Shown here: positions 1-64,000 of the stretch, in pieces | How the letters are laid out: each line of letters starts with the position of its first letter | Numbering within the stretch: the stretch's first letter is position 1 | Assembly (NCBI GenBank): GCA_020850325.1 | Contig: JADZEW010000026.1 | Coordinates: 186,001-250,000, forward strand | Direction of reading: 5' to 3' | Length of the DNA stretch: 64,000 nucleotides | Origin: Methanoregulaceae archaeon | Lineage (GTDB): Bacteria > Armatimonadota > Fimbriimonadia > Fimbriimonadales > Fimbriimonadaceae | Program-made: the position numbers and the translations under genes | The notes under the pieces: model-generated | The model's input: only the letters and a program-made list of their open reading frames with translations | What the model was told of the DNA's origin: nothing | Databases searched by the model: none

Positions 1-1639
1 GGGCTCGCTCTTCGCGTTTTTTTCTGAGCAATGCCACAGTATCGGCCACCACCTCGTCGCTGAGGCGATCGTCCCGGCCTAACTCAAGATCGGTCAGAAG
101 TTGGACCGACTCATCATCCGTGAGCCGGTTTAGCCACTCAGACGCCGGTCCTGTCGGGCAAAGGTCTCCGAGCGTCTCCCTAAGGTGCTCCGCTAGATGC
201 TGCGCGCGACCCGTCAGAAAGAGATCCGGCTCTCGGACGACCTTCCAGGCTTCTCCTCGATACGTCGGGTTCAGCAGCGCACGGAAGATCAGCACCTCGG
301 CCGACTTCATTCCAATCTTCGGCCGTGCATCCGTAGGTGTCGGCAAGGAAGGACGCCGTGGCGTCGCCGGATGATGTCTTCCGACCATCGCCCGAAGGGC
401 ACGGCCAGCCTCGACCGGATCGCGGAGAACGGGGTACTTGGGTGCAAGGTGCTGAATGTGCCGAGCCCGTTCCAGCGCATTCGGGCAGGCGGCCAAGATC
501 TCCGCAACTTGCGCCCAATAGGCGTCATCTTCCGGCTTGAGGCGAGTATCGAGTTGCCGCAGTCGAAACTCGGTCGGAGTCAGCCCATCTTTGACGACTT
601 GCTGCACGGCCCCCGCACCAGCTTCCTTCAAGAGCGTGTCCGGATCCTGCCCAGCCGGCATATGGGCAACCTTGACATCGAGCCCAACCGACGTCAGCAT
701 TTCGGCGGCCCGGGTGGCTGCCTTCTCTCCAGCGGCGTCCGCATCGTAGAGGATGGTTGCCGCGCCGGATCGAGACCACCGGGCCAGCAGTCGAGCATGT
801 TCATCAGACAGCGAAGTCCCGAGCGAAGCAACTGCGGTCGCAACGCCGGCCCGATGGCATGCGATGACATCGAGATAGCCTTCGCAGAGCACCGGGGTCT
901 GTCCTTCGTTCAGTGCGGCTTTGGCTACATGGAGCCCGTAGAGCACCCGGCTCTTCCGATAGAGGGGCGTGTCGGAACTGTTGATGTACTTCGGGTGGCC
1001 ATCGCCCAGCAGCCTTCCGCCAAAGGCAATCAGCTCGCCGCGTTCGTCGCGGATCGGGAAAATCAACCGTCCGCGGAACTTGTCGAAGTAACCGCCACTC
1101 GAGTCGGCTTCGACTAAGTACAGCTTCTCGCACTCCTGAAGAGCGAAGCCTCGCTTTTGCAGGTGCGTGGCCAGCGCGACATCGACGTTAGGGGCGTAGC
1201 CGATTTCCCAAGTTGCGAGCACGTCCTCGGTCAAACCTCGGCGCTGGCAGTATTCCTGTGCTTCAACCGAGCGGTCGAGTTGCGATCGGAAAAAGGCCAA
1301 CGCCTCAGCCATGGCGCCTTGCCAAGTAAGGCGCTGCGATGGATCTTGAGTCTTGCGATGCTTGAGTTCGACCCCGGCGCGCTTGGCCAACACTTCGATG
1401 GCCTCGGGGAACGTCATGTTTTGGGTCTTCATGACCCACGTGAAGATGTCTCCCGACTCGCCGCACGACCAGCACTTGTAGCGGCCAATCTGATCGGAAA
1501 CATTAAAAGAGGGCCTCCGATCGTCGTGAAACGGACAGAGACCCACCCAGTTGCGCCCGGTGCGCTTGAGACTTACGGATTCACCAACAAGCTCGACGAT
1601 TCCAATGCGTGCACGGATATCGTCGAGCTCGTCGGACAC
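1..1639 (-). CDS. dnaG: DNA primase DnaG (3' end cut by window edge)
   Basis: DNA primase makes the RNA primers for lagging-strand synthesis at the replication fork, working with the replicative helicase. Reading leftward from 1639 there is no stop before the edge, so about 546 codons are visible of a family usually near 600 residues. The CHC2 zinc finger is intact (C35, H38, C56, C59, in CPFH and CWSC), followed by the catalytic core and a TOPRIM domain with CEGYLDVI and YDADAAG. The start is GTG at 1639: the codon just before it is an in-frame TAA, so no longer protein is possible in this frame. The gene begins 8 nt after the stop of the upstream secreted-protein gene, so the two are probably co-transcribed. 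The A7 run near the left edge does not break the frame. Confidence 0.96.
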   Translation of the reverse strand, partial: MSDELDDIRARIGIVELVGESVSLKRTGRNWVGLCPFHDDRRPSFNVSDQIGRYKCWSCGESGDIFTWVMKTQNMTFPEAIEVLAKRAGVELKHRKTQDPSQRLTWQGAMAEALAFFRSQLDRSVEAQEYCQRRGLTEDVLATWEIGYAPNVDVALATHLQKRGFALQECEKLYLVEADSSGGYFDKFRGRLIFPIRDERGELIAFGGRLLGDGHPKYINSSDTPLYRKSRVLYGLHVAKAALNEGQTPVLCEGYLDVIACHRAGVATAVASLGTSLSDEHARLLARWSRSGAATILYDADAAGEKAATRAAEMLTSVGLDVKVAHMPAGQDPDTLLKEAGAGAVQQVVKDGLTPTEFRLRQLDTRLKPEDDAYWAQVAEILAACPNALERARHIQHLAPKYPVLRDPVEAGRALRAMVGRHHPATPRRPSLPTPTDARPKIGMKSAEVLIFRALLNPTYRGEAWKVVREPDLFLTGRAQHLAEHLRETLGDLCPTGPASEWLNRLTDDESVQLLTDLELGRDDRLSDEVVADTVALLRKKREERA

Positions 1640-1647
1640 TTAACTTC

Positions 1648-2499
1648 TTAGGCCTTGCCGGCCGCAACCACGATGCCGGTCACCACATGCGGAGCGTCGT
1701 CCTTCAGGCGATTGAGCCGGAAGGCGACCTTGTTCCTGACCAGATAGCGGACAACGAGGCTGTTGCCGTTGATCTCGTACGCATCCGGAACACCGTACGC
1801 CCTGATGATGTCGGCGAACTTGGCGCCGTATCGGATTCCCCGGTTCGTCACCACCCGAGAGTCATTGGAGCCGATCGCTTCGATCTGGATGATCTGACCA
1901 TAACGATTGAGGATGAAAGCGAAGCGGCTGTTGCCTCGCTTGTACACCCAGCGCGTATACAGGATGCGCGCATCTTGACCCTGCTGAGCACCGCCGCCGC
2001 CCTGGCCACCGCCGCCGGGACCCGCGCCTGAAGCCGTCGGACCGCCGCCCTGGCCGCCTGGAGGAGCACCACCAGGGCCGGCACCAGCGATCACCGGTGT
2101 ATCTTGACCCTGAAACAAGCCAATCGTGCTAAAACTGTCCTTGCTAGATGGCGGGATATTCCATTGCGCGACCGCCGAGTCGCCCGCACCACCGCCGCGA
2201 GCACCACCAGCCCGACCACCGGCCGCCGCACCCTGGCCCCCGCCACCGCCAGCTGGGCCGACGGCTCCGCCGCCACCGCCGCCGACGGTCTGTACGTCGT
2301 CAGGGTTGCCAAATCGGCGAACCAAATCGATTGCGGTGTCATAAAGCTTGATACCGACGAGCCCGGTCTCGGCGCCACTTCTGTTTGCCGTGGTCCCACC
2401 TGCCGTTCGTCGTAGTCCAGCATTGCTGCCGGTGCCATCCGCCATTACCATCGCGATTGTCGCCAATCCCGCGAGAATCAACATGCCAGTTCGCTTCAT
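1648..2499 (-). CDS. Secreted glycine-rich protein with two BamE/SmpA-like modules
   Basis: This gene encodes an exported protein of unknown function. From the ATG at 2499 it has a clear signal peptide (MKRTGMLILAGLATIAMVMA). An alternative ATG lies 12 nt upstream, directly abutting a GGAGG. Two stretches, GIKLYDTAIDLVRRFGNPDDV near residue 45 and GIRYGAKFADIIRAYGVPDAY near residue 235, share a G-x-x-x-x-D-(I/L)-x-x-x-(F/Y)-G-x-P pattern reminiscent of the BamE/SmpA lipoprotein fold. They are separated by a long Gly/Ala/Pro/Gln low-complexity linker (roughly residues 70-185). It lies upstream of dnaG by 8 nt and is probably its operon leader gene. The BamE resemblance is inferred from short motifs; the secretion signal and linker are directly visible. 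Confidence 0.75.
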   Translation of the reverse strand: MKRTGMLILAGLATIAMVMADGTGSNAGLRRTAGGTTANRSGAETGLVGIKLYDTAIDLVRRFGNPDDVQTVGGGGGGAVGPAGGGGGQGAAAGGRAGGARGGGAGDSAVAQWNIPPSSKDSFSTIGLFQGQDTPVIAGAGPGGAPPGGQGGGPTASGAGPGGGGQGGGGAQQGQDARILYTRWVYKRGNSRFAFILNRYGQIIQIEAIGSNDSRVVTNRGIRYGAKFADIIRAYGVPDAYEINGNSLVVRYLVRNKVAFRLNRLKDDAPHVVTGIVVAAGKA

Positions 2500-2672
2500 C
2501 GAGTCGGTCATCCTCCGTCCGTTGACGCTGTGCGCGTTCGTATTTTTCAGACGCTTGAGGGATCTCGAAAGGTCACGGGGCCAGTCGCATCTTGCCATAA
2601 CTTCGATATCCTGCCATTGACCTTTGGATATTTAAAGCTGATGGCGTGAATAGGTCTTATTTCCTAAAGGTG

Positions 2673-2701
2673 TTGTTTGCTGATCCAAAACACCATACAA
2701 T
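2673..2701 (+). promoter_or_regulatory. Sigma-70-like promoter of the ECF sigma gene
   Basis: TTGTTT (2673-2678) and TACAAT (2696-2701) are separated by exactly 17 bp, the standard spacing of a housekeeping promoter. The predicted transcript would start near 2708, only about 5 nt before the first ATG at 2713. Confidence 0.55.
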
Positions 2702-2712
2702 ATCATCGAGGG

Positions 2713-3294
2713 ATGAGAGACATCATGAAAACTGGATCGAATCGAATACTGGGTTGGGAGGCTCACCTGGTTCAACGAGCCTCGGCGGGGGACTTTGTGG
2801 CGTTCGATCTGCTGTGCGAGCAGGTCCGTCCCACCTTGTATGGCATCGCGTACCGAATGCTGCGAAACGCGGACGATGCGAACGACGCGGTTCAGGACAC
2901 CCTGATCCGAGCCCTCAAGGCACTCCGCGACTTCGATCCGGAGCGACCGATTCGACCGTGGCTCAGCCGTATTTGTGCCAACTGCTGTGTGGACATTATC
3001 CGGTCTCGACGAGGCAACGAATCGCTGGACGCCCACGAGCATGCCCTGGCAGCCGACGATGCCTCGCTGGACGATCAGACCGACCTCGTCTTCCAGCAAC
3101 GCGCCCTCGTGGCCGCCGTGGATCGCCTTCCCGCAACCTATCGCAAGATCATCTTCATGCGCCACTTCCGGCACATGGAGGTCAATGAGATCGCGGATGA
3201 GTTAAAGAAGCCGGAGGGCACGGTGAAGAGCTGGCTCTTCCGCGCCCGGGCGATGCTGAGGCAGGATCTCGACCTGGCGGCCGTCGCCGCTTAG
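2713..3294 (+). CDS. ECF-type sigma-70 family RNA polymerase sigma factor
   Basis: An alternative sigma factor that directs RNA polymerase to a specific regulon. Region 2 is seen in LYGIAYRMLRNADDANDAVQ and the following RALKALRDFDPERPIRPWLS. Region 4 with its helix-turn-helix is seen in LPATYRKIIFMRHFRHMEVN and ELKKPEGTVKSWLFRAR. It is about 193 residues long, normal for an ECF factor. Candidate starts are ATG 2713 (just downstream of the predicted transcription start) and ATG 2725 (a GAGGG lies 12 nt upstream); ATG 2677 lies inside the promoter and is unlikely. No anti-sigma gene adjoins it: the next gene is a convergent methyltransferase. It is a distinct gene from the second ECF factor at 14.05-14.7 kb. 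Confidence 0.9.
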   Translation: MRDIMKTGSNRILGWEAHLVQRASAGDFVAFDLLCEQVRPTLYGIAYRMLRNADDANDAVQDTLIRALKALRDFDPERPIRPWLSRICANCCVDIIRSRRGNESLDAHEHALAADDASLDDQTDLVFQQRALVAAVDRLPATYRKIIFMRHFRHMEVNEIADELKKPEGTVKSWLFRARAMLRQDLDLAAVAA

Positions 3295-3334
3295 ACTACG
3301 GACTTGGGGTGGTTCGGCCTTGGCTGGGCCACCC

Positions 3335-3880
3335 TTACGCAGCCACAGGCTTGGCAGCGCGGGCACTCAGGCACTGCACCCTGTGCGACTGCACGAACTG
3401 AATCTCGATCGGGTGGAACCCGACGTAGTTCAGTAGATTCAGCAAGCGGTGCGCGGTGTAGCCCCACTTGTGATACAGCCCGTCGTGGTGCTGGTCTCCC
3501 CAAATCGCCTGCGCCCACAGTCCCCAGCGGTGCTGCGTATTGTAGTCGTACTCTGGATTCGTGTAGCCGTTCGGTTCGGGCGCGCCGAGGAACTGCGCCA
3601 CGCACCATTGGATATCGGGCACCTCGATGTAGGCAATGCCGCCCGGCTTCAGCACCCGCTGAATCTCTTGGCAGAGACGCACGCCATCCGCGTATCCAAA
3701 GTGCTCGAGCACGTGGCTAAGCACGATTTCGTCCGCGTAGTTGGCCTCGAAGGGCAGCCCAGGGAGGTCCGCCGACACAACCGAATCGTCCTTCGGGAAC
3801 TTGTCGACGTTGATGTAGCCTGGTCGGAGATCGTCTCCACAGCCAAGATTGAGGCGAATCGGAGTTGCGGTGCTTGCCAT
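3335..3880 (-). CDS. SAM-dependent methyltransferase (class I, COG4627-like)
   Basis: A small class I methyltransferase of 181 residues with unknown substrate. Motif I for S-adenosylmethionine is LNLGCGDDLRPGYINVD near residues 10-26. It is followed by the acidic end of strand 2 and the motif LSHVLEHF typical of Methyltransf_11 proteins, then LKPGGIAYIEVPD. The C-terminal part is rich in His, Trp and Tyr (around HRWGLWAQAIWGDQHH), as in predicted methyltransferases found in polysaccharide clusters. It follows the SIS-domain gene by 35 nt on the same strand, so the two probably form an operon. The Rossmann motifs make the fold certain. The role in sugar or envelope chemistry is only suggested by the neighbour. 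Confidence 0.85.
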   Translation of the reverse strand: MASTATPIRLNLGCGDDLRPGYINVDKFPKDDSVVSADLPGLPFEANYADEIVLSHVLEHFGYADGVRLCQEIQRVLKPGGIAYIEVPDIQWCVAQFLGAPEPNGYTNPEYDYNTQHRWGLWAQAIWGDQHHDGLYHKWGYTAHRLLNLLNYVGFHPIEIQFVQSHRVQCLSARAAKPVAA

Positions 3881-3915
3881 CCTGGCAAAATTGTCGGGTT
3901 GTCGGCGGGTATCGC

Positions 3916-4857
3916 TTAGGTCGTCTTCGTGACTTTCATCAGTCGCGCAGCCTCATCGGGGTCATGACCCCTGAGGCGCGCGAGTTTGAGAGCCATCGCT
4001 TGGCCGACGATCGCCTGCGGGACCGCGGCGATCTCGGGAGGAACCCCGAACTCAGGCCAATCGAGGCGGTGGGCGGGCAACCCCACCGGAGCCGAGAGAC
4101 GATTGACCACGAGCAGCGCGGCATCCGGTCCGGCCAGCGCACGGGGACCGTGTTCGAAGTCGGCACTCGAATACGCCTTGGCGGCGATCAATGCGCACTC
4201 CATCAGCTTGAGTGCCGTCTCGAGCGCCACTGGATACGCATAACCCCGACCGAGAACGACGAGCGGTGCGCGCTCAAGCAACGGCTCGGCATGCTCGTCG
4301 GCAAACGACATCGCGGTCTCGATCCAACTGGCGTCGGACTCGAATGAAGGCAACTCTGCCCCCAAGGCGCGGACCAGCGACACCATGGCCAGCAATGAGG
4401 CGGTGAACGTCTTCGTCGCCGCAATCGACTGCTCGGAGCCGACTCCGAGAGCGAGCGACATCTCCGCCACCTCGGTCATACGTGAGCCTTCCGTGTTGGT
4501 GACGGCGAGGGTGTCCTGGTCGGCTTCGCGCATCTGAGCAAGAACTTCGGCCACGTCCGGCGCGGCGCCACTCTGCGAGATGCCCAGGCCAAGCACCCGC
4601 CCCGGATAGCGCAAGTGACCGCCAAACTGAGTGATCACCGAGGGCGCGGCAAGACTCACCGGGACGCCCAAGTGGATCTCGATCAGGTAGCGAGCGAACA
4701 GCGCGGCGTGATCGCTGGAACCCCGAGCCGCGATAACGACGAGATCGTAGCTCTTGCCGTTGAGCAGCCTCGCCAACTCTTCGTCGTAGCGCGGGGCTTG
4801 TTGCGGCAGAACGACTGCCTGCTCGCGCAGTTCGGCTTCCATATGAAGGCCCAGCAT
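3916..4857 (-). CDS. SIS-domain sugar-phosphate protein (NagB-II / GlmS-isomerase-like)
   Basis: This protein has two tandem sugar isomerase (SIS) domains and no glutaminase domain. It is 313 residues, close to the stand-alone GlmS-like glucosamine-6-phosphate deaminases (NagB-II) or AgaS-type isomerases. The first SIS domain shows IAARGSSDHAALFARYLIE and LGLGISQSGAAPDVAEVL. SEQSIAATKTFTASL matches the GlmS isomerase region. The second SIS domain includes [20 protein letters not shown] and SADFEHGPRAL, the last being the GlmS-like E-H-G-P motif. It probably converts or deaminates glucosamine-6-phosphate in the cytoplasm, but the exact reaction cannot be decided from sequence. ATG 4857 has CACAAT 6 nt upstream; ATG 4842 is an alternative. 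True glmS is present separately at 57.4-59.3 kb. Confidence 0.85.
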   Translation of the reverse strand: MLGLHMEAELREQAVVLPQQAPRYDEELARLLNGKSYDLVVIAARGSSDHAALFARYLIEIHLGVPVSLAAPSVITQFGGHLRYPGRVLGLGISQSGAAPDVAEVLAQMREADQDTLAVTNTEGSRMTEVAEMSLALGVGSEQSIAATKTFTASLLAMVSLVRALGAELPSFESDASWIETAMSFADEHAEPLLERAPLVVLGRGYAYPVALETALKLMECALIAAKAYSSADFEHGPRALAGPDAALLVVNRLSAPVGLPAHRLDWPEFGVPPEIAAVPQAIVGQAMALKLARLRGHDPDEAARLMKVTKTT

Positions 4858-4955
4858 GCGACCATTGTGCTTGGTGTTGGCTAAATCGAATTTCGACCCT
4901 GCGGCGGCGTATACTGATGCAACCTCAGCAATGGCGCTGACCCCACGATTCAGCT

Positions 4956-7184
4956 ATGTCCGCTCCGGCATTCGATATCATTCACGAATGGGAGGAGCCT
5001 CAGGAGCTTCATGAGCTTCTCGAGGCCATTCGCGAACGCCGACAGGACGCAAATCTCCAGCGGGTCCGATACGCTTTCTACGTAGCCGAGCAAGCCCACG
5101 CCGGGCAGTTGCGCGCCTCGGGTCAGCCCTACATCACCCACCCGCTAGCCGTCGCAAAGATTCTTGCAGACTTGCAGGTCGATGACGACACGATTGTCGC
5201 TGCCTTGCTTCACGACGTCCTCGAGGACACGGCCACCCAGACTCGCGAATCGATCGCTGAGGTGTTCGGCGATGATGTCGTCGACCTTGTGGAAGGCGTC
5301 ACCAAACTCAAGTTCAAGATCCCGACCGAAGCTACGGATCGCCAGAAGGCAGTCGCCGAGACCACTCGCGCCGCCGAAAGCTTGCGAAAGATGCTGCTCG
5401 CGATGGCGAAGGACTTTCGCGTCATCATCATCAAGCTTGCCGACCGCCTGCACAACATGCAGACGCTGGAAGGGCTCGCCCCTGAGAAGCGCACGAGGAT
5501 CGCCAACGAAACCCTCGACATCTATGCCCCGCTGGCGGCGCGGTTGGGCATTTGGGAGATCAAGTGGCAACTCGAGGACTTAGCATTCAAGCATCTGCAC
5601 CCCGAGGAATTCCAGCGAGTCAGTGAGCTCGTTTCGAAGACGCGCACCGAACGCCAAAAGCAGGTCAACGTCGCGATTCTCCAGCTGAAAGAACGGCTCG
5701 AAAGCAAGGGGATGCGCAACTTCGACATCACGGGCCGCCCCAAGCACCTGTATTCGATCTTCAACAAGATGGTGAAGCAGGGGCTGGACTTCCATGAGAT
5801 CTATGATTTGCTCGCTATTCGCGTGACTACCGAGGACACGAAGGACTGCTACCTGACGCTGATGGAGGCCCACGATCTTTGGATGCCCATCCCCGGCCTG
5901 TTCTTCGACTACATAGCCACCCCCAAGCCGAACGGCTACCAGTCGCTCCACACCAAGGTGGTCGGCCCCGGCGGCGAACCGATCGAAGTGCAAATCCGAA
6001 CGCGCGAAATGCACGCGATCGCCGAGTACGGGGTGGCTGCCCACTGGACCTATAAGGAAGGCAAGCAGGTCGCCAACGAGACCACGAGGCTCAGCCGGCT
6101 CCGCCAACAACTCTTTGATTGGTCGTCCGACGCAGGGACCAGCTCCGACTTCCTGCGATCCCTCTCCACCGACTTGTTTAGCGAGCAAGTGTTCGTGTTT
6201 ACACCGAAGGGCGACGTGCTCGACTTGCCCAAGGACTCGACCCCGATCGACTTCGCCTTCCGAGTCCACACCGAACTCGGCCTCTCGGTGGTCGGGGCCA
6301 AGGTCAACGGCGTCATCGTCCCCCTGCCGACGAAACTGAAGAACGGCGATGTCGTGGAGTTGGTCACTCGGGCGAACGGACAACCCAGCCTGGACTGGTT
6401 GGAGTTCGTACGCTCAAGCCACGCTCGAAACAAGCTGCGCGCCCACTTCAGAAAGCTGAGTCGCTTCGAAGATGCCCAGCGAGGAAAGGACCTCCTCGAA
6501 AAGGAACTGCGCAGCATGCGCCTCGAGCCCAAGGAGTTCGTGGGCGAGGACCGGCTTCAGACGGTGGTTCACCATTTCGACGGAGTGGAAAACGCGACCG
6601 ACTTGCTCGCCAAGATTGGCAGCGGGCTGCTCTCGGTGCAGAATGTTATCCACAAGCTACGGGGCAACGTCACCGAAGTCAATCAAGATCAGATTCAGAC
6701 CGCGCGAACTAAGGAAGGCAAGCTCACGCTCTCGAAGGACGGCATCGACGGCGTGGTCATCCATCGCGCCAAGTGCTGCGAGCCAATTCCGGGAGACGAT
6801 GTGGTCGGTTACGTGACCCGCGGCCGTGGCATCATGCTGCACCGCAAGACGTGCCCCAATATGGTCCGCTTCGAAACCGACGAGCCGGAGCGATTGCTTC
6901 GCCTTGAGTGGCCGAGCGACGGCTCGCACTATGCGATCAGCCTAAAGATCGTCACGCTCAACCGTCAAGGACTGCTGATGGACATCTCCACGATCTTCGG
7001 GGAGTCGCACACGAACGTCTCCGCCGCGAAGATCCGCACGATGCCCAACCACACCGCCGAGATCGAAGTGTCGATCGACGTGCGCGATACGCAGCACCTT
7101 CAGCTGGTCATGGCGAAGATCTCGAACTTCTCGGACGTGATCAGCATTCTCCGGATGTTCGGCCGGATCGCGCCGAAGGCGTAG
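4956..7184 (+). CDS. rel: Bifunctional (p)ppGpp synthetase/hydrolase Rel (RelA/SpoT family)
   Basis: This enzyme makes and degrades the stringent-response alarmone (p)ppGpp. The hydrolase HD domain is intact: His62 in YITHPLAV and the HDVLED motif at residues 86-91. The synthetase domain has GRPKHLYSIFNKM, KPNGYQSLHTKV and EVQIRTREMHAIAEYGVAAHW. A TGS domain (QVFVFTPKGDVLDLPKDSTP), a zinc-finger-like region with HRAKCCEPIPGD, and a C-terminal ACT domain follow. At 742 residues it is full length for a Rel protein. Both active sites look complete, so a bifunctional enzyme is expected. There is no Shine-Dalgarno sequence before ATG 4956. A TATACT hexamer at 4910-4915 could be the -10 element of a leadered transcript. 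It is transcribed divergently from the SIS gene. Confidence 0.97.
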   Translation: MSAPAFDIIHEWEEPQELHELLEAIRERRQDANLQRVRYAFYVAEQAHAGQLRASGQPYITHPLAVAKILADLQVDDDTIVAALLHDVLEDTATQTRESIAEVFGDDVVDLVEGVTKLKFKIPTEATDRQKAVAETTRAAESLRKMLLAMAKDFRVIIIKLADRLHNMQTLEGLAPEKRTRIANETLDIYAPLAARLGIWEIKWQLEDLAFKHLHPEEFQRVSELVSKTRTERQKQVNVAILQLKERLESKGMRNFDITGRPKHLYSIFNKMVKQGLDFHEIYDLLAIRVTTEDTKDCYLTLMEAHDLWMPIPGLFFDYIATPKPNGYQSLHTKVVGPGGEPIEVQIRTREMHAIAEYGVAAHWTYKEGKQVANETTRLSRLRQQLFDWSSDAGTSSDFLRSLSTDLFSEQVFVFTPKGDVLDLPKDSTPIDFAFRVHTELGLSVVGAKVNGVIVPLPTKLKNGDVVELVTRANGQPSLDWLEFVRSSHARNKLRAHFRKLSRFEDAQRGKDLLEKELRSMRLEPKEFVGEDRLQTVVHHFDGVENATDLLAKIGSGLLSVQNVIHKLRGNVTEVNQDQIQTARTKEGKLTLSKDGIDGVVIHRAKCCEPIPGDDVVGYVTRGRGIMLHRKTCPNMVRFETDEPERLLRLEWPSDGSHYAISLKIVTLNRQGLLMDISTIFGESHTNVSAAKIRTMPNHTAEIEVSIDVRDTQHLQLVMAKISNFSDVISILRMFGRIAPKA

Positions 7185-7195
7185 GAGTGCTTGTT

Positions 7196-7226
7196 GGCGG
7201 GCACGATTCCATCCGCCGGCTACGAA
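7196..7226 (-). repeat. Solo half of the dispersed GTAGCC palindromic element
   Basis: On the minus strand this reads GTAGCCGGCGGATGGAATCG followed by TGCCCGCC. It is the inner half-site of the element seen complete at 7260-7410. It begins 11 nt after the rel stop codon and is in inverted orientation relative to the next half-site at 7292. Confidence 0.7.
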
Positions 7227-7259
7227 GTCCTTCTTTCCAACGTGGGGCAGGGATGCCTC

Positions 7260-7410
7260 GAGGTTGTTGCATGGTGCCCCGCTTTCCCTTTGTAGCCGCC
7301 GGATGCCATTGTGCCGGCGTGATCCCTTGGCTGAGTCAGGTTCAGCGAGGGCACGATGCATCCCTCGCCCACAAGATATCGCTGGGTGGATATAACAATG
7401 CAACAGCCTC
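7260..7410 (+). repeat. Full copy of a ~150-bp nested palindromic element (MITE/REP-like)
   Basis: The 151-bp element has outer inverted ends (GAGGTTGTTGCATGGTGCC at the left, CAATGCAACAGCCTC at the right). Its inner inverted arms begin TTTGTAGCCGCCGGATG and end CATCCCTCGCCCACAAG. It matches the 153-bp copy at 15096-15248 (opposite orientation) end to end, including an identical 32-nt stretch starting at the inner arm. There is no coding capacity of its own. Its right half supplies the stop codon and last 22 codons of the membrane-protein gene at 7342-8169. Confidence 0.8.
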
Positions 7411-8169
7411 CCTCGTGCCCTGACATCTACGACCTGCGTTCCTGCGCCTCGCTAGACTCAGGACCGCCAGGTGGGCGAGGGCGAAGGCCCCTGCAACGGG
7501 GAGCGAGAACGGTGCGAGAAACAGCCACACGCCGTACCATTCGAGCCCCTCGATTCCCGCAATGTCGTAGAAGAAGCGCTGGCCGCCGGTCCAGGTCAGA
7601 TCTGTAGATCCCGCCTCCGAGGAGAAGGCTGCCTCATAGAAGGGGTAGTGGTCGTTGGAGACTTCCCCGCCGCTGGCGGCCACAACCAAGATCTTCTGAC
7701 CGTCGGCGTCAGTTCCTTCGATCATGACTCCACGTAGCCCCTTGATACTGTTGTATCCCTGCGCCGATTCGGCGAGCAGTCCTGCCCTTGCGAGTTCCTC
7801 ATACACAACGGGAAACACGTCGAGATGGTCATTCAGGACTTGGCCCAAGTTGCCCTTAGGCTTGAGTGCCTTGATGACGCGCCCAGTCAGGTCGTAGTAG
7901 GGATCGTCCGGAAACTCGTTGAGATCTTGACCGAGGTCGTAGTTAGGATTGGGCACGGCAAGGGGATGGCCGCTCTGGTCGATCTGAGTCTCAAACGGCA
8001 CGACGGCCGTGACCGTCTGGATTCTGTACACGTGCCCCAACACAGGCGGCCGCATGAAGAAGTAGCCCCAATACCATCGCGAAGCCGAGAGGGAAACAAC
8101 AAAGGACACTGCGAGGAGCGCAAGTAGCCACGCGCCAAGAAGTGCGAGTCCAGACTTCGGCTCCCTCAT
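7342..8169 (-). CDS. Membrane protein of unknown function with a repeat-encoded C-terminus
   Basis: I do not recognise the family. From ATG 8169 the protein is 275 residues: a short basic N-terminus, a transmembrane segment (LALLGAWLLALLAVSFVVSL), a roughly 190-residue extracytoplasmic region with many Tyr, Asp and Trp residues, and a second membrane segment (LFLAPFSLPVAGAFALAHLA) followed by SLARRR. That layout fits an inner-membrane protein with both ends in the cytoplasm. The frame is open upstream to 8265, but that part runs through a partial copy of the dispersed repeat and is unlikely to be translated. The last 22 residues (EAVALLYPPSDILWARDASC plus PR) are encoded by the right half of the repeat at 7260-7410, so the original C-terminus was probably replaced by insertion of the element. 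Confidence 0.6.
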   Translation of the reverse strand: MREPKSGLALLGAWLLALLAVSFVVSLSASRWYWGYFFMRPPVLGHVYRIQTVTAVVPFETQIDQSGHPLAVPNPNYDLGQDLNEFPDDPYYDLTGRVIKALKPKGNLGQVLNDHLDVFPVVYEELARAGLLAESAQGYNSIKGLRGVMIEGTDADGQKILVVAASGGEVSNDHYPFYEAAFSSEAGSTDLTWTGGQRFFYDIAGIEGLEWYGVWLFLAPFSLPVAGAFALAHLAVLSLARRRNAGRRCQGTREAVALLYPPSDILWARDASCPR

Positions 8170-8220
8170 CTCCCTAGGAACGCTTAGGGAGTATGGACAG
8201 GTTCCTCCCTTCACCTTCCA

Positions 8221-8286
8221 TCGTAGCCACAGGATGCTACGTGCCTTTGGAATCTCCGGCGGCAAGTATCATCCGCCAGCCACGAG
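8221..8286. repeat. Degenerate core copy of the GTAGCC palindromic element
   Basis: The left arm GTAGCCACAGGATGCTACGT and the right arm GGCGGCAAGTATCATCCGCC then AGCCAC reproduce the inverted inner arms of the 7260-7410 element with substitutions. The outer TGTTGC ends are absent. It lies upstream of the membrane-protein gene at 7342-8169, which is therefore bracketed by the family on both sides. Confidence 0.55.
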
Positions 8287-8303
8287 AACGGATACGTTAG
8301 CAG

Positions 8304-8756
8304 CTAATCGGCCTCGGCCTGTGCTTTCAGAAATGCGGTCCGATCCTCCAAGAACCGACGCATGTACCGCGTGAGAATGAGCCGCTCCGCCAGCCGACCC
8401 AACAACCCGAGCGGCGCATCAAACTCCAGCTCGTCGGTCATCCGCGTCCCCTCGGGAATCGCCTCGAACCGGTGCACGTGACGCATCCGCTTGAATGCGC
8501 CTCGCACCATCTCATCGGCGAACAACCAGGGCCGGTCGAACTCGGTCACGACCACCGTCAGTTCCTGCCAAACGCCAAAGTGCCGAGCCCGCCACGTCAC
8601 CGATTCGCCCATGCTGATCAACCCAGAAGTCACCCCAGCGATGGCTCGTTCCCCCGTCGACGACGAACCTTCCTGGTGGAGATCCACATCCCGCATCAGA
8701 TCAAACACCCGCTCGGGCGGAGCATGGATGATCGTCGTCAGCAGGATGCGCGCCAC
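8304..8756 (-). CDS. SRPBCC (START/Coq10-like) family protein
   Basis: A 150-residue single-domain protein of the SRPBCC fold, which binds small hydrophobic ligands. It begins IHAPPERVFDLMRDVDLHQ, the usual first strand and helix of polyketide cyclase/Coq10-type proteins. The middle holds GESVTWRARHFGVWQELTVV and FADEMVRGAFKRMRHVHRFE, and the long C-terminal helix spans LGRLAERLILTRYMRRFLED. It starts with GTG at 8756, sharing one base with the TAG stop of the acyl-CoA dehydrogenase gene (TAGTG). Translation of the two is therefore probably coupled. The ligand is unknown; co-expression with a dehydrogenase of acyl-CoAs suggests a lipid-related role. Confidence 0.88.
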   Translation of the reverse strand: MARILLTTIIHAPPERVFDLMRDVDLHQEGSSSTGERAIAGVTSGLISMGESVTWRARHFGVWQELTVVVTEFDRPWLFADEMVRGAFKRMRHVHRFEAIPEGTRMTDELEFDAPLGLLGRLAERLILTRYMRRFLEDRTAFLKAQAEAD

Positions 8757-9946
8757 TAGCTAAACGGCCACGTCGGTAACATCCGAGCGAGCGGTTTGTC
8801 GCTGCGGTAGCCGAGCTCGTACTCCGCCTGCATGATCGTGTGGATCTCGTGGGTGCCTTCGTAGATCATCGCGCCGCGAGAGTTGCGGAAGTAACGCTCC
8901 ACTGGGAACTCGTCGCAGAAGCCGTAGGCGCCGTGGATCTCGACCGCCTTGTTGGCGGCATCGAAAGCGGCCGCGCAGTTCGTCCACTTCGCCATCGAGC
9001 ACTCGCGCGTGTGGCGCTGGCCGGTGTTCTTCATCCAGCCCACCTTGTAGTACAGCAGGCGACCGATCTCGCGCCCTTGCGCCATGCTCGCGATCATCTG
9101 CTGTACCAGCTGCTTCTTGCCGATGGGCTCGCCCTGCACGGTGCGGTCGTTGGCGTAGGGCACACAAGCGTCAAGACAGGCGGTGATGATGCCCACCGCA
9201 CCTGAGGCGACCGTGTAGCGGCCGTGGTCTAGGGCAGACATGGCAACCTTGAAGCCGTCGCCTTCCTCACCGATCATGCAATCGGCGGGAACGCGCATAT
9301 CCTCGAAGAAGATCTCACCCGTGTTTCCGGCGCGCACACCGAGCTTGCCGTGGATGGCTCGGCTGCTGAATCCTGGGGTGTTGCGGTTGACGATGAACGC
9401 CGCGTAGGGCGCCTTTGCTTGGGTCTCGGTAAGGCGCGTGATCACTAAGAACTGGTCGGCATAGTCGGCAAGCGAGATCCACGTCTTCTGTCCGTTCAGG
9501 ACGTAGCTATCGCCGTCCTTTCGGGCGGTGGTCTTCAGATTGGAGGCATCGGATCCGGCGTTCGGCTCAGTGAGGGCAAACGCGCCGATCAGCTTCCCGG
9601 TGGCGAGGCTCGGCAGCCAGCGCTGCTTCTGCTCTTCCGTGCCCCACTGCATCAGCGTGAGGCTGTGAAGGCCGCTGTGGACGGACATGACGACCCGCGC
9701 CGTGCTGTCGGCGCGCTCGAGCTCTTCGCAAACGATGCCGAGGCTGATGTAGTCCGTATCGCTGCCGCCGTACTTGGCGGGAATCGAGATGCCGAGCATG
9801 CCGGCGTCGCCCATCTTCTCGAGGGTGGCTCGGTCGCTTCGGGCCTCGCGATCACGCTCGCGAAGGTCGGGAACGATTTCGGTTTGCCCGAACTTGTGGG
9901 CAGACTCGCGAATCAACTCGTGCTCGGCGCTGAGGGAGAAGTCCAT
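8756..9946 (-). CDS. Acyl-CoA dehydrogenase
   Basis: A flavin enzyme that introduces a trans-2,3 double bond into acyl-CoA thioesters, passing electrons to electron-transfer flavoprotein. The 396-residue product has the full family layout: an N-terminal helical domain, the signature FALTEPNAGSDASNLKT, the FAD-binding beta domain with GQKTWISLADYADQFLVI, a glutaryl-CoA-dehydrogenase-like C-terminal domain with YGFCDEFPVERYFRNSRGAM and the catalytic-region IYEGTHEIHTIM. The start is ATG 9946, with TAAACT 8 nt upstream and no Shine-Dalgarno. The longer frame to 10099 runs through hairpins and is not protein-like. The substrate chain length is not decidable. It is coupled to the downstream SRPBCC gene by the TAGTG overlap. 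Confidence 0.94.
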   Translation of the reverse strand: MDFSLSAEHELIRESAHKFGQTEIVPDLRERDREARSDRATLEKMGDAGMLGISIPAKYGGSDTDYISLGIVCEELERADSTARVVMSVHSGLHSLTLMQWGTEEQKQRWLPSLATGKLIGAFALTEPNAGSDASNLKTTARKDGDSYVLNGQKTWISLADYADQFLVITRLTETQAKAPYAAFIVNRNTPGFSSRAIHGKLGVRAGNTGEIFFEDMRVPADCMIGEEGDGFKVAMSALDHGRYTVASGAVGIITACLDACVPYANDRTVQGEPIGKKQLVQQMIASMAQGREIGRLLYYKVGWMKNTGQRHTRECSMAKWTNCAAAFDAANKAVEIHGAYGFCDEFPVERYFRNSRGAMIYEGTHEIHTIMQAEYELGYRSDKPLARMLPTWPFS

Positions 9947-9954
9947 CGCCCTAG

Positions 9955-9960
9955 AGTTTA
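9955..9960 (-). promoter_or_regulatory. -10 hexamer of a leaderless acyl-CoA dehydrogenase transcript
   Basis: TAAACT on the minus strand lies 8 nt before the ATG at 9946, with no Shine-Dalgarno between. It belongs to the set of TANNNT elements at fixed distance from start codons in this window. Confidence 0.5.
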
Positions 9961-10011
9961 TCTCGCGCGGGTGGGTCTGTATATGCACGGATCGGAAACG
10001 CTCCGCTTCCA

Positions 10012-10120
10012 AAGGGGAGCTGGTCCCCCGCCGAGCGGGGGATCTGAGGGGTAGCTGTATCCTGGGCGACTTACAGCTACCCCTCCGCGCTGCGGGCACC
10101 TCCCCTTTCTGAAGGGGAGG
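10012..10120. repeat. Cluster of intergenic hairpins between pgk and acyl-CoA dehydrogenase
   Basis: Three perfect inverted repeats sit in 109 bp. CCCCCGC/GCGGGGG is at 10025-10041, a 13-bp stem AGGGGTAGCTGTA/TACAGCTACCCCT at 10047-10084, and a 9-bp stem CCTCCCCTT/AAGGGGAGG at 10099-10120. An AAAGGGGAG at 10012 could also pair with CTCCCCTTT at 10100. The hairpin nearest the pgk stop probably helps end pgk transcription. The rest resembles structured intergenic repeats of unknown function. Confidence 0.6.
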
Positions 10121-10130
10121 TCATCAAAAT

Positions 10131-11306
10131 CTACTTGTCCAGCAGGGCGGCGATCCCCGGCAGGACCTTCCCTTCCAAGAACTCCAAGCTCGCGCCGCCG
10201 CCGGTCGAGACGTGGCTCACGTCGTCCGAGAATCCAAACTTATCAATCGCCGCCGCTGAGTCACCTCCGCCGACGATAGTCGTGCCCTCAGCATCCGCCA
10301 GAGCCTGCGCCACCCCGCGGGTGCCCGCCTCGAAGGGCCCCATCTCGAACACGCCCATCGGACCGTTCCACACGATCGTGTGGGCGGCTCGCACGACCTC
10401 GCCAAATCGAGCGATCGATACGGGTCCGATGTCGAGACCGAGCATCCCCTCGGGAATCTCGCCTGATGGAACCACCGACGTCGAAGCGGTCGGCGAGACT
10501 TCTGACGCAATCACGACATCGGTCGGTAAGAGTAACTTTTCGCCATGATTCTTGAGCAGATCGGCCGCATAGGCGAGATTCGTCTCATCGAGAAGCGAGC
10601 CGCCGATTTGGCCACCCGCCGCCTTGATGAACGTGAAGGCCATGCCGCCGCCGATGATCAAGTGATCCACCTTTGGCAACAGACTGTCGATGACGGCGAT
10701 CTTGTCTTTCACCTTTGCGCCACCCAAGATAGCGACAAACGGGCGCGCCGGATCGGTCAGAGCTTTGCCGAGGTAAGCGAGCTCTTTCTCGATCAAGAAC
10801 CCGGCAACCGCGGGCAAGAGATGGGCTACCCCCTCCGTCGAGGCATGCGCTCGGTGAGCGGTGCCAAAGGCGTCATTGACATACGCCTGAGCCAGCGAGG
10901 CGAGCGAAGCAGCGAACGCGGGATCGTTCTTCTCTTCCTCGGCATGGAATCGGACGTTCTCCAGAAGAACCACTTGGCCAGGCTCCAAAGCCGCACATGC
11001 GGCAGCAACCTCTGGCCCGACGCAGTCCAGAAGCAACGGCACGGGCATCCCAAGCAGCTCGGTCAAGCGCGCCGCAACTGGCGCAAGCGAAAACTCAGGA
11101 GTGACGCCCTTCGGGCGACCGAGGTGGCTGCACAGAATGACCGATGCTCCGTTCTCGAGGAGGAAACGGATCGTGGGCAGCGCCTCCGTAATCCGCCGAT
11201 CATCGGTGATGACACCGTTTTCGAGCGGCACATTGAAGTCGCATCGGACGAGAGTCTTCACCCCCGACCACGAACGATCGCGCACAGTCTGCTTCTGGAA
11301 TGCCAT
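10131..11306 (-). CDS. pgk: Phosphoglycerate kinase
   Basis: A glycolytic and gluconeogenic enzyme that transfers phosphate between 1,3-bisphosphoglycerate and ADP. The product has 391 residues, typical of bacterial Pgk. Substrate-binding residues are in the N-terminal domain ([16 protein letters not shown], and the [12 protein letters not shown] signature). The nucleotide-binding domain has [36 protein letters not shown] and [13 protein letters not shown]. It stands alone between two transcription units. TAAAAT lies 6 nt before ATG 11306 with no Shine-Dalgarno, and a hairpin cluster follows the stop. Confidence 0.98.
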
Positions 11307-11312
11307 GCCCGG

Positions 11313-11318
11313 ATTTTA
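11313..11318 (-). promoter_or_regulatory. -10 hexamer of a leaderless pgk transcript
   Basis: TAAAAT on the minus strand is separated from the pgk ATG by CCGGGC (6 nt). No Shine-Dalgarno is present. It lies in the short gap after the thioredoxin-like gene. Confidence 0.5.
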
Positions 11319-11329
11319 CCGACCGCGCC

Positions 11330-12553
11330 CTAAGGACTCTGGGCCCAGCGAAGTTGATATCCGTACTTCCAGTTCTGAGGAATCATGCGGTCGCTGCTGT
11401 TGGCGAGCGGGTTCAAGGTCGCATACGCGGCGATCTGCTGCTCGGGGGAACCCACATGAATGTTCTCCATCATGCGACCGACGCGGTGCGTGCCCAGCAT
11501 CGCCAGCTCAAACTTGGTGAACCGCGCTTCCTTGGTGTCGTAGTCTGCCAAGGCGAGCAGACGCCCCTTATACGTGTCTCGACACCATTCGCTGTCCGCG
11601 CGCATGTCGTAATGTGCAGTTATTCGTAGCGAAACCTTGTTGTTTTGAACCGCCACGACCTCCGACTCCATGCTTCCCCCTCGGATGTGGCTCTCCCACC
11701 AGGCGCTCTGTCCGGCCTGCATGTGGCTCAAAAGGACAATCCGGTTGAAGAGCGGCCCGGTGACTGAGGTCTTGGCCCCTGGAGTCAGTTTCGCGGGCAG
11801 CCAACCCCGCCACTCCGACGGCTTGAACCACAACCGATCCAGGTGATAGAACTTCGGATGCCGCTGGTCGAAGGTGGTCATTCCGGGAAAGGCATACCCG
11901 CGGCTCGAGATCCGCAGGTCGAGCGTTCCTGTCGGCTTCTTGAACGCATCCTGCTCCCACTTCAGGCGGTCGGCGTCGGTGAGTGTCCGGCTCAATCGAC
12001 GCTCGGCCGGCGACAGCCGTCGGTACGCGGCCACCGCTTCCTTGAGCGCTTGCAACGTAGCGTCCGCATCGGGATCCGGCCATCCTCGGTTCATCCGGCC
12101 TAAGTAACGGCCGGATGACGAGGCCACATAGATGCCCTGCTGAATCTGGTCGCGCATCAGGGTTGCCAACCACTTGCGCTCGAACCGCTCCCGGTCGGGA
12201 TGCTCGTTATAGTTGACGTCATCCACTGCGACGGGGATGAAATTCTCTCGGGCGTATTCGACGATGTCGGGGCGAGTCCAGACAAACTGCCTGGTTTTGA
12301 CTCCGTTCTGTCAGCAATGCCCTCGCGGATCGCCGAAGTACATCCACATGAGCAGCGGCTTGTCCTCACGCTGCCCGGCCTGCAGACCCTCGTAGATGGT
12401 CGAACGCCAGTCGAGACGCTGGAACGCCAGGTCTTCCGCCATCGGCGAGGCATGAGCCTTGACCGCGGCAAACGTCGCCGCCGTCAACTCGACCGGTGGC
12501 TTACGGTCCGCTCCCTGAACGGGAGCCAAAGCGAGCACCAATGCGAGGATCAT
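11330..12553 (-). CDS. Secreted thioredoxin-like protein with in-frame TGA (candidate selenoprotein)
   Basis: Read through the TGA at 12311-12313, this is a 407-residue exported protein. It has a signal peptide (MILALVLALAPVQGA), a thioredoxin-like domain around residues 60-120, and a long C-terminal region of unknown fold rich in Trp and His. The TGA is codon 81 and directly follows Cys80 (DPRGHC, TGA, QNGVKTRQFVW), at the place where thioredoxin-fold proteins carry the redox motif. The frame continues open to 11330, and strand KPLLMWMYF and strand ENFIPVAVDD of one domain lie on opposite sides of the TGA. A SECIS-like hairpin follows at 12274-12303. TGA is an ordinary stop elsewhere here. 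The start overlaps the upstream stop as ATGA, implying coupling. The alternative is a single nonsense mutation or base error; no sel genes are in the window. Confidence 0.65.
12274..12303 (-). promoter_or_regulatory. SECIS-like hairpin after the in-frame TGA
   Basis: On the minus strand an upper stem CCAGGC/GTCTGG (6 bp, one G-U) closes the 5-nt loop AGTTT. A lower stem GAGT/ACTC follows after a 5-nt bulge. The loop begins 22 nt after the TGA and has G at its second position. As I recall the bacterial SECIS model, it asks for a loop 16-37 nt from UGA with a G in its first two bases; this hairpin fits. A chance match is possible. Confidence 0.45.
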
Positions 12554-13266
12554 GGCAGCGGGCGGAACTCGGCGACGGCGTCGTTCACGGTGAGCTGAGC
12601 CTGCAAGACCTCGGCTTTCATGCGCGGGATACCGGTCAGCAACGTCACCGGAAGCTCGTTCAGGAGTTGCTTGACCTGGTTCCGGTTCAGGGCCAGCATG
12701 TGCTGCAGGGCGCTGATCAGTTCCTCGGTCTTGTGTCCACCGTTCGAGAGCAGCACCAGTTCGTACAAGTTGTCGTCATCACGCCGAGCGAACGCGATGT
12801 GCTTCGGCGTATGGCCGTCCTCGACCGAAATCGGCACCTCCCGGTTGCACCCTTCGCAAAGCAGCACCTCGGTCTTGGCGCTGTAGTAGTTGAGGAAATT
12901 GCAGAAGCCGCAACGAACCTGGCTGATCCCCAGCACTTGCCCATCGGGCGCGATCGGGATCATGCGGTAACAACCCTGGCACGCGAAGTCGTTGTGCGGC
13001 TGCTCGGTCAGTCGGTTCTTGTGCTGACAGTACGGGCACACAACCGCCACATTCGCGACCTTCTTGATCTGGGTGGCCTCGTAAATCGCATAGCCGATGC
13101 CAGCCACCCCCGCCAGCGCGAGGACCCCGGCGAGCCCAACGAGTGCGCCATCACCCCGGAAGATGAACAGGATCACCGCGATGGCCAAGGCGATGACGCC
13201 CCCAATCGCCGCCCCGAGGGCCCTCATTCCAAATTGTTCTACGACATCTGAACTTCGTTCAGGCAT
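12550..13266 (-). CDS. Membrane protein with two zinc-ribbon pairs
   Basis: The family is not recognised. The 238-residue product starts with two closely spaced hydrophobic segments (LGAAIGGVIALAIAVILFIF and ALVGLAGVLALAGVAGIGYA). Two rubredoxin-like cysteine knuckle pairs follow, CPYC with CQGC and CGFC with CEGC, so each pair could bind one zinc. The C-terminal half is charged and helical, presumably cytoplasmic. A good Shine-Dalgarno (AAAGGAG) precedes ATG 13266. The stop overlaps the start of the thioredoxin-like gene as ATGA (12550-12553), so the two proteins are probably made together. It follows the anti-sigma gene by about 60 nt and may belong to the same operon. Confidence 0.8.
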   Translation of the reverse strand: MPERSSDVVEQFGMRALGAAIGGVIALAIAVILFIFRGDGALVGLAGVLALAGVAGIGYAIYEATQIKKVANVAVVCPYCQHKNRLTEQPHNDFACQGCYRMIPIAPDGQVLGISQVRCGFCNFLNYYSAKTEVLLCEGCNREVPISVEDGHTPKHIAFARRDDDNLYELVLLSNGGHKTEELISALQHMLALNRNQVKQLLNELPVTLLTGIPRMKAEVLQAQLTVNDAVAEFRPLP

Positions 13267-13327
13267 GACCGACTCCTTTAGGGAATGAGACGGGCGCCGA
13301 AGCCCTCAAGCACCGCGAACCACCGGA

Positions 13328-14056
13328 CTAGCCGCCGGTTTGTTCGACGGCTGGCACGATGAGCACCGAGCCACGCGCTTGCTCCAGCGGCGTAAACCCG
13401 TACTCGCGGCCCAGATCGACAAGCATCTCCATTCCCGTTCTTTGAGTATAGGACACGTTGATCATGGGATTAGGCATTCCCGGCGCGATTTCGATCTTCA
13501 GCTTCGTGATGTCTCCGATCAGGTTGAGAACATCGACCAAACTGGCATCGGCGATCGACAGGTCGTGACGATGCTCCCAGGGCATGATCACGCGCTCGGT
13601 AGGCGGCGGAACCGTCGGCTGGCCCGAGGGGGATGTGGATTGAGCGGCTTGAGGGTCGTCTGGATTCACCTGCTCCGGCATACCCGCAGCCGGTGGACCC
13701 GGCGGATTCAGTTGTTCACCCTGGCTGGATGGGTCCGCTGGAGGTGGCGGTGGATTCAAGGACACCCACAGGAACGAGCCAAAAGCGATGACCGCAGTCG
13801 CCGAAAGAGCGGTAACCCAACCGAGCCGACGCGGAGCGGGAGACGGAGTGGCGCGCGGCACAAACTTGGGAATCACCGGCGTCGGGGCGACGACCGGCGG
13901 ACGGGCATGGCGCAATCCGCGCACCATCGCCATTCTCGACTCCAGTTCCGGCTTCCACTCCGGGAAGCGGCGCTCAAAGTCATCCGCCGCGGCTACATCG
14001 GCCGACTCGGCGATGGTCCACATGAGCTGGTCGATGTCGGCGGGGACGCGCTTCAT
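13328..14056 (-). CDS. Putative anti-sigma factor with C-terminal STN (secretin/TonB short) domain
   Basis: The gene directly follows an ECF sigma factor with a 4-bp ATGA overlap, the classic arrangement for its regulator. The N-terminal 75 residues are probably cytoplasmic (DQLMWTIAESADVAAADDFE resembles the short helical start of small zinc-less anti-sigma proteins). One transmembrane segment is at about residues 78-100 (LGWVTALSATAVIAFGSFLW). A Pro/Ser/Gln-rich linker follows to about residue 160. The C-terminal 75 residues (SIADASLVDVLNLIGDITKL to VLIVPA) have the beta-alpha-beta pattern of STN domains found at the N-termini of secretins and TonB receptors. This suggests a membrane-spanning regulator that senses an envelope signal. 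The anti-sigma role is inferred from position and topology. Confidence 0.7.
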   Translation of the reverse strand: MKRVPADIDQLMWTIAESADVAAADDFERRFPEWKPELESRMAMVRGLRHARPPVVAPTPVIPKFVPRATPSPAPRRLGWVTALSATAVIAFGSFLWVSLNPPPPPADPSSQGEQLNPPGPPAAGMPEQVNPDDPQAAQSTSPSGQPTVPPPTERVIMPWEHRHDLSIADASLVDVLNLIGDITKLKIEIAPGMPNPMINVSYTQRTGMEMLVDLGREYGFTPLEQARGSVLIVPAVEQTGG

Positions 14057-14715
14057 TCGCCCTCCTTCTCGTACAGCAATCGGAATCGCTCACGGGCTCG
14101 ATAGAGCCTCGTTTTCGCGGCATTGACGTTGCATCCCAGACTGTCCGCGATCTCCTGCAGCGAAAGCTCTTCCCAGTAGAAGAGGGTCAGCAAAGCCCGA
14201 TCCGCGGGGGCCATTTCGGCCATCACGGATTCAATGCGCGGGTCGGACGTGTCCTCTTCGATGGGCGCGGCGGCATGGTCGGCAGCATCTAGGTCGACGA
14301 GACGCGACTTGTACTTGACCCGCCGAGCCTGCTGGATGCTCCGATTGACGGAGATGCGGAAGAGCCAGGTGCTGAACTTCGAGCGCCGGTCGAACCGAGG
14401 CAAGTGGCGGTACACGAGGGTGAAGATCTCTTGCACCGCATCGGCGGCCTCGTCCGCATCGAGCAAGATGCCCCGCGAAATCGCAAACACCTTGTCGTAG
14501 TACTTGCCGTACAGTTGCTCGAACGCAGTCGCGTCGCCCACCAAGAAACGATCGACGAGGATCCCGTCCTCGTCGAAGGTTGCCTTGGATTTGTCGAAGA
14601 GCAACGACACCACGCTATTTTGGACGCAGGCGCGTGCTGAGTGGGTTACCCCGCCCAAAAGCAGGCCCTTGCGGCGTGACGGCAGGTTCGGGTAGTATTT
14701 CCCTTCGCGTCTCAC
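14053..14715 (-). CDS. ECF-type sigma-70 family RNA polymerase sigma factor
   Basis: A second alternative sigma factor. Region 2 is in FLVGDATAFEQLYGKYYDKV and ILLDADEAADAVQEIFTLVY, including FDRRSKFSTWLFRISVNRSI, which matches the DNA-melting part of region 2. Region 4 is in LPPADRALLTLFYWEEL-type sequence (here APADRALLTLFYWEELSLQE) and CNVNAAKTRLYRARERFRLL. The longest frame begins at GTG 14715, but no Shine-Dalgarno is present there. GTGs at 14613 and 14610 fit the domain better, and a CAAAAT hexamer lies 6 nt before 14610. The gene overlaps the putative anti-sigma gene by ATGA and is divergent from rpmB. Confidence 0.88.
   Translation of the reverse strand: MRREGKYYPNLPSRRKGLLLGGVTHSARACVQNSVVSLLFDKSKATFDEDGILVDRFLVGDATAFEQLYGKYYDKVFAISRGILLDADEAADAVQEIFTLVYRHLPRFDRRSKFSTWLFRISVNRSIQQARRVKYKSRLVDLDAADHAAAPIEEDTSDPRIESVMAEMAPADRALLTLFYWEELSLQEIADSLGCNVNAAKTRLYRARERFRLLYEKEGE
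14669..14698 (+). promoter_or_regulatory. Probable rpmB promoter
   Basis: TTGCGG (14669-14674) and TAGTAT (14693-14698) are 18 bp apart. The transcript would start near 14705, giving a short leader that contains a GGAG about 8 nt before the rpmB ATG. Confidence 0.4.
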
Positions 14716-14732
14716 CGACGTGGAGCACGACC

Positions 14733-15002
14733 ATGGCGAATATCTGTCAAGTCACCGGAAAGAAGGCGAACAACGCGAAGCACATTCGCCACCGCCACTC
14801 GGGCCAGTGGAAATTCCGCGCCCCGAAGAAGAATCGACTTCAGCTCGTTAACTTGAAGTCGGTGCGGGTCAAGACGGATCACGGCGTGGTTACCCTGCGC
14901 GTCGCCGCTTCGGTGCTGAAGAGCCCCGAGTTCAACGCGGTCATTTGCGGCCTGAAGCCGATTCCCAAGGCCTGGCTGAAGAAGCCGTCCTACGGCATCT
15001 GA
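14733..15002 (+). CDS. rpmB: 50S ribosomal protein L28
   Basis: A structural protein of the large ribosomal subunit. The N-terminus MANICQVTGKKANNAKHIRH carries the C-x-x-T-G-K signature of bacterial L28, followed by the basic RAPKKNRLQLVNLKSVRV segment and the C-terminal SVLKSPEFNAVICGL. At 89 residues it is slightly longer than the typical 62-80, with a C-terminal extension rich in Lys and Pro. The reading frame is open upstream to 14580, but the ATG at 14733 is the homologous start and has GGAG upstream. A strong rho-independent terminator follows within 50 nt, so it is a single-gene unit. Confidence 0.95.
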   Translation: MANICQVTGKKANNAKHIRHRHSGQWKFRAPKKNRLQLVNLKSVRVKTDHGVVTLRVAASVLKSPEFNAVICGLKPIPKAWLKKPSYGI

Positions 15003-15025
15003 GTTCAGCTTTCTAGCTTTCAAGA

Positions 15026-15050
15026 AGCCCGGCATTGGCCGGGTTTTTTT
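15026..15050 (+). terminator. Rho-independent terminator of rpmB
   Basis: CCCGGC/GCCGGG forms a 6-bp GC stem with a 4-nt loop, followed directly by seven T residues (15044-15050). Confidence 0.9.
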
Positions 15051-15095
15051 GTTGCTCTGGTCCTTAGCCTGGTGATTCGGAGGCGACGCACAAAC

Positions 15096-15248
15096 GGGGC
15101 TGTTGCATTGCGGCTTCAACGAGCAGAAACCTTCGTAGCCGCGGGATGGTACGTGCCCGCGCTGAGCCTAACTCGAAGCGCAGAGACGCCGGCACAATGG
15201 CATCCGGCGGCTACAAATGTGTTAAAGTTGGCACAACGCAACAGCCTC
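15096..15248 (-). repeat. Second full copy of the ~150-bp nested palindromic element
   Basis: This 153-bp copy matches the one at 7260-7410 in opposite orientation. Read on the minus strand it has GAGGCTGTTGCGTTGTGCC, then TTTGTAGCCGCCGGATGCCA, the inner right arm CATCCCGCGGCTACGAAG, and the outer end CAATGCAACAGCCCC. The inner arms here pair better than in the first copy (GTAGCCGC against GCGGCTAC). It fills most of the gap between the rpmB terminator and the lipoprotein gene at 15334. Confidence 0.8.
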
Positions 15249-15333
15249 AAAACATCGTCGCACCTCATGGGCCGTCCGTGAGTTGGCTTGTGTGGTCTCC
15301 AACATGTGTAGGGAAATCCGCTCAGGTGCTTCC

Positions 15334-15789
15334 TCACTGCCGCAATACCTCCTCGATCCGCACGCAGACGGGTTCGGGAAACACGCTCCGAAAACCGGAT
15401 GGGTTTGAGGAGATCTCGTCTCGAGAGAGAAAGTGGGTTACCTCGAACCGCTCGCGGTCCATGGCCTGAAGCCGAACGGCTCCTTCTTGCCCTTTGTCGC
15501 CCTTGATCTGGACCACGACCCAGACGTAATACTTGGGATAAGCCAATCCCGATTGGGTTGGTCCATCGCGCAGAAGCTGATAATCCAGGGCAGCGATCGG
15601 CTGGGCCGTAGTCGCGGCGAAGTAAGCCTCGAGATCGCGCCGCAAGAAACGATCGAATTCGGCCCGGGCAGGAACATTCGCGTCGATGTGCGATTCCCGG
15701 ACCCCTATGGAGGCACATCCTTGCAGTGCGCAACCAAGAGCCACAAGCAGCACGTGCGAGACCGGCCGGGACATCCGGGTTCCCTTCAT
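15334..15789 (-). CDS. Small lipoprotein of unknown function
   Basis: The family is not recognised. The N-terminus has a signal peptide ending in a lipobox (VALGCALQGC, Cys as the lipidated residue), so the mature protein is probably membrane-anchored outside the cytoplasm. The mature part of about 125 residues has a charged helical start (ARAEFDRFLRRDLEAYFAAT) and then a beta-rich stretch (YPKYYVWVVVQIKGDKGQEG), ending SVFPEPVCVRIEEVLRQ. ATG 15789 is chosen because TAACAT lies 6 nt upstream and no Shine-Dalgarno is present; ATG 15774 is an alternative. It lies downstream of other small envelope-protein genes on the same strand. Confidence 0.72.
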   Translation of the reverse strand: MKGTRMSRPVSHVLLVALGCALQGCASIGVRESHIDANVPARAEFDRFLRRDLEAYFAATTAQPIAALDYQLLRDGPTQSGLAYPKYYVWVVVQIKGDKGQEGAVRLQAMDRERFEVTHFLSRDEISSNPSGFRSVFPEPVCVRIEEVLRQ

Positions 15790-15795
15790 TCAACG

Positions 15796-15801
15796 ATGTT
15801 A
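15796..15801 (-). promoter_or_regulatory. -10 hexamer of a leaderless lipoprotein transcript
   Basis: TAACAT on the minus strand is 6 nt (CGTTGA) before ATG 15789, without a Shine-Dalgarno. Confidence 0.45.
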
Positions 15802-15840
15802 CTCACGCACCCGGTCCGGAAGGCACGCAATCGGCCCCCC

Positions 15841-16221
15841 TTACCTTGCATATTTCGCAATCCAGGGATCAGGACTCTCTCCCAAGTCCTCTCCGGTCAA
15901 GGTGCGCAGATGCGCGATGATGTCACGAATGGCACTGCGGCGAACCCGCTCAACCGTGCGGTCTAGCCCTGACCCGGCTTCCTGCTTGGTGCCCGAGGGG
16001 TAGTAGGAGATGATGAAGTAGAGACGGCTGGCCGCCCCAGCGGCGTCGCTTTGCAGGGCTTTGTTCCGCGACATCTCGAAGTTGCGCGTCTGCTCATCAG
16101 CGAACCCAGCGCGGAGCCAGAGTAGGCCATAGCTCAAGAGGAGCGCGACGAAGAGAATGGCCAGCCCAATCCCAGCGGTCCAGCGTATGATGGCTTGACG
16201 CTTGTCGGCTGAAGTGTTCAT
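15841..16221 (-). CDS. Single-pass membrane protein of unknown function
   Basis: The 126-residue product has a short polar N-terminus (MNTSADKRQAIIRW), one transmembrane helix (TAGIGLAILFVALLLSYGLL) and a soluble extracytoplasmic domain. That domain includes RNKALQSDAAGAASRLYFII and ends with a helical region (DRTVERVRRSAIRDIIAHLR). The start at ATG 16221 gives a conventional type II membrane topology; the open frame to 16344 overlaps the preceding gene and is not used here. No function can be assigned. It sits in a minus-strand run of small envelope proteins (16574 to 15334). Confidence 0.68.
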   Translation of the reverse strand: MNTSADKRQAIIRWTAGIGLAILFVALLLSYGLLWLRAGFADEQTRNFEMSRNKALQSDAAGAASRLYFIISYYPSGTKQEAGSGLDRTVERVRRSAIRDIIAHLRTLTGEDLGESPDPWIAKYAR

Positions 16222-16271
16222 CTCTGCTCTTCGAGGACGGTTCTTGATTGTTAATCGTAGGTCAATTGACT

Positions 16272-16574
16272 CTACTTCACTCTGAGCCACAGGTATTCGC
16301 CGCTGAGAAACACCACGTAGTAGATGGCCATCATGCCGTTGCACCCGCCTACGTTGCTGCCGGATTCGAACTCAACCGTGCCACCGTCGACCTCAAAGTC
16401 AACGATGTTGCTTCGGCACCAGTCGACCTTCAACTGCAGTTGGTGCCTTCCCGGCTCGACGTCGAAATCGACTTGCTCGCCATCCTTGATCGTCCCGATG
16501 ACCTTGCCGTCGAGGACAACTTTATACGCACGCAACACGTCAGCGTATCCGGACTCTCGGGTGATTCGGATCAT
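16272..16574 (-). CDS. Small beta-rich protein of unknown function
   Basis: A 100-residue protein whose first 75 residues look like a small beta-sandwich: AYKVVLDGKVIGTIKDGEQV then FDVEPGRHQLQLKVDWC, the pattern of PEGA-like or carrier domains that present short beta-hairpins. The C-terminus (MMAIYYVVFLSGEYLWLRVK) is hydrophobic and could be membrane-associated. A Shine-Dalgarno (TTAGGAG) precedes ATG 16574, and it begins 12 nt after the hydrolase gene, so it is the second gene of that operon. Confidence 0.7.
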   Translation of the reverse strand: MIRITRESGYADVLRAYKVVLDGKVIGTIKDGEQVDFDVEPGRHQLQLKVDWCRSNIVDFEVDGGTVEFESGSNVGGCNGMMAIYYVVFLSGEYLWLRVK

Positions 16575-16586
16575 CTCTCTGGGCTC

Positions 16587-17498
16587 CTAAGGATCCTTGT
16601 CATCCGTGCCTTGCCCAGCGTCGGAACTCCCCGAGAAGAACTCCGTCAGCCGACCCGAGAGCCACGCTTGGAACTCGGGCGTGGTCGGGGGGCAGTGTTT
16701 GCAACCCGCGATGACCTCGGTCACCGCATTCGGAAGCACCGAGCGCACTCGCGCCACCACGGCCTCGCCGGGGAACGAGATGTCCTCGGCCGCGCCGAGC
16801 ACCATCACCGGCATCGTCAATCGCTGGAGATCTGCGTCGGTCGCCACCGGCGGAATCCGGGGGTCGAAGGGCATGTCCCGTAGCGACTCGCCCATGTACC
16901 CCGCCCAGTCCGCGTCCCAGGTGGGCAGCAGCGGATCGAGGAACCGGCGCAGGTTCGCCTCCGACCCCGTCATTCGGTAGCGGAGCATCGGAAGGGCCAT
17001 CTGCGTGAGTCCCTTCCAGTGCGAGCCGTTCGCGATTCCGGCCGGCACCAAGAGCGCCAACTTCTCCACTCGCTCTGGCGACGACGAAGCGGCCAGCCGC
17101 GCCACAAACCCGCCCCAACTCACCCCAAACACATTCGCGGTCTCAATGTTCAACCCGTCCAGCACCTCGAACAGCCAGCGGGCGTGAGAGTCGTCATTCA
17201 ATGGTAACCGAACCTGCGGACCACGCACCGACTGCCCCGGCAGATCCGGCGCAATGATCCGATACTGGCTGAACAGCGGCCCCAGTTCGGAGAGCAAATG
17301 TGCGGAACCGGTGCGCATCGCGTGGAGACAGACGAGGGGCGGCGCGTCCCCGGGGCCGCCCATCAAGACGTGACTCGGCCCGAGAGAAGTAGAGACCTCA
17401 CGACTCTCTATAGGCGCGGGGATTCGGGCGAGAAACTTCTCGTACCAACCCTCCAGCCGAACTCTACCTTCGTCATTCTTCCAGTTCACCGGAGCCAT
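16587..17498 (-). CDS. Alpha/beta hydrolase
   Basis: A hydrolase of the alpha/beta fold; the substrate is not predictable. From ATG 17498 the protein is 303 residues. Visible elements are the oxyanion-hole strand (PLVCLHAMRTGSAHLLSELG), RIIAPDLPGQSVR, and the nucleophile elbow GVSWGG with the serine as nucleophile. PVMVLGAAEDISFPG carries the acid residue, and the catalytic His is probably in GCKHCPP. The chosen start has TAGTAT 8 nt upstream, and that hexamer lies inside the longer open frame starting at 17543, which argues against the longer form. It heads a minus-strand group of small envelope proteins. Confidence 0.88.
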   Translation of the reverse strand: MAPVNWKNDEGRVRLEGWYEKFLARIPAPIESREVSTSLGPSHVLMGGPGDAPPLVCLHAMRTGSAHLLSELGPLFSQYRIIAPDLPGQSVRGPQVRLPLNDDSHARWLFEVLDGLNIETANVFGVSWGGFVARLAASSSPERVEKLALLVPAGIANGSHWKGLTQMALPMLRYRMTGSEANLRRFLDPLLPTWDADWAGYMGESLRDMPFDPRIPPVATDADLQRLTMPVMVLGAAEDISFPGEAVVARVRSVLPNAVTEVIAGCKHCPPTTPEFQAWLSGRLTEFFSGSSDAGQGTDDKDP

Positions 17499-17506
17499 GG
17501 CATCCG

Positions 17507-17512
17507 ATACTA
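17507..17512 (-). promoter_or_regulatory. -10 hexamer of a leaderless hydrolase transcript
   Basis: TAGTAT on the minus strand is 8 nt (CGGATGCC) before ATG 17498. Confidence 0.45.
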
Positions 17513-17610
17513 CCATAGCCGCCAGATGGGTCGAGAAAGGCATCTCAGGGCGAGCGTAACAACTGCGTTACAACCGCGTTACAACCGGCGGGTTTGACAA
17601 GATCCTCACC

Positions 17611-17616
17611 TATACT
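17611..17616 (+). promoter_or_regulatory. -10 hexamer of a leaderless transcript (secreted Ig-like protein)
   Basis: TATACT is 7 nt (CTTTCCA) before ATG 17624 with no Shine-Dalgarno. A TTGACA at 17594-17599 is only 11 bp away, too close for a standard -35 element. Confidence 0.5.
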
Positions 17617-17623
17617 CTTTCCA

Positions 17624-19732
17624 ATGAAGCACCTTTGTCGTCTTGCTCTGGCATTGATTGGCGCCAGCCTGACCGTTCTGGCAGTGGCGCAACCCATGAT
17701 GTGGTTCCACGATTACAAGAATCGCGCGAACTCGAAAATCGCAAGGGATTACAGCGGAAGTCTGTATTACGTGTCGGTACAGCCCGCGAACCGGGGTTGG
17801 ACCATGTCGACGGACAAGTTTACGCCGGGCGGGGACAAGGTCTGGTCAAGAGACTTCTTCAACGGACGACCGGAGACGGAGACGTTCCACGTTGCGTCGG
17901 TCACCGCCGACGCGAACCATGTGTTCGCCGTAGCAAACCGTCGGCTGAACGACGAAACAGGCGCCGTCGTGGGTAGCTACCTGGTTGCCCTTCGCGGCAC
18001 GAATGGTAACTATGATCTCAATCACCCGGGTGATGGCGAAGCATTTGCGAGTGTTGCGGTTTCGAGCAACCATCTCGCCCTACTGTCGCAGAATCTGGCG
18101 ACGGGGGTCGCAAACGTCACCTTCTTCCAGACGGGCACTTGGACCAACATGGGGACGGTCAATCTGGGTGTCGTGGCCAGCGTCGTAGAGGTCAAGCTCG
18201 ACGTAGCCGGCAATGCCTATGTCGCGGCAAACAACACCAATGGCACGGTGCAAATCTCAAAGTGTTCAGCGGCGGGAGGCATTGCGTACCAGACGACCCT
18301 CGACGCGCCAAGTCCGCGGGTGAATGAGAAGTTGGTTCGCCTAGAAGTCGACACCGTCGCGGGGAGAGCCTATGCGATGGGCACGGTCGCCTATTCGCCG
18401 ACCGACCAAGACGTGATGCTCTATGTGGTGAACTCGGCCACCGGTGCCCAAGTTGGCATCCAGAGCGTCCGATCATCCAACACCGACGATATGGTCGGAG
18501 ACCTGAGCATCGTTCCCGGAAGTGGCGGCGTCATTGCGAGTGCTTACACGCCGTCTTCGGAGACGACGGTGGTGGCTCGTCGATCGACGTCGTCGGCTTC
18601 TGTCTGGAGCAAGACCCTTACGGAAACCCCCGCCGGGGCCGGTCGCTCGCATGGTACGGACGCTGATGGACAACTTGTGGTTATGAGTCCCATCTCAAAC
18701 ACCTCCGTTGCGATGGACCGCATCGATCGGGTGACGGGCGCAACGCTCGGTCGCGAGACGTTCTCGCTGTTGAACGATGCCAAGGCACGTCAGTTGATCA
18801 CGTCCTCAGGTTCGTACTTTGTGAGCTCAGAGCATCGAACGTACGTCCCGCAGGCCTGGGTAGCGCGGTTTCAACGGCTGCAATCGTCGCGCTTAAGCTT
18901 CACCCAAAACAACCGTCCCGGAGGCGAGACCGTCTTCGGTCGGATCCATCGATTCCCAACAACCACCGTGGAAGAGGCCTGGAGCGCGACGAGCAGCAAT
19001 CCAGCCGTGGCCTCCGTGCCTGCGACGGTCAACGTTCCCATCGGTGTCCAGACCTTCAACTTTCCGATTGTCCTGTCGCCGGTGTCGGTGAACACGAACG
19101 TGAGCATCAACATTCGCTTTGCCGGATTTGCCGATCAACAAACGCTAACGGTCATCCCCCCGGTGATCTGGCGGCTTCGCGCAATCCCACACGTTGTTGT
19201 CGGAGGTACCCCGACTGTCGCCCTTACTGAAATCGTTGGTGACGCCCCGGCGGGCGGACTGACCGTTGTTCTTTCGAGCAACAAGCCGGCAGTGGCGTCG
19301 GTCCCAGGAACTGGGGTTGTACCCGCGGGCGCTGACTTTGCCGAGTTCCCGGTCACGACCTACGGCGTGAACTCGAATCAAGGGGTGGTGCTCTCCGCCA
19401 CGACAGGTTCGGTGACGAAGACGGCCTTCATGGCGGTGAACGCTCCCTCGCTCACCAGCATCGCGGTGACCCCGGGGTCGCTTAAGGGCGGGGTGATCGG
19501 CACCCTAACGCTCAACCTCAACGGCATTGCGCCGACCGGCGGATTTAGCATCCTGCTGTTCTCGGGACTGCCCGCCACCGTAACGTTGCCCGCATCGGCT
19601 AGCGTTGCGGCTGGGCAAACCACGCGGAACATCTCGATGCCAACGGCCGCAGTAACGGCCACGACGCAAGTGACGATCTTTGCCACGCGCAGCGGCATCT
19701 ACAAGACTGCGACCGTTACGGTGACGCCATGA
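17624..19732 (+). CDS. Secreted protein with N-terminal propeller-like region and C-terminal Ig-like repeats (paralog 1)
   Basis: An exported protein of 702 residues with signal peptide MKHLCRLALALIGASLTVLA then VAQ. Residues 25-400 contain repeated short motifs of the type GSLYYVSVQP, NHVFAVANRRL and GNAYVAANNTNG, resembling blades of a beta-propeller. The C-terminal 280 residues contain repeated Ig-like modules built on NKPAVASVPGTGVVPAGADF, FPVTTYGVNSNQGVV and SLTSIAVTPGSLKGGVIGTL. There is no PEP-CTERM tail and no second membrane anchor, so it is probably released or surface-associated. The next gene overlaps by 4 bp (ATGA) and encodes a paralog with the same architecture. I know of no assigned function. 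Confidence 0.8.
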   Translation: MKHLCRLALALIGASLTVLAVAQPMMWFHDYKNRANSKIARDYSGSLYYVSVQPANRGWTMSTDKFTPGGDKVWSRDFFNGRPETETFHVASVTADANHVFAVANRRLNDETGAVVGSYLVALRGTNGNYDLNHPGDGEAFASVAVSSNHLALLSQNLATGVANVTFFQTGTWTNMGTVNLGVVASVVEVKLDVAGNAYVAANNTNGTVQISKCSAAGGIAYQTTLDAPSPRVNEKLVRLEVDTVAGRAYAMGTVAYSPTDQDVMLYVVNSATGAQVGIQSVRSSNTDDMVGDLSIVPGSGGVIASAYTPSSETTVVARRSTSSASVWSKTLTETPAGAGRSHGTDADGQLVVMSPISNTSVAMDRIDRVTGATLGRETFSLLNDAKARQLITSSGSYFVSSEHRTYVPQAWVARFQRLQSSRLSFTQNNRPGGETVFGRIHRFPTTTVEEAWSATSSNPAVASVPATVNVPIGVQTFNFPIVLSPVSVNTNVSINIRFAGFADQQTLTVIPPVIWRLRAIPHVVVGGTPTVALTEIVGDAPAGGLTVVLSSNKPAVASVPGTGVVPAGADFAEFPVTTYGVNSNQGVVLSATTGSVTKTAFMAVNAPSLTSIAVTPGSLKGGVIGTLTLNLNGIAPTGGFSILLFSGLPATVTLPASASVAAGQTTRNISMPTAAVTATTQVTIFATRSGIYKTATVTVTP

Positions 19733-21819
19733 AAACCCAAGGTACTACCATGCATAAACTCGTTCTGACCATCATCGCCCTTGTAGCTTCGGCCATCTCC
19801 TCGGCCCTGCCGACGGTTTGGAGTCACTATTACGACTATGCCAGAGGTGGCAAGTTGATTCGCGACGCAAGTTCTAATCTTTACTTCGTGCGATCGGTAC
19901 CGACGTCCACCGGGCGAAGCTATGTCATCGAGAAGTTCAACGCCGCCGGCGTGAAGATCTGGGAGAACACAGTCTGGGAGAATGGGCCGCTGGGCCTCCA
20001 ATTCGAAATCAAGCAACTGGCCGTTACGGCGACCGACCTGTATGTGCTCAGCCAAGTCCGGCATGAGGGGGGCACGGGAGACGCGAATCAGAGCTGGATT
20101 CGACGCCATCCGCTGAACTCCGGCCATACGTTTGGATCCTACGGAATCTTCTATGAGAACTTCGAGTCAATGGATCTTAACGAGTCGGAGGTCGTCGTCC
20201 ACGGTCGAAAACCAGAAACAGGTGAATCCTATATCTCATACTCCGGCCTGGATCTGACCGCACCCAACCGTGTTTACCTTGGGCCCACCGAACAAGCAGG
20301 GGTTGTCAAGATTGATCCTTCAGGGTTGACGTACGTGGCGACGACGCACCACGATCGTTTGAAGATATCGAAGTGCACTCGGATGGGCGGATTGCTGCAG
20401 CAGACCGAGCTCAACTCAACGAGCCACTATGGAGAAGACGCGTTAGCCCTCCAGATTGACCCGGCCGCGAATCGTGCCTACGTGTTGATGCGGGGTGCCT
20501 ACGGCCCCACCGACACGGATGTCATGATCTATTACGTCAACCTTGCGACGCTTGCGCTGGCCGGCACCTATTCGGTGAGCAACACGGTGACCTCGGAGTG
20601 GGAAGCCGAACTCACCCTGCTGCCCAATGCGGGAGTCATTGCGAGCGCCGTGCTTTCTGGGCAGAACCAGACTCGGGTCATCCGGAGGAACACGACTGGA
20701 GGACTGGTCTGGGACAAGCTCTTTGTTGTGCCGTTCTCAAACGAGCGACACGTCCACGCGATCGGGCCTGATGGCAGCTTTCATATCGTGAGCTACCACC
20801 ACAATGCCCCCAACGTCTTCTATCGATTTAACGCGAGCACAGGAGCCAGCATGGGGCAACTAACGATGAGCTTTCAGTCGTTCCGGCCGCAAGACGTGTT
20901 CATCGACGCCGCAGGCAACTTCTTCGCAAACTTTGACACCGTGAATGGCGCAATGATCATGAGGATACAGCCTGCCCAACTGTCGTTCTCTGCCAACAAC
21001 CTCGCCGGAGGCGTGGCTGCGAACGGGATCATTACGCTAAGTGAACCATCCGCGGTCAACCAAGTTTGGACCGTCGCCAGTTCGAATGCAAGCTTGGTCG
21101 GGGTCCCCGCGACGGTTACCTTGACGGCGGGCAACACAACCGCGAGTTTCCCGCTGACTGTCGGCTCCGTCACGGCGATCACGAGCGTTAGCATTAATGT
21201 CCGCCACAGCGGGTTCATCTCTCAACAGAACTTGACGCTCGTGCCATCGATGATCCAATCACTGTCGATCTCGCCCAACGTTGTCGTTGGGGGCGTTGCT
21301 ACAACCGGTACGGCCACGCTCTCGGGAACCGCGCCAGCGGGTGGGCGGCTGGTCAATCTCACGAGCAACAAGACGAATGTGGCTACCGTTCCCGCAACAA
21401 GAACCGTTGCGGCAGGTGCGACGGCGGTGACCTTCCCCGTCACAACGTTTGGAGTCAACACGAATCAGGGCGTGGTCATTACGGCAACGACGGGCACGGT
21501 GTCGAAGACGGCATTCTTCGCGGTGAACGCGCCCTCACTGACGTCGATCTCGCTAAACCCGACGACCCTCAGGGGTGGCGTGACAGGATCGCTCACGCTG
21601 AACATCAGTGGGGTTGCCCCTCTCGGCGGGTTCTCGATCGTCCTGTTCTCCGGAGCGCCGGGCATGGTGTTTCTGCCCGCCGCGGCATCCGTTACTGCCG
21701 GGCTGACAAGCCGAACGATCAGCGTGCCTACGGCCGCAGTGACGTCCACCGCGGCTGTGACTGTCTTCGCGACCCGCAGCGGCATTTACCGGACTGCCAC
21801 ACTGACAGTTACACCTTAG
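19729..21819 (+). CDS. Secreted protein with propeller-like region and Ig-like repeats (paralog 2)
   Basis: This is the tandem paralog of the preceding gene, 696 residues, translated from the overlapping ATGA. The signal peptide begins near MHKLVLTIIALVASAISSAL, so an internal ATG at 19750 is also possible. The N-terminal half again carries short propeller-like repeats (SNLYFVRSVPTSTGRSYVIE, SGLTYVATTHHDRLKISKCT). The C-terminal modules (VVVGGVATTGTATLSGTAPA, NAPSLTSISLNPTTLRGGVT) align closely with paralog 1, and the last 90 residues are the most similar. The N-terminal halves have diverged more, which would fit different binding partners on a shared stalk. It ends 81 nt before the convergent EpsI gene. 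Confidence 0.8.
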   Translation: MKTQGTTMHKLVLTIIALVASAISSALPTVWSHYYDYARGGKLIRDASSNLYFVRSVPTSTGRSYVIEKFNAAGVKIWENTVWENGPLGLQFEIKQLAVTATDLYVLSQVRHEGGTGDANQSWIRRHPLNSGHTFGSYGIFYENFESMDLNESEVVVHGRKPETGESYISYSGLDLTAPNRVYLGPTEQAGVVKIDPSGLTYVATTHHDRLKISKCTRMGGLLQQTELNSTSHYGEDALALQIDPAANRAYVLMRGAYGPTDTDVMIYYVNLATLALAGTYSVSNTVTSEWEAELTLLPNAGVIASAVLSGQNQTRVIRRNTTGGLVWDKLFVVPFSNERHVHAIGPDGSFHIVSYHHNAPNVFYRFNASTGASMGQLTMSFQSFRPQDVFIDAAGNFFANFDTVNGAMIMRIQPAQLSFSANNLAGGVAANGIITLSEPSAVNQVWTVASSNASLVGVPATVTLTAGNTTASFPLTVGSVTAITSVSINVRHSGFISQQNLTLVPSMIQSLSISPNVVVGGVATTGTATLSGTAPAGGRLVNLTSNKTNVATVPATRTVAAGATAVTFPVTTFGVNTNQGVVITATTGTVSKTAFFAVNAPSLTSISLNPTTLRGGVTGSLTLNISGVAPLGGFSIVLFSGAPGMVFLPAAASVTAGLTSRTISVPTAAVTSTAAVTVFATRSGIYRTATLTVTP

Positions 21820-21900
21820 AAAGGACGCTCTACCGGGCTCCACAATGGAGCCCGGTCGAACCTAGAACTCTTCGGCTGTTCCTATACGATCCAAAAGCCC

Positions 21901-22560
21901 TTAGAAGAACCCACTGCTCGATTCTTGAGCCGCAACGACGTACTTCTTAATGAACTCAAGGAGCAGCTTCTTGTCCGGATTGGAATGCAGTGGGATCACG
22001 CGGAAGAAGGTCGAGTCCAGGTTATCACCCATTCTCAGCTGTTCCATAAACATGGCCCAAGTGAGATTGTAGTTTGTCGGATACCACTTGTCTCGCGGAC
22101 CCTTGTAGAACATGGCGGCAATGATCTTTCCGCGCACATCATGATTTACTTCGACGATCGTGACGGGAATGTCGCCTCGTTCGGTCGAGACAATCTCCTG
22201 AGATTCGCCAATGATCGTATAGCCTTGAGCCTGGAAGCAAATCCTGTTGTCATGGAACGAGTTCTTGTCGTTGCCCGAGATCAGTAACACGTCGTAGCTC
22301 TCTGCTTCGTGCGAGTAGATACGACCAACTGCCCCAAACGGATTGAGAACGGTGTACGTGTTCTCATCCACTTTGTACGAGCACATGGGGTTCTCTTGAC
22401 TGGGCGTGAACCTAAAGTCGCCGACAACGGCCGGCGCGGCTTTCTCCATGAATGCCTCATCCTTCTTACCGTAGTCCGGCCTAGGCATTGCGTGGAGTAT
22501 GACACCAGCAACGAGGAGTAGCCCTGCAACAGCGAATGCGCGAAGTCTTAGTCTTTCCAT
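21901..22560 (-). CDS. epsI: EpsI-family exosortase-associated protein
   Basis: EpsI-type proteins accompany exosortases and are needed for export or sorting of surface polymers or PEP-CTERM proteins. The 219-residue product starts with one transmembrane helix (LRAFAVAGLLLVAGVILHAM), consistent with a signal anchor. The extracytoplasmic domain contains the family hallmark region around NRICFQAQGYTIIGESQEIV and the pairing MFYKGPRDKWYPTNYNLTWA. It overlaps the 3' end of the exosortase gene by 13 nt, so both are made from one transcript. In some species EpsI is fused to the exosortase; here it is a separate gene. Confidence 0.85.
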   Translation of the reverse strand: MERLRLRAFAVAGLLLVAGVILHAMPRPDYGKKDEAFMEKAAPAVVGDFRFTPSQENPMCSYKVDENTYTVLNPFGAVGRIYSHEAESYDVLLISGNDKNSFHDNRICFQAQGYTIIGESQEIVSTERGDIPVTIVEVNHDVRGKIIAAMFYKGPRDKWYPTNYNLTWAMFMEQLRMGDNLDSTFFRVIPLHSNPDKKLLLEFIKKYVVAAQESSSGFF

Positions 22561-23459
22561 CCCATTAACCTAAAAATCTTAAAGAGAACAACGAAACAAA
22601 CAATGAGCGTGATGTAGCCACTGTAATCGTGGAACTTGAGTCCAGCGTCCCGGCCATAGGTCTCCCCGACCACTCCGATCAAGGCAATTCTGAGTCCGTT
22701 GATGAGGATTGCAAGAACCGGAATCAACGCCAGTGCAATCATGTTTGCCCACCACTTCAGCCGAGCGATCAGCACAAAGAACACGGTGAAGGCGACCAAG
22801 GCTAACAAGAGCTTCAACCCGCTACAGGGCACCTCCACGTTCAACTGGAAGTTGTTCATGTAGATGACCGTCGGATCGGATTGGTAGACGAAGAATCCGC
22901 TTAATCGAAGAAGTTCGTAAGCGACTTTGGTCGAGATAACTTGAAGCGGATTTGTCGTATTGTTGACGATCGCGCTCCACAAGGGAAGGCAGAAAGCCAA
23001 GTACCCGATCGGAGCGATCGAAATGAGCATCCAACGAAAACCCGCAATCACCCAAACCGCACTAATCGCCGTAGCAATCATTCCCAGTGACAACAACCCG
23101 TCGATTCGGGACACCGTGGCCGGATACATGACTACGAGGAGGATCAAGAGAAACGGAATCCCCATCACGCCAAACTTCGCGGGGGTGTCTTTGATCCGAG
23201 GCCACCACTTGTAAAGAATGAACGCGGAAATCAGCGGAACAATGGGACCGTGGCTGTAATAGCCATCCGGGCCATTCCAGAGGGTAGGTAACTGCAGCAG
23301 GAGTGGCCAGAAAAGGACACATAGGCTGGCCGTGACGGCAAGCGCTGGTAAGAATGCTGGTGAAGCGACCGCCGCGCGAAGAGCGCCGAGTACTGCATCA
23401 AGAGTCGACGTGGACGGCGGTGACGCCGTTTCTAAGGTGGTAGTATCTACGGCTTCCAT
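22548..23459 (-). CDS. xrt: Exosortase (PEP-CTERM processing membrane transpeptidase)
   Basis: A polytopic membrane cysteine protease/transpeptidase predicted to cleave PEP-CTERM tails and attach proteins to the envelope. From ATG 23459 it has 303 residues and about eight hydrophobic segments. The three catalytic residues of the family are present: C212 in VEVPCSGLKLLLAL, R257 in INGLRIALIGVVGE and H277 in GLKFHDYSGY. The frame is open to 23630, but the extra N-terminal part is polar and overlaps the divergent gene, so the shorter start is preferred. A PEP-CTERM substrate occurs in this window at 50.1-50.7 kb. EpsI follows with a 13-nt overlap. Confidence 0.9.
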   Translation of the reverse strand: MEAVDTTTLETASPPSTSTLDAVLGALRAAVASPAFLPALAVTASLCVLFWPLLLQLPTLWNGPDGYYSHGPIVPLISAFILYKWWPRIKDTPAKFGVMGIPFLLILLVVMYPATVSRIDGLLSLGMIATAISAVWVIAGFRWMLISIAPIGYLAFCLPLWSAIVNNTTNPLQVISTKVAYELLRLSGFFVYQSDPTVIYMNNFQLNVEVPCSGLKLLLALVAFTVFFVLIARLKWWANMIALALIPVLAILINGLRIALIGVVGETYGRDAGLKFHDYSGYITLIVCFVVLFKIFRLMGWKD

Positions 23460-23601
23460 AACGACTTGGCGCGGACTCGTGCCAGATGGGGACTTATTGT
23501 ACCAATCCCTATTGACAACGATATCCTCACGGCATTGGTTCCGCAACTTCCGGGCCAACTCGACAGGAATCCTTTGACTTCCCCACGACGTCCTGTCCCG
23601 C

Positions 23602-24699
23602 ATGAGAAGTTCAGGTTCAAGGGACGGCAAGAAAGGCCTGTCTCAATTCCTGCTTGCGATCCTGATCCTCATCGCCGCATCCACCCTTCAACTGACGGCA
23701 ATGGTCGTTGCTCCCGATCCTCATGGGCCCTTCGGTGTGGTCACGATGGTGGAGCGAGAATCCGCGCCACCCTTCTCGTATCGTGCGCTCATGCCGATCG
23801 TGGTGGACGGGCTCGAACGGGCCGCCTCCCCCGTTGCCGCAAAGGTGCGATCCATTTGGTCGGCCGACTGGACCCAAGAGCAGTCAATCACTAACAACCG
23901 AGCAAAGTCGCTGCTTGAGCATATCGGCGCGACCAGCGAGAGCGACGCCGTTCATCTCGTGTTCTGGGGTTTGTGTGGCGTCGGTTGCTTTGCCACGTTC
24001 GGTGTGTCTCTTTGGCGTATTCTGGCGGAGTCGGTTGGCGAATCTCGAGGCGGACTACTTGCCGTCATGAGCATGCTCCTCCTGATGCCCATCCTCTTGC
24101 GTCCGCCCCTTCAGATGTACGACCCCATGACACTAGCAATGGGAGCGGCCCTGGCCTTCTGCGCTTTAAGGAGGGCCTGGATTCCGTTCTTCCTCCTTCT
24201 ACCGCTGGCTTGCACGGCTAAAGAAGCACTCTTGATACTCGCAGTATTGCCCATGCTTGCGCAGATCCAGTCCAAGTCGTGGCTTCGATTGGGGGGTACT
24301 GTCGGGCTGACCGTGGCCGCGTATCTTATCGGTAAGGCCATTGCCGGAACGCCACCATCAACTGGACCCCAGTTCCAACTTACTTTGTCGGAGAACATCG
24401 ATCTGTTGCGCGGTAAGAACCTCGGGGCAGTCTTGCTCAGTTTCGTGGTTCTGACCCCCATTCTCAGCCTGATTGTTACCTCTTGGAAGTCGATGCCAAG
24501 AGCAAGTCGAAGTCAGCTCGGGGTGACTGCGATGATTATGGTGCCGCCCCTGATCGTCTTCGGACGACTGGTCGAAGCGAGAATATTCTATGAGATCATT
24601 CCGTTGGCCCTCATGTTGACCATTCCCCACTCATGGTTGGTAAATCCAGAGGCAGAAGGACGATCTGATCCGGACCGAGCTACGAGTCCTCCTTTGTGA
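23602..24699 (+). CDS. Polytopic membrane protein of unknown function
   Basis: The 365-residue product has about eight to nine transmembrane segments, among them FLLAILILIAASTLQLTAMV, GLLAVMSMLLLMPILLRPPL, FFLLLPLACTAKEALLILAV and LGAVLLSFVVLTPILSLIVT. An extracytoplasmic loop of about 100 residues follows the first helix. The conserved-looking RPPLQMYDPMTLAMGAALAF after helix 3 and the overall layout recall multi-pass glycan or polymer-biosynthesis proteins, but I cannot assign it to a family. It is divergent from the exosortase gene and convergent with the fliT-like gene, 27 nt away. No Shine-Dalgarno is obvious at ATG 23602. Confidence 0.72.
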   Translation: MRSSGSRDGKKGLSQFLLAILILIAASTLQLTAMVVAPDPHGPFGVVTMVERESAPPFSYRALMPIVVDGLERAASPVAAKVRSIWSADWTQEQSITNNRAKSLLEHIGATSESDAVHLVFWGLCGVGCFATFGVSLWRILAESVGESRGGLLAVMSMLLLMPILLRPPLQMYDPMTLAMGAALAFCALRRAWIPFFLLLPLACTAKEALLILAVLPMLAQIQSKSWLRLGGTVGLTVAAYLIGKAIAGTPPSTGPQFQLTLSENIDLLRGKNLGAVLLSFVVLTPILSLIVTSWKSMPRASRSQLGVTAMIMVPPLIVFGRLVEARIFYEIIPLALMLTIPHSWLVNPEAEGRSDPDRATSPPL

Positions 24700-24726
24700 A
24701 CATGGATTCTTCGTCGCGTAACGAGG

Positions 24727-25062
24727 TCAGGAGATCGCATCCCAAGAGACGGGCATGCCCGTTCCACGGTAAGCGCGGCGCGCCCGGCGTGATTCCCATT
24801 GGTCGCGCTGATCCTGGGCCAGCGAGCGTTGCATCGTTCGCAAGCGATCGACCATGTCCGCCTCCAGCACCTGGATCTTCGCCAGAACATCGTTGACCGA
24901 CCGCGTCATCGGTACGGCTTCCAACTGGTCGAGAATCTGCTCTCGCCGGTGAAAGAGGGCATTGGACTCCTCCCAATCTTCGCGCCCAAGGGCGTGGTCG
25001 AGGGCAAGAGTCAGCAGCAACATCTGCTGCGCCAAAGCATCAGGCGACGGCTTGACCTGCAT
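24727..25062 (-). CDS. FliT-like flagellar chaperone (putative)
   Basis: A 111-residue, almost entirely helical protein (EDWEESNALFHRREQILDQL, VLAKIQVLEADMVDRLRTMQ) encoded immediately after fliS, with a 23-nt overlap. Small helical proteins in this position are usually FliT, which chaperones the filament cap protein FliD. AGGAG lies 8 nt before ATG 25062. Sequence conservation in FliT is low, so the call rests mainly on position, size and helical character. Confidence 0.6.
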   Translation of the reverse strand: MQVKPSPDALAQQMLLLTLALDHALGREDWEESNALFHRREQILDQLEAVPMTRSVNDVLAKIQVLEADMVDRLRTMQRSLAQDQRDQWESRRARRAYRGTGMPVSWDAIS

Positions 25063-25447
25063 TCTGGGCTCCTCGTGTTTGGGCTTCGATCTGGACCCAG
25101 CTGTCCCGAAGTTCGCTGAAGATCTTGATGCATCGCTCGACGGGCTCGGCGCTGTCTTCGCAGTTGGCCTTGACCAATTCGTTCAGCACGTACGTGTACA
25201 GGCTGATCAAGTTCCGCGCGACGTCGCCGCCCTGATCTTGGTCGATGCACGCCATCAGTTCCAGGACGACTTTCTGAGCCTTCTGCAACTGGTCGTTTTG
25301 GCGGGGCAAGTCTTGATGCGCGATCGCGTGCTTACCCGCCTCCATGAACTTCAGTGCACCGTCGTACATCATGATGACGAGTTGGAGCGGTGAGGCACCG
25401 TTGACTGATTGCTTGCGATACTCGTGCGTTATGCGTCCGTAGGCCAA
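25040..25447 (-). CDS. fliS: Flagellar export chaperone FliS
   Basis: FliS binds flagellin in the cytoplasm and keeps it unfolded for export. The 135-residue product shows the FliS pattern: a Tyr-rich start (AYGRITHEYRKQSVNGASPL), QLVIMMYDGALKFMEAGKHA, and LISLYTYVLNELVKANCEDS. The start codon appears to be TTG at 25447, with GGGAG 7 nt upstream. It follows the 25500-25979 membrane-protein gene by 52 nt and overlaps the fliT-like gene. The structural flagellar genes it serves, such as flagellin and fliD, are not in this window. The export gate component FlhA is, at 53.2-55.2 kb. Confidence 0.92.
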   Translation of the reverse strand: MAYGRITHEYRKQSVNGASPLQLVIMMYDGALKFMEAGKHAIAHQDLPRQNDQLQKAQKVVLELMACIDQDQGGDVARNLISLYTYVLNELVKANCEDSAEPVERCIKIFSELRDSWVQIEAQTRGAQNAGQAVA

Positions 25448-25499
25448 AGTTGAACTCCCGGAGAACTACTGGGGATTATCGGCCCCGGTTCGGTGAAGC

Positions 25500-25979
25500 T
25501 CAGCCTGATTTGCGTCCCGAGATGTCAATTTCCGAAGGTCGGATCGTGAGGGCAGCCACAAGGAACAGCATGAGCACCCATGCGAACGGGACGAGCCAGA
25601 TCCACGACTCTGGATAGTCGGGCTGCGCGAGGTCGCGCTGAACGCGTCGCAAGTTCACCTCAAGCAGCCTGAGATAGAGGAAGATTGCCGCCGACAGCCC
25701 TCCGCCGATGAAGCCCGCGGCAGACGCGAGCCCGAACCGACGCGTAACGTAGGCGCCGAACACAAGCGCAGGCAACAAGCCCAGCCCCGCGCATTGGGCA
25801 AGCTGCAACAAGCGATGCGTCTCTGTGAAGAGGAAGAAGGGCCAAATCGAGATCATGTACGTGATGAGCGAAGACGCCACAAAGCCGGTGCAGCCGACCA
25901 GCATGACCGTGTCGGTGTCGCGCTCGACCGGCCCGGGGTTCTCTATCGGCTCGTCGGTCTGTAGGGGTTCGAAGGACAT
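25500..25979 (-). CDS. Four-helix membrane protein associated with an ABC-2 exporter operon
   Basis: The family is not recognised. From ATG 25979 the protein has 159 residues with four hydrophobic segments: VMLVGCTGFVASSLITYMIS, LAQCAGLGLLPALVFGAYVT, AAGFIGGGLSAAIFLYLRLL and WLVPFAWVLMLFLVAALTIR. It begins 4 nt after the stop of the ABC permease gene, so it is the fifth gene of a tightly packed operon. It may be an accessory subunit of the exporter or an unrelated membrane protein carried in the operon. No catalytic motif is visible. Confidence 0.7.
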   Translation of the reverse strand: MSFEPLQTDEPIENPGPVERDTDTVMLVGCTGFVASSLITYMISIWPFFLFTETHRLLQLAQCAGLGLLPALVFGAYVTRRFGLASAAGFIGGGLSAAIFLYLRLLEVNLRRVQRDLAQPDYPESWIWLVPFAWVLMLFLVAALTIRPSEIDISGRKSG

Positions 25980-25983
25980 GCGA

Positions 25984-26757
25984 TCACTCCGCGTCCTCGC
26001 GAGGCAGGTACTCGAAGCGCGTGAACCAAGCCATCGCACCCACTGACATGCAGATCACGAGGATGAGCATCGCCGGCCAAGCAACCGAAGTCGGCATCAG
26101 ATTCTCGGACAGGCCGCCGGACAGGAACTGAAGCCCCGGGCCAGTTTGAGTCACCGACGGACGCTCCGCGATCGAGGTCAGGTAACTGTTGATGCTTAGG
26201 TAGTACATGCTGCCGGGCAGCTGCGCGACCGCGGTCTCCCACACGAAGGCGATCAAGATACACACGATCATTGCTCGGTTGACCAACAAGCTGATGAACA
26301 CGAACAGTGAGCCGTAAGCCGCGGCGCCGATGAGAATCGCTTTCACGTCGCGATAGAGATACGGGTTGCTCAAGGCTCCTGCCCCGTGCACCGACGCGGA
26401 GACGAAAACCGCCGCCACCAACGAGATGATCGCGACCGCCGTCATCGAGGCGAGCGAGCGCATGAGCAACAGCTGCGGCCTTGGAATCGGCCGGGTCAGG
26501 AGATAGACGATGGTCTTCTGCTCGATCTCGGCGCTGAGCACTTGGGTCGAGAAGATCGCTGAGACCAGCGGCAGCAGCCGAAACACGAGGGTCGAACTGA
26601 GCAGACTGTAAAGTTCGTCCACGGGACGATCCACCGAGACCCGTTTGATCAAGACGCCCATCAACACGAGGCCGAGTGAAACCGCGAGCCAGGTCAGCAC
26701 GCGCTTCAGCCGAAGGAAGTCGCGAAGGGTGCTGAGATAGAGGTAGCTCGAACTCAT
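25984..26757 (-). CDS. ABC-2 type transporter permease
   Basis: The membrane subunit of an ABC-2 exporter, 257 residues with about six transmembrane helices. The section SAIFSTQVLSAEIEQKTIVY then LLTRPIPRPQLLLMRSLASM is the typical cytoplasmic coupling segment of ABC-2 permeases. Its start overlaps the stop of the partner ATPase gene as ATGA (26754-26757). The substrate cannot be predicted; polymer, drug or signal export are all possible for this family. Confidence 0.88.
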   Translation of the reverse strand: MSSSYLYLSTLRDFLRLKRVLTWLAVSLGLVLMGVLIKRVSVDRPVDELYSLLSSTLVFRLLPLVSAIFSTQVLSAEIEQKTIVYLLTRPIPRPQLLLMRSLASMTAVAIISLVAAVFVSASVHGAGALSNPYLYRDVKAILIGAAAYGSLFVFISLLVNRAMIVCILIAFVWETAVAQLPGSMYYLSINSYLTSIAERPSVTQTGPGLQFLSGGLSENLMPTSVAWPAMLILVICMSVGAMAWFTRFEYLPREDAE

Positions 26758-27677
26758 TCGTTCACCAAGTAGCGGAAGATCGACTCCAGATTGTTGTCTG
26801 GGCTATGGAACTCGCGAATGTGGAGGCCCTTTTCGAGCACGAGCACGGGCAGGGCATCGTAGAATCGGCTTGGCTCGCGGGTCTGGAGCTCGAGCCCGTC
26901 TCTCGTCACCTGGACCGAAAGCACGTACGGCAGTGCCACCAGTTCCTGGGCGATCTCCCGCGGCTGATCGGTTTGGATGCGGACTCGGTGCGGATATTTG
27001 TCGAGGAGTTCGCGGATCACCTTGAGGTCTCCGCTCGCCAGCAGCCGGCCGCGGTGCAGCAGCAAAATCGAGCGGGTCATCTGCTCGACCTCGTGCAAGA
27101 TGTGCGAGGACACGAGTATGGTCTTGCCGCTTTCCGCCAGACGGTGAAGCAGGTCGATGTACTCGCGCCGCGCGACGGGGTCGAGGCCGTTGAGCGGTTC
27201 GTCAAGCAAGATGATGTCGGGATCGTTGAGCATCGCCTGGGCGAGCTTGATGCGCTGGCGCATTCCCTTTGAGTAGCCAGCGATCTTACGATCGCACCGA
27301 TCGCTCATCCCGACGGCTTCGATAACCTCATCGGCGCGGCGACGGGCTTTGGCATGGTCGAATCCGTTGAGGCGAGCCAGGTGGTACACGAACCGCCGCC
27401 CGGTCATGTGCTCGTAGAAGTTGTCGATCTCCGGGCAGTAGCCGAGATGCCGAAACACCTCAGGATTCGCAAACGGGGCGTGGCCGTACACACGAACGTC
27501 GCCGGTCGTTGGCCGAAGCTGGCCGGTGATCAAGCGCATCATCGTGCTCTTGCCCGCGCCATTCATGCCGAGAAGCGCCGTCACGCCGGGGCCGACCGTA
27601 CACGAAACGTCGTTGAGGCCAATGACCTGGCCGTACCAACGCGAGGCTTCGGTGAGCTGGATTCTCAAATCGCTCAT
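26754..27677 (-). CDS. ABC transporter ATP-binding protein (ABC-2 exporter)
   Basis: The nucleotide-binding subunit for the permease encoded directly downstream. From ATG 27677 it has 307 residues: Walker A GMNGAGKST, Q-loop region CPEIDNFYEHMTG, signature YSKGMRQRIKLAQAML, Walker B IILLDEPLNGLDP and the H-loop in VSSHILHEVE. The C-terminal 90 residues form the usual DUF4162-like accessory domain of NatA-type ATPases. The start overlaps the upstream permease stop as ATGA; the frame is open to 27710 but lacks a reason to start earlier. Confidence 0.93.
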   Translation of the reverse strand: MSDLRIQLTEASRWYGQVIGLNDVSCTVGPGVTALLGMNGAGKSTMMRLITGQLRPTTGDVRVYGHAPFANPEVFRHLGYCPEIDNFYEHMTGRRFVYHLARLNGFDHAKARRRADEVIEAVGMSDRCDRKIAGYSKGMRQRIKLAQAMLNDPDIILLDEPLNGLDPVARREYIDLLHRLAESGKTILVSSHILHEVEQMTRSILLLHRGRLLASGDLKVIRELLDKYPHRVRIQTDQPREIAQELVALPYVLSVQVTRDGLELQTREPSRFYDALPVLVLEKGLHIREFHSPDNNLESIFRYLVNE

Positions 27678-28648
27678 CCCACCACCTCGACCGCGCGGAT
27701 GCGCCGCCACGCGATGAACAGCATGAGCGCGCTAAGCCCAACCATGATCGCCAAGACAGGCAACAGCGGCGGTGCCGGCACCATCTGCATGCGGCTAGGA
27801 ATGCCAAAGTAGGGTGACCCAGCCGTCCCGAGGATCGCCTTGGCCATGCCAATGTTCAGTCCATCGACGCTGGCATAGTACAGCGAATGGACGATGGGCA
27901 ACGCCGCCTTCGCGGCCTCAGAAGTCTCGCCCCGCCCCATGGTCAAGTTGACATGGACGACCACCATCGCCTGGGTGAAGAAGTTGGTCACGAAGTAGAG
28001 CGCGGCGTACGTGGCTCCGGCGAGGCGCCCCTGGTTGAACATCGAACTGAATCCGATGACCAACGACGCATGGAAGGCCGCCCCGAGCGGAAACATGAGC
28101 AGGAGCTTCAGGAACAGCAGCGGATCTTGGGAGACAAACCCCTTCTCCCGATAGCTCATCAGACCGAACAGGAAGAACGCGAGCGACGGGATGAGCATGA
28201 TGGCCAGCAGCGGCAGAAACACGCCAAACCACTTGCCGAGTAGATAGTCGCGCTTAGTGACCGGCTTACTGAGATACACCAGGAGTGCGTTGGCCCGGGT
28301 GTCATTAGCAATCGTTCCCGCGCCGAGGATCAGGGCTCCGAGGAGGAAGAGGATCTGCCCAAACCCGAAGCCGTGGAGGAACTGGTCCTTCCACACGATT
28401 CGCAGGAGGAAGGCCTCCATCGGATCAGGGGCGTTCGGAGCACGGTTCGCCGCAATCTGGTCGAGCACGAACATCACGAAGACCATGCCCAGGTAGTACC
28501 AAGCCGAACTGGCACTCACGACCCACATGACCTTTTTGCGGAACGCCTGACGCATGGTCGTCTTGGCGATCGCCCACCAGCGGTGGCGGGGCGGCTCGAG
28601 AACGCCCTCGTAATGGCGGTAGCTGAGGTCGGCAATCGGGCTAGACAT
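27674..28648 (-). CDS. ABC-2 type transporter permease
   Basis: Membrane subunit of the first exporter of the operon, 324 residues from ATG 28648. It has about six to seven hydrophobic segments, including VVSASSAWYYLGMVFVMFVL and QILFLLGALILGAGTIANDT. TRANALLVYLSKPVTKRDYL then LGKWFGVFLPLLAIML is the conserved ABC-2 cytoplasmic segment. It overlaps the upstream ATPase gene by 8 nt and the downstream ATPase gene by 4 nt. Confidence 0.88.
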   Translation of the reverse strand: MSSPIADLSYRHYEGVLEPPRHRWWAIAKTTMRQAFRKKVMWVVSASSAWYYLGMVFVMFVLDQIAANRAPNAPDPMEAFLLRIVWKDQFLHGFGFGQILFLLGALILGAGTIANDTRANALLVYLSKPVTKRDYLLGKWFGVFLPLLAIMLIPSLAFFLFGLMSYREKGFVSQDPLLFLKLLLMFPLGAAFHASLVIGFSSMFNQGRLAGATYAALYFVTNFFTQAMVVVHVNLTMGRGETSEAAKAALPIVHSLYYASVDGLNIGMAKAILGTAGSPYFGIPSRMQMVPAPPLLPVLAIMVGLSALMLFIAWRRIRAVEVVG

Positions 28649-29582
28649 GGAACTGAGGACCTCCCTGGGGACCCACAGCGGCAAGGAAGGCTTCTTCCAA
28701 CGACCGCTCGGCAAGACCGAAGCCTCGGATTTGTGCGCCAGCGGCTCCGGCGGCTCTCATGACACGCGGCAGCAGTTCCTCGGGGGTTCCGGGAGCCTGG
28801 ACCCGCCAGTGCAGCGCTTTGGCAGAAATCACACGGAAGCCTTCCTCAATGAGTCGGTCGCCGAAGCCGGGGCACTCTTCGCGGAGTTCGATGTCTAACG
28901 GCTGACCTTCCAGCTTCTTGAGATCTTCGATCCGTCCCGTTGCACGTAGCTGGCCGGTGGTGACGACGATCACGTAATCGCACACGCGCTCGATGTCGGG
29001 GAGCAAGTGGCTGGAGATGAGGACGTTCACTCCCTTGCCGTGCGACACCGAACGGACGAGTTCGAGCATGTCCTCTCGCCCTGCGGGGTCAAGTCCGTTC
29101 GTGGGTTCGTCGAGGAGCAGCAGCTTCGGGCCATGGACGAGTGCCTGCGCAAGCTTGATCCGCTGCTTCATGCCCGTTGAATAAGTTTCGACATTTCGAT
29201 AGCGAGCTTCGCCGAGGCCGCAGTATTCAAGGACCTCGTGGGCTCGCCGCAGAGCCTGGGCAGAGGGCATTCCGGCGAGCTCTCCGGCGTACGCCACGAA
29301 CTGGACGGCGCTCATTCCGGGGATGTGGCAATCCTGCTCGGGCATCAAGCCGATGACCTGGCGGATGCGCCGCTCGTCGCGTTGGACATCGAGGCCGAGC
29401 ACGCTCGCCGAACCCCCTGCCGGCTTGACGAAACCGAGCATGGTCTTCAGGAGCGTGGTCTTACCGGCCCCGTTAGGACCAAGAAGTCCGACCGCCCCTT
29501 CAGGGATGTCCGCGGTGAAATCGCGGAGGGCCGTGAATGATCCGTATCGAACGGTCAGGTTGCGGATCTGAGCAACGGCCAT
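28641..29582 (-). CDS. ABC transporter ATP-binding protein (ABC-2 exporter)
   Basis: The first gene of the five-gene exporter operon. The 313-residue ATPase has Walker A GPNGAGKTTLLKT, Q-loop MPEQDCHIPG, signature YSTGMKQRIKLAQALV, Walker B LLLLDEPTNGLDP and H-loop ISSHLLPDIE. A C-terminal accessory domain of about 90 residues follows. It is similar in design to the second ATPase of the same operon, so the pair probably arose by duplication of an ATPase-permease unit. Upstream on the minus strand, TAAAGT lies 11 nt before the ATG, which would give a very short leader. Confidence 0.93.
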   Translation of the reverse strand: MAVAQIRNLTVRYGSFTALRDFTADIPEGAVGLLGPNGAGKTTLLKTMLGFVKPAGGSASVLGLDVQRDERRIRQVIGLMPEQDCHIPGMSAVQFVAYAGELAGMPSAQALRRAHEVLEYCGLGEARYRNVETYSTGMKQRIKLAQALVHGPKLLLLDEPTNGLDPAGREDMLELVRSVSHGKGVNVLISSHLLPDIERVCDYVIVVTTGQLRATGRIEDLKKLEGQPLDIELREECPGFGDRLIEEGFRVISAKALHWRVQAPGTPEELLPRVMRAAGAAGAQIRGFGLAERSLEEAFLAAVGPQGGPQFHV

Positions 29583-29794
29583 AGGTGAGTTCTACTTTAC
29601 ACGCAGATGGGCTCGGCGTGGGTCGTTTGGGGGGGCGGTTGGCATGTTTGCTTGTTTGCGTGTTGGTGTGTTGGAACGTTCGCATGTTGGGTGGTCGGGG
29701 GAGGAACGGACGCCGCCACACCGTAAAGTCACGCCCGCAAGCCCACCTTCCCCATAATGCCAACAAGCCAACACGCCAGCATGCCCCAAACTTC
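29583..29794. other. Intergenic region with T/G-rich tandem motif and possible long hairpin
   Basis: No gene is visible. The left half is a tract of TTGGCATG-, TTTGCGTG- and TTGGTGTG-type units (about 29638-29690). The right end contains CCAACAAGCCAACACGCCAG followed by CATGCC, which is roughly complementary to it. RNA from this region could fold into a long imperfect hairpin. Its place between RNase P RNA and the ABC operon would allow a role as terminator or processing signal. Confidence 0.4.
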
Positions 29795-30114
29795 TTGAGT
29801 CGGCCGGTAAGCCGGATTCTGTCGTGAGTGACGATTTATCTGCGCGACCAACCCGGAGGATCGGCGGGCCACCTCATCTCCTCCCTATTTGGTCTTGCTT
29901 CCGGTGGGGTTTGCCCCCGCGCGCCTTGCGGCAACACGGCGTGAGCTCTTACCTCACGATTTCACCCTTGCCCCGGCGAGCCGTGGCGGTATGTTTCTGT
30001 GGCACTTTCCGTCGGGTCACCCCGCCCCCGGTTGCCCGGGGCACCGTGCCCTATGAAGTCCGGACTTTCCTCTCCCGACAAGCGGGAGCCGTCACTTAGC
30101 CGACTCCTTTCCAG
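29795..30114 (-). ncRNA. rnpB: RNase P RNA, bacterial type A
   Basis: This is the catalytic RNA that matures tRNA 5' ends. On the minus strand it opens with GGAAAGGAGTCGGC, and then GAGAGGAAAGTCCGGACT, the universal P4/J3-4 5' segment. Next come ACAGAAACATACCGCC, the GCAAGGGTGAAA stretch, GTAAGAGCTCACGCC, GGAAGCAAGACCAAATAGGG, and near the 3' end the P4-completing ACAGAATCCGGCTTA. The P1 helix pairs AGTCGGC at the 5' end with GCCGACT at the 3' end. The boundaries are set from P1 and may be off by several nucleotides. The gene is divergent from dnaE. Confidence 0.96.
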
Positions 30115-30254
30115 CGTACCTTGTGGCTCATGACCGCTTCCGGGGGCTGATCCGACACTTATCCCCAGCCCCCGAAAGCCTGCGACAAAGACGGGCTCCG
30201 ACACGTCACAATTCCTGCGTGGATGCCCCGCGTCCACGCCCCCCGAACCTCGGT

Positions 30255-33200
30255 ATGGCTCGTCCTTTTTGCCACCTCCATAACCACACGGAATACAGTC
30301 TCCTCGACGGGGCGAACCGCATTCCGGACATGGTGAGCCGTGCCCACGAGCTCGGTATGGAGGCGCTCGCCATTACCGACCACGGGGTCATGTTTGGCGT
30401 CATGGAGTTCCACATGGCGTGCCAAGCCAAGGGGATCAAGCCTCTGATCGGGCTGGAAGCGTACGTTGCGCCGAACGGCTACAAGAACCGGGGCAAGGGC
30501 GAGGAGAAGGACAGCTTCCACCTGCTGCTTCTGGCCAAGGACCTCGAGGGCTACCGCAATCTGTGCAAGCTCGCCACGATCTCCGCGCTCGAAGGCTACT
30601 ACTACCGACCGCGCATCGACCATGATCTGCTGCGACAGCATTGCGCGGGACTCGTCGCGACCACGACCTGCCTTGGCAGCGAGGTCAACCAGGCTCTGCT
30701 CAAGGGCGAATACGACCGCGCCCAATACTTGGCGGGCATGTATGCCGAAATGTTCGGCGAGGGCAACTACTTCGTGGAGCTGCAAGATCACCGGCTACCC
30801 GAGCAGGCTCAGATCCGAGATGGACTCCTCCAGATCAGCCGCGAGTTGAAGCTGCCGCTGGTCTGCACGAACGACGCGCACTACCTGTGCAAGACCGACG
30901 CCCAGCCGCACGACGTATTGCTCTGCATCCAAACCGGCGCGCAAGTCGCCGATGAGAAGCGCTTCAAGTTCTCGACCGACGAGTTCTATCTCAAGTCCGC
31001 CGACGAGATGGCGGAAATTTTCAAGGACACGCCCGAGGCGATCGAGAACACGATGATGGTCGCCGACCTGTGCGACGTCCAGCTGGGCAAGCAGAAGGCC
31101 GACATGCCCGACCCGGAGCTTCCTGAGGGCGAGACGCCTCGGAGCTACCTGCGCAAGCTCGCCGTCGAGCAGCTGTTCAAGCGGTTGCCCAACGTCGAGG
31201 AAGAGCGCTACCTGAGTCGGCTGGATTACGAACTTGAGGTCATCGAGAAGACTGGGTTCGAGAGCTACTTCTTGCTCGTCAGGGAGTTTGCCGATTTCGC
31301 CCGCAACCAAGGCATCGCCTACGGAGTCCGCGGCTCGGCGGCGGCCTCACTCACGAGCTTCTGCATCGGCATCACCGACATCGACCCGGTCGAATACGAC
31401 CTCACCTTCGAACGGTTCTTGAACCCGGAGCGCGTAACCATGCCCGATATCGACATGGACTTCGAGGACGCTCGGCGAGATGAGATCATCAAGTACGTGA
31501 CGCAGAAGTACGGCACGGACCACGTGGCGCAGATCGTCACCTTTGGCACCCTCGGCGCCAAAGCGGCGATCAAGGACTGCGGGCGGGTCCAGGGCTACAC
31601 CCCGCAAGAAACCGACCGCATCTGCAAGACGATCCCCAACGTTCCGGGAATGACCCTGCAGAAGGCCCTGAAGGAGAGCGCCGAGTTCCGCCAGATGGTC
31701 GACAACGAACCGCGGGTCCGGGAGCTGGTCGAAACCGCGAAGACCGTCGAGGGCATCGCGCGCAACTGCGGCGTGCATGCCGCCGGCGTCGTGATCTCGA
31801 AGGAACCGCTGGTCGACCACATCCCGCTCTACCGCGGCAACGACGGCCAGGCCATCACCGCCTTCGAGATGGGCATCCTCGAAAAGATCGGGCTGCTCAA
31901 GATGGACTTCCTTGGCTTGAGCAACTTGACCGTTCTCTCCCGAGCCGTCGAGAATATCCGGACCTCCCGCGAGCGCAAAGCAAAGTGGTCGAAGGACCTA
32001 GCCGCCAAGGCTGAGGTGCTGCTCGATCAAGGCATCCTGTCAATCCCGCTCGACGACGTGCCGACCTATGAGATGCTTGGCCGTGGCGAAACGGTCGGCG
32101 TGTTCCAGTTGGAATCAGGAGGCATGACCCGCTGCGTCAAAGACCTCAAGCCGCAGTCCGTTCGAGAATTGGCCGCCCTTGTTGCGCTCTACCGGCCGGG
32201 CCCGATGGAGCACATCCCGCGCTTTGTCAACCTGAAGCACGGTCGGACCGAGCCGGAGTATCTCGACCCCAAGATGCAAGAGATCTTGGAGGAGACCTAT
32301 GGTGTCATCGTCTACCAAGATCAGGTCTTGAAACTGGTCCAAGCGCTGGCGGGCTTCAGCCTCGGCAAGGCGGACATCCTCCGCCGCGCGATGGGCAAGA
32401 AGGACAAAGCGCAGATGGACTCGCTCCAGTCGGAGTTCAAGGAAGGCTGTACGGCCAACAGCGTGGACGTCTCGGTTGCTGACAAGGTGTGGGAGTTGCT
32501 GCTGCCATTCGCAGGTTATGCTTTCAACAAAGCGCACGCCGTCTGCTACGCGATGATCGCCTACCAGACGGCATTCCTCAAGGCGAACTTCCCGGTGGAG
32601 TACATGGCGGCACTTCTCGCGGTCTATCGAGACAAGGAAGACCGGGTCGTGTCGTGCATCGAGGAGTGCCGACGCATGAAGATTTCAGTGCTCTCACCCG
32701 ACGTGAACTCCTCGGAACTGGACTTCTCGATCGACCGATCGGGCGCGATCCGATTTGGATTGGCCGCTATCAAAGGCGTCGGCGACGGAATTACGAAGGC
32801 GTTGATCGATGAGCGCGAGGCCGAGGGCCCCTATAAACACCTTTTCGAGTTTGCCGAGCGAATGAAGCCGCATGGCATCAGCCGGTCGGTCCTCGAGGCG
32901 CTCGTTCGGGCCGGAGCTCTCGATTCGATCGACCGCAACCGTAAGAAGCTCCTCGAAGTCGTCGATGGGGCGATGGCGTTCGCCGACTCCGCCAACCGCA
33001 ACCGACTCGCTGGGCAGGACTCGCTTTTTGGCGGCGAGCAGAGCGAAGGCCCGAGCTACCCCGCGCTGCCCGAGGTCGAGCCCTATGGCCGCACCGACCT
33101 GCTCGCTCTGGAAAAGGAGGTCATGGGAATTTACGTCTCGGACCACCCGCTGCGAGGTTATGAGCGGGCGATCCAGCTTTCGGCCACCCACACCTGCGCC

Positions 33201-33791
33201 TCGGTCGCCGAGCTTGAGGATGGGACCCAAGTGCGGCTGGCTGGAGTCATTGCCGGCTTGCGGACGGCGATCTCAAAGCAATCCGGCAAGCGATGGGCGT
33301 CGCTGGTGCTGGAAGACTTCACCGGACAAGTAACCTTGACCGCCTTCGCGGCAACGTACGAGCGACTGGGCGAACGCCTTGTAAAAGACACGGTGGTCAA
33401 AGTGACGGGGACGGTGTCCCACCGCGAGCGGCCGGGAGGTGGCGGCGAGAAGTCGATCGAAGTACGACTCGAGGACGTCACGCTGATGGACCAGTTGAGT
33501 CTCGACGGCATGTCATCAGACTCACCGGGCGTGATCGAGATCGAACTCGAACGCGCGACTCGTCCGCAGCTGCGCGATCTGATGGCCGCCTTCTCGCAGC
33601 ATCCCGGCGACTTTGAAGTCCAAATCCAGATCCTCCCCAAGGACATCCACCTTCCCATCTTCGTACCGGCCACCGTGCAGCCCACCGGAGAGCTGATCCA
33701 GCAGATTCGAGCACGGGTCCCGGGGGCCCGAGTCACCGTCCACGCCGATACGGCAGATGATGTGATGGATGCGCTTGCGATCGCCGGATGA
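30255..33791 (+). CDS. dnaE: DNA polymerase III alpha subunit
   Basis: The replicative DNA polymerase, 1178 residues from ATG 30255. The N-terminal PHP domain begins ARPFCHLHNHTEYSLLDG. The palm domain has the catalytic aspartates in PDIDMDFEDARRDEI, preceded by YGVRGSAAASLTSFC. The fingers and tau-interacting regions follow (LYRPGPMEHIPRFVNLKHGR, FNKAHAVCYAMIAYQTAFLK). Helix-hairpin-helix and OB-fold domains complete the C-terminal part (EVMGIYVSDHPLRGYE, LEDFTGQVTLTAFAATYERL). This is the DnaE1 type; a separate proofreading subunit would be encoded elsewhere. The frame is open upstream to 30123, but that part is not polymerase-like and overlaps the rnpB promoter region. Confidence 0.98.
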   Translation: MARPFCHLHNHTEYSLLDGANRIPDMVSRAHELGMEALAITDHGVMFGVMEFHMACQAKGIKPLIGLEAYVAPNGYKNRGKGEEKDSFHLLLLAKDLEGYRNLCKLATISALEGYYYRPRIDHDLLRQHCAGLVATTTCLGSEVNQALLKGEYDRAQYLAGMYAEMFGEGNYFVELQDHRLPEQAQIRDGLLQISRELKLPLVCTNDAHYLCKTDAQPHDVLLCIQTGAQVADEKRFKFSTDEFYLKSADEMAEIFKDTPEAIENTMMVADLCDVQLGKQKADMPDPELPEGETPRSYLRKLAVEQLFKRLPNVEEERYLSRLDYELEVIEKTGFESYFLLVREFADFARNQGIAYGVRGSAAASLTSFCIGITDIDPVEYDLTFERFLNPERVTMPDIDMDFEDARRDEIIKYVTQKYGTDHVAQIVTFGTLGAKAAIKDCGRVQGYTPQETDRICKTIPNVPGMTLQKALKESAEFRQMVDNEPRVRELVETAKTVEGIARNCGVHAAGVVISKEPLVDHIPLYRGNDGQAITAFEMGILEKIGLLKMDFLGLSNLTVLSRAVENIRTSRERKAKWSKDLAAKAEVLLDQGILSIPLDDVPTYEMLGRGETVGVFQLESGGMTRCVKDLKPQSVRELAALVALYRPGPMEHIPRFVNLKHGRTEPEYLDPKMQEILEETYGVIVYQDQVLKLVQALAGFSLGKADILRRAMGKKDKAQMDSLQSEFKEGCTANSVDVSVADKVWELLLPFAGYAFNKAHAVCYAMIAYQTAFLKANFPVEYMAALLAVYRDKEDRVVSCIEECRRMKISVLSPDVNSSELDFSIDRSGAIRFGLAAIKGVGDGITKALIDEREAEGPYKHLFEFAERMKPHGISRSVLEALVRAGALDSIDRNRKKLLEVVDGAMAFADSANRNRLAGQDSLFGGEQSEGPSYPALPEVEPYGRTDLLALEKEVMGIYVSDHPLRGYERAIQLSATHTCASVAELEDGTQVRLAGVIAGLRTAISKQSGKRWASLVLEDFTGQVTLTAFAATYERLGERLVKDTVVKVTGTVSHRERPGGGGEKSIEVRLEDVTLMDQLSLDGMSSDSPGVIEIELERATRPQLRDLMAAFSQHPGDFEVQIQILPKDIHLPIFVPATVQPTGELIQQIRARVPGARVTVHADTADDVMDALAIAG

Positions 33792-33831
33792 CACGCCGAG
33801 CCGTCCTCAGTCGTCACAATAGGAGACGCTT

Positions 33832-34530
33832 ATGAAACGCACCCTTGCCCTATTCGCGGCCTTCTCCCTGTTCAGCATCGCCGCTGCGGACGATTTCGAC
33901 AAGAAGATCGCGGCTTTCCAGCTCTTGCAGGATAAGAAGGTGCAAACGGAACTGAAGATGACCGAGGCGCAGCGAACCAAGCTGAACAAGCATGCCGACG
34001 CGTTCAATGCAAAGGCCGCCGCCTACCAGAAGGAACTCGAAGCCCAGCAGAAGAAGACCAGCAAACCGGCACAACCCGACGCCAAGCGAATGCAAGCGAT
34101 GATGACCGAGCTGAAGAACAAGGTTCTCGCTGAACTCAGCGCCGCGCAGATGAAGCGGCTTCGTGAACTCAGCTTGCAAGCGGTCGGCGTGACCGCCCTC
34201 GGCGATGACCTTGTGGCGGCAAAAGTAGGCCTCACTGCGGAGCAGAAGTCTAAGGTGAGGAGTCTAATCAAGACCGGCCTGGACGCGGCGAACAAGCTGA
34301 TGGCACAAGCCGACGCCACCGCGCGGAAGGGGATCAAGGAGCCGAAGAACGACGCCGAGTTGAAGAAGGCTGAAGAGACCTACAACAAGCGGATCGAGGC
34401 CGAGCAGAAGCGAATCCAGCCACAGTTGCAAAAGCTGCGTGAAGACACCATCAAAAAGGTACTCGCGGCGCTGAGTGCCAAGCAGAACGAAGCTTGGAAA
34501 CAGCTCCAGGGCAAGCCTTACACCGGCTAG
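33832..34530 (+). CDS. Periplasmic helical protein with LTxxQ-like repeats
   Basis: A 232-residue exported protein with signal peptide MKRTLALFAAFSLFSIAAA. The mature chain is almost all helix and rich in Lys, Glu, Gln and Ala. Three short motifs (LSAAQMKRL, LTAEQKSKV, LSAKQNEAW) resemble the LTxxQ motif of Spy/CpxP periplasmic chaperones and metal-resistance proteins. No enzyme motif is visible. AGGAG lies 6 nt before ATG 33832, one of the few clear Shine-Dalgarno sites in this part of the window. It follows dnaE by 40 nt and could be co-transcribed with it. The chaperone-like role is inferred from the motifs alone. Confidence 0.78.
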   Translation: MKRTLALFAAFSLFSIAAADDFDKKIAAFQLLQDKKVQTELKMTEAQRTKLNKHADAFNAKAAAYQKELEAQQKKTSKPAQPDAKRMQAMMTELKNKVLAELSAAQMKRLRELSLQAVGVTALGDDLVAAKVGLTAEQKSKVRSLIKTGLDAANKLMAQADATARKGIKEPKNDAELKKAEETYNKRIEAEQKRIQPQLQKLREDTIKKVLAALSAKQNEAWKQLQGKPYTG

Positions 34531-34531
34531 C

Positions 34532-34537
34532 TATAAT
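34532..34537 (+). promoter_or_regulatory. -10 hexamer of a leaderless transcript (NTF2-like gene)
   Basis: A consensus TATAAT lies 6 nt (CCTTAC) before ATG 34544, and no Shine-Dalgarno is present. No clear -35 is seen at standard spacing. Confidence 0.55.
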
Positions 34538-34543
34538 CCTTAC

Positions 34544-35023
34544 ATGCGTCTGGCCACCCTCCTCGTCGTCGGGTTATTGCCGGGGCTCGTCGCTGCCAAC
34601 GCGGTGAAGGAGTTGGAGGCGGTGTACCGCGACTTCAACGCCGCAATGAAGGCTCGCGATCTGAAGAAGGTTATGGCGTTCACCACGCCAGACTTTAAGC
34701 TCATCAACGCGAGCAAGGTTGTGTTCTCACGCATGGAGGTTCGCACCAACCTCGAGCAAACGCTGAAGCAGTTCAAGAGCATTGCGAGCATCACCACGAA
34801 GATCGACAGCTTCAAGAGCAGCAAGCTCACGGTGATTCAGGTGCGCTCGACCAGCGTGTTCAAGGCGGAGATCGTTAACCCTTCGACCAAGAAGGTCGGC
34901 GTCTTCGAAAGCAAGTCCACCAGCGACGACGTCTGGCACAAGACCGCCGCGGGCTGGCGCATCAAGGAATCGCGGATCGTGAAAGAAGAAAACACCTTGG
35001 ACGGTCGCAAGGTGGGCGCGTGA
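34544..35023 (+). CDS. Secreted NTF2/SnoaL-like (DUF4440-type) protein
   Basis: A 159-residue exported protein with signal peptide MRLATLLVVGLLPGLVAANA. The mature part fits the NTF2-like cone fold: a first helix pair (VKELEAVYRDFNAAMKARDL, KVMAFTTPDFKLINASKVVF) followed by strands ending HKTAAGWRIKESRIVKEE, the last being characteristic of DUF4440/SnoaL proteins. Such domains bind small molecules or act as isomerases, but no active-site residues can be named here. It overlaps the following ABC ATPase gene by 4 nt (GTGA). Confidence 0.8.
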   Translation: MRLATLLVVGLLPGLVAANAVKELEAVYRDFNAAMKARDLKKVMAFTTPDFKLINASKVVFSRMEVRTNLEQTLKQFKSIASITTKIDSFKSSKLTVIQVRSTSVFKAEIVNPSTKKVGVFESKSTSDDVWHKTAAGWRIKESRIVKEENTLDGRKVGA

Positions 35024-36009
35024 AGGAGCCGATCCTCGAACTGCGCGACGTCGAAGTGGCGTTTGGCCAAGCCAAGATTCTGCGTGGGGTCTCTTTGGAG
35101 CTCTACCCCGGAGAGACGCTCGGCGTCGTAGGCGAGTCGGGGTGTGGCAAGTCGATGACGGGCTTTGCCGTGATGGGCATGCTGCCCAAACCGGGCAAGG
35201 TCACCGCGGGTTCCATCCGACTCGAAGGCCGAGAACTGACTACGCTCACCAACCGAGAATGGCTGGACGTTCGCGGCGACCAGATCGCGCTTGTGATGCA
35301 GGATCCGTTCACCAGTTTGAATCCGATGATGCGCGTGGGCGAGCAGATCGCCGAAGCCCTGCGGCTCCACCAAAACATGAGCCGCGATCAAGCCAACCGC
35401 CGAGCCGTCGAACTGCTCGACGAGGTCGGCGTTCCCGTGCCAGAGTCATCCGCGCGCAAATACCCGCACCAGATGTCGGGCGGGCAGCGTCAGCGGGTCG
35501 TCATCGCGATTGCGTTCGCCTGTAAACCCAAGGTGCTCATTGCCGACGAACCGACCACCGCCCTCGACGTCACACTCCAGGCCCAGATCCTCCGGCTCAT
35601 CCGCGAGATGCAAGAGCGCGATGGTACAGCGGTGATGCTGATTTCGCACGACATCGGCGTCATCGGCGCACTGAGCACCCGGGTCGCGGTGTTCTATGCC
35701 GGACGGGTGGTGGAGATTGGGACCTCCCGCGAAGTGCTTCTTTCACCCGCCCACCCCTACACGAAAGCGCTGCTGAGCGCCATGCCCACCGCGGGCAAGA
35801 CGGTCCTCGCTTCCCTTCCCGGCCAGCCCCCGGATCTCAGCACGCTCGGCGGCGGCTGTGCGTTCGCCGAACGGTGTCCGGTGCGTTGCGACCGCGCCGA
35901 GATCGATCCCCGCTTGACGCCGATCGCCCAAGCGCCCGACCATCGCGCGGCGTGCTGGCGCGTGGAATCGAACGAGCCCGCCCCGGTTGGGGAAACGCCC
36001 CTCGCCTAA
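35020..36009 (+). CDS. Oligopeptide/dipeptide-type ABC transporter ATP-binding protein (orphan)
   Basis: The 329-residue ATPase belongs to the OppD/DppD group: Walker A GESGCGKSMTG, Q-loop MQDPFTSLNPMMRVGEQ, signature MSGGQRQRVVIAIAF, Walker B VLIADEPTTALDVT and the H-loop in LISHDIGVI. The C-terminal CAFAERCPVRCDRAEIDPRL is the oligopeptide-family domain, whose cysteines usually bind an iron-sulfur cluster. No permease or binding-protein gene is adjacent, so partners must be encoded elsewhere. The start is GTG 35020, overlapping the previous stop (GTGA). Confidence 0.92.
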   Translation: MKEPILELRDVEVAFGQAKILRGVSLELYPGETLGVVGESGCGKSMTGFAVMGMLPKPGKVTAGSIRLEGRELTTLTNREWLDVRGDQIALVMQDPFTSLNPMMRVGEQIAEALRLHQNMSRDQANRRAVELLDEVGVPVPESSARKYPHQMSGGQRQRVVIAIAFACKPKVLIADEPTTALDVTLQAQILRLIREMQERDGTAVMLISHDIGVIGALSTRVAVFYAGRVVEIGTSREVLLSPAHPYTKALLSAMPTAGKTVLASLPGQPPDLSTLGGGCAFAERCPVRCDRAEIDPRLTPIAQAPDHRAACWRVESNEPAPVGETPLA

Positions 36010-36026
36010 CAAGCGTCCAATAGGGG

Positions 36027-36686
36027 ATGGTCGTCACGTCGCTCGCTTTGCTCTTGATCGCTCAAGAGCCCATGATCCTGAAGTTCTCCCCCGTGGGCGA
36101 GTCCATCTACCGCGAGCAGTTCAGCATCGTCGAAACCACCGAAGGATCGCCCACGATCAACGCATCTGGCGAGCGGCGCCTGCGCATCAAGGTGCGAGAG
36201 GTCTCGCGGGGACGAGCGCGCATGGAACTCACCGTCGCCGACGTGGAGGCTCGCGGGGCCGAAGGGCTCGCCGCGGAGTTGCGCAGTTGGTTGGATCAAC
36301 CCGTGCGAGAACAGTTTGTGAACGATCGTGGTTACGTCGATCGTAAAGAAGAGCCTCGTGGCAACCGCCCCTTCTTCGGTCTCGTCCTGCCGCCTCCGGC
36401 AAACTCGTTGCCCGACCGGTGGAACGCCAAGCTCCTTATGCCGATTGGCTCCGAGCGAGCGGTCGATTTCAAGTACGAGTTGGAGCAAGTCGAGCAGCGC
36501 GATGAGCCGGTCTTGCGGGTCAAGGTGCAAGCGTCCGACAAGCAGGGCGCGCAATCGACCGCCCTTGATGGCGTGGTGTTTGTCTCGCGTTCAGGCACGG
36601 TATTGAACGGCGAGATGATCAGCCGACTCGAAGACACCGACGCCAAGACGAAAACCACGATCACGTATCGGTTTCTGAAGCTATGA
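36027..36686 (+). CDS. Exported protein of unknown function
   Basis: The family is not recognised. The 219-residue product has a short hydrophobic N-terminus (MVVTSLALLLIAQ) that could serve as a signal peptide. The rest is a beta-rich domain with alternating charged strands (GERRLRIKVREVSRGRARME, VDFKYELEQVEQRDEPVLRV, and the end KTKTTITYRFLKL). A proline-rich turn, FGLVLPPPANSLP, lies in the middle. It overlaps the next gene by 4 nt (ATGA), so the two are translated together. Confidence 0.68.
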   Translation: MVVTSLALLLIAQEPMILKFSPVGESIYREQFSIVETTEGSPTINASGERRLRIKVREVSRGRARMELTVADVEARGAEGLAAELRSWLDQPVREQFVNDRGYVDRKEEPRGNRPFFGLVLPPPANSLPDRWNAKLLMPIGSERAVDFKYELEQVEQRDEPVLRVKVQASDKQGAQSTALDGVVFVSRSGTVLNGEMISRLEDTDAKTKTTITYRFLKL

Positions 36687-37582
36687 GGAGTTCCGCTCAA
36701 CCACGCACGGAGCGCAAGGGTGGGTTCGTCCCCGTGCTTAAGTGGGTGAGGGATGTGTCGTGCCCTCGTGCATCGGCTCGCCTTACACTCGCGCTCTTGC
36801 TTCTCTTAACCGCCGTCCTTTCCGCCGCCCAAGTGCCGAATGGTACCGAGATCAAGCTCGTGCTGCTGAAGGAGCTGAACTCCGGCGGCAGCATCGTCAA
36901 CGAGGAAGTGCCGCTGGCCGTTGCGGAGGACGTGTGGGCGGGCGGACGCGTGGTCATCCGAGAGGGAACCCTGGCCGTCGCGAAGGTGAAGCAAGCCCGG
37001 CGCGAGGGTGCCTTGTCGGCGAGCATTTTCGATAAACCCGCTCGACTCGCGATCGAACTCCAGCACACCTGGGACGTGAACGGACGGCTTGTACCGCTGA
37101 AAGCCAAGTTGAATGGCCGCGATGAGAAGCTGTACTCCTTCAACCGCGACAACACGAAGATCCCCCGGTTGGCCGACCGCAAGGCGCAGGAAGTGCTTCG
37201 CCAACCCAAGAGCCGTCAGGCGATCGAAGTCTTGGTCGACTCTTTGCGAGGGGTGCGCACGACCGAGGATCTCACCAAGAACGTGGAGCGAGCGGCGCTG
37301 CTGGAAGTCGCACGCGCACTGCGTCTCGAGAATACGGTCGAACTGCTGATCTCGAACCGTCTCATGGACCTGGTGAACCTGGGCACCACGCTCAGCAAGC
37401 CCGGCTTTGCTGCGGTGCTAGGTGCTCGGGCGGCGATCGGGACCGTTAGCGTCGTGCTGCGGTCGGCGCGTGAGATCGTGCGCATCGGCAGCCACCTGCC
37501 CGGATTCCTCTCGCGCAAGTTCGGCGGACGGAACATCAACGCCGCGATTGGGCTGGAGTTCTCGACGTTCGCGGGACGGTGA
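36683..37582 (+). CDS. Exported protein of unknown function with a repeat-derived N-terminal extension
   Basis: The family is not recognised. The signal peptide core (LTLALLLLLTAVLSAAQ) lies at about residues 34-50, preceded by an unusually long polar stretch. Part of that stretch (LKWVRDVSCPRA) is encoded by a half-copy of the dispersed GTAGCC element at 36742-36772. The true start may be a GTG just upstream of the signal core, or the coupled ATG at 36683. The mature domain begins GTEIKLVLLKELNSGGSIVN and VPLAVAEDVWAGGRVVIREG, resembling beta-barrel domains that protect against proteolysis or bind metal. The C-terminal half is helical, with a weakly hydrophobic AVLGARAAIGTVSVVL segment. Confidence 0.65.
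   Translation: MRSSAQPRTERKGGFVPVLKWVRDVSCPRASARLTLALLLLLTAVLSAAQVPNGTEIKLVLLKELNSGGSIVNEEVPLAVAEDVWAGGRVVIREGTLAVAKVKQARREGALSASIFDKPARLAIELQHTWDVNGRLVPLKAKLNGRDEKLYSFNRDNTKIPRLADRKAQEVLRQPKSRQAIEVLVDSLRGVRTTEDLTKNVERAALLEVARALRLENTVELLISNRLMDLVNLGTTLSKPGFAAVLGARAAIGTVSVVLRSAREIVRIGSHLPGFLSRKFGGRNINAAIGLEFSTFAGR
36742..36772 (+). repeat. Half-copy of the GTAGCC element inside a coding frame
   Basis: GTGGGTGAGGGATGTGTCGT then GCCCTCG differs at only a few positions from the inner right arm of the copy at 7260-7410 (read on the minus strand). It lies near the 5' end of the gene at 36683. Confidence 0.5.
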
Positions 37583-37617
37583 GTGTTGGCTCGGGCTCAT
37601 TGCCCCTCACCCCCCAG

Positions 37618-37647
37618 CCCCCTCTCCCCGCAAGCGAGGCGAGGGGG
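37618..37647. terminator. GC-rich hairpin after the 36683-37582 gene
   Basis: CCCCCTC (37618-37624) pairs with GAGGGGG (37641-37647), with additional inner pairing. No T-tract follows. It resembles the common structured repeats between convergent genes. Confidence 0.5.
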
Positions 37648-37670
37648 AGTGAGAGACTCTCCACCCCCAA

Positions 37671-37702
37671 CCCCCTCCTCTCGCCGGAGCGAAAGGAGGG
37701 GG
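37671..37702. terminator. Hairpin between convergent genes
   Basis: CCCCCTCCT pairs with AGGAGGGGG over 9 bp, and TCGC/GCGA extends the stem around a CGGA loop. It ends 8 nt before the stop of the DUF1501 gene and could act in both directions. Confidence 0.6.
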
Positions 37703-37709
37703 CTAATCG

Positions 37710-39251
37710 CTACTTCAGCAGATCCTTCACGACGTGGCCGTGGACGTCGGTTAGCCGGAAGTCACGGCCCTGGTAGCGGTACGTCAGCTTCGTATGATCG
37801 ACGCCGAGTTGATTCAGGATCGTCGCGTTGAGGTCGTGAATGTGGATGGCGCCGGGGGTGAAGTGGTCCACCGAAGGCGTGATTACATTGCCATCCTTAT
37901 CCACCAAGTTGTATCCGTAATCGTCGGTGTGGCCGTAGGTGATGCCTGGCTTGACGCCGCCGCCAGCCATCCACATCGTGAACGCGCGGGGGTGGTGGTC
38001 GCGGCCGTAGTTCTCGCGGCTAAGCGGGCCTTGACAGTACACCGTGCGGCCGAACTCGCCGCCCCAAATCACCAGCGTCTCGTCGAGCATGCCCGTGCGC
38101 TTGAGGTCCTTGATCAGCGCGGCGCACGCCTGGTCGACGTCTTTGCACTGGATCGGCAGTTCGCCGGCGAGGTTGCCGTGCTGGTCCCATCCGCGGTGGA
38201 AGACCTGGATGAACCGAACGCCCCGCTCGGCAAGTCGCCGAGACAGCAAGCAGTTCGCGGCAAACGTACCCGGCACGCGGCTCTCTTGACCGTACATCTC
38301 AAAGACCTCGTCGGACTCCTTCGAAAGATCCATCAGGTCCGGCACGCTGGTCTGGAGCCGATACGCCATCTCGTACTGCTTGATGCGCGCCGCGATCTCA
38401 GGATCGCCGAATTCGTTCAGGTTTCCTTGGTTTAACTTGGCAAGATCATCAAGCATGTCGCGTCGCGTCTTGCGGTCGAGACCCTCAGGATCGGAGAGGT
38501 AAAGCACGGGGTCACCGTTCGATCGCATGCTGACGCCCTGGTGCTCGCTGGAGATGAACCCCGAACCCCACAACCGCGCAAAGAGGGCCTGGTCGGGGTT
38601 GCCGCGCGTCACTTTGCTGTGCAGCACCACGTAGGTCGGCAGGTTCTCGTTCTCGCTGCCAAGGCCATAGCTGGCCCACGAGCCCAAGCTCGGCCGGCCC
38701 GGCAGCTGGCTGCCGGTTTGGATGTACGTCACCGCAGGGTCGTGGTTGATGGCTTCGGTCCACATCGAGCGCACGACGCACAGTTCGTTCACGACTGAAG
38801 CGGTGTGCGGCAGCAGCTCCGAGACCCACACGCCCTCGTCGTTGTTGTCGTACTTCTGGAACTTGTAGCGGGAGGGAGCGAGCGGGAACCGCGCCTGGCC
38901 GCTGGTCATCGTCGTCAGCCGCTGCCCCTTGCGGATGTGGTCGGGGAGGTCCTTGTCGTACTCCTCGTGCAGCTTGGGCTTGTAGTCCCACAGGTCCAGC
39001 TGCGAAGGCCCGCCATTCATGAAGAGGTAGATAACGCGCTTGGCCTTGGGAGCAAAGTGCGGAATGCCCGGGAGGCCGCCGTGCCGCGTATCTTGCCCGG
39101 CCATCGCCGCCATCGGGGCGAGAAACCCTGAACCCATCAGCAGCCGATGCAGCGCCGCGGTACCAACGCCAAGGGCGGCGCGCCCAAAGAGCTGGCGACG
39201 GGTCATGCCAAGTTCAAACTCGCGTTTCGGATCCAAAGTGTGGTCGTTCAT
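37710..39251 (-). CDS. DUF1501 domain-containing protein (Tat-exported)
   Basis: DUF1501 proteins are sulfatase/alkaline-phosphatase-superfamily-like exported proteins that occur in pairs with PSD1 cytochromes in Planctomycetes and some other phyla; no biochemical role is settled. From ATG 39251 the protein has 513 residues. A twin-arginine signal is at [15 protein letters not shown]. The family core follows: [90 protein letters not shown] and [20 protein letters not shown]. Its start overlaps the PSD1 stop as ATGA. Confidence 0.95.
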
Positions 39252-42172
39252 TGCAGGCTCATAAACTCGTCGGTGTTCATCAGGGTCGAGCAAACCATGG
39301 TCCAAGCCGCATGGTCGGCGAGATCGAGGGAAGCATCGCGTGCGGCAAGGCCGACCGTCACCAGGCTCCGCGCGGACTCAGGATCTTCGGCGTAACGGGT
39401 GCGATAGCGAGTCAGGCTCTGCTTGAGCAGCGCCCGCTCTTGCGGCTTCGGGGCGCGCCCGAGGGTCAGGGCGTAAGCGAGGGTGAGCCGATCGTCATCC
39501 GACTTCGCCTCTTGCATGACGCGCTCGCTGAGCACCCGCGAGGCTTCAACGAACGCGGTCTCATTGAGCGTAATCAGCGCCTGGAGCGGGGTGTTCGTAC
39601 GTCCCCGCCGCACCACGCACGATTCGCGCATGGGGGCGTCGAAGGTCAGCATGATCGGATGCGGACTCGTGCGCTTCCAGAAGAGGTAGAGGCTGCGACG
39701 ATAGATACTATCGTCGATGTCGGGCACGTACCGCGCGGTGTTGCTCTCGAGGAAGCCGAGCGCCTCCCACAGTCCCTCGGGCTGGTACGGTTTGAAGCCT
39801 CGGCCGCCGAGTTCTTCACGGAGCAATCCGCTCGCGTGGAGGGCGGTATCGCGTAGCACCTCGGCCTCCAATCGGAAGCGAGGACCGCGCGAGATCATCC
39901 GGTTCTCGGGGTCGCGATCGCGCTTGGCGTCCGTCACCACCGATCGCTGACGAAACGCGGCGCTGTTCACGATCATCCGATGCATCGCCTTCTGGCTCCA
40001 ACCCGTCTCGGCGAACCGAACGGCTAGGTAATCGAGAAGCTCGATGTTGCTCGGCCAGTCGCCTTGGGCGCCAAAGTCCTCGGCCGTCTTCACGATGCCG
40101 TGGCCGAAGAACGCCTGCCAATACCGGTTGACGGTGACGCGGGCGAACAGCGGATGGTCGGGGCGGGCCAACCATCGCGCCAGCCCAAGCCGGTTCTTCG
40201 GCGCCTCCTTCGGCGTCTCGCCTAAGATGGTCGGCACGCGGCGATAGGCGGGCACGGTCGGCAGGTTGTACTCGCCGCGGTGCAGGATGAAGGCGGGACG
40301 CGGAACCGGCAGCTCTTCGGCAACCAGCGTGAACGGAATCATCGAGTCCAGCTGGTCCAGATCAGCCTTCGCCTTCCGGAACGCGACCGTCGCGCTGGTC
40401 TCGGGTCCGCTGGCCAAGTAGAGGTCGCGCAGGCCGGCTTCGGCGCGCTTCGGATCGCGGGCTCGCAACTCGGTAAGCCGAGCCGCTTGATCCGAAACCG
40501 CATCGCCGACGTCGTAGACCAGGCCGTCGCCACCGCCGCCGTTGGAGATCTTGACGACCAGGGTATTCGAACCTTGCTCGAGCGTCACCCGGACATTATC
40601 GACCGGAGTCTGCACTCCACGCAGGACCTTGTTATCGTGGACGAGCTTTCCGTTCAACCAGACCCGGATGCCGTCATCGCTACCGAAGCGAAGATCGACG
40701 TCCCGTCGGGCATCCGACGTCAACGTGGTGCGAGCGTAGCCCGCGGAGTTCTCCTTTCCGGCAACGGTCACAAACTGTCCACGGCGAATCGCAAGCGGAC
40801 GCCACTTGCCCGGATCTTCGACTCCGCCGGGCTCAGGTCCAAACTCCGTCGTATGGGCAAGATCGAAGTTGGCCGCCGTGTAGGGTCCGGACACCTCCCA
40901 GTTGCCAACGTTTGGAACAAAGACCCTCTTGGCCTCGGCCCACGCGGTCACTTCTTCGAGGCTGAGCGAGGCCCGCGCATTGGCCATCGCCGACTCATAC
41001 CGTTCCGCGATGTCCTGCTGCGCACGGCTGCGCGCTCGCATCACGGGAGCTGGCGTCAATAGATTGCCGTCGAGCGGAGCGTCAGCGGTGGAGTTGAAGT
41101 AGGCGTACAGGCTGAAGTAGTCACGTTGTGAGATCGGGTCGTACTTGTGGTCGTGGCATCGCGCACAGCCCACGGTGAGCCCCAGGAAGACGGTGCTGAA
41201 CGTGTCCACCCGATCAAACGTGTTCTTGGCAAGGAACTCTGCCTCGATCGCTCCGCCTTCGGCCGTCGTCGGGTTCATCCGAATGTATCCGGTCGCGATG
41301 CGCTGGTCGATAGACGGCTTGGGGAGCAGGTCGCCGGCCAGCTGCCACGTCGCGAACTGATCGAACGGCAGGTCCTCGTTGAAGGCTCGCACGACCCAAT
41401 CGCGGTAAGGATAGATCGACCGCTCGTTGTCGAGGTGCAGTCCGTGAGTGTCGCCATAGCGCACCGCGTCCAGCCATGCCCGGGCTTGATGCTCGCCGTA
41501 ACGGGGACTCGCGAGCAACCGCTCCACTTCCTTCTCGTAGGCCTTGGGGTCCTTGGAAGCGACAAACGCGCGGATCTCCTCGGGAGTTGGCTGCAATCCC
41601 GTCAGCGCAAGCGAAACGCGGCGCAGCAACGTGGAGCGGTCGGCCTCGGGCTCGGGGGCCATCCCAACCGCTTCGAGTCGAGAGAGGACGAAAACATCGA
41701 CTCCGGTACGCACCCAGTCCTTCTGCTTGACTGCCGGAAAGGCTGGTTTCTTAGGTGCGACAAAGGACCAATGGGGCTCATACTTCGCCCCTTGCTGAAT
41801 CCAGTTCTTGAGGATTTCAACCTGGTCGGGGGTGAGCGGCTTCATGCCCGAGTGGGCAGGGGGCATCTTCATCTCATCGACCGACGTGGTCACCCGCGAC
41901 ATGATCATCGACTTCGTCGGGTCGCCAGGCGTGATCGCCCGATACCCGCCGCGATCGCGGGTCGCGTCCTTCGGCTCATTCAGCCGAAGATTGCCCTTGG
42001 CTTCCTTAGCATCGAACCCGTGGCACTTGAAACAGCTCTCGCTCAGGATTGGCCGGACGTCGCGATTGAAGCTGACCGTTTTGACCACGGCGGGTTTGGG
42101 GGTCGAGACCGCCACCGCACCACTCGCCGTCACAAAGACGACCGCACCACCGAGAATCCACCAGCGCCGCAT
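39248..42172 (-). CDS. PSD1 / planctomycete cytochrome c domain protein (DUF1549-DUF1553)
   Basis: A large exported protein of 974 residues. After a signal peptide ([20 protein letters not shown]) comes a planctomycete-type cytochrome c domain with the haem motif CFKCH in [23 protein letters not shown]1549 follows ([40 protein letters not shown]). A second CxxCH (CARCH in [20 protein letters not shown]) is within DUF1549. A lectin/PA14-like insertion covers about residues 430-545, with a mid-region [20 protein letters not shown], and DUF1553 ([40 protein letters not shown]) completes it. The start is ATG 42172; a GTG sits one codon upstream, and AAGGA precedes both. It is translationally coupled to the DUF1501 gene. 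Confidence 0.94.
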
Positions 42173-42242
42173 CACGTTCCTTGCATCTTAGCGCAAGTTC
42201 GACGTGACGAGCCTGCGATTCACGGCAAATTTTGGGCGCGGG

Positions 42243-42392
42243 CTACATCACGCGGCGCCCTTGAAGGAGGTTGACGACGATCACGACCAGCGCGATCACA
42301 AGGAGAATGTGGATCAGCCCTCCGAGCGTGGTGGACGTCACCATCCCGAGTAGCCAAAGCACAGCGAGGATCAATACCAGTGTCCACAACAT
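42243..42392 (-). CDS. Lmo0937-family small membrane protein (DUF5670-like)
   Basis: A 49-residue protein with two hydrophobic segments: MLWTLVLILAVLWLLGMVTS, then TTLGGLIHILLVIALVVIVV, ending NLLQGRRVM. This matches the short conserved pattern of lmo0937/DUF5670 proteins (M-L-W-T start, T-L-G-G-L-I-H in the middle, basic end after the second helix). These are stress-associated small membrane proteins of unknown role. The frame is too short to be picked up easily, but the codon content and family match make it credible. It lies between the PSD1 gene and the divergent stalk-domain gene. Confidence 0.85.
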   Translation of the reverse strand: MLWTLVLILAVLWLLGMVTSTTLGGLIHILLVIALVVIVVNLLQGRRVM

Positions 42393-42504
42393 GTCTTTAT
42401 GCTACTGAATTAACTCACCGGATTCAGGTCGGCTCTTGCGCGTCCGTGGAATGACTGACATCGAAAATCAGGACACGGCAATTGACGACACCTCAACGAA
42501 CGAC

Positions 42505-42533
42505 TTGCTTGTTTGTCGGCAATGCAATAGTCT
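42505..42533 (+). promoter_or_regulatory. Promoter of a leaderless stalk-domain gene
   Basis: TTGCTT (42505-42510), a 17-bp spacer and TAGTCT (42528-42533) form a standard promoter. The hexamer ends 7 nt before ATG 42541, so the transcript should begin at or next to the start codon. No Shine-Dalgarno is present. Confidence 0.55.
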
Positions 42534-42540
42534 GTTACTG

Positions 42541-43608
42541 ATGAACACACAGAACACCCGAAGAGGCATGCTGACCCTCTTGGCCCTAGCGGCCCTTTCC
42601 GTCGGGGCTTCGGCACAGTCCCAAGATATCCGAGTGACCGTCGATGGCGAGATCGTTTCGATGCCCGATGTCCAACCCATCATGGTCAATAACCGCGTGA
42701 TGGTGCCCGTTCGAGGTGTCTTCGAGCATATGAATGCCACGGTCGAGTGGAACTCCGATTCTCAAACCGTTTTTGCAACTTACGGCACTCATCGTATTCA
42801 GTTACCAGTTAACTCGTACACCGCAACCGTCGATGGCCGTAGTGTCAGCTTGGATAGCCCGGCGATCATCCACAATGGTCGGACGATCGTTCCGTTGCGG
42901 TTCCTGAGCGAATCCATGGGAGCGGAAGTCAAGTGGGAGTCCTATGCTCGCCAGGTGACGATCACGTCGGCAACGACCCGGATTCTTGAGCAGAAGAAGG
43001 ACGAGGTCTCGTTGGGTGGCCCGATGGTGCAACTCAGCATCGGATCGGTCATTCCCTTCAAGCTCGAAAGGCCGTTGAGTTCGAAATCGGTCGCGGTCGG
43101 TGACACGTTCTCGGCCGTGATCGACTCCGGCAACGACACACACTATCAGAACATTCCGAAGGGCACGACGCTCGAGGGCCATGTCGATGTGGTTCGTGCA
43201 AAGACGGGAGACACGCCCGGCGTGCTGGGCCTGGCCTTCGATCGCCTGCGCCTTCCGAATGGAAGCCAGTTCCCGATCTACGGCTCCCTCATTGGTCTCG
43301 ACTCCAAGAGCATCGAGAACCTAGATGGCCGCCTAACGGCCAAGCCGGGAGCGAAGGTCGACAACCTTAGGTATGTCGGCTACGGTGCCGGCGGTGGAGC
43401 CTTGGTCGCCATCTTGACCAAAGGCAACATCCTGACAAGTGCGCTCATCGGTGGCGCGCTGGGATTCCTCCTCGGTGAAATCCAGAAGGATCCCTCACGG
43501 TCACGCGACGTGAGCCTTGAGACGGGCGCCCCGTTTGGCGTTCGGCTGACCAGAGACATGGAGTTCCGACCGGACATGAAGTCGGTCGCCCCCAAGCCGA
43601 TCAACTGA
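42541..43608 (+). CDS. Copper amine oxidase N-terminal-like (stalk) domain protein
   Basis: A 355-residue exported protein with a signal peptide (RRGMLTLLALAALSVGASAQ). Two consecutive stalk modules of the copper-amine-oxidase N-terminal type follow (IMVNNRVMVPVRGVFEHMNA and IIHNGRTIVPLRFLSESMGA, with EWNSDSQTV and KWESYARQVTI). The second half contains FKLERPLSSKSVAVGDTFSA, then a Gly-rich segment (GYGAGGGALVAILTKGNILT, ALIGGALGFLLGEI) that looks like a glycine-zipper membrane insertion. The stalk modules are non-catalytic and occur in surface proteins of Firmicutes and Armatimonadota. The frame is open from 42436, but ATG 42541 gives the proper signal peptide and matches the promoter. Confidence 0.86.
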   Translation: MNTQNTRRGMLTLLALAALSVGASAQSQDIRVTVDGEIVSMPDVQPIMVNNRVMVPVRGVFEHMNATVEWNSDSQTVFATYGTHRIQLPVNSYTATVDGRSVSLDSPAIIHNGRTIVPLRFLSESMGAEVKWESYARQVTITSATTRILEQKKDEVSLGGPMVQLSIGSVIPFKLERPLSSKSVAVGDTFSAVIDSGNDTHYQNIPKGTTLEGHVDVVRAKTGDTPGVLGLAFDRLRLPNGSQFPIYGSLIGLDSKSIENLDGRLTAKPGAKVDNLRYVGYGAGGGALVAILTKGNILTSALIGGALGFLLGEIQKDPSRSRDVSLETGAPFGVRLTRDMEFRPDMKSVAPKPIN

Positions 43609-43684
43609 CCTTCAACATCTTGGCGGCTCTGGCATCCCTACCCCGGTGCCAGGGTCGCTTCCCTACACCTACCGGAGGACATTC

Positions 43685-44332
43685 ATGAAAGCACCCTCAA
43701 AGCTCCTTATCACCGCGCTCATCGGCCTCACCGGGCTCGCACCGATCACTGGACTTGCTTCCCAGCAAGACTCACGTCCGGCGACGGCGCTCAAGGGCAC
43801 CGCGGTCGCCTACCCGTGGGCCTTCAAAAAGGGCAATCGAACGGCGCGCACGTTGGCCATCCAAACCGTTGAAGAGATTGCGCAACGCGTCGGCTTCTCG
43901 ACGATCCCAGTCGATGTCGCCCAAGCGACCTGGGAGAAGCGTAAGCTTAGAGGTCCCGTGTATGGGCAGCTGCCCTCAAGGTCGACCCTCCAAGCCTACG
44001 GCCGATCGCTCGGTGCCAAACGGGTCCTCTATGGTTCCATTGCCTGGCACACCCGCAGCATCTGGGTCAACCTGGGTCCCAAGACGATCTCGACCGCGAC
44101 CGTCGATGTTTACGTCTTCGATGTGGCTTCGGGCAAGATCCTGTTCCAGAACCGCAAGGTTCAGGGACGCAGCGATGAGAAGTCAAACGGCTACAAGATT
44201 GCCGCTGACATTCTCATCACCCCATTGGTTACGGCCGTCAGTGGTGGCCCAGCCACCCCGCAAGAGCAACGAGCGGTCCAGATTGCTCTCGCGCACGCAT
44301 ATCGAAAGTGGGTGAACCCAAATGGCAGTTAG
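43685..44332 (+). CDS. Exported protein, possibly CsgG/LpoB-like fold
   Basis: A 215-residue exported protein, signal peptide MKAPSKLLITALIGLTGLAP through LASQQ. The mature part alternates helix and strand (ARTLAIQTVEEIAQRVGFST, LQAYGRSLGAKRVLYGSIAW, TISTATVDVYVFDVASGKIL). The end of this pattern, V-D-V-Y-V-F-D-V-x-S-G-K-I-L, is typical of periplasmic alpha/beta proteins that act on outer-membrane assembly such as CsgG or LpoB. That assignment is tentative. A clear GGAGG lies 7 nt before ATG 43685. It precedes a LuxR-type regulator, overlapping it by 11 nt. Confidence 0.75.
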   Translation: MKAPSKLLITALIGLTGLAPITGLASQQDSRPATALKGTAVAYPWAFKKGNRTARTLAIQTVEEIAQRVGFSTIPVDVAQATWEKRKLRGPVYGQLPSRSTLQAYGRSLGAKRVLYGSIAWHTRSIWVNLGPKTISTATVDVYVFDVASGKILFQNRKVQGRSDEKSNGYKIAADILITPLVTAVSGGPATPQEQRAVQIALAHAYRKWVNPNGS

Positions 44333-44612
44333 CAATCAACCTCAGGCAGACTCAATGAGAGTGCTACACATCGCCCCGGAACCGGGCACTTATCAAGAAG
44401 TCCAGCAGGCGCGCTTGTCGGGCCGTGAGTTCCAAATCCTTAGGCTCGTGGCCGAAGGATTGGAGAGCCGGGAAATCGCCGGTTCACTCTTCCTTTCTAC
44501 GCGTACCGTTGATTTCCACCTGGCGAGTATCTACCGGAAGCTCGATGTGAACAACCGGATTCGTGCGCTGAGCGCGGCTCGGAGAGTCGGCATCCTGCAA
44601 AGCGAACTCTAG
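44322..44612 (+). CDS. LuxR-type HTH transcriptional regulator (no receiver domain)
   Basis: A 96-residue DNA-binding protein consisting of little more than a GerE/LuxR helix-turn-helix: LSGREFQILRLVAEGLESRE, IAGSLFLSTRTVDFHLASIY then RKLDVNNR. No receiver, PAS or autoinducer domain is present, so activity may depend on expression level or on a partner. The start at ATG 44322 overlaps the upstream gene by 11 nt; ATG 44355 would still retain the whole domain. It ends convergent with a second LuxR-type gene, with a 4-bp overlap of stop codons. Confidence 0.85.
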   Translation: MAVSNQPQADSMRVLHIAPEPGTYQEVQQARLSGREFQILRLVAEGLESREIAGSLFLSTRTVDFHLASIYRKLDVNNRIRALSAARRVGILQSEL

Positions 44613-45235
44613 GCGTCTTCGCCTACGCTGTTCAAGATGCTGACGCATCCCATGACCTGGTCAGACTCGTCGGTCAGAGGCAATACGCGCAAGAACATGT
44701 TGGCAAACTTGCCGTCGAGTCGGACTTCCGTCTCGTGGCCATTCAGGGCCGCGAGATGGGCGGCAACCGCGGGGTGGTTCGGGTCTGTGGTCTGAAAGAT
44801 CTCAAAGACGGTCCGGCCAACTTCCCAAAGGACGCCAAAGTGCCTCGAGGGATATTCGCCGTTGGCAATGATGTGGATCGCGAGGTCGCCGTCTGTGGCC
44901 CATACGGTCGATTTGATCTGGTCCATTGCCAGATGGAGTAAGGCGAGCGCGGCCCTGAGGTCAACGACGCCGCGCTCCTGCTCGGCAATCATCTCCGCCA
45001 GGTGGGCACGCTCAACATTAGCGTCGCGGAGTGCCCGCTCGGCCCGTTCCTTGATGATTCGGACAACCGTGTCCGTCCTGCCCATTCCGCCGACCTTGAG
45101 CTTGATCCGGAGCCAATAGGTGTTGACTGTGCCCAAGCTCAAACCCAAGCGGTGCGCGATGGCTTCGTTCGTGAGCCCCTCGACGCAGAGCTCGATGATT
45201 TCCTCTTCGCGAGGTGAGAGTTCTTTAGTTTTCAT
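44609..45235 (-). CDS. LuxR-type HTH regulator with C-terminal PAS domain
   Basis: A 208-residue regulator in an unusual domain order: the GerE helix-turn-helix is at the N-terminus (LSPREEEIIELCVEGLTNEA, IAHRLGLSLGTVNTYWLRIK, residues 6-50). A charged helical linker with coiled-coil character follows (ERAERALRDANVERAHLAEM). The C-terminal half (from about residue 105) has the PAS pattern TVWATDGDLAIHIIANGEYP, VLWEVGRTVFEIFQTTDPNH and GKFANMFLRVLPLTDESDQV. Most LuxR regulators place the sensor first. It probably responds to a small ligand or redox cue through the PAS domain. It faces the other LuxR gene. Confidence 0.88.
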   Translation of the reverse strand: MKTKELSPREEEIIELCVEGLTNEAIAHRLGLSLGTVNTYWLRIKLKVGGMGRTDTVVRIIKERAERALRDANVERAHLAEMIAEQERGVVDLRAALALLHLAMDQIKSTVWATDGDLAIHIIANGEYPSRHFGVLWEVGRTVFEIFQTTDPNHPAVAAHLAALNGHETEVRLDGKFANMFLRVLPLTDESDQVMGCVSILNSVGEDA

Positions 45236-45508
45236 GGATGGAGCAAGGTTCGAATCACCAGCATCAGAGACCTGATCGATCCTTGGCGTAAACTCGACCT
45301 AACTCACCTTTGACGAAAAGTTTACCTCAGCTACTGTGGGCTTATCTGTTGACGGTGCTTTGACTGTCTATGGAAGTACTGACAGCCTAAAGAACAGTTA
45401 GCTCGAGCCAGCTTTGAGGTCCCAGTGGCGTAGAACTCATCGGGAAGGTACGTCATCATCATCGACACATTCAGAGTTCAATCGAAGCCAAACATCCAGA
45501 GAGTTGCC
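45236..45508. other. Intergenic region without a recognised gene
   Basis: This 273-bp gap separates two divergent units. TTGACG occurs at 45349-45354 and TTGACT at 45360-45365, and an imperfect inverted repeat CTGTC/GACAG surrounds 45365-45389, but no convincing -10 element at standard spacing was found. The likely promoters for both neighbours are here but cannot be placed. Confidence 0.35.
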
Positions 45509-47764
45509 TTGCTGGGAACCCACGTTCCTCGGCGATGCGGTATTGCCTCGTTTACTGCAGATCTCGCGCAGAACTTGGTCGAAACCGAGGCTGGCTTGCG
45601 TGGTGACGCTATCGCGATGACGAATGGTCATAGCTACGACTATCCGGAGCGCGTTCGCTTCCAAATCGCGGACCAACAACCCGACCAGTATCGAGCCGCG
45701 GCGGCGTTCATCAATCAGGGCTCTTACGATGTGCTGTCGGTTCAGCATGAATACGGAATCTTCGGCGGCGAGGCTGGAGAGTACTTGCTGCATCTCGTCC
45801 GCGAGGCCAAGATGCCGATTGTGACGACACTCCACACGGTCCTTCGGGAGCCTACCGCCGCACAAAAAAAGGTGCTCGGTGAGCTACTCCAGCTCTCGGA
45901 GCGGATCGTCGTGATGAGCACTCGAGCGATCGAGCTCCTCCAGGAAGTACACGACGTCGCCCCGGAGAAGATCGACTTCATCCCGCATGGGATTCCCACG
46001 ATTCCCGAGCACTCCGACGGGGCGCTGAGGGCTCGACTGGGCGTTTCGGGACCGATGATTCTCACCTTTGGGCTCCTCTCTCCGGATAAGGGCATTGAGT
46101 TTGTGGTTCAGGCGATGCCGGCCATCCTCGCGGAGATTCCCGACGCGACCTACGTCGTCGTTGGGGCGACCCACCCCAACGTCAAGGCAGGCAGCGGCGA
46201 GCGCTACCGTGAACAACTCGAAGCTCTGGCTGCCGAACTTGGAGTCGCCGATCATGTCGTGTTTGTTAACGACTACGTGCCGATCGAAGAACTGGTCGAG
46301 TATCTGGCGGCGATGGACATCTACATCACGCCGTACTTGAACCCAAATCAAATCACATCGGGAACCTTGGCCTATGCGGTCGGGGCGGGGCGGGCAGTCG
46401 TCTCAACTCCCTACACCTACGCCGAAGAGCTCCTGAGCGAGGGCAGGGGGATGCTCGTTCCCTACCGGGACGCAAGCGCGATTGCGGCTGCAGTAACAAG
46501 GATTCAAGTCAACGAAGACGAACGTCGAACGATGGAGCGACGTGCCGCCGAGTTCGGCGATAGCATGCGCTGGCCCAAAGTCGGGCGACGTTACTTGGAG
46601 TGCTTTAGCCAGGCTCTCGAGGACAGCAGCCCCCGCATGAAGACGATTGTTCGTCGTGCTGTCGTAAAGCCCGGCGTTGAACCCTCATGGGCTTTGCCGA
46701 ACTTCCACCACCTCTGCGAGATGACCGACGACACCGGACTCATGCAGCACGCGATCTACACCGTGCCCCGGCGATCCGAAGGCTATTGTGTCGATGACAA
46801 TGCCCGTGCCCTCTGGCTTACCGCCCGCCTCGAGGCGCAAGCTGGACTGAGTCCTGAGATCTTCTCGATGCAGGGCACCTACCTGAGCTTCGTCATCGAC
46901 GCGTTCAATCCCGAAAACCGGCGCTTCCGAAACTTCATGAGCTACTCCCGGACGTGGCTCGAGCGTTCCGGGTCTGAGGACTCTCAGGGACGATCGTTGT
47001 GGGGATTGGGCACGCTCATCCGCTACACCCGCAATGTCGACCGGCGCAACGCCGCTCAGAGCATCTTTGTGCAGGCGGCGCCCGGGATGATCGACACCAC
47101 CAGCCCGCGCACGTGGGCCTACGCCGTGCTCGCGCTGGATGAGTATCTGGAGGCATTCCCGAACAACCACGCGATGCGTCAGCTGTTTGTCACGATGGCC
47201 ATGCGACTGATGCACGTCGCCGAGCAGAACTCGAGTGCCGACTGGCCCTGGTTCGAGCAAAGCCTGTCGTACGCCAATGCTCGCCTGCCTCAGGCGCTCC
47301 TGATTGCTGGCCAGTCGCTGGCCAACCCGAGCATGATCGGGGCTGGATTGCGGGCCCTCAACTGGTTAATGAGGTTGCAGACCGGACCGGGCGGCGTCTT
47401 CATGCCGATTGGATCGGAGGGATTCTACGCGCGCGACGGGATTCGGGCCGACTTTGACCAGCAGCCGCTGGAAGCGTGGGCATCGGTCTCCGCCTGCCTC
47501 AGCGCCCAATCGGTGACCGACGAACTTGTGTGGAATGCGGAAGCAAACCGTGCCTACGAGTGGTTCATCGGCAAGAACGTCCTCGGGATCCCCCTTTACG
47601 ATTCGTCCTCCGGCGGCTGTAACGACGGACTGCACTCCGGACGCATCAACGGCAATCAGGGGGCCGAGTCGACCCTTTCGTATCTTTGCGCGCTCATCGA
47701 GCTCCAGCAGTGGAAGAGGGTCGAGCGCTCCGTTATCCCAGTAGGAAGCCATGAGATCAACTAA
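45509..47764 (+). CDS. GT4 glycosyltransferase fused to an alpha/alpha-toroid glycosidase-like domain
   Basis: A 751-residue two-domain protein. Residues 1-370 form a GT-B retaining glycosyltransferase of family 4: the N-terminal GTHVPRRCGIASFTADLAQN, HEYGIFGGEAGEYLLHL, the nucleotide-sugar region FGLLSPDKGIEFVVQAMPAI, and AYAVGAGRAVVSTPYTYAEE with the E-x7-E-like end. Residues 380-751 match an alpha/alpha-barrel (YCVDDNARALWLTARLEAQA, STRTWAYAVLALDEYLEAF-type sequence, DQQPLEAWASVSACLSAQSV, CNDGLHSGRINGNQGAESTL). The next gene (GH130) overlaps by 14 nt. The start is unclear: only TTG 45509 is available in frame near the family start, and the expected first residues (VA before LLGTH) lie upstream of it. 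Confidence 0.86.
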   Translation: MLGTHVPRRCGIASFTADLAQNLVETEAGLRGDAIAMTNGHSYDYPERVRFQIADQQPDQYRAAAAFINQGSYDVLSVQHEYGIFGGEAGEYLLHLVREAKMPIVTTLHTVLREPTAAQKKVLGELLQLSERIVVMSTRAIELLQEVHDVAPEKIDFIPHGIPTIPEHSDGALRARLGVSGPMILTFGLLSPDKGIEFVVQAMPAILAEIPDATYVVVGATHPNVKAGSGERYREQLEALAAELGVADHVVFVNDYVPIEELVEYLAAMDIYITPYLNPNQITSGTLAYAVGAGRAVVSTPYTYAEELLSEGRGMLVPYRDASAIAAAVTRIQVNEDERRTMERRAAEFGDSMRWPKVGRRYLECFSQALEDSSPRMKTIVRRAVVKPGVEPSWALPNFHHLCEMTDDTGLMQHAIYTVPRRSEGYCVDDNARALWLTARLEAQAGLSPEIFSMQGTYLSFVIDAFNPENRRFRNFMSYSRTWLERSGSEDSQGRSLWGLGTLIRYTRNVDRRNAAQSIFVQAAPGMIDTTSPRTWAYAVLALDEYLEAFPNNHAMRQLFVTMAMRLMHVAEQNSSADWPWFEQSLSYANARLPQALLIAGQSLANPSMIGAGLRALNWLMRLQTGPGGVFMPIGSEGFYARDGIRADFDQQPLEAWASVSACLSAQSVTDELVWNAEANRAYEWFIGKNVLGIPLYDSSSGGCNDGLHSGRINGNQGAESTLSYLCALIELQQWKRVERSVIPVGSHEIN

Positions 47765-48755
47765 GTTCGATGTTCTGCTAACTCGCCATCCGAAGAACCC
47801 GATTCTGACGGCTGCCGACTGGCCCTATCCCGTTCACTCGGTGTTCAATCCCGGGGCGACCAAGCTCAAGGATGGGACGACCTTGTTGCTCTGCCGCGTC
47901 GAGGACCGTCGAGGCATTTCCCACTTCTGTGCCGCCCGTTCCGCGAATGGCATCGATGGGTGGGTGATCGATCCAAAACCGACGCTCGAGCACGATCCGA
48001 TCCGCTTTCCCGAAGAGCTATGGGGAATCGAAGACCCTCGCATCACTTATGTGCCGGAAGTCGGTGAATACCTGATCGCGTACACCGCGTTCGGCAAATC
48101 CGGGCCGGGTGTGGCGATCGCATCGACCACCGACTTCATCGAGTTTGAGCGTTACGGACTGGCTATGCAGGCCGATGACAAGGACGCCGCACTCTTCCCG
48201 CGACGGTTCAATGGCGAGTTTGCCCTGATTCACCGCCCTTCCACGCCTCAGGACGCGAGCATGTGGATTTCGTTCTCGCCCGACCTGCGCAACTGGGGTG
48301 GACACACGATCCTGCTGCCCGCCCGACGAGGTGCCTGGTGGGACGCTAACAAGATCGGCCTATCGCCCCCGCCGATCGAGACGGACCGGGGCTGGCTGAT
48401 TGTCTACCACGGCGTGCGGCGCCATGCCTCGGGGTCGATCTATCGGCTCGGGCTTGCGCTGTTCGACAAGGAAAACCCAGGCGTTTGCCTATCGCGGGGC
48501 CAATCGTGGATGTTTGGCCCGGAAGAGCCCTACGAGCACGTGGGCGATGTCGGCAACGCCATTTTCCCTTGCGGTTACACCATCGCCGAAGACGGCGATA
48601 CGATCCGCTTCTATTACGGCGCGGCCGATACGACGATTTGCGCGGCGACCGGAAGCATCTCCGAGATGCTCGAGTGGCTCGAGCGCGATGGAAGCGAGTT
48701 CACCGGCGTCGCTGGCCAACTCGCCGAACGGGAAGCACGAATCCTACCGCCGTAG
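47751..48755 (+). CDS. GH130 family glycoside phosphorylase/hydrolase
   Basis: GH130 enzymes are mainly beta-mannoside phosphorylases, with some hydrolases. The 334-residue product has the five-bladed propeller features of the family: VFNPGATKLKDGTTLLLCRV, the catalytic-region GIEDPRITYVPEVGEYLIAY, DKDAALFPRRFNGEFALIHR and the C-terminal GNAIFPCGYTIAEDGDTIRF then YYGAADTTI. The catalytic Asp is probably in EDPRIT. It overlaps the preceding GT4-toroid gene by 14 nt, so the two proteins act on the same polymer, likely a mannoside or related oligosaccharide used for storage or as a compatible solute. Confidence 0.92.
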   Translation: MRSTKFDVLLTRHPKNPILTAADWPYPVHSVFNPGATKLKDGTTLLLCRVEDRRGISHFCAARSANGIDGWVIDPKPTLEHDPIRFPEELWGIEDPRITYVPEVGEYLIAYTAFGKSGPGVAIASTTDFIEFERYGLAMQADDKDAALFPRRFNGEFALIHRPSTPQDASMWISFSPDLRNWGGHTILLPARRGAWWDANKIGLSPPPIETDRGWLIVYHGVRRHASGSIYRLGLALFDKENPGVCLSRGQSWMFGPEEPYEHVGDVGNAIFPCGYTIAEDGDTIRFYYGAADTTICAATGSISEMLEWLERDGSEFTGVAGQLAEREARILPP

Positions 48756-48818
48756 ATCAAGTTTCACTCCGCACTGAAAGTTCAAACCTCGCAGGTACAA
48801 TGCCGCGTAGAACGAGCT

Positions 48819-49979
48819 ATGCCCATCTCCCCAGAACGGATCGTCGGCGCCGACCTGATGGACATCCACGATAAGGTGGTTGCCGGAACTCGCCTGTCTT
48901 TTGAAGACGGGCTGCGCCTGTTCAAATCGCCCAACCTGACCGCGGTCGGCTATCTCGCCAACATCGACCGCGAACGGCGACACGGCGGACGCACCTATTA
49001 CGTGCGCAACCAGCACATCAACTACACGAACATCTGCAACAAGTTCTGCAAGTTCTGTTCGTTCTATGCGAAGAAGGGTGGCCCCGCGCCGTACGAGATG
49101 AGCCTGGACGAAGTCAAGCGCCGCCTCGAGTGGCACAAAGACGTTCCGCTGACTGAGATCCACATGGTCGGCGGCATCAACCCGCGACTTCCCTATCAGT
49201 ACTATCTCGACCTCGTCCGGTTGGTGAAGGACTCCCGCCCCGGCGTCCACGTCAAGGCGTTCACCGCCGTCGAGATCGTCGAGATTGCCCGCCAAGGCAA
49301 GGTGACGATCGAGCAGGCACTGGCCGACCTCATTGAAGCTGGGCTCGACTCGCTCCCCGGTGGCGGCATCGAGGTCCTGAGCGACCGCGTCCACGAAGAG
49401 TTGTTCGGGCGCAAGCTTCGCGGTGAAGAGTGGAAGATGGTGGCCCGCGCGGCCGCCCAGCTTGGCCTGAAGCAGTACGCGACCATGCTCTACGGCCATA
49501 TCGAAACGCTGGAAGAACGGGTCGACCATCTAATCCAGCTGCGCGAGCTGCAGGACGAGACGGGCCACTTCCTCACGTTCACCCCGCTATCGTTCCACCC
49601 CGAAGGCACGGAGCTGGAGCACATCGAGCATGCGACCGCCGATGATGACCTCCGAACGATCGCCGTGTCGCGCTTGATGCTCGACAACTTCGAGCACATC
49701 AAGAGCTTCTGGATCATGAACACCGTGCCGGTGACTCAAGCCGCAATCTGGTACGGCGCCGACGACGTGGACGGCACCGTCCACGAATACGAGATCACGT
49801 ACAAGGATGATGACTTTGGCAACAAGTCGCAAGCCCTCACACGCGACAACATGATCCGCATGATCGAAGAGGTCGGACGCATCGCGGTCGAGCGAGACTC
49901 GCTGTACAACGAGATCGTTCGCGACGACGAGCCCGTGCCCGAACCCAAGATGACCGCGCTGCCAATGGCGAAGGTCTGA
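48819..49979 (+). CDS. mqnE: Aminofutalosine synthase MqnE (radical SAM)
   Basis: A radical SAM enzyme that condenses dehydrochorismate-derived 3-[(1-carboxyvinyl)oxy]benzoate with SAM to aminofutalosine, in the futalosine route to menaquinone. The [4Fe-4S] cluster motif is CxxxCxxC at C73, C77, C80 (NICNKFCKFC). The surrounding QHINYTNIC and FYAKKGGPAPYEMSLDEV then EIHMVGGINPRLPYQYYLDL and GGGIEVLSDRVHEELFG are typical of MqnE/MqnC proteins. The closer match to MqnE is based on the RNQHINYTN and GHIETLEERVDHLIQLRELQ patterns. The other mqn genes are not in this window. A TACAAT lies 17 nt before ATG 48819. Confidence 0.93.
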   Translation: MPISPERIVGADLMDIHDKVVAGTRLSFEDGLRLFKSPNLTAVGYLANIDRERRHGGRTYYVRNQHINYTNICNKFCKFCSFYAKKGGPAPYEMSLDEVKRRLEWHKDVPLTEIHMVGGINPRLPYQYYLDLVRLVKDSRPGVHVKAFTAVEIVEIARQGKVTIEQALADLIEAGLDSLPGGGIEVLSDRVHEELFGRKLRGEEWKMVARAAAQLGLKQYATMLYGHIETLEERVDHLIQLRELQDETGHFLTFTPLSFHPEGTELEHIEHATADDDLRTIAVSRLMLDNFEHIKSFWIMNTVPVTQAAIWYGADDVDGTVHEYEITYKDDDFGNKSQALTRDNMIRMIEEVGRIAVERDSLYNEIVRDDEPVPEPKMTALPMAKV

Positions 49980-50084
49980 GGTAAGCCAGTAATTGCACCG
50001 GGATTTCGATGGATTGGCCGTAATCTGGGTGAAGCGGGTTACAATGGATGTAAGAACCGTATGACTGGGTTCGGAGGTAATCAC

Positions 50085-50726
50085 ATGGGGAGCAGAATGA
50101 AGATTGTGTTGATGGGCGTCGCGATGGGCGTCGTGGCGGGCGCAAATGCGCAGATGTTTATCAACGGTAACTTTGAAGCGGGCGATCTCAGCTTCTGGAA
50201 CATTGCGACGACCACGAACGGTCAGTCGGTGAGTCAATCGGCGGTTCTGTACGACATCGATGGCCCGGGCTTTCGGCCCACCAACTTTGCCGGAAGGTTC
50301 CAAGTGGGTCGGATCAATACGAGCACGGCGACCGGCGGTATCGAACTCACTCAGAATCTGAATCTGATCGGCGGCTGGCAGTACTATTTCGATTTCGACT
50401 GGGCAGTGCAGCGCACCGGGACGGCGAACAACGCCGAGGGCGGAATCTTCTCGCTGATCGTGAACGGGACCGCGATCACCACCCGGGCAGCGGGACCAAC
50501 GACGGGATCGACCCCGATCTACGGTCATATCACGAGTATCTTCACGCCGACGACAAACGGGACCTACTCGGTTGGCGCTAGGATCGTGCGACCGTTCACC
50601 CCTCCAGGCGATATGTATCAGTACGTGGACAACTTCGCGGTCACCGCGATTGTCCCCGAGCCCGGCACCATGGCGGTTATCGCTCTTGGTGGCGCGTTCC
50701 TTGCTCGCCGACGACGAAAGGCGTAA
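50085..50726 (+). CDS. PEP-CTERM sorting domain-containing protein
   Basis: An exported protein predicted to be processed by the exosortase encoded at 22.5-23.5 kb. From ATG 50085 (GGAGG 7 nt upstream) it has 213 residues; ATG 50097 is an alternative with GGGAG upstream. A signal peptide (KIVLMGVAMGVVAGANA) is followed by a beta-sandwich-like domain starting FINGNFEAGDLSFWNIATTT, as in carbohydrate-binding or choice-of-anchor modules. The C-terminus is a complete PEP-CTERM signal: the VPEPGTMAVIALGGAFLA segment, with the PEP motif, a transmembrane helix and the basic end RRRRKA. It follows mqnE by about 100 nt and is followed by a strong terminator. Confidence 0.92.
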   Translation: MGSRMKIVLMGVAMGVVAGANAQMFINGNFEAGDLSFWNIATTTNGQSVSQSAVLYDIDGPGFRPTNFAGRFQVGRINTSTATGGIELTQNLNLIGGWQYYFDFDWAVQRTGTANNAEGGIFSLIVNGTAITTRAAGPTTGSTPIYGHITSIFTPTTNGTYSVGARIVRPFTPPGDMYQYVDNFAVTAIVPEPGTMAVIALGGAFLARRRRKA

Positions 50727-50742
50727 GGCGTTCCATAACTTG

Positions 50743-50777
50743 AAGAAGGGCAAGCCGACATTCGGCTTGCCCTTCTT
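50743..50777. terminator. Perfect 16-bp hairpin between the PEP-CTERM gene and yajQ
   Basis: AAGAAGGGCAAGCCGA (50743-50758) pairs perfectly with TCGGCTTGCCCTTCTT (50762-50777) around a CAT loop. A short pyrimidine run follows. It terminates the upstream gene and may act in both directions. The -35 of yajQ lies in its right arm. Confidence 0.85.
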
Positions 50778-50794
50778 GCTGTGCCCGGTACAAT
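50767..50794 (+). promoter_or_regulatory. Promoter of a leaderless yajQ transcript
   Basis: TTGCCC (50767-50772), a 16-bp spacer and TACAAT (50789-50794). The hexamer is 6 nt (CTCAAC) before GTG 50801, and there is no Shine-Dalgarno. Confidence 0.55.
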
Positions 50795-50800
50795 CTCAAC

Positions 50801-51295
50801 GTGGCAGCCAAAGAATTCTCTTTTGACGTCGTTTCCCGTGTGGACCAACAAGAGGTTCGAAACGCGGTTCAGCAGGCGGAGCGAGAGCTTGAGAACCGGT
50901 ACGACTTCAAGGGTTCGAAGTGCGAGATCAAGTTCGAGAAGGACGAGATCACCCTCATCGCCGACGACGAGTTCAAGATGGAGCAGCTCAAGGACATCTT
51001 GGTGTCCAAGCTCCTCAAGCGCGGCATCGACATGCGCCAGATCGGCTACGGCAAAGTGGAAGCTGGCTCGGGCCTGACCATCCGCCAGAAGGTCGAGTTC
51101 AAGGTCGGCATTCCCCAAGACGAGGCCAAGAAGATCAACAAGATGATCAAGGACAAGGGGCTGAAAGTGAACAGCCAGATCCAAGGCGAGGAACTGCGCG
51201 TGTCGGGCAAGGACAAGGATGAGCTTCAGAAGGCGATCGCGTTCCTCAAGGGGTTGGACTTGCCGTTTCCGATCGAGTTCGTGAACATGCGGTAG
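50801..51295 (+). CDS. yajQ: YajQ-family cyclic di-GMP/nucleotide-binding protein
   Basis: A 164-residue cytoplasmic protein of the UPF0234/YajQ family, which has two ferredoxin-like domains and binds cyclic di-GMP in some bacteria. The whole family pattern is present: KEFSFDVVSRVDQQEVRNAV, NRYDFKGSKCEIKFEKDEIT, KLLKRGIDMRQIGYGKVEAG and KKINKMIKDKGLKVNSQIQG then GEELRVSGKDKDELQKAI. It starts with GTG. It may link second-messenger levels to transcription or to motility, but the function in this organism is not known. Confidence 0.96.
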   Translation: MAAKEFSFDVVSRVDQQEVRNAVQQAERELENRYDFKGSKCEIKFEKDEITLIADDEFKMEQLKDILVSKLLKRGIDMRQIGYGKVEAGSGLTIRQKVEFKVGIPQDEAKKINKMIKDKGLKVNSQIQGEELRVSGKDKDELQKAIAFLKGLDLPFPIEFVNMR

Positions 51296-51487
51296 TGGTT
51301 TCAGTTGTCTTAGAGCGCGTGTTCGTGTCGCGAGTAAGCGAAGTGGCCATCGCCAGCATCCCGGACCGGAAGTGCGCCCGGTGAGCTCTACCAGTTGGGG
51401 CGGTCGCTTGACACCCGCATGCGCCTAGGTTCCGCAAGAATTGCATCTTCTGCTCCCAAAGTGTGTTAAGGTAAGCGCACAACGACC

Positions 51488-52093
51488 ATGCGCACCAACT
51501 ACATCCTCGTCGATCTTGAGAACGTCCAGCCGGAATCGGTGGAAGCACTCGATCACGAGCATTGCCGCATCGTCGTGTTCGTCGGCGCGAATCAGTCCAA
51601 GATCTCGATCAAGCTTGCCTGCTCACTCCAGCAGTGTGGGGATAGGGCGAAGTACCAGTTCATCAGTGGCTCTGGCCACAATAACCTCGACTTCCACGTC
51701 GCGTTCTACCTCGGACAACTCGCGGCCGAGCATCCCGGTGCCTACTTTCATGTCGTGTCAAAGGATGCGGGTTTTGATCCCCTGATCCAGCACCTCAAGT
51801 CCCGCAAAATCGGGGCCGCGAGGGTCGCCAGCACAGGCGACATTCCTTTCGTGAAGGCAGCGACGAGCCACACTCCTGAGCAACGCGTCCAGTTGGTCGT
51901 CGACAGACTTTGCCTTCCCAAAGCAACACGCCCTCGGACCATCAAGACGCTCTCAAGCTCGATCAACGCGCATTTCCAGAAGTCGCTCACGGATGCTCAA
52001 GTGACCGAGGTTATCGACGGACTTCGAAAACGCAAGTTCGTCTCCTTGGTCGAAAACAACGTCCACTACGAAGTGCCATTGAATACGGCGTAG
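51488..52093 (+). CDS. PIN/NYN-like domain protein
   Basis: A 201-residue protein. The N-terminal 130 residues have the PIN/NYN ribonuclease layout: an acidic first strand TNYILVDLENVQPESV (Asp, Glu), a middle acidic ISGSGHNNLDFHVAFYLGQL and a third VVSKDAGFDPLIQHLKSRKI (Asp). These are the positions of the metal-binding acidic residues in this superfamily. The C-terminal 60 residues (IKTLSSSINAHFQKSLTDAQ, VTEVIDGLRKRKFVSLVENN) form a helical domain resembling a winged helix, probably for nucleic acid binding. It may be an RNA- or DNA-directed nuclease. No antitoxin-like partner is adjacent. Confidence 0.8.
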   Translation: MRTNYILVDLENVQPESVEALDHEHCRIVVFVGANQSKISIKLACSLQQCGDRAKYQFISGSGHNNLDFHVAFYLGQLAAEHPGAYFHVVSKDAGFDPLIQHLKSRKIGAARVASTGDIPFVKAATSHTPEQRVQLVVDRLCLPKATRPRTIKTLSSSINAHFQKSLTDAQVTEVIDGLRKRKFVSLVENNVHYEVPLNTA

Positions 52094-52124
52094 TCACCGA
52101 TCCCCGCCCCCGAATCGTCGTAAG

Positions 52125-52883
52125 CTACTTCTTCGCCGGATCAGCCGAGCCGTTCCACCAGCCGTTGTCCAGGACACCATCGCCGTCGTAGTCATCCAGT
52201 TGCAGCAGCGTGAACGTCTTAGCATGTCCGTCGGCGAAGGCAACCGCAACCCGGTCTGCATGGCGCTCCGCGGGCGTGGATCGGCATCCGAACGGCCCTG
52301 AACCGCACTCGGCCCCATCACCATAGTAGCCGCTGGGCTTGCCGCTGCCACGGAGCGAGGGCAATGGGGGATCGATGGTGTACTCGCCGCCGCTGGTCGT
52401 CCCATTATCGCGACGAACGCCGCGGGTGTCCGCGACCACGATCGTCGATGATGTATGGCTGATTTCCGAGTCTCGCGCTGCAAAGGGCAGGTTGGGCGCG
52501 AGTTCACGCGAGTTGCCGAGGTACTGGTAGTTGATCCCGTAGCCGCCATAGGTGCGGTTCTGGTTGTGAGCCCACTTCTTGCCGTACACCTCAAGCGAAG
52601 CGTTGGGCGCGATGAACACTTCTTCCGTCTTCACGTACTGAAAGATCCGGTCAGCCCAGCGAACTCGCGGATTCCACGAGGAGGGGCTGCTGTGGTGAGG
52701 ATAGCCGTCGCTATCCTCGGTGTACATCATGACTGCAAGGCCAATCTGCTTGAGATTCGAGATTGATTGGGTCTTCCGAGCCGCCACTTTAGCTTGGACG
52801 AACACCGGGAAAAGGATAGCGGCAAGGATCGCAATGATAGCGATGACGACCAAGAGTTCGATGAGGGTGAAGGCGCGACGCAT
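52125..52883 (-). CDS. Prepilin-like (DUF1559-type) protein with N-terminal methylation signal
   Basis: The protein begins with a type IV prepilin signal: [20 protein letters not shown] then [12 protein letters not shown], with the cleavage site before FTLIE and E at +5. The mature domain has the DUF1559-like start [30 protein letters not shown] (split here for length) and a periplasmic beta-rich domain with [14 protein letters not shown] and [17 protein letters not shown], the last part being diagnostic of the family. These pseudopilin-like proteins are widespread in Planctomycetes, Verrucomicrobia and Armatimonadota, but their function is mostly unknown. At 252 residues it is of usual length. 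It is convergent with the PIN/NYN gene. Confidence 0.93.
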
Positions 52884-52945
52884 AACGACCTGTAGTCTCT
52901 TTCAAGCTGGGATGATCAAAGTTGCCTAGGCTGTCTATCCTTTGT

Positions 52946-52971
52946 CATTCTTGACGAAAACGTCAAGAATG
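52946..52971. repeat. Perfect 11-bp palindromic hairpin upstream of flhA
   Basis: CATTCTTGACG pairs with CGTCAAGAATG around an AAAA loop. No T-tract follows. It lies between the divergent promoters of the prepilin-like gene and flhA, so an operator or a transcript-end structure are both possible. Confidence 0.6.
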
Positions 52972-53159
52972 TGCGTACTCCACCGTGCCAATCCGAGATA
53001 GCCCGTGCTAATCCGCCCATCCTCCGCGCGGTACGACGCCCCCGCGCGCCGCGTGATCCCAACTCAACCCAACCCGCGCATAACGTCGTTTCCCCCTCCA
53101 GAACCCGGCAATCTTGCCGATACATCCAATGGGCCCCCACCCTGTCCGGAAGCAATGGC
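52972..53159 (+). other. Region upstream of flhA with no recognised gene
   Basis: The flhA frame is open through this stretch back to 52971, but the implied residues are Arg/Pro-rich and not FlhA-like. The sequence is probably the untranslated leader or promoter region. I see no convincing -35/-10 pair. Confidence 0.35.
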
Positions 53160-55229
53160 ATGAATTCGTTGTCCAAGATCCTCCGACAGACCGATCTCCT
53201 CTTAGGCATCGGATTGCTTGCCATCGTCGGCATGTTGATCCTGCCCCTGCCGCATTGGATGCTCGACACCGGATTGGTCATTGCGATGACCGCTTCGGTC
53301 GTCATCCTTCTGACCTCGGTCAACATCAAGGACCCGCTCGAGTTCAGCGTCTTCCCTTCGCTGCTGCTGATCACCACCCTGTTCCGCCTCGCGCTCAGCA
53401 TCGCCGCAACCAAACTCATCCTCGGCACCGGCCAAGCCGGACACGTCATCGAGACGTTTGGCAACTTCGTGATGGGGGGCGACTTCGTCGTCGGCTTCGT
53501 TGTGTTCTTGATCCTGATGATCGTACAGTTCATCGTCATCACGAACGGTGCGGGGCGCGTCTCCGAAGTTGTTGCGCGGTTCACCTTGGACGCCATGCCC
53601 GGTAAGCAGATGGCGATCGACGCCGATCTCGCCGCGGGCATGATCGACGAAGAAGAAGCCCGCGCCCGCCGCAAGGCCGTTAAGCAAGAAGCCGATTTTT
53701 ACGGCGCGATGGACGGCGCCTCAAAGTTTGTCAAAGGCGACGCCATCGCCTCGATTCTCATCATCCTCGTCAACATCGTCGGTGGCTTTGCCGTCGGATT
53801 CCTCCGCGGTGACGCTGACGCAATGAGCATTCTGCGCACCTACGCCCTGCTCTCTGTGGGTGAAGGTCTGGTGTCGCAGCTCCCCGCCCTGCTCATCTCC
53901 ACCGCCTCCGGTCTGATGGTCACCCGCGCTGGGCAAGACCGCTCGATGGCCGGCGAAGTCACCCGCCAGCTGCTGAACCAGCATCGCTCTCTAGGTTTTG
54001 CGGGCGGAGCATTGGCCGTGCTCGCGTTTGTGCCCGGCTTCCCCGCCACCATCTTTCTATCCGCGGCCGGACTGTGCTTTGGCCTTAACCGCTTCCTCAC
54101 CAAGAACCCCGCCGCGTTGAAGCAGATCAACGATGGCGACAGGCCGAAGGACGTGCCAAAGGCCGCGGCCCCCGCCCCAACCGGGCCCGAGGCTGTTCTG
54201 CCCCTGCTGACCGTCGACCCGATCGAGATCGAGATCGGCTACGGACTCACTCGCCTGGCCGACCCCCGTGTCGGAGGCGATCTCTCCGAGCGGGTTACCG
54301 CCACCCGTCGGCAGATCGCGCTGGACCTGGGATTCGTCATGCCCACCGTGCGCATCCGGGACAGCGTCCATCTGACCACCAACGAGTACTGCTTGAAGGT
54401 GAAGGGCGAAGAAGTTGCGCGCGCCGAGGTTCTGCCGGGGCACTGCTTGGCGATCAGTTCGGGCTCGGTGCTGTACCCGCTCGCGGGTCAACCCGGCCGC
54501 GATCCGGTGTTCGGCCTCGACGCGCTTTGGATCGATCCGGGCCAGAAAGAAACCGCCGAGCGCGGAGGATACACGGTCATCGACCCCAGCGCGGTGATCT
54601 CGACCCACCTGAGCGAAGTTGTGAAGAGCTACGCGCCCGAACTGCTCTCGCGCCAGGACGTCCACACGCTGATCGACAACGCGAAGCACGTCAACGAAGC
54701 GGTCGTCAATGAACTCGTGCCGCATGTGCTGCAGCTTGGCGACGTGCAAAAGGTGCTCCAACACCTGCTTCGCGAGCGAGTTCCGATCCGCGACATGGTT
54801 ACGATTTTGGAGACGATGGCCGACTTCGGCTCGCGGGTGAAAGACCCCGACCAGCTCGGCGAGTTAGTGCGTGCCGCCATCGCCCGTACCATCACGCGGC
54901 AGTTCCTCGACCACGAAAACCGCCTGACGTGCATCACGATGGAGCCCTCACTTGAGCGCTCGCTGACCGAGTCGCTGTCGCAGACCCCGTACGGTGCCGT
55001 GCTCGCCATGGACCCGAACGACCAGCGGCGAATGATGGACGACCTGCAGTCTCAGGTGGAGTCGGCGATGGCCCAGGGCTATCAGCCGGTGCTGCTCTGC
55101 GGCAACCAATTGCGCCTGCCCATGCGGCGGCTGCTGGAGAAGTACATCCCGAACCTGTACGTCCTCGCGTACAACGAGGTCGCCGCACAAGCGGAGGTCG
55201 AGTTCGTGGGCCAGTTGCGAGCGGCGTAA
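53160..55229 (+). CDS. flhA: Flagellar biosynthesis protein FlhA
   Basis: FlhA is the major export-gate component of the flagellar type III secretion system, in the inner membrane. From ATG 53160 it has 689 residues. Eight transmembrane segments are in the first 330 residues. The conserved FHIPEP-family features follow: the GNFVMGGDFVVGFVVFLILM helix, the cytoplasmic DAMPGKQMAIDADLAAGMID then EEEARARR loop (the FliR/FlhB-binding region) and GAMDGASKFVKGDAIASILI. The C-terminal domain contains VDPIEIEIGYGLTRL and HLTTNEYCLKVKGEEVARAE. The gene stands apart from fliS/fliT by 28 kb, so flagellar genes here are scattered. Confidence 0.97.
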   Translation: MNSLSKILRQTDLLLGIGLLAIVGMLILPLPHWMLDTGLVIAMTASVVILLTSVNIKDPLEFSVFPSLLLITTLFRLALSIAATKLILGTGQAGHVIETFGNFVMGGDFVVGFVVFLILMIVQFIVITNGAGRVSEVVARFTLDAMPGKQMAIDADLAAGMIDEEEARARRKAVKQEADFYGAMDGASKFVKGDAIASILIILVNIVGGFAVGFLRGDADAMSILRTYALLSVGEGLVSQLPALLISTASGLMVTRAGQDRSMAGEVTRQLLNQHRSLGFAGGALAVLAFVPGFPATIFLSAAGLCFGLNRFLTKNPAALKQINDGDRPKDVPKAAAPAPTGPEAVLPLLTVDPIEIEIGYGLTRLADPRVGGDLSERVTATRRQIALDLGFVMPTVRIRDSVHLTTNEYCLKVKGEEVARAEVLPGHCLAISSGSVLYPLAGQPGRDPVFGLDALWIDPGQKETAERGGYTVIDPSAVISTHLSEVVKSYAPELLSRQDVHTLIDNAKHVNEAVVNELVPHVLQLGDVQKVLQHLLRERVPIRDMVTILETMADFGSRVKDPDQLGELVRAAIARTITRQFLDHENRLTCITMEPSLERSLTESLSQTPYGAVLAMDPNDQRRMMDDLQSQVESAMAQGYQPVLLCGNQLRLPMRRLLEKYIPNLYVLAYNEVAAQAEVEFVGQLRAA

Positions 55230-55260
55230 GGCCGATCACGTTTACCGAGGGCCAAGGTTG

Positions 55261-55375
55261 GCTCGTACCAGGGCCACCACTTTCTTATGTCGCCCCTTCA
55301 GGGCTCTCGCGACGATGTCGCCTACCCAGGGCGTGCCCTGGGCTATGATGTTGCGCTCCGCTGGAGCTTCGGAGT
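55261..55375. repeat. Structured intergenic repeat at the end of a hypothetical gene
   Basis: A region of short perfect palindromes: CCCAGGGCGTGCCCTGGG at 55325-55342 and GCTCCGCTGGAGC at 55355-55367, plus GCCCCTTCAGGGC at 55292-55304. The wording of these motifs matches a class of repeats seen in many environmental bacterial genomes. It supplies the last codons and stop of the following minus-strand gene. Confidence 0.6.
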
Positions 55376-55947
55376 CTGTTCTCGCACATCCCACATCGAA
55401 AACCTTGTGTCGCCGCTTGACTCCAGTGATGTCCCAGTAAGTCAGGTTTCAGCAAGCGGCGACCGATTCTCTGACGACTTGGCCTCGAGTCCTTCAGGAG
55501 GTCATCGATGATCGAGGGCAATCCCGCCTTGATGCAGTCGTTTACCGCGATGCCGCTTAGAAGCGTGTGCACCAGGCTCCCAACCCGTGTTCGCACGCGA
55601 CCGTTCAACAGACAGTCGCGGATCAGCTTCAATGCGCGGTCGCACCGGTAGTGATCGCAAAGCAGATCGATGAACATCACGTCCGACAGCTCGTCGAGCC
55701 GACAGGTATGCATGAACCGCGCAAGTTCCCGGTCGATATGGTCGTAGACCTCTTCCGGAACTTCATAGTCCTCGAGCACGGTCAAGGCGTTGAAGAAGGC
55801 GAATCTGAGTTCCTCGATCTCGGCCGAGTGATTGCGAAGGATCAGCGTGGTTATCGGAACCAAGATCTCGAGGTGGATGTCGCCCGTGTATGGATCTGCG
55901 CCGATGAGTCCTTCGAGATTCATGAGTTGGCCCCCCGCTTTCAGCAT
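55285..55947 (-). CDS. Helical protein of unknown function with repeat-encoded C-terminus
   Basis: The family is not recognised. From ATG 55947 (or 55923) the protein is about 220 residues and almost entirely helical, with HEAT/ARM-like spacing: ILVPITTLILRNHSAEIEEL, ALTVLEDYEVPEEVYDHIDR, RLDELSDVMFIDLLCDHYRC and LKLIRDCLLNGRVRTRVGSL. The frame is open upstream to 56226 but that part overlaps the 5' end of the mfd-like gene and has no protein-like character. The last 29 residues come from the structured repeat at 55261-55375, so the natural C-terminus has probably been altered by insertion of the repeat. Confidence 0.55.
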   Translation of the reverse strand: MLKAGGQLMNLEGLIGADPYTGDIHLEILVPITTLILRNHSAEIEELRFAFFNALTVLEDYEVPEEVYDHIDRELARFMHTCRLDELSDVMFIDLLCDHYRCDRALKLIRDCLLNGRVRTRVGSLVHTLLSGIAVNDCIKAGLPSIIDDLLKDSRPSRQRIGRRLLKPDLLGHHWSQAATQGFRCGMCENRLRSSSGAQHHSPGHALGRRHRRESPEGAT

Positions 55948-55983
55948 ACATCCCCTTGGCCCAAGATACAGGCCCATCTTGGT

Positions 55984-56008
55984 CGCGACGAAGCGCGACC
56001 CTCCCGTA
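55984..56008. repeat. GGTCGCG palindromic hairpin (first copy)
   Basis: GGTCGCG and CGCGACC pair over 7 bp around ACGAAG, then CTCCC. A near-identical unit (GGGCGCG, ACAAAG, CGCGCCC, then CTCCC) occurs at 57383-57407 on the other side of the mfd-like gene. Confidence 0.5.
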
Positions 56009-56058
56009 CCGAGCCAGCGGAGACCCCACGAGGGGCGACACATGACCCCGAAATGCCG

Positions 56059-56064
56059 TACACT
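56059..56064 (+). promoter_or_regulatory. -10 hexamer of a leaderless mfd-like transcript
   Basis: TACACT lies 7 nt (CTCGCGC) before ATG 56072, with no Shine-Dalgarno. Confidence 0.5.
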
Positions 56065-56071
56065 CTCGCGC

Positions 56072-57235
56072 ATGCGGTTGGCCGAGTGGGTGGGGTGGTT
56101 CTCTGAGCAGGGCGACCTCGGCCCGGAACGAGGGGTCTGGGAGTCGGTCGCCGTCGAGGCACGCCCGTTCATGGTCGCGGCCGAACTCAGGCGCACTCCT
56201 CGACAGGTCCTCATCGTCGCCGCCAACTACGAGCGATGCCTCAGCTGGGAGGCCAAACTCGTCCAATGTGGGATGCCCGAGAGCCAAATCCACCAGCTCC
56301 CCAGCGGAACCTCGACCCTCTTCGAAGACGCAACCCCCGAGCACACCGCCCTCTCCGACCGGATCGGCGCGCTGGAAGCCCTCATCGCCGATGAGCCGAC
56401 GGTGGTCATCGGCGCGGCGAGCGCGGTTCTCGAGCGCACCCTGCCCCGCGATGTCCTCGCGGACGCGTTCATCGACATCCGTTCGGGGCAAACGCTCGAC
56501 TCCGACCGCCTCCTCAAGCAGTTCGCCATGCTGGGTTACGAGCCGCAGGAACCGGTGCGGCTGCCTGGCCAGTTCAGCCGCCGCGGCGGCATCGTCGATG
56601 TGTACGTGAGCGGCTACGACCTGCCGATCCGCATCGAGTTCTTTGGTGACGAAGTCGAGAGCCTGCGCCACTTCGACCCGATGAGCCAGCGGTCAGTGGG
56701 TTCCCTGCCCGCGCTGCGCCTGACCCCGAGCCGCGAAACCCTCTACCCGCTGGACGGAGACGAACGGTGGGGCGGCGAGGTGGCGGCGATGCTGGCGCAG
56801 TCGATGGAGCGGGAGGCCGCCGGTTTGCCCGCCGAAGCCGCCGCACGACTGGAAGAGTTGGTCACGGGCGACATGCGAGCGCTGAGCGAGCGGGTCTATT
56901 TCGACCGGTTGGACTTGTATCGTCCGCTGCTGCACCCAGATTCCGGTTGTGCCTTGGATCTGCTGACCCCGGACGACCTGCTGGTGCTAGACGAGCCGTT
57001 TGAACTGGAGACGCTCGTCGCCCGCGCCGAGGAAGAGCTCGCGCAATCGCTGCACAGCCGCCACGCCCGGGGCGAGATTCTGCATTCCGTGGTCGGCGAC
57101 TACATGCTGCCGCCCGAACATCTGGCGAGCCACGAACGCACGCTCGCCCTGACCGCGATGAACGCATTGCCGGAGTGGCTGACGCTGCCGCGCCACGACG
57201 TCGGCGCGGTGAGCCTTGCTCCGTATCGGAGCTGA
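56072..57235 (+). CDS. mfd: N-terminal-only Mfd (transcription-repair coupling factor) fragment
   Basis: Mfd removes RNA polymerase stalled at DNA damage and recruits UvrA. This 387-residue product covers only the N-terminal UvrB-like domains: RLAEWVGWFSEQGDLGPERG, TPRQVLIVAANYERCLSWEA, RLPGQFSRRGGIVDVYVSGY then DLPIRIEFFGDEVESLRHFD. The sequence is well conserved and undecayed. It ends at a stop in front of a low-complexity GC-rich region, and neither the RNA-polymerase-interacting domain nor the helicase domains (usual total about 1,150 residues) are present here. It may be a truncated gene, a stand-alone UvrA-binding module, or one part of a split mfd. The longer frames starting at 55832 or 56042 are not supported. 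Confidence 0.78.
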   Translation: MRLAEWVGWFSEQGDLGPERGVWESVAVEARPFMVAAELRRTPRQVLIVAANYERCLSWEAKLVQCGMPESQIHQLPSGTSTLFEDATPEHTALSDRIGALEALIADEPTVVIGAASAVLERTLPRDVLADAFIDIRSGQTLDSDRLLKQFAMLGYEPQEPVRLPGQFSRRGGIVDVYVSGYDLPIRIEFFGDEVESLRHFDPMSQRSVGSLPALRLTPSRETLYPLDGDERWGGEVAAMLAQSMEREAAGLPAEAAARLEELVTGDMRALSERVYFDRLDLYRPLLHPDSGCALDLLTPDDLLVLDEPFELETLVARAEEELAQSLHSRHARGEILHSVVGDYMLPPEHLASHERTLALTAMNALPEWLTLPRHDVGAVSLAPYRS

Positions 57236-57412
57236 GGGATCTGGCTCGGGCTGGCTCGGGGCAATCTGTTTCCCCTGAGGCTGCCGGTTGCATGGTCCCG
57301 GCAGGGGCGCGTCCCAAGTCTTGGGCGACCCTGGGACTCGACCAGCCACGAGGTGCGCGGGGGCGTTGTACCGCGCCTAAATGGGCGCGACAAAGCGCGC
57401 CCCTCCCCAAAA
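57236..57412. other. GC-rich spacer between the mfd fragment and glmS
   Basis: No gene is seen. The region contains CCCAAGTCTTGGGCGACCCT and the second GGGCGCG hairpin at 57383-57407. Frames in it do not resemble any part of Mfd. Confidence 0.4.
57383..57407. repeat. GGGCGCG palindromic hairpin (second copy)
   Basis: GGGCGCG and CGCGCCC pair over 7 bp around ACAAAG, followed by CTCCCC. It repeats the unit at 55984-56008 with two compensatory changes. Confidence 0.5.
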
Positions 57413-59263
57413 CTACTCCACGGTAACCGACTTGGCCAAGTTCCGCGGCTGGTCGATCTCGCAACCGTTCAGCCGAGCCACATGGTACGACAGCAGCTGC
57501 AGCGGGATCACCGAGAGCAGCGCGGAAAGGAACTCGCTCTCGCACTTGGGAATCTTCACGACGTACTCCGCCACGCGCTCGACCGTGTTGTCCTCTTCGG
57601 TCGTGATCGCCACGATGGTGCCGCCGCGGGCCTTGACCTCCTGCATGTTCGAGATCACCTTTTCGCGGATCGACGAGTGCTCGAGCACCGCGTCGTTGGT
57701 GGCACCGAAGATCGAGACCACGCCCGGCTGAATCAGCGCGATCGGGCCGTGCTTCATCTCACCCGCGGGCATCTCCTGCGTGGGAATGTACGCGATTTCC
57801 TTCAACTTCAGCGCACCTTCCATCCCGACATACGCATCCGCTCCGCGACCCAAGAAGAAGCAGAGCGGCGCGTTCCGTACGTCTTCGGCGAGGGCGAGCA
57901 CCACATCCTCGGTGTTGAGGCACGCCTTCGCTTTCTCGCTCAGGCCCTTCAACTCTTCGACAACCGAAGGAACTCGAATTCCGGGCGCTTCGGTCACTTG
58001 AGCAACGTAAAGTGCCAGCAGAGTCAGCACGAGGACCTGCGCCGTGTACGCCTTTGTTGAGGCAACCGAAATCTCCGGTCCAGCCTGGGTGAAGATCGTC
58101 CGGTCGCATTCACGGGCAATGCTGGAGCCGATGACGTTCACGATGCCGAGCGTACGGATTCGCTTCTCCTTGCACAGCCTCAGCGCGGCCAGCGAGTCGG
58201 CGGTTTCACCCGATTGGCTGATGAAGATGGCGAGCGACTTCGGCGACAACACCGGATCGCCGTAGCGAAACTCGCTCGAGTAATACACATCACACGGCAG
58301 CCGGAGGAGCTTCTCGAACAGGTACTTGCCCATCAGACCCGCGTGGTAGGCCGTTCCGCAAGCGATGATGTTCACCCGGTCGATCTCGTGCCACACGTGC
58401 TCGCCAAAAATCTGCTCGAAGCGAATCTGGTTCTTGTCGTCGATGCGGCCGGCAAGGGTCTGACGGATCACGTCAGGCTGCTCGTGAATCTCCTTGAGCA
58501 TGAAGTGCTCGTAGCCGCCTCGTTCCGCCGCCGCGATGTCCCACTCGATGGTCATCGCCTTGATCGGCACCTCTCGCGAGTCGCCGTCCATAATCCGCAC
58601 CGAGTGGTCGGTAAGCACTGCGATGTCGCCCTCCTCCAGTACCATCACCTCCCGCGTGTAAGGCAGCAATGCCGGAATGTCGCTCGCGAGCATGTTCTCG
58701 TGCTCGCCAAAGCCCAAAATGAGCGGGCTGGCGTTGCGCGTCGCAACCAACTTCCCTGGCTCGGTCCGCGACATCACGACCAGAGCATACGCACCTCGAA
58801 GACGCTTCACCGCTAGCCGAACCGCTTCTTCGAGGGGGACGCCCTTGTCGTACTCATCGCCAATGACGTGCGCCGCTACCTCGGTATCGGTTTGAGAGTG
58901 GAAGTGGTGGCCCTTTGCGGCAAGCTCCTCACGCAACTCCAGGTAGTTCTCGATGATCCCGTTGTGGATGATTGAGACGTTTTCGGTCTGGTCGAAGTGA
59001 GGGTGGGCGTTGGTGTCGGTGGGGGCGCCGTGGGTGGCCCAACGGGAGTGGCCCATAGCCGTACGCACATCCGACGTTTCGGTGTCCTCGAGCAGTCGGC
59101 CGAGTTCGGACAGTTTGCCCGCCTTCTTCAGAATCCGGATGTCTTGGCGCTCGGGGAACGCGATGCCGGCGCTGTCGTAGCCTCGGTATTCAAGACGCTT
59201 GAGTTGATCGAACACGACGTCGACCGCCTTCCGCGGGCCGAGGTATCCAGCGATTCCACACAT
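57413..59263 (-). CDS. glmS: Glutamine--fructose-6-phosphate aminotransferase (isomerizing)
   Basis: GlmS makes glucosamine-6-phosphate for peptidoglycan and lipopolysaccharide. The 616-residue product is full length: Cys2 as the catalytic nucleophile in MCGIAGYLG, the class II glutaminase domain with MGHSRWATHGAPTDTNAHPH and GIIENYLELREEL, then the two SIS isomerase domains with YYSSEFRYGDPVLSPKSLAI, SQSGETADSLAALRLC, ASTKAYTAQVLVLTLL, and the C-terminal PRNLAKSVTVE. The start codon is preceded by TATCCT at 7 nt with no Shine-Dalgarno. It lies downstream of the mfd fragment in convergent orientation. Confidence 0.98.
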   Translation of the reverse strand: MCGIAGYLGPRKAVDVVFDQLKRLEYRGYDSAGIAFPERQDIRILKKAGKLSELGRLLEDTETSDVRTAMGHSRWATHGAPTDTNAHPHFDQTENVSIIHNGIIENYLELREELAAKGHHFHSQTDTEVAAHVIGDEYDKGVPLEEAVRLAVKRLRGAYALVVMSRTEPGKLVATRNASPLILGFGEHENMLASDIPALLPYTREVMVLEEGDIAVLTDHSVRIMDGDSREVPIKAMTIEWDIAAAERGGYEHFMLKEIHEQPDVIRQTLAGRIDDKNQIRFEQIFGEHVWHEIDRVNIIACGTAYHAGLMGKYLFEKLLRLPCDVYYSSEFRYGDPVLSPKSLAIFISQSGETADSLAALRLCKEKRIRTLGIVNVIGSSIARECDRTIFTQAGPEISVASTKAYTAQVLVLTLLALYVAQVTEAPGIRVPSVVEELKGLSEKAKACLNTEDVVLALAEDVRNAPLCFFLGRGADAYVGMEGALKLKEIAYIPTQEMPAGEMKHGPIALIQPGVVSIFGATNDAVLEHSSIREKVISNMQEVKARGGTIVAITTEEDNTVERVAEYVVKIPKCESEFLSALLSVIPLQLLSYHVARLNGCEIDQPRNLAKSVTVE

Positions 59264-59270
59264 AGTTAAC

Positions 59271-59276
59271 AGGATA
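59271..59276 (-). promoter_or_regulatory. -10 hexamer of a leaderless glmS transcript
   Basis: TATCCT on the minus strand is 7 nt (GTTAACT) before ATG 59263, with no Shine-Dalgarno. Confidence 0.45.
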
Positions 59277-59452
59277 TCACACGGACTGGTATGGTCCCGG
59301 GAACACCATCCCTAGAAAAGCGCGTCGTAAGATAAGGTGGAATAGACTGTAGACGCGCGCGCCGATCTTCCGAAGATTCACATAGCCGTGCAGGGAGTTG
59401 CGTTGATTACGTGATTGAAGTCAAGGAGAGCCAGTCGGCAGCGGGGAGTTTG

Positions 59453-60103
59453 ATGACCGAGGGTCACAAGCTGTTGCCCAGGTCGAAGCGGTATCACCGT
59501 GGGCCCTACCATGTCGTCAAGCGCATCTTCGACATCGTAGCCAGCGCGATCGCGTTGCTCCTGCTCTTCCCCGTCTTCCTGATCGTCAGCATCTTTGTGG
59601 CGTTCTCCTCCGGCTTCCCGGTGCTGTTCAAGCAGCAACGCGTCGGCTACCTTGGCAAGCCGTTCTACATCTACAAGTTCCGGACGATGGTGCGAAACGC
59701 CGAGGATATCTTGAAGGGTCGCCCCGACCTCATGGAGGAATACAATCGCAACTTCAAGATCGAGCACGATCCACGCATCTCCAAAGTCGGCCACTTTCTG
59801 CGCAAGTACAGCCTCGACGAGCTGCCTCAGTTGCTCAACGTGATCAAAGGCGACATGTCGTTGGTCGGACCTAGGCCCATCGTGGTCCCTGAGCTGGCCA
59901 AGTACGGAGATTCGCAGGACATGTATCTCGCCATGCACCCTGGTTGCACCGGGCTTTGGCAGTGCGGAGGGCGCAGCGCCACCAGCTACGAGGAGCGGAT
60001 TGCCCTCGATCGCGAGTACTTCGAGAAGGCGGGGCTTCGTTTCGACTTGTACATCATCTTCCGAACGGTCATCGCGATCGTCACTGCTCGCGGCGCGAAA
60101 TGA
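59453..60103 (+). CDS. Sugar transferase (undecaprenyl-phosphate sugar-1-P transferase type)
   Basis: A membrane enzyme that starts a polysaccharide by transferring a sugar phosphate to undecaprenyl phosphate. It has one N-terminal membrane helix (FDIVASAIALLLLFPVFLIV) and the bacterial sugar transferase domain: VLFKQQRVGYLGKPFYIYKF then RTM, the catalytic-region LRKYSLDELPQLLNVIKGDM, SLVGPRPIVVPELAKYG and PGCTGLWQCGGRSATSYEER. At about 217 residues it is the short form lacking the N-terminal multi-pass domain. GGGGAG precedes ATG 59453; an in-frame GTG at 59411 is an alternative. It overlaps the next gene by ATGA. Confidence 0.9.
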   Translation: MTEGHKLLPRSKRYHRGPYHVVKRIFDIVASAIALLLLFPVFLIVSIFVAFSSGFPVLFKQQRVGYLGKPFYIYKFRTMVRNAEDILKGRPDLMEEYNRNFKIEHDPRISKVGHFLRKYSLDELPQLLNVIKGDMSLVGPRPIVVPELAKYGDSQDMYLAMHPGCTGLWQCGGRSATSYEERIALDREYFEKAGLRFDLYIIFRTVIAIVTARGAK

Positions 60104-61200
60104 CGTCAGCCCCCAAGAAGATTGCCCTCGTTCACGAGTGGCTCACGATTCCCGCTGGCTCAGAAGAGGTCTTCTCCGAGATGTGCCAGATGTTCCCGGG
60201 CACGGTGTTCGGTTCGATTATCGACCCCGACCGATGCAAGTTCCTGCAGGGCATGGAGCTGCGGCCGAGCTTCCTTCAGAACTGGCCGATGGCCAAGCAG
60301 CGATACCACCTCTATGCTCCGCTGATGCCGTGGGCGTTCCGGCGCATGGACCTCAGCGAGTTCGACCTGGTGCTGAGCAGCAACCACTCGTTTGCCCACA
60401 GTGTTCGCAAGCGCCCCGACGCGTTACACATCTGTTACTACCACACCCCCGCGCGCTGGCTGTGGGTGCCGGAGATCGACAACCGAGCCACCAAGTCGCC
60501 CATCCACCGACTGATCGCCCGCTATCTGAAGCCGCTCGACCTCGAGGCCTCGAAGCATCCCGACTTCCTCCTCGCCAACTCAGAAACCACCGCCGCCCGC
60601 CTCAAGAAGTTCTATGGTCGGGACACCTATCGCGTCATTCACCCGCCCGTGCGTACGCACTTGTGGCGCGATGTCCAGCGCGAATCAGAGGACCTTGGCT
60701 TCCTCTATTGGGGGCGTCTGATCGACTACAAGAAGGTCGATGTGCTGATCGAAGCGGTTCGCCAGACCGGGGACAAGCTGCAGATCGTGGGCTCGGGGCC
60801 CATCGAGGATGAGCTCAAGGCTCAAGCCGCTGGGATGCCCAATGTCACGTTCCACGGGCGTCTGCCCGATGAAGAGCTAAAGAAGGTCATGGCAAACTGC
60901 CGCGCGGTGCTGTTCGCCGCGTATGAAGACTTCGGCATCGTTCCCGTCGAGGCAATGGCCGCCGGGCTACCCGTGGTGACGTACGGCGTCGGCGGAGCTT
61001 CCGAGAGCGTCTTGCCCGAGTTCGGAGTCCAGTTCCCCGAGCAAACTCCGGAATCCCTCGCCGAGGGTATCCGCGCGCTCTCCGGGCGATCGTTCCAGCC
61101 GGATGCGCTCAAAGCCCACGCCGCGCAGTTCGACGTCGAGGTGTTTCGGCAGCGGTATCGGGAGACGGTCGAAGAGCTGTACGCCCGACACTACGCCTGA
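60100..61200 (+). CDS. Glycosyltransferase, family 4
   Basis: A cytoplasmic GT-B glycosyltransferase of 366 residues from the overlapping ATG 60100, so it is translationally coupled to the sugar transferase and probably adds the second or a later sugar of the same polymer. N-terminal domain: KIALVHEWLTIPAGSEEVFS, CYYHTPARWLWVPE. C-terminal domain: FLYWGRLIDYKKVDVLIEAV, LQIVGSGPIEDELKAQAAGM, and the donor-site EDFGIVPVEAMAAGLPVVTY with the E-x7-E pattern. The 3' end overlaps the folP stop by 10 bp. Confidence 0.93.
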   Translation: MTSAPKKIALVHEWLTIPAGSEEVFSEMCQMFPGTVFGSIIDPDRCKFLQGMELRPSFLQNWPMAKQRYHLYAPLMPWAFRRMDLSEFDLVLSSNHSFAHSVRKRPDALHICYYHTPARWLWVPEIDNRATKSPIHRLIARYLKPLDLEASKHPDFLLANSETTAARLKKFYGRDTYRVIHPPVRTHLWRDVQRESEDLGFLYWGRLIDYKKVDVLIEAVRQTGDKLQIVGSGPIEDELKAQAAGMPNVTFHGRLPDEELKKVMANCRAVLFAAYEDFGIVPVEAMAAGLPVVTYGVGGASESVLPEFGVQFPEQTPESLAEGIRALSGRSFQPDALKAHAAQFDVEVFRQRYRETVEELYARHYA

Positions 61201-62009
61201 GCGATTGCCTCGATCATCCGAACTGTCCGCACCGTCGCCACAACGTCGTGCACCCTCAGCACCCGTACCCCCTGAATCTGCGCCCACACGTGCACCGCGT
61301 GCGCTCCCTCTCCCCGCTCCTCGATTGGCAAAGGCTCCTCGCCCCCGAGCACTCGCCCGATGAACGACTTGCGACTGACCCCAAGCAGCACCGGGTAACT
61401 GGTCGCCACAAACTTCCCCAATCCATTGAGCAGCTTCAAGTTGTGCTCGACCGTCTTGCCGAACCCGATGCCCGGATCGATCCAGACGCGTTCGGCCTGT
61501 AACCCGGCTTCCTCGACCACCGCCGCCTGGCGCAGCAGGAATGCCCGAACCTCCCGAACCACGTCGTCGTAATGCGGGGCCGACTGCATGGTTTGCGGCG
61601 AGCCTTGCATGTGCATGATGCAGACCGGACATTGGTGCGCGGCCACGACCTCGATCATCCCTGGCCCACGCAGGCCCATCACGTCGTTGACCACGACCGC
61701 CCCGGCCGCCAACGCCGCCGACGCGACCTCCGCCTTCATCGTGTCGATGCTGACCTTGACGCCCTGAACCGACAGCGCCGAGATCACCGGAATCACGCGG
61801 CGAAGTTCCTCGGCGGCGGGAACCGGGTCGGCTCCCGGACGGGTGCTCTCGCCCCCCACATCGATCAGGTCGGCACCCTCGTCACGCATCCGCAAGCCTG
61901 CGGCGATCGCCGCCTCAGGATCAAAGTGTCGCCCACCGTCGCTGAAGCTGTCCTCTGTAACGTTGAGAATGCCCATGATCGCGGGCCGGCCAACGGGAAG
62001 ATCGAACAT
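61191..62009 (-). CDS. folP: Dihydropteroate synthase
   Basis: The folate-pathway enzyme that joins para-aminobenzoate to dihydropterin pyrophosphate. The 272-residue product has all signatures: ILNVTEDSFSDGGRHFD, DLIDVGGESTRPGADP, VSIDTMKAEVASAAL, VVVNDVMGLRGPGM, WIDPGIGFGKTVEHN and LLGVSRKSFIGRV. TACACT lies 7 nt before ATG 62009 and there is no Shine-Dalgarno. The gene is divergent from the lipoprotein at 62063, with only 53 bp between the starts. The other folate genes are not in the window. Confidence 0.97.
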   Translation of the reverse strand: MFDLPVGRPAIMGILNVTEDSFSDGGRHFDPEAAIAAGLRMRDEGADLIDVGGESTRPGADPVPAAEELRRVIPVISALSVQGVKVSIDTMKAEVASAALAAGAVVVNDVMGLRGPGMIEVVAAHQCPVCIMHMQGSPQTMQSAPHYDDVVREVRAFLLRQAAVVEEAGLQAERVWIDPGIGFGKTVEHNLKLLNGLGKFVATSYPVLLGVSRKSFIGRVLGGEEPLPIEERGEGAHAVHVWAQIQGVRVLRVHDVVATVRTVRMIEAIAQA

Positions 62010-62016
62010 CGCCGCG

Positions 62017-62022
62017 AGTGTA
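62017..62022 (-). promoter_or_regulatory. -10 hexamer of a leaderless folP transcript
   Basis: TACACT on the minus strand is 7 nt (CGCGGCG) before ATG 62009. Confidence 0.45.
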
Positions 62023-62049
62023 ACCGCTGAACCGAACGGAGTGCTCGGG

Positions 62050-62055
62050 TAGTCT
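62050..62055 (+). promoter_or_regulatory. -10 hexamer of a leaderless lipoprotein transcript
   Basis: TAGTCT is 7 nt (GATCTTC) before GTG 62063, with no Shine-Dalgarno. It is divergent from the folP element 28 bp away. Confidence 0.5.
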
Positions 62056-62062
62056 GATCTTC

Positions 62063-64000
62063 GTGCGTGCGCTCGCGTGTTGTTTGCTGTTCGGCGTCGC
62101 GGCGATCGCCGCCTGCCAATCTGCCAGCGGGGTCTACCGTCCCGAAGGCGCGGCTCCGGCCGAGTGGCGGATCAATGATCACCATACGCTGGTGTGGAAT
62201 GGGGCACCCTACGTGCCCGTCGGCGCACGGTTGCAGCCTTCGCTGGCCGACATCGAGCGCGCCAAAGGCGCCGGTGTTCTGGATGTCCTTCTTTCCGTTC
62301 CGCTGGGCGTCGATCTCCAGCCGTTGATTCAGGCGATGGAAGCGGCCGGAATGCGCTACCTCATCGCGATCGACTCGCTGGCACCCGGCGCGACCGGCGT
62401 GGCGGTGGAGCCGCAAACCTACCGCGTGGCCGGAATCACCGAACCGCGCAAGATCGAGTTCAGCCTTCCCGGCGCGACCGATGCGCTCGCCGTGCTGGTG
62501 ACCGCACGTGACGCCACCGTGATGCGCGTCGATCGGGTTGTCGTCAAAGACGGCAAGTTTTCGATGGACGTCGCACCGCCGGGGTCGCTCGAGCACGTTT
62601 TGCTCGTGTATCCCGTGCAAACCACCCAATCCCACCCCGATTACTGGGAGGGATTCGACGGCCAGCGTGATTCCGTGTTGACCACCATCCGACGGGCCAA
62701 GACCGGCCCCGGACTGAGAGGCGTCGTCAACCCGATGGGCGAGTACGTCTCGCTGGCCGGGCGCTCGGCGTTCGTGCCCAACGGCGCCTACTTCCAACTC
62801 GAGTTCCGGCAATATCTCGAAGGTCGCTACCGCAACCTCGAGACGGCCCTGCGTGCCTGGGCAATCGGCATCAACGACGTCGCGTCTTTCGAAGACTTGG
62901 CCCGCCTCGTCCCGCTATGGTCGGGCGTTCGTGGCATCCCTCAACTGTGGGACCCCAAGACCGATCGTCTGTACCGAGCCAACCAGCGCACCAGCGCGGT
63001 ATGGGCGGATATCCAAGCCGTCATCAACGCGGCCGCCGGTCGCCGGTTCGATCGGCTCTGTGGAGCGCTTCGTCAGGTTGCCGACGTGCCGATCATCCAG
63101 GAGTGGCTCGGCTGGGTCGCCCCTTACGAGGCCGCAAGGCCCGCGCTGAACGGCGTCGGGATGCGCGCCATGGGCACGACCTACTCCGAGTTGGCCCAGA
63201 CCGCCGCCCGAGCGGCGAGTTCCGCGATGCGCTGGACCGGGCCGAGTTGGCTAGTCGCCACCGATATCGCGCCGGCAACTGCCGACCCCAGCAACGCCGG
63301 CGTGATCATCAATGACCTGACCGCCATGGGTGCGCGAGGTTTCTATTTCCGGGGCATTCCGCTCGATGCGATCGCCGCCGAAAAGCCCGACCTGTCGACC
63401 GCGGACTGGTCGCCGAACCCGCTGTACTACCCCGAGAGCGCCGCCAACCCCGCCAGCCCACAACGCTTGCCCGCCGGACGATTCTGGCTGCCTGCGCCTG
63501 GTGGCGGCAACCGTATCGACCTGGGCGTGGGATTCCATGCCTACCGCTACGTCGATAAGCGGCACACCTACACCGCCATTTGGACCTCCGGCGCAACCGC
63601 CCGCGTCAAGCTGCGGCTGGCCGATCCCAAGCTCGCCACATTTACGACCCTCGATGGCTCCGATCCTAAGGTGAAGGTCCACAAGAACGCCGTAGAACTC
63701 GACCTCGGCCCCCTTCCGATCTTGGTCGAAGGCACCGAGGAAATCCCGATTCCCGAACTCGCCCTTGCCGACGAGGTCGCTCGGTTCGAGGCGCTCAAAA
63801 AGTTGGCGGAGACGATGAAGCGCGACCTTGCCGAGGAAGACTTCATGCACCGCGATGCGGTGGCTGGTTTTGAACGCACACCCGGCGGCAGCTTCCTCAC
63901 CATGCGCCGCGCCTACTGGAGCGCGACCGCCAAGCTAGCCCCCTACGTTTGGGTCGAGGCGGAGAGCACCCGCACCACCAACTTCTCGGAGCTGATGGCC
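62063..64000 (+). CDS. Lipoprotein of unknown function (3' end cut by window edge)
   Basis: The frame is open from GTG 62063 to the edge, at least 646 residues, so the C-terminus is missing. It begins with a lipoprotein signal (VRALACCLLFGVAAIAAC, the last Cys lipidated). The mature protein starts with a region resembling the beta-sandwich and catalytic-barrel opening of secreted glycosidase-like proteins (HHTLVWNGAPYVPVGARLQP, LQPLIQAMEAAGMRYLIAID). The middle includes FQLEFRQYLEGRYRNLETAL then RAWAIGINDVASFEDLARLV, a pattern seen in beta-galactosidase-like proteins (GH42 or similar). VPIIQEWLGWVAPYEAARPA comes later. No catalytic residue can be confirmed. It is divergent from folP. Confidence 0.72.
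   Translation, partial: MRALACCLLFGVAAIAACQSASGVYRPEGAAPAEWRINDHHTLVWNGAPYVPVGARLQPSLADIERAKGAGVLDVLLSVPLGVDLQPLIQAMEAAGMRYLIAIDSLAPGATGVAVEPQTYRVAGITEPRKIEFSLPGATDALAVLVTARDATVMRVDRVVVKDGKFSMDVAPPGSLEHVLLVYPVQTTQSHPDYWEGFDGQRDSVLTTIRRAKTGPGLRGVVNPMGEYVSLAGRSAFVPNGAYFQLEFRQYLEGRYRNLETALRAWAIGINDVASFEDLARLVPLWSGVRGIPQLWDPKTDRLYRANQRTSAVWADIQAVINAAAGRRFDRLCGALRQVADVPIIQEWLGWVAPYEAARPALNGVGMRAMGTTYSELAQTAARAASSAMRWTGPSWLVATDIAPATADPSNAGVIINDLTAMGARGFYFRGIPLDAIAAEKPDLSTADWSPNPLYYPESAANPASPQRLPAGRFWLPAPGGGNRIDLGVGFHAYRYVDKRHTYTAIWTSGATARVKLRLADPKLATFTTLDGSDPKVKVHKNAVELDLGPLPILVEGTEEIPIPELALADEVARFEALKKLAETMKRDLAEEDFMHRDAVAGFERTPGGSFLTMRRAYWSATAKLAPYVWVEAESTRTTNFSELMA

What the first reader, a model, noticed from the sequence alone, without database searches (positions are those of the whole stretch)
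11330..12553. Candidate selenoprotein: thioredoxin-like gene with in-frame TGA after a Cys codon and a SECIS-like hairpin
The frame 12553 to 11330 has a single internal stop, TGA at 12311-12313, directly after Cys80 in a thioredoxin-like domain. 326 further codons stay open in the same frame with no change in character, and one domain's strands lie on both sides of the TGA. A minus-strand hairpin (12274-12303) follows with its loop 22 nt from the TGA and G as second loop base, which fits the bacterial SECIS model as I remember it. A vicinal Cys-Sec pair in an exported thioredoxin-like protein would be unusual. The 5' end is translationally coupled (ATGA) to the zinc-ribbon gene, so the gene is expressed as part of an operon. 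The competing explanation is a recent nonsense mutation or a base-call error.
Basis: partly seen in the sequence, partly recalled or inferred. Interest (0 to 1): 0.85.

Follow-up and report, generated by a model that had tools for sequence, protein, structure and literature searches.

The report
Unlisted thioredoxin-fold selenoprotein family
The apparent stop codon in this gene is almost certainly read as the rare selenium amino acid selenocysteine, and the gene belongs to a previously unlisted family of probably exported thioredoxin-like selenoproteins found in dozens of genomes of the bacterial phylum Armatimonadota.

Summary
The frame 12553-11330 (minus strand) has one internal TGA (12313-12311), then 326 open codons. 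The genome carries tRNA-Sec (UCA), selA, selB and a selD that itself has an in-frame TGA. The same TGA, at the same alignment column, occurs in 66 homologous loci of 42 Armatimonadota genomes. Exceptions are one Cys homologue and four degenerate ones (Ser/Asp), three of these in genomes without selA. UGA members sit in selA genomes in 36 of 37 cases (86 of 151 baseline). A SECIS-type hairpin follows the UGA: stronger than synonymous-codon shuffles allow (mean z -2.5), against about zero at 27 other positions of the same genes. The N-terminal domain has a thioredoxin fold nearest DsbD-gamma/DsbH. Sec takes the nucleophile position of CxxC, the second Cys is Gly, and a Cys sits one (window clade, CU) or two (other clades, CxU) residues upstream. 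No NCBIfam or Pfam model takes the family, nor does a 2026 inventory of 119 prokaryotic selenoprotein families list it. Most likely an exported thiol/selenol-disulfide reductase; that part is inferred. A new selenoprotein family, hence a new member of a known kind.

The parts
11330..12553 (-). Selenoprotein gene, 407 aa, ATG to TAG, with one in-frame UGA
   Evidence: full-length homologues with one TGA; dN/dS 0.081 upstream and 0.034 downstream of the TGA against the 95%-identical relative
12311..12313 (-). UGA codon 81, read as selenocysteine
   Evidence: same column is UGA in 66 loci of 42 genomes; Cys in one homologue
12314..12316 (-). Cys80, likely resolving residue next to Sec81 (motif GDPRGHCUQNG)
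   Evidence: Cys at -1 (11 of 66) or -2 (52 of 66) of Sec, absent in 3
12278..12294 (-). SECIS-like hairpin core CCAGGC-AGUUU-GUCUGG, loop 22 nt after the UGA, G in loop position 2
12290..12292 (-). AGG codon of Arg88 in the 5' arm of the hairpin, the only AGR among 31 Arg codons of the gene
12509..12553 (-). hydrophobic N-terminus, likely signal peptide (about residues 1-15)
   Evidence: seen directly in the sequence; homologues also start with hydrophobic segments; no predictor was run
12014..12421 (-). thioredoxin-fold domain (about residues 45-180)
   Evidence: profile hit to PDB 3f9u, E 4e-5; AlphaFold2 model of the domain, 3f9u Z 12.7, rmsd 2.6 over 114 residues; weak Pfam Thioredoxin_7
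11405..11935 (-). C-terminal beta-rich domain (about residues 207-383), no family named
   Evidence: confident strands in the AlphaFold2 model; fold matches not distinctive, Z 6.8 or less
12550..13266 (-). upstream zinc-ribbon protein gene overlapping by ATGA; not found as a shared neighbour of the more distant homologues

Best explanation
The gene encodes a selenoprotein. SelB and Sec-tRNA(Sec) decode UGA 81 with the help of the hairpin just downstream, giving a 407-residue, probably exported protein: a thioredoxin-fold domain followed by a beta-rich domain. Sec81 sits where the nucleophilic Cys of a CxxC motif normally is; the second Cys of that motif is replaced by Gly84 (UxxG), and Cys80 directly upstream most likely resolves the selenenyl intermediate by forming a Cys-Sec selenenylsulfide. 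The likely reaction is thiol/selenol-disulfide exchange, reducing disulfides or oxidised thiols outside the cytoplasm. Shown by computation: conserved UGA, complete Sec machinery, UGA-specific SECIS-type hairpin, fold. Inferred: export, Cys-Sec pairing, the reductase direction, the substrate. The stated confidence is for the selenoprotein claim; for the disulfide-reductase role it is about 0.55.
For: tRNA-Sec with UCA anticodon, selB 346 bits, selA 469 bits, selD 351 bits with its own TGA. 66 loci in 42 genomes keep UGA at one column; 36 of 37 such genomes have selA against 50 of 114 others, Fisher p 6e-10, relatedness not corrected. Purifying selection on both sides of the UGA. Hairpin mean z -2.48 at the UGA, between -0.68 and 0.31 at 27 other positions. 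Rare AGG for Arg88 in the hairpin stem. Thioredoxin fold with Sec aligned to the first Cys of CVNC in 3f9u. One homologue has Cys at the column. Human SELENOF, with CxU in a thioredoxin-like domain, behaves as a disulfide reductase at -256 mV (PMC9304195).
Against: No protein-level or expression evidence. The upstream Cys is missing in 3 of 66 members, so Cys-Sec pairing is not universal. The clade with GVRGRQLVW after the UGA shows weak hairpins under my simple model (L035 p 0.41, L063 p 0.77). The AlphaFold2 models rest on five sequences and the active-site loop is poorly predicted. No conserved gene neighbour points to a substrate.
Confidence: 0.93

Rival explanations
1. Recent nonsense mutation, pseudogene or sequencing error at 12311-12313.
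For: A single in-frame TGA in one gene would look like this.
Against: The same TGA is in 66 loci of 42 genomes; dN/dS is 0.034 downstream of it; the stop at this column is always TGA, never TAA or TAG.
Confidence: 0.01
2. UGA is a real terminator: the 80-residue peptide is the product and the downstream frame is a separate gene (GTG start at 12226).
For: An ORF of 298 aa starts at 12226.
Against: The thioredoxin fold spans the UGA. Conservation runs unbroken across it (motif HCUQNGVKTRQFVW), including codons between the UGA and any start. Homologues without UGA are continuous single frames.
Confidence: 0.02
3. UGA is decoded as an ordinary amino acid (reassigned code, suppressor tRNA, or Cys inserted at UGA).
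For: Readthrough is all that the DNA requires; Cys is the residue in one homologue.
Against: Neighbouring genes terminate at TGA; selA and selB hold no internal TGA; UGA members go with selA and with a UGA-specific hairpin.
Confidence: 0.03
4. It is a selenoprotein, but a peroxidase, selenium carrier or metal-binding protein rather than a disulfide reductase.
For: The second Cys of CxxC is Gly; the upstream Cys is missing in 3 of 66; CU motifs occur in metal- and mercury-related selenoproteins (PMC13188914).
Against: The fold is nearest to DsbD-gamma, DsbH and AGR-type oxidoreductases.
Confidence: 0.35

Closest known systems
VPGUxxT thioredoxin-like (seleno)proteins (NCBIfam NF041382, NF041383)
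   Same: thioredoxin-like domain with Sec in the active-site region; the only selenoprotein models of NCBIfam with a more than chance match (best E 5e-4 among 30 members)
   Different: 15 bits for the window protein against a cut-off of 275; no VPGUxxT motif; different architecture; no member over the cut-off in 41 related genomes
DsbD C-terminal (gamma) domain, DsbH, Thioredoxin_7 (PDB 3f9u, 2ju5; PF13899)
   Same: fold; exported redox proteins; first Cys of CxxC aligns with Sec
   Different: second Cys is Gly; Sec in place of Cys; added Cys at -1 or -2; extra C-terminal beta domain; below the Pfam cut-off (18.1 against 27 bits)
Human SELENOF and Thioredoxin-like selenoprotein Sec.1 (PF13192), both CxU
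   Same: CxU redox motif in a thioredoxin-like domain, as in most members of this family
   Different: no sequence relationship shown; other architecture; the window clade has CU
TsoC, NEPxGxxU motif selenoprotein (NF045708)
   Same: spacing of Pro-x-Gly-x-x-Sec resembles HPxGCTU
   Different: no match at E up to 1 for any of 30 family members

Membership tests
Bacterial selenoprotein | In-frame UGA with conserved coding sequence on both sides | tested here: met
Bacterial selenoprotein | selA, selB, selD and tRNA-Sec in the genome | tested here: met
Bacterial selenoprotein | SECIS-type hairpin just downstream with G in the apical loop | tested here: met
   weak in one paralogous clade
Bacterial selenoprotein | Cys homologue at the Sec column | tested here: met
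   one, L076 in G094; Ser or Asp in four degenerate copies
Bacterial selenoprotein | Selenium in the protein | not testable with these tools
   needs selenium-75 labelling or mass spectrometry
Thioredoxin fold, DsbD-gamma / Thioredoxin_7 group | Thioredoxin fold | tested here: met
   (3f9u Z 12.7)
Thioredoxin fold, DsbD-gamma / Thioredoxin_7 group | Score above the Pfam Thioredoxin_7 cut-off | tested here: not met
   18.1 bits against 27
Thioredoxin fold, DsbD-gamma / Thioredoxin_7 group | CxxC or UxxC pair | tested here: not met
   UxxG, with Cys at -1 or -2 instead
VPGUxxT selenoprotein (NF041383) | Score above the NCBIfam cut-off (275 bits) | tested here: not met
   15.4 bits
TsoC NEPxGxxU selenoprotein (NF045708) | Match to the NCBIfam model | tested here: not met
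   no match at E up to 1 among 30 members

The most novel reading that the evidence does not exclude
A previously unrecognised, lineage-expanded family of exported selenoenzymes (four near-full-length matches with one TGA each in genome G156) with a rewired thioredoxin active site: the resolving Cys has moved upstream of the nucleophile (CxU, in one clade CU) and the usual second Cys is lost, giving redox chemistry not known from other thioredoxin-fold proteins.
Probability: 0.35. Interest if true: 0.75.

Novelty: new member of a known kind. Interest (0 to 1): 0.62.

Why it matters
It adds a selenoprotein family present in at least 42 genomes of a phylum for which I found no selenoprotein work in the held literature. 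Standard gene callers cut every member at the UGA, so the proteins are probably in databases as two fragments. The family is a natural series (CxU, CU, Cys, and redox-dead Ser/Asp copies in lineages that mostly lost selA) for asking what selenium buys in an extracytoplasmic thioredoxin-like protein and how Sec is lost.

Tried and rejected
Phage, plasmid and viral collections gave no relatives. A PDB search with the single protein found nothing; the family profile was needed. The full-length AlphaFold2 model was poor in the N-terminal part (mean pLDDT 54), so that domain was predicted alone. The C-terminal beta domain matched many barrels at Z 6.8 or less, which I do not read as homology. Covariation in the hairpin of the window's own type was weak because most stem pairs never vary; the synonymous-shuffle test was used instead. 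Neighbourhood clustering found no gene shared across the family. Papers naming Armatimonadetes or Armatimonadota together with selenoproteins: two text hits; the Planctomycetes one names the phylum only as a source of unrelated homologues, the rumen selenium one was not read. A groundwater selenoproteome study cited as ref. 66 in PMC13188914 was not found in the library, so I cannot exclude that it lists this family.

Full report
Observation. The minus-strand frame 12553-11330 starts with ATG, ends with TAG and holds one TGA at codon 81 (12313-12311), directly after Cys80. The ATG overlaps the stop of the upstream zinc-ribbon gene (ATGA). Neighbouring genes hold no internal TGA and some end in TGA, so the code is standard.

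Sec machinery. The window lies in a 3.5-Mb draft genome, 98% complete. Its closest named relative is a Fimbriimonadaceae MAG, which places it in Armatimonadota. It has tRNA-Sec with anticodon UCA (67 bits), selB, selA and selD. The selD frame itself has one TGA, in SCAGUASKLG; SelD is a known selenoprotein family.

Homologues. A search of 151 related genomes found the protein in 43, and nearly all the strong matches carry exactly one TGA. A profile search of 291 genomes of the phylum found matches in 67. In the loci I read, the TGA is at the same column in 66 distinct loci of 42 genomes. The motif is GDPRGHCUQNG in the window's clade and mostly NGHPxGCTUNNG elsewhere. Five homologues lack the UGA: one has Cys (L076, GQPSCDDCNAP); four have Ser or Asp and have also lost the upstream Cys (L068, L081, L083, L086). 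Of the genomes with those four, G024, G035 and G045 have no selA, while G006 has it. On a quick tree the four form one clade and the CU type is a single clade of ten; long branches call for caution.

Co-occurrence and selection. selA is present in 36 of 37 genomes with a UGA member and in 50 of 114 without (Fisher p 6e-10; relatedness is not corrected). The exception, G102, is 73% complete. Against the 95%-identical relative, dN/dS is 0.081 before and 0.034 after the UGA.

SECIS. A hairpin CCAGGC-AGUUU-GUCUGG lies at 12294-12278, its loop starting 22 nt after the UGA with G in the second loop position. For the 66 loci I compared the best hairpin of this type with synonymous recodings of the same peptide: mean z was -2.40. 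A second run gave -2.48 at the UGA and values from -0.68 to 0.31 at 27 other positions of the same genes. The loci are not independent, so I do not read the combined p-value as a probability, and not every locus is significant singly. The Arg88 codon in the stem is AGG, the only AGR among 31 Arg codons of the gene. The fit to the published bacterial SECIS model rests on my own knowledge of that model.

Fold. The family profile matches PDB 3f9u (C-terminal domain of an exported cytochrome c biogenesis-related protein) at E 4e-5, with Sec aligned to the first Cys of CVNC and Gly84 to the second. The AlphaFold2 model of residues 18-185 is moderate (mean pLDDT 69, poor in the active-site loop). 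It matches 3f9u (Z 12.7), AGR3, AGR2, DsbH and DsbD-gamma. The C-terminal part, residues 207-383, is a confident beta-rich domain without a distinctive match.

Mechanism. Sec at the nucleophile position of a thioredoxin fold, with a Cys at -1 or -2 in 63 of 66 members, suggests a selenol that attacks disulfides or oxidised thiols and is resolved by the upstream Cys. Human SELENOF, with CxU in a thioredoxin-like domain, acts as a disulfide reductase (PMC9304195). Export rests on the hydrophobic N-termini only. No conserved neighbour indicates the substrate.

Known or new. Thirty members scanned against NCBIfam match no model above its cut-off; the nearest are the VPGUxxT selenoproteins, at 15 bits against 275 for the window protein. 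Pfam gives Thioredoxin_7 below its cut-off. A 2026 inventory of 119 prokaryotic selenoprotein families lists neither this motif nor the phylum (PMC13188914). CU and CxU motifs as such are known from other families in that table. NCBI nr was not searchable here, so novelty is judged only against these sources.

Noticed in passing
L090 (G000:C10:34730-35632): selD of the window's genome carries an in-frame TGA (SCAGUASKLG), so selenophosphate synthetase is itself a predicted selenoprotein there.
   Followed up: partly
L088 (G128:C87): A Thioredoxin_7-like gene with UxxC (NPGUGGCQTMG): Sec at the same nucleophile position but with the second Cys kept.
   Followed up: no
G100:C284:3573-3950, G017:C1:712476-712742, G005:C1:197569-198024, G012:C6:197731-198081, G085:C33:1692-1928, G090:C11:245833-246081: Weak matches of the thioredoxin-like model NF041383 with one in-frame TGA: possibly further selenoproteins in these genomes.
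   Followed up: no
L052 (G000:C8:159514-160674): A second UGA-bearing paralogue of the finding in the same genome, CxU type, about 31% identical.
   Followed up: partly
window 17594-19732 and 19729-21819 (+): Two overlapping tandem genes for similar proteins of about 700 aa with signal-like N-termini and repeated Thr/Val/Ser-rich segments near the C-terminus.
   Followed up: no
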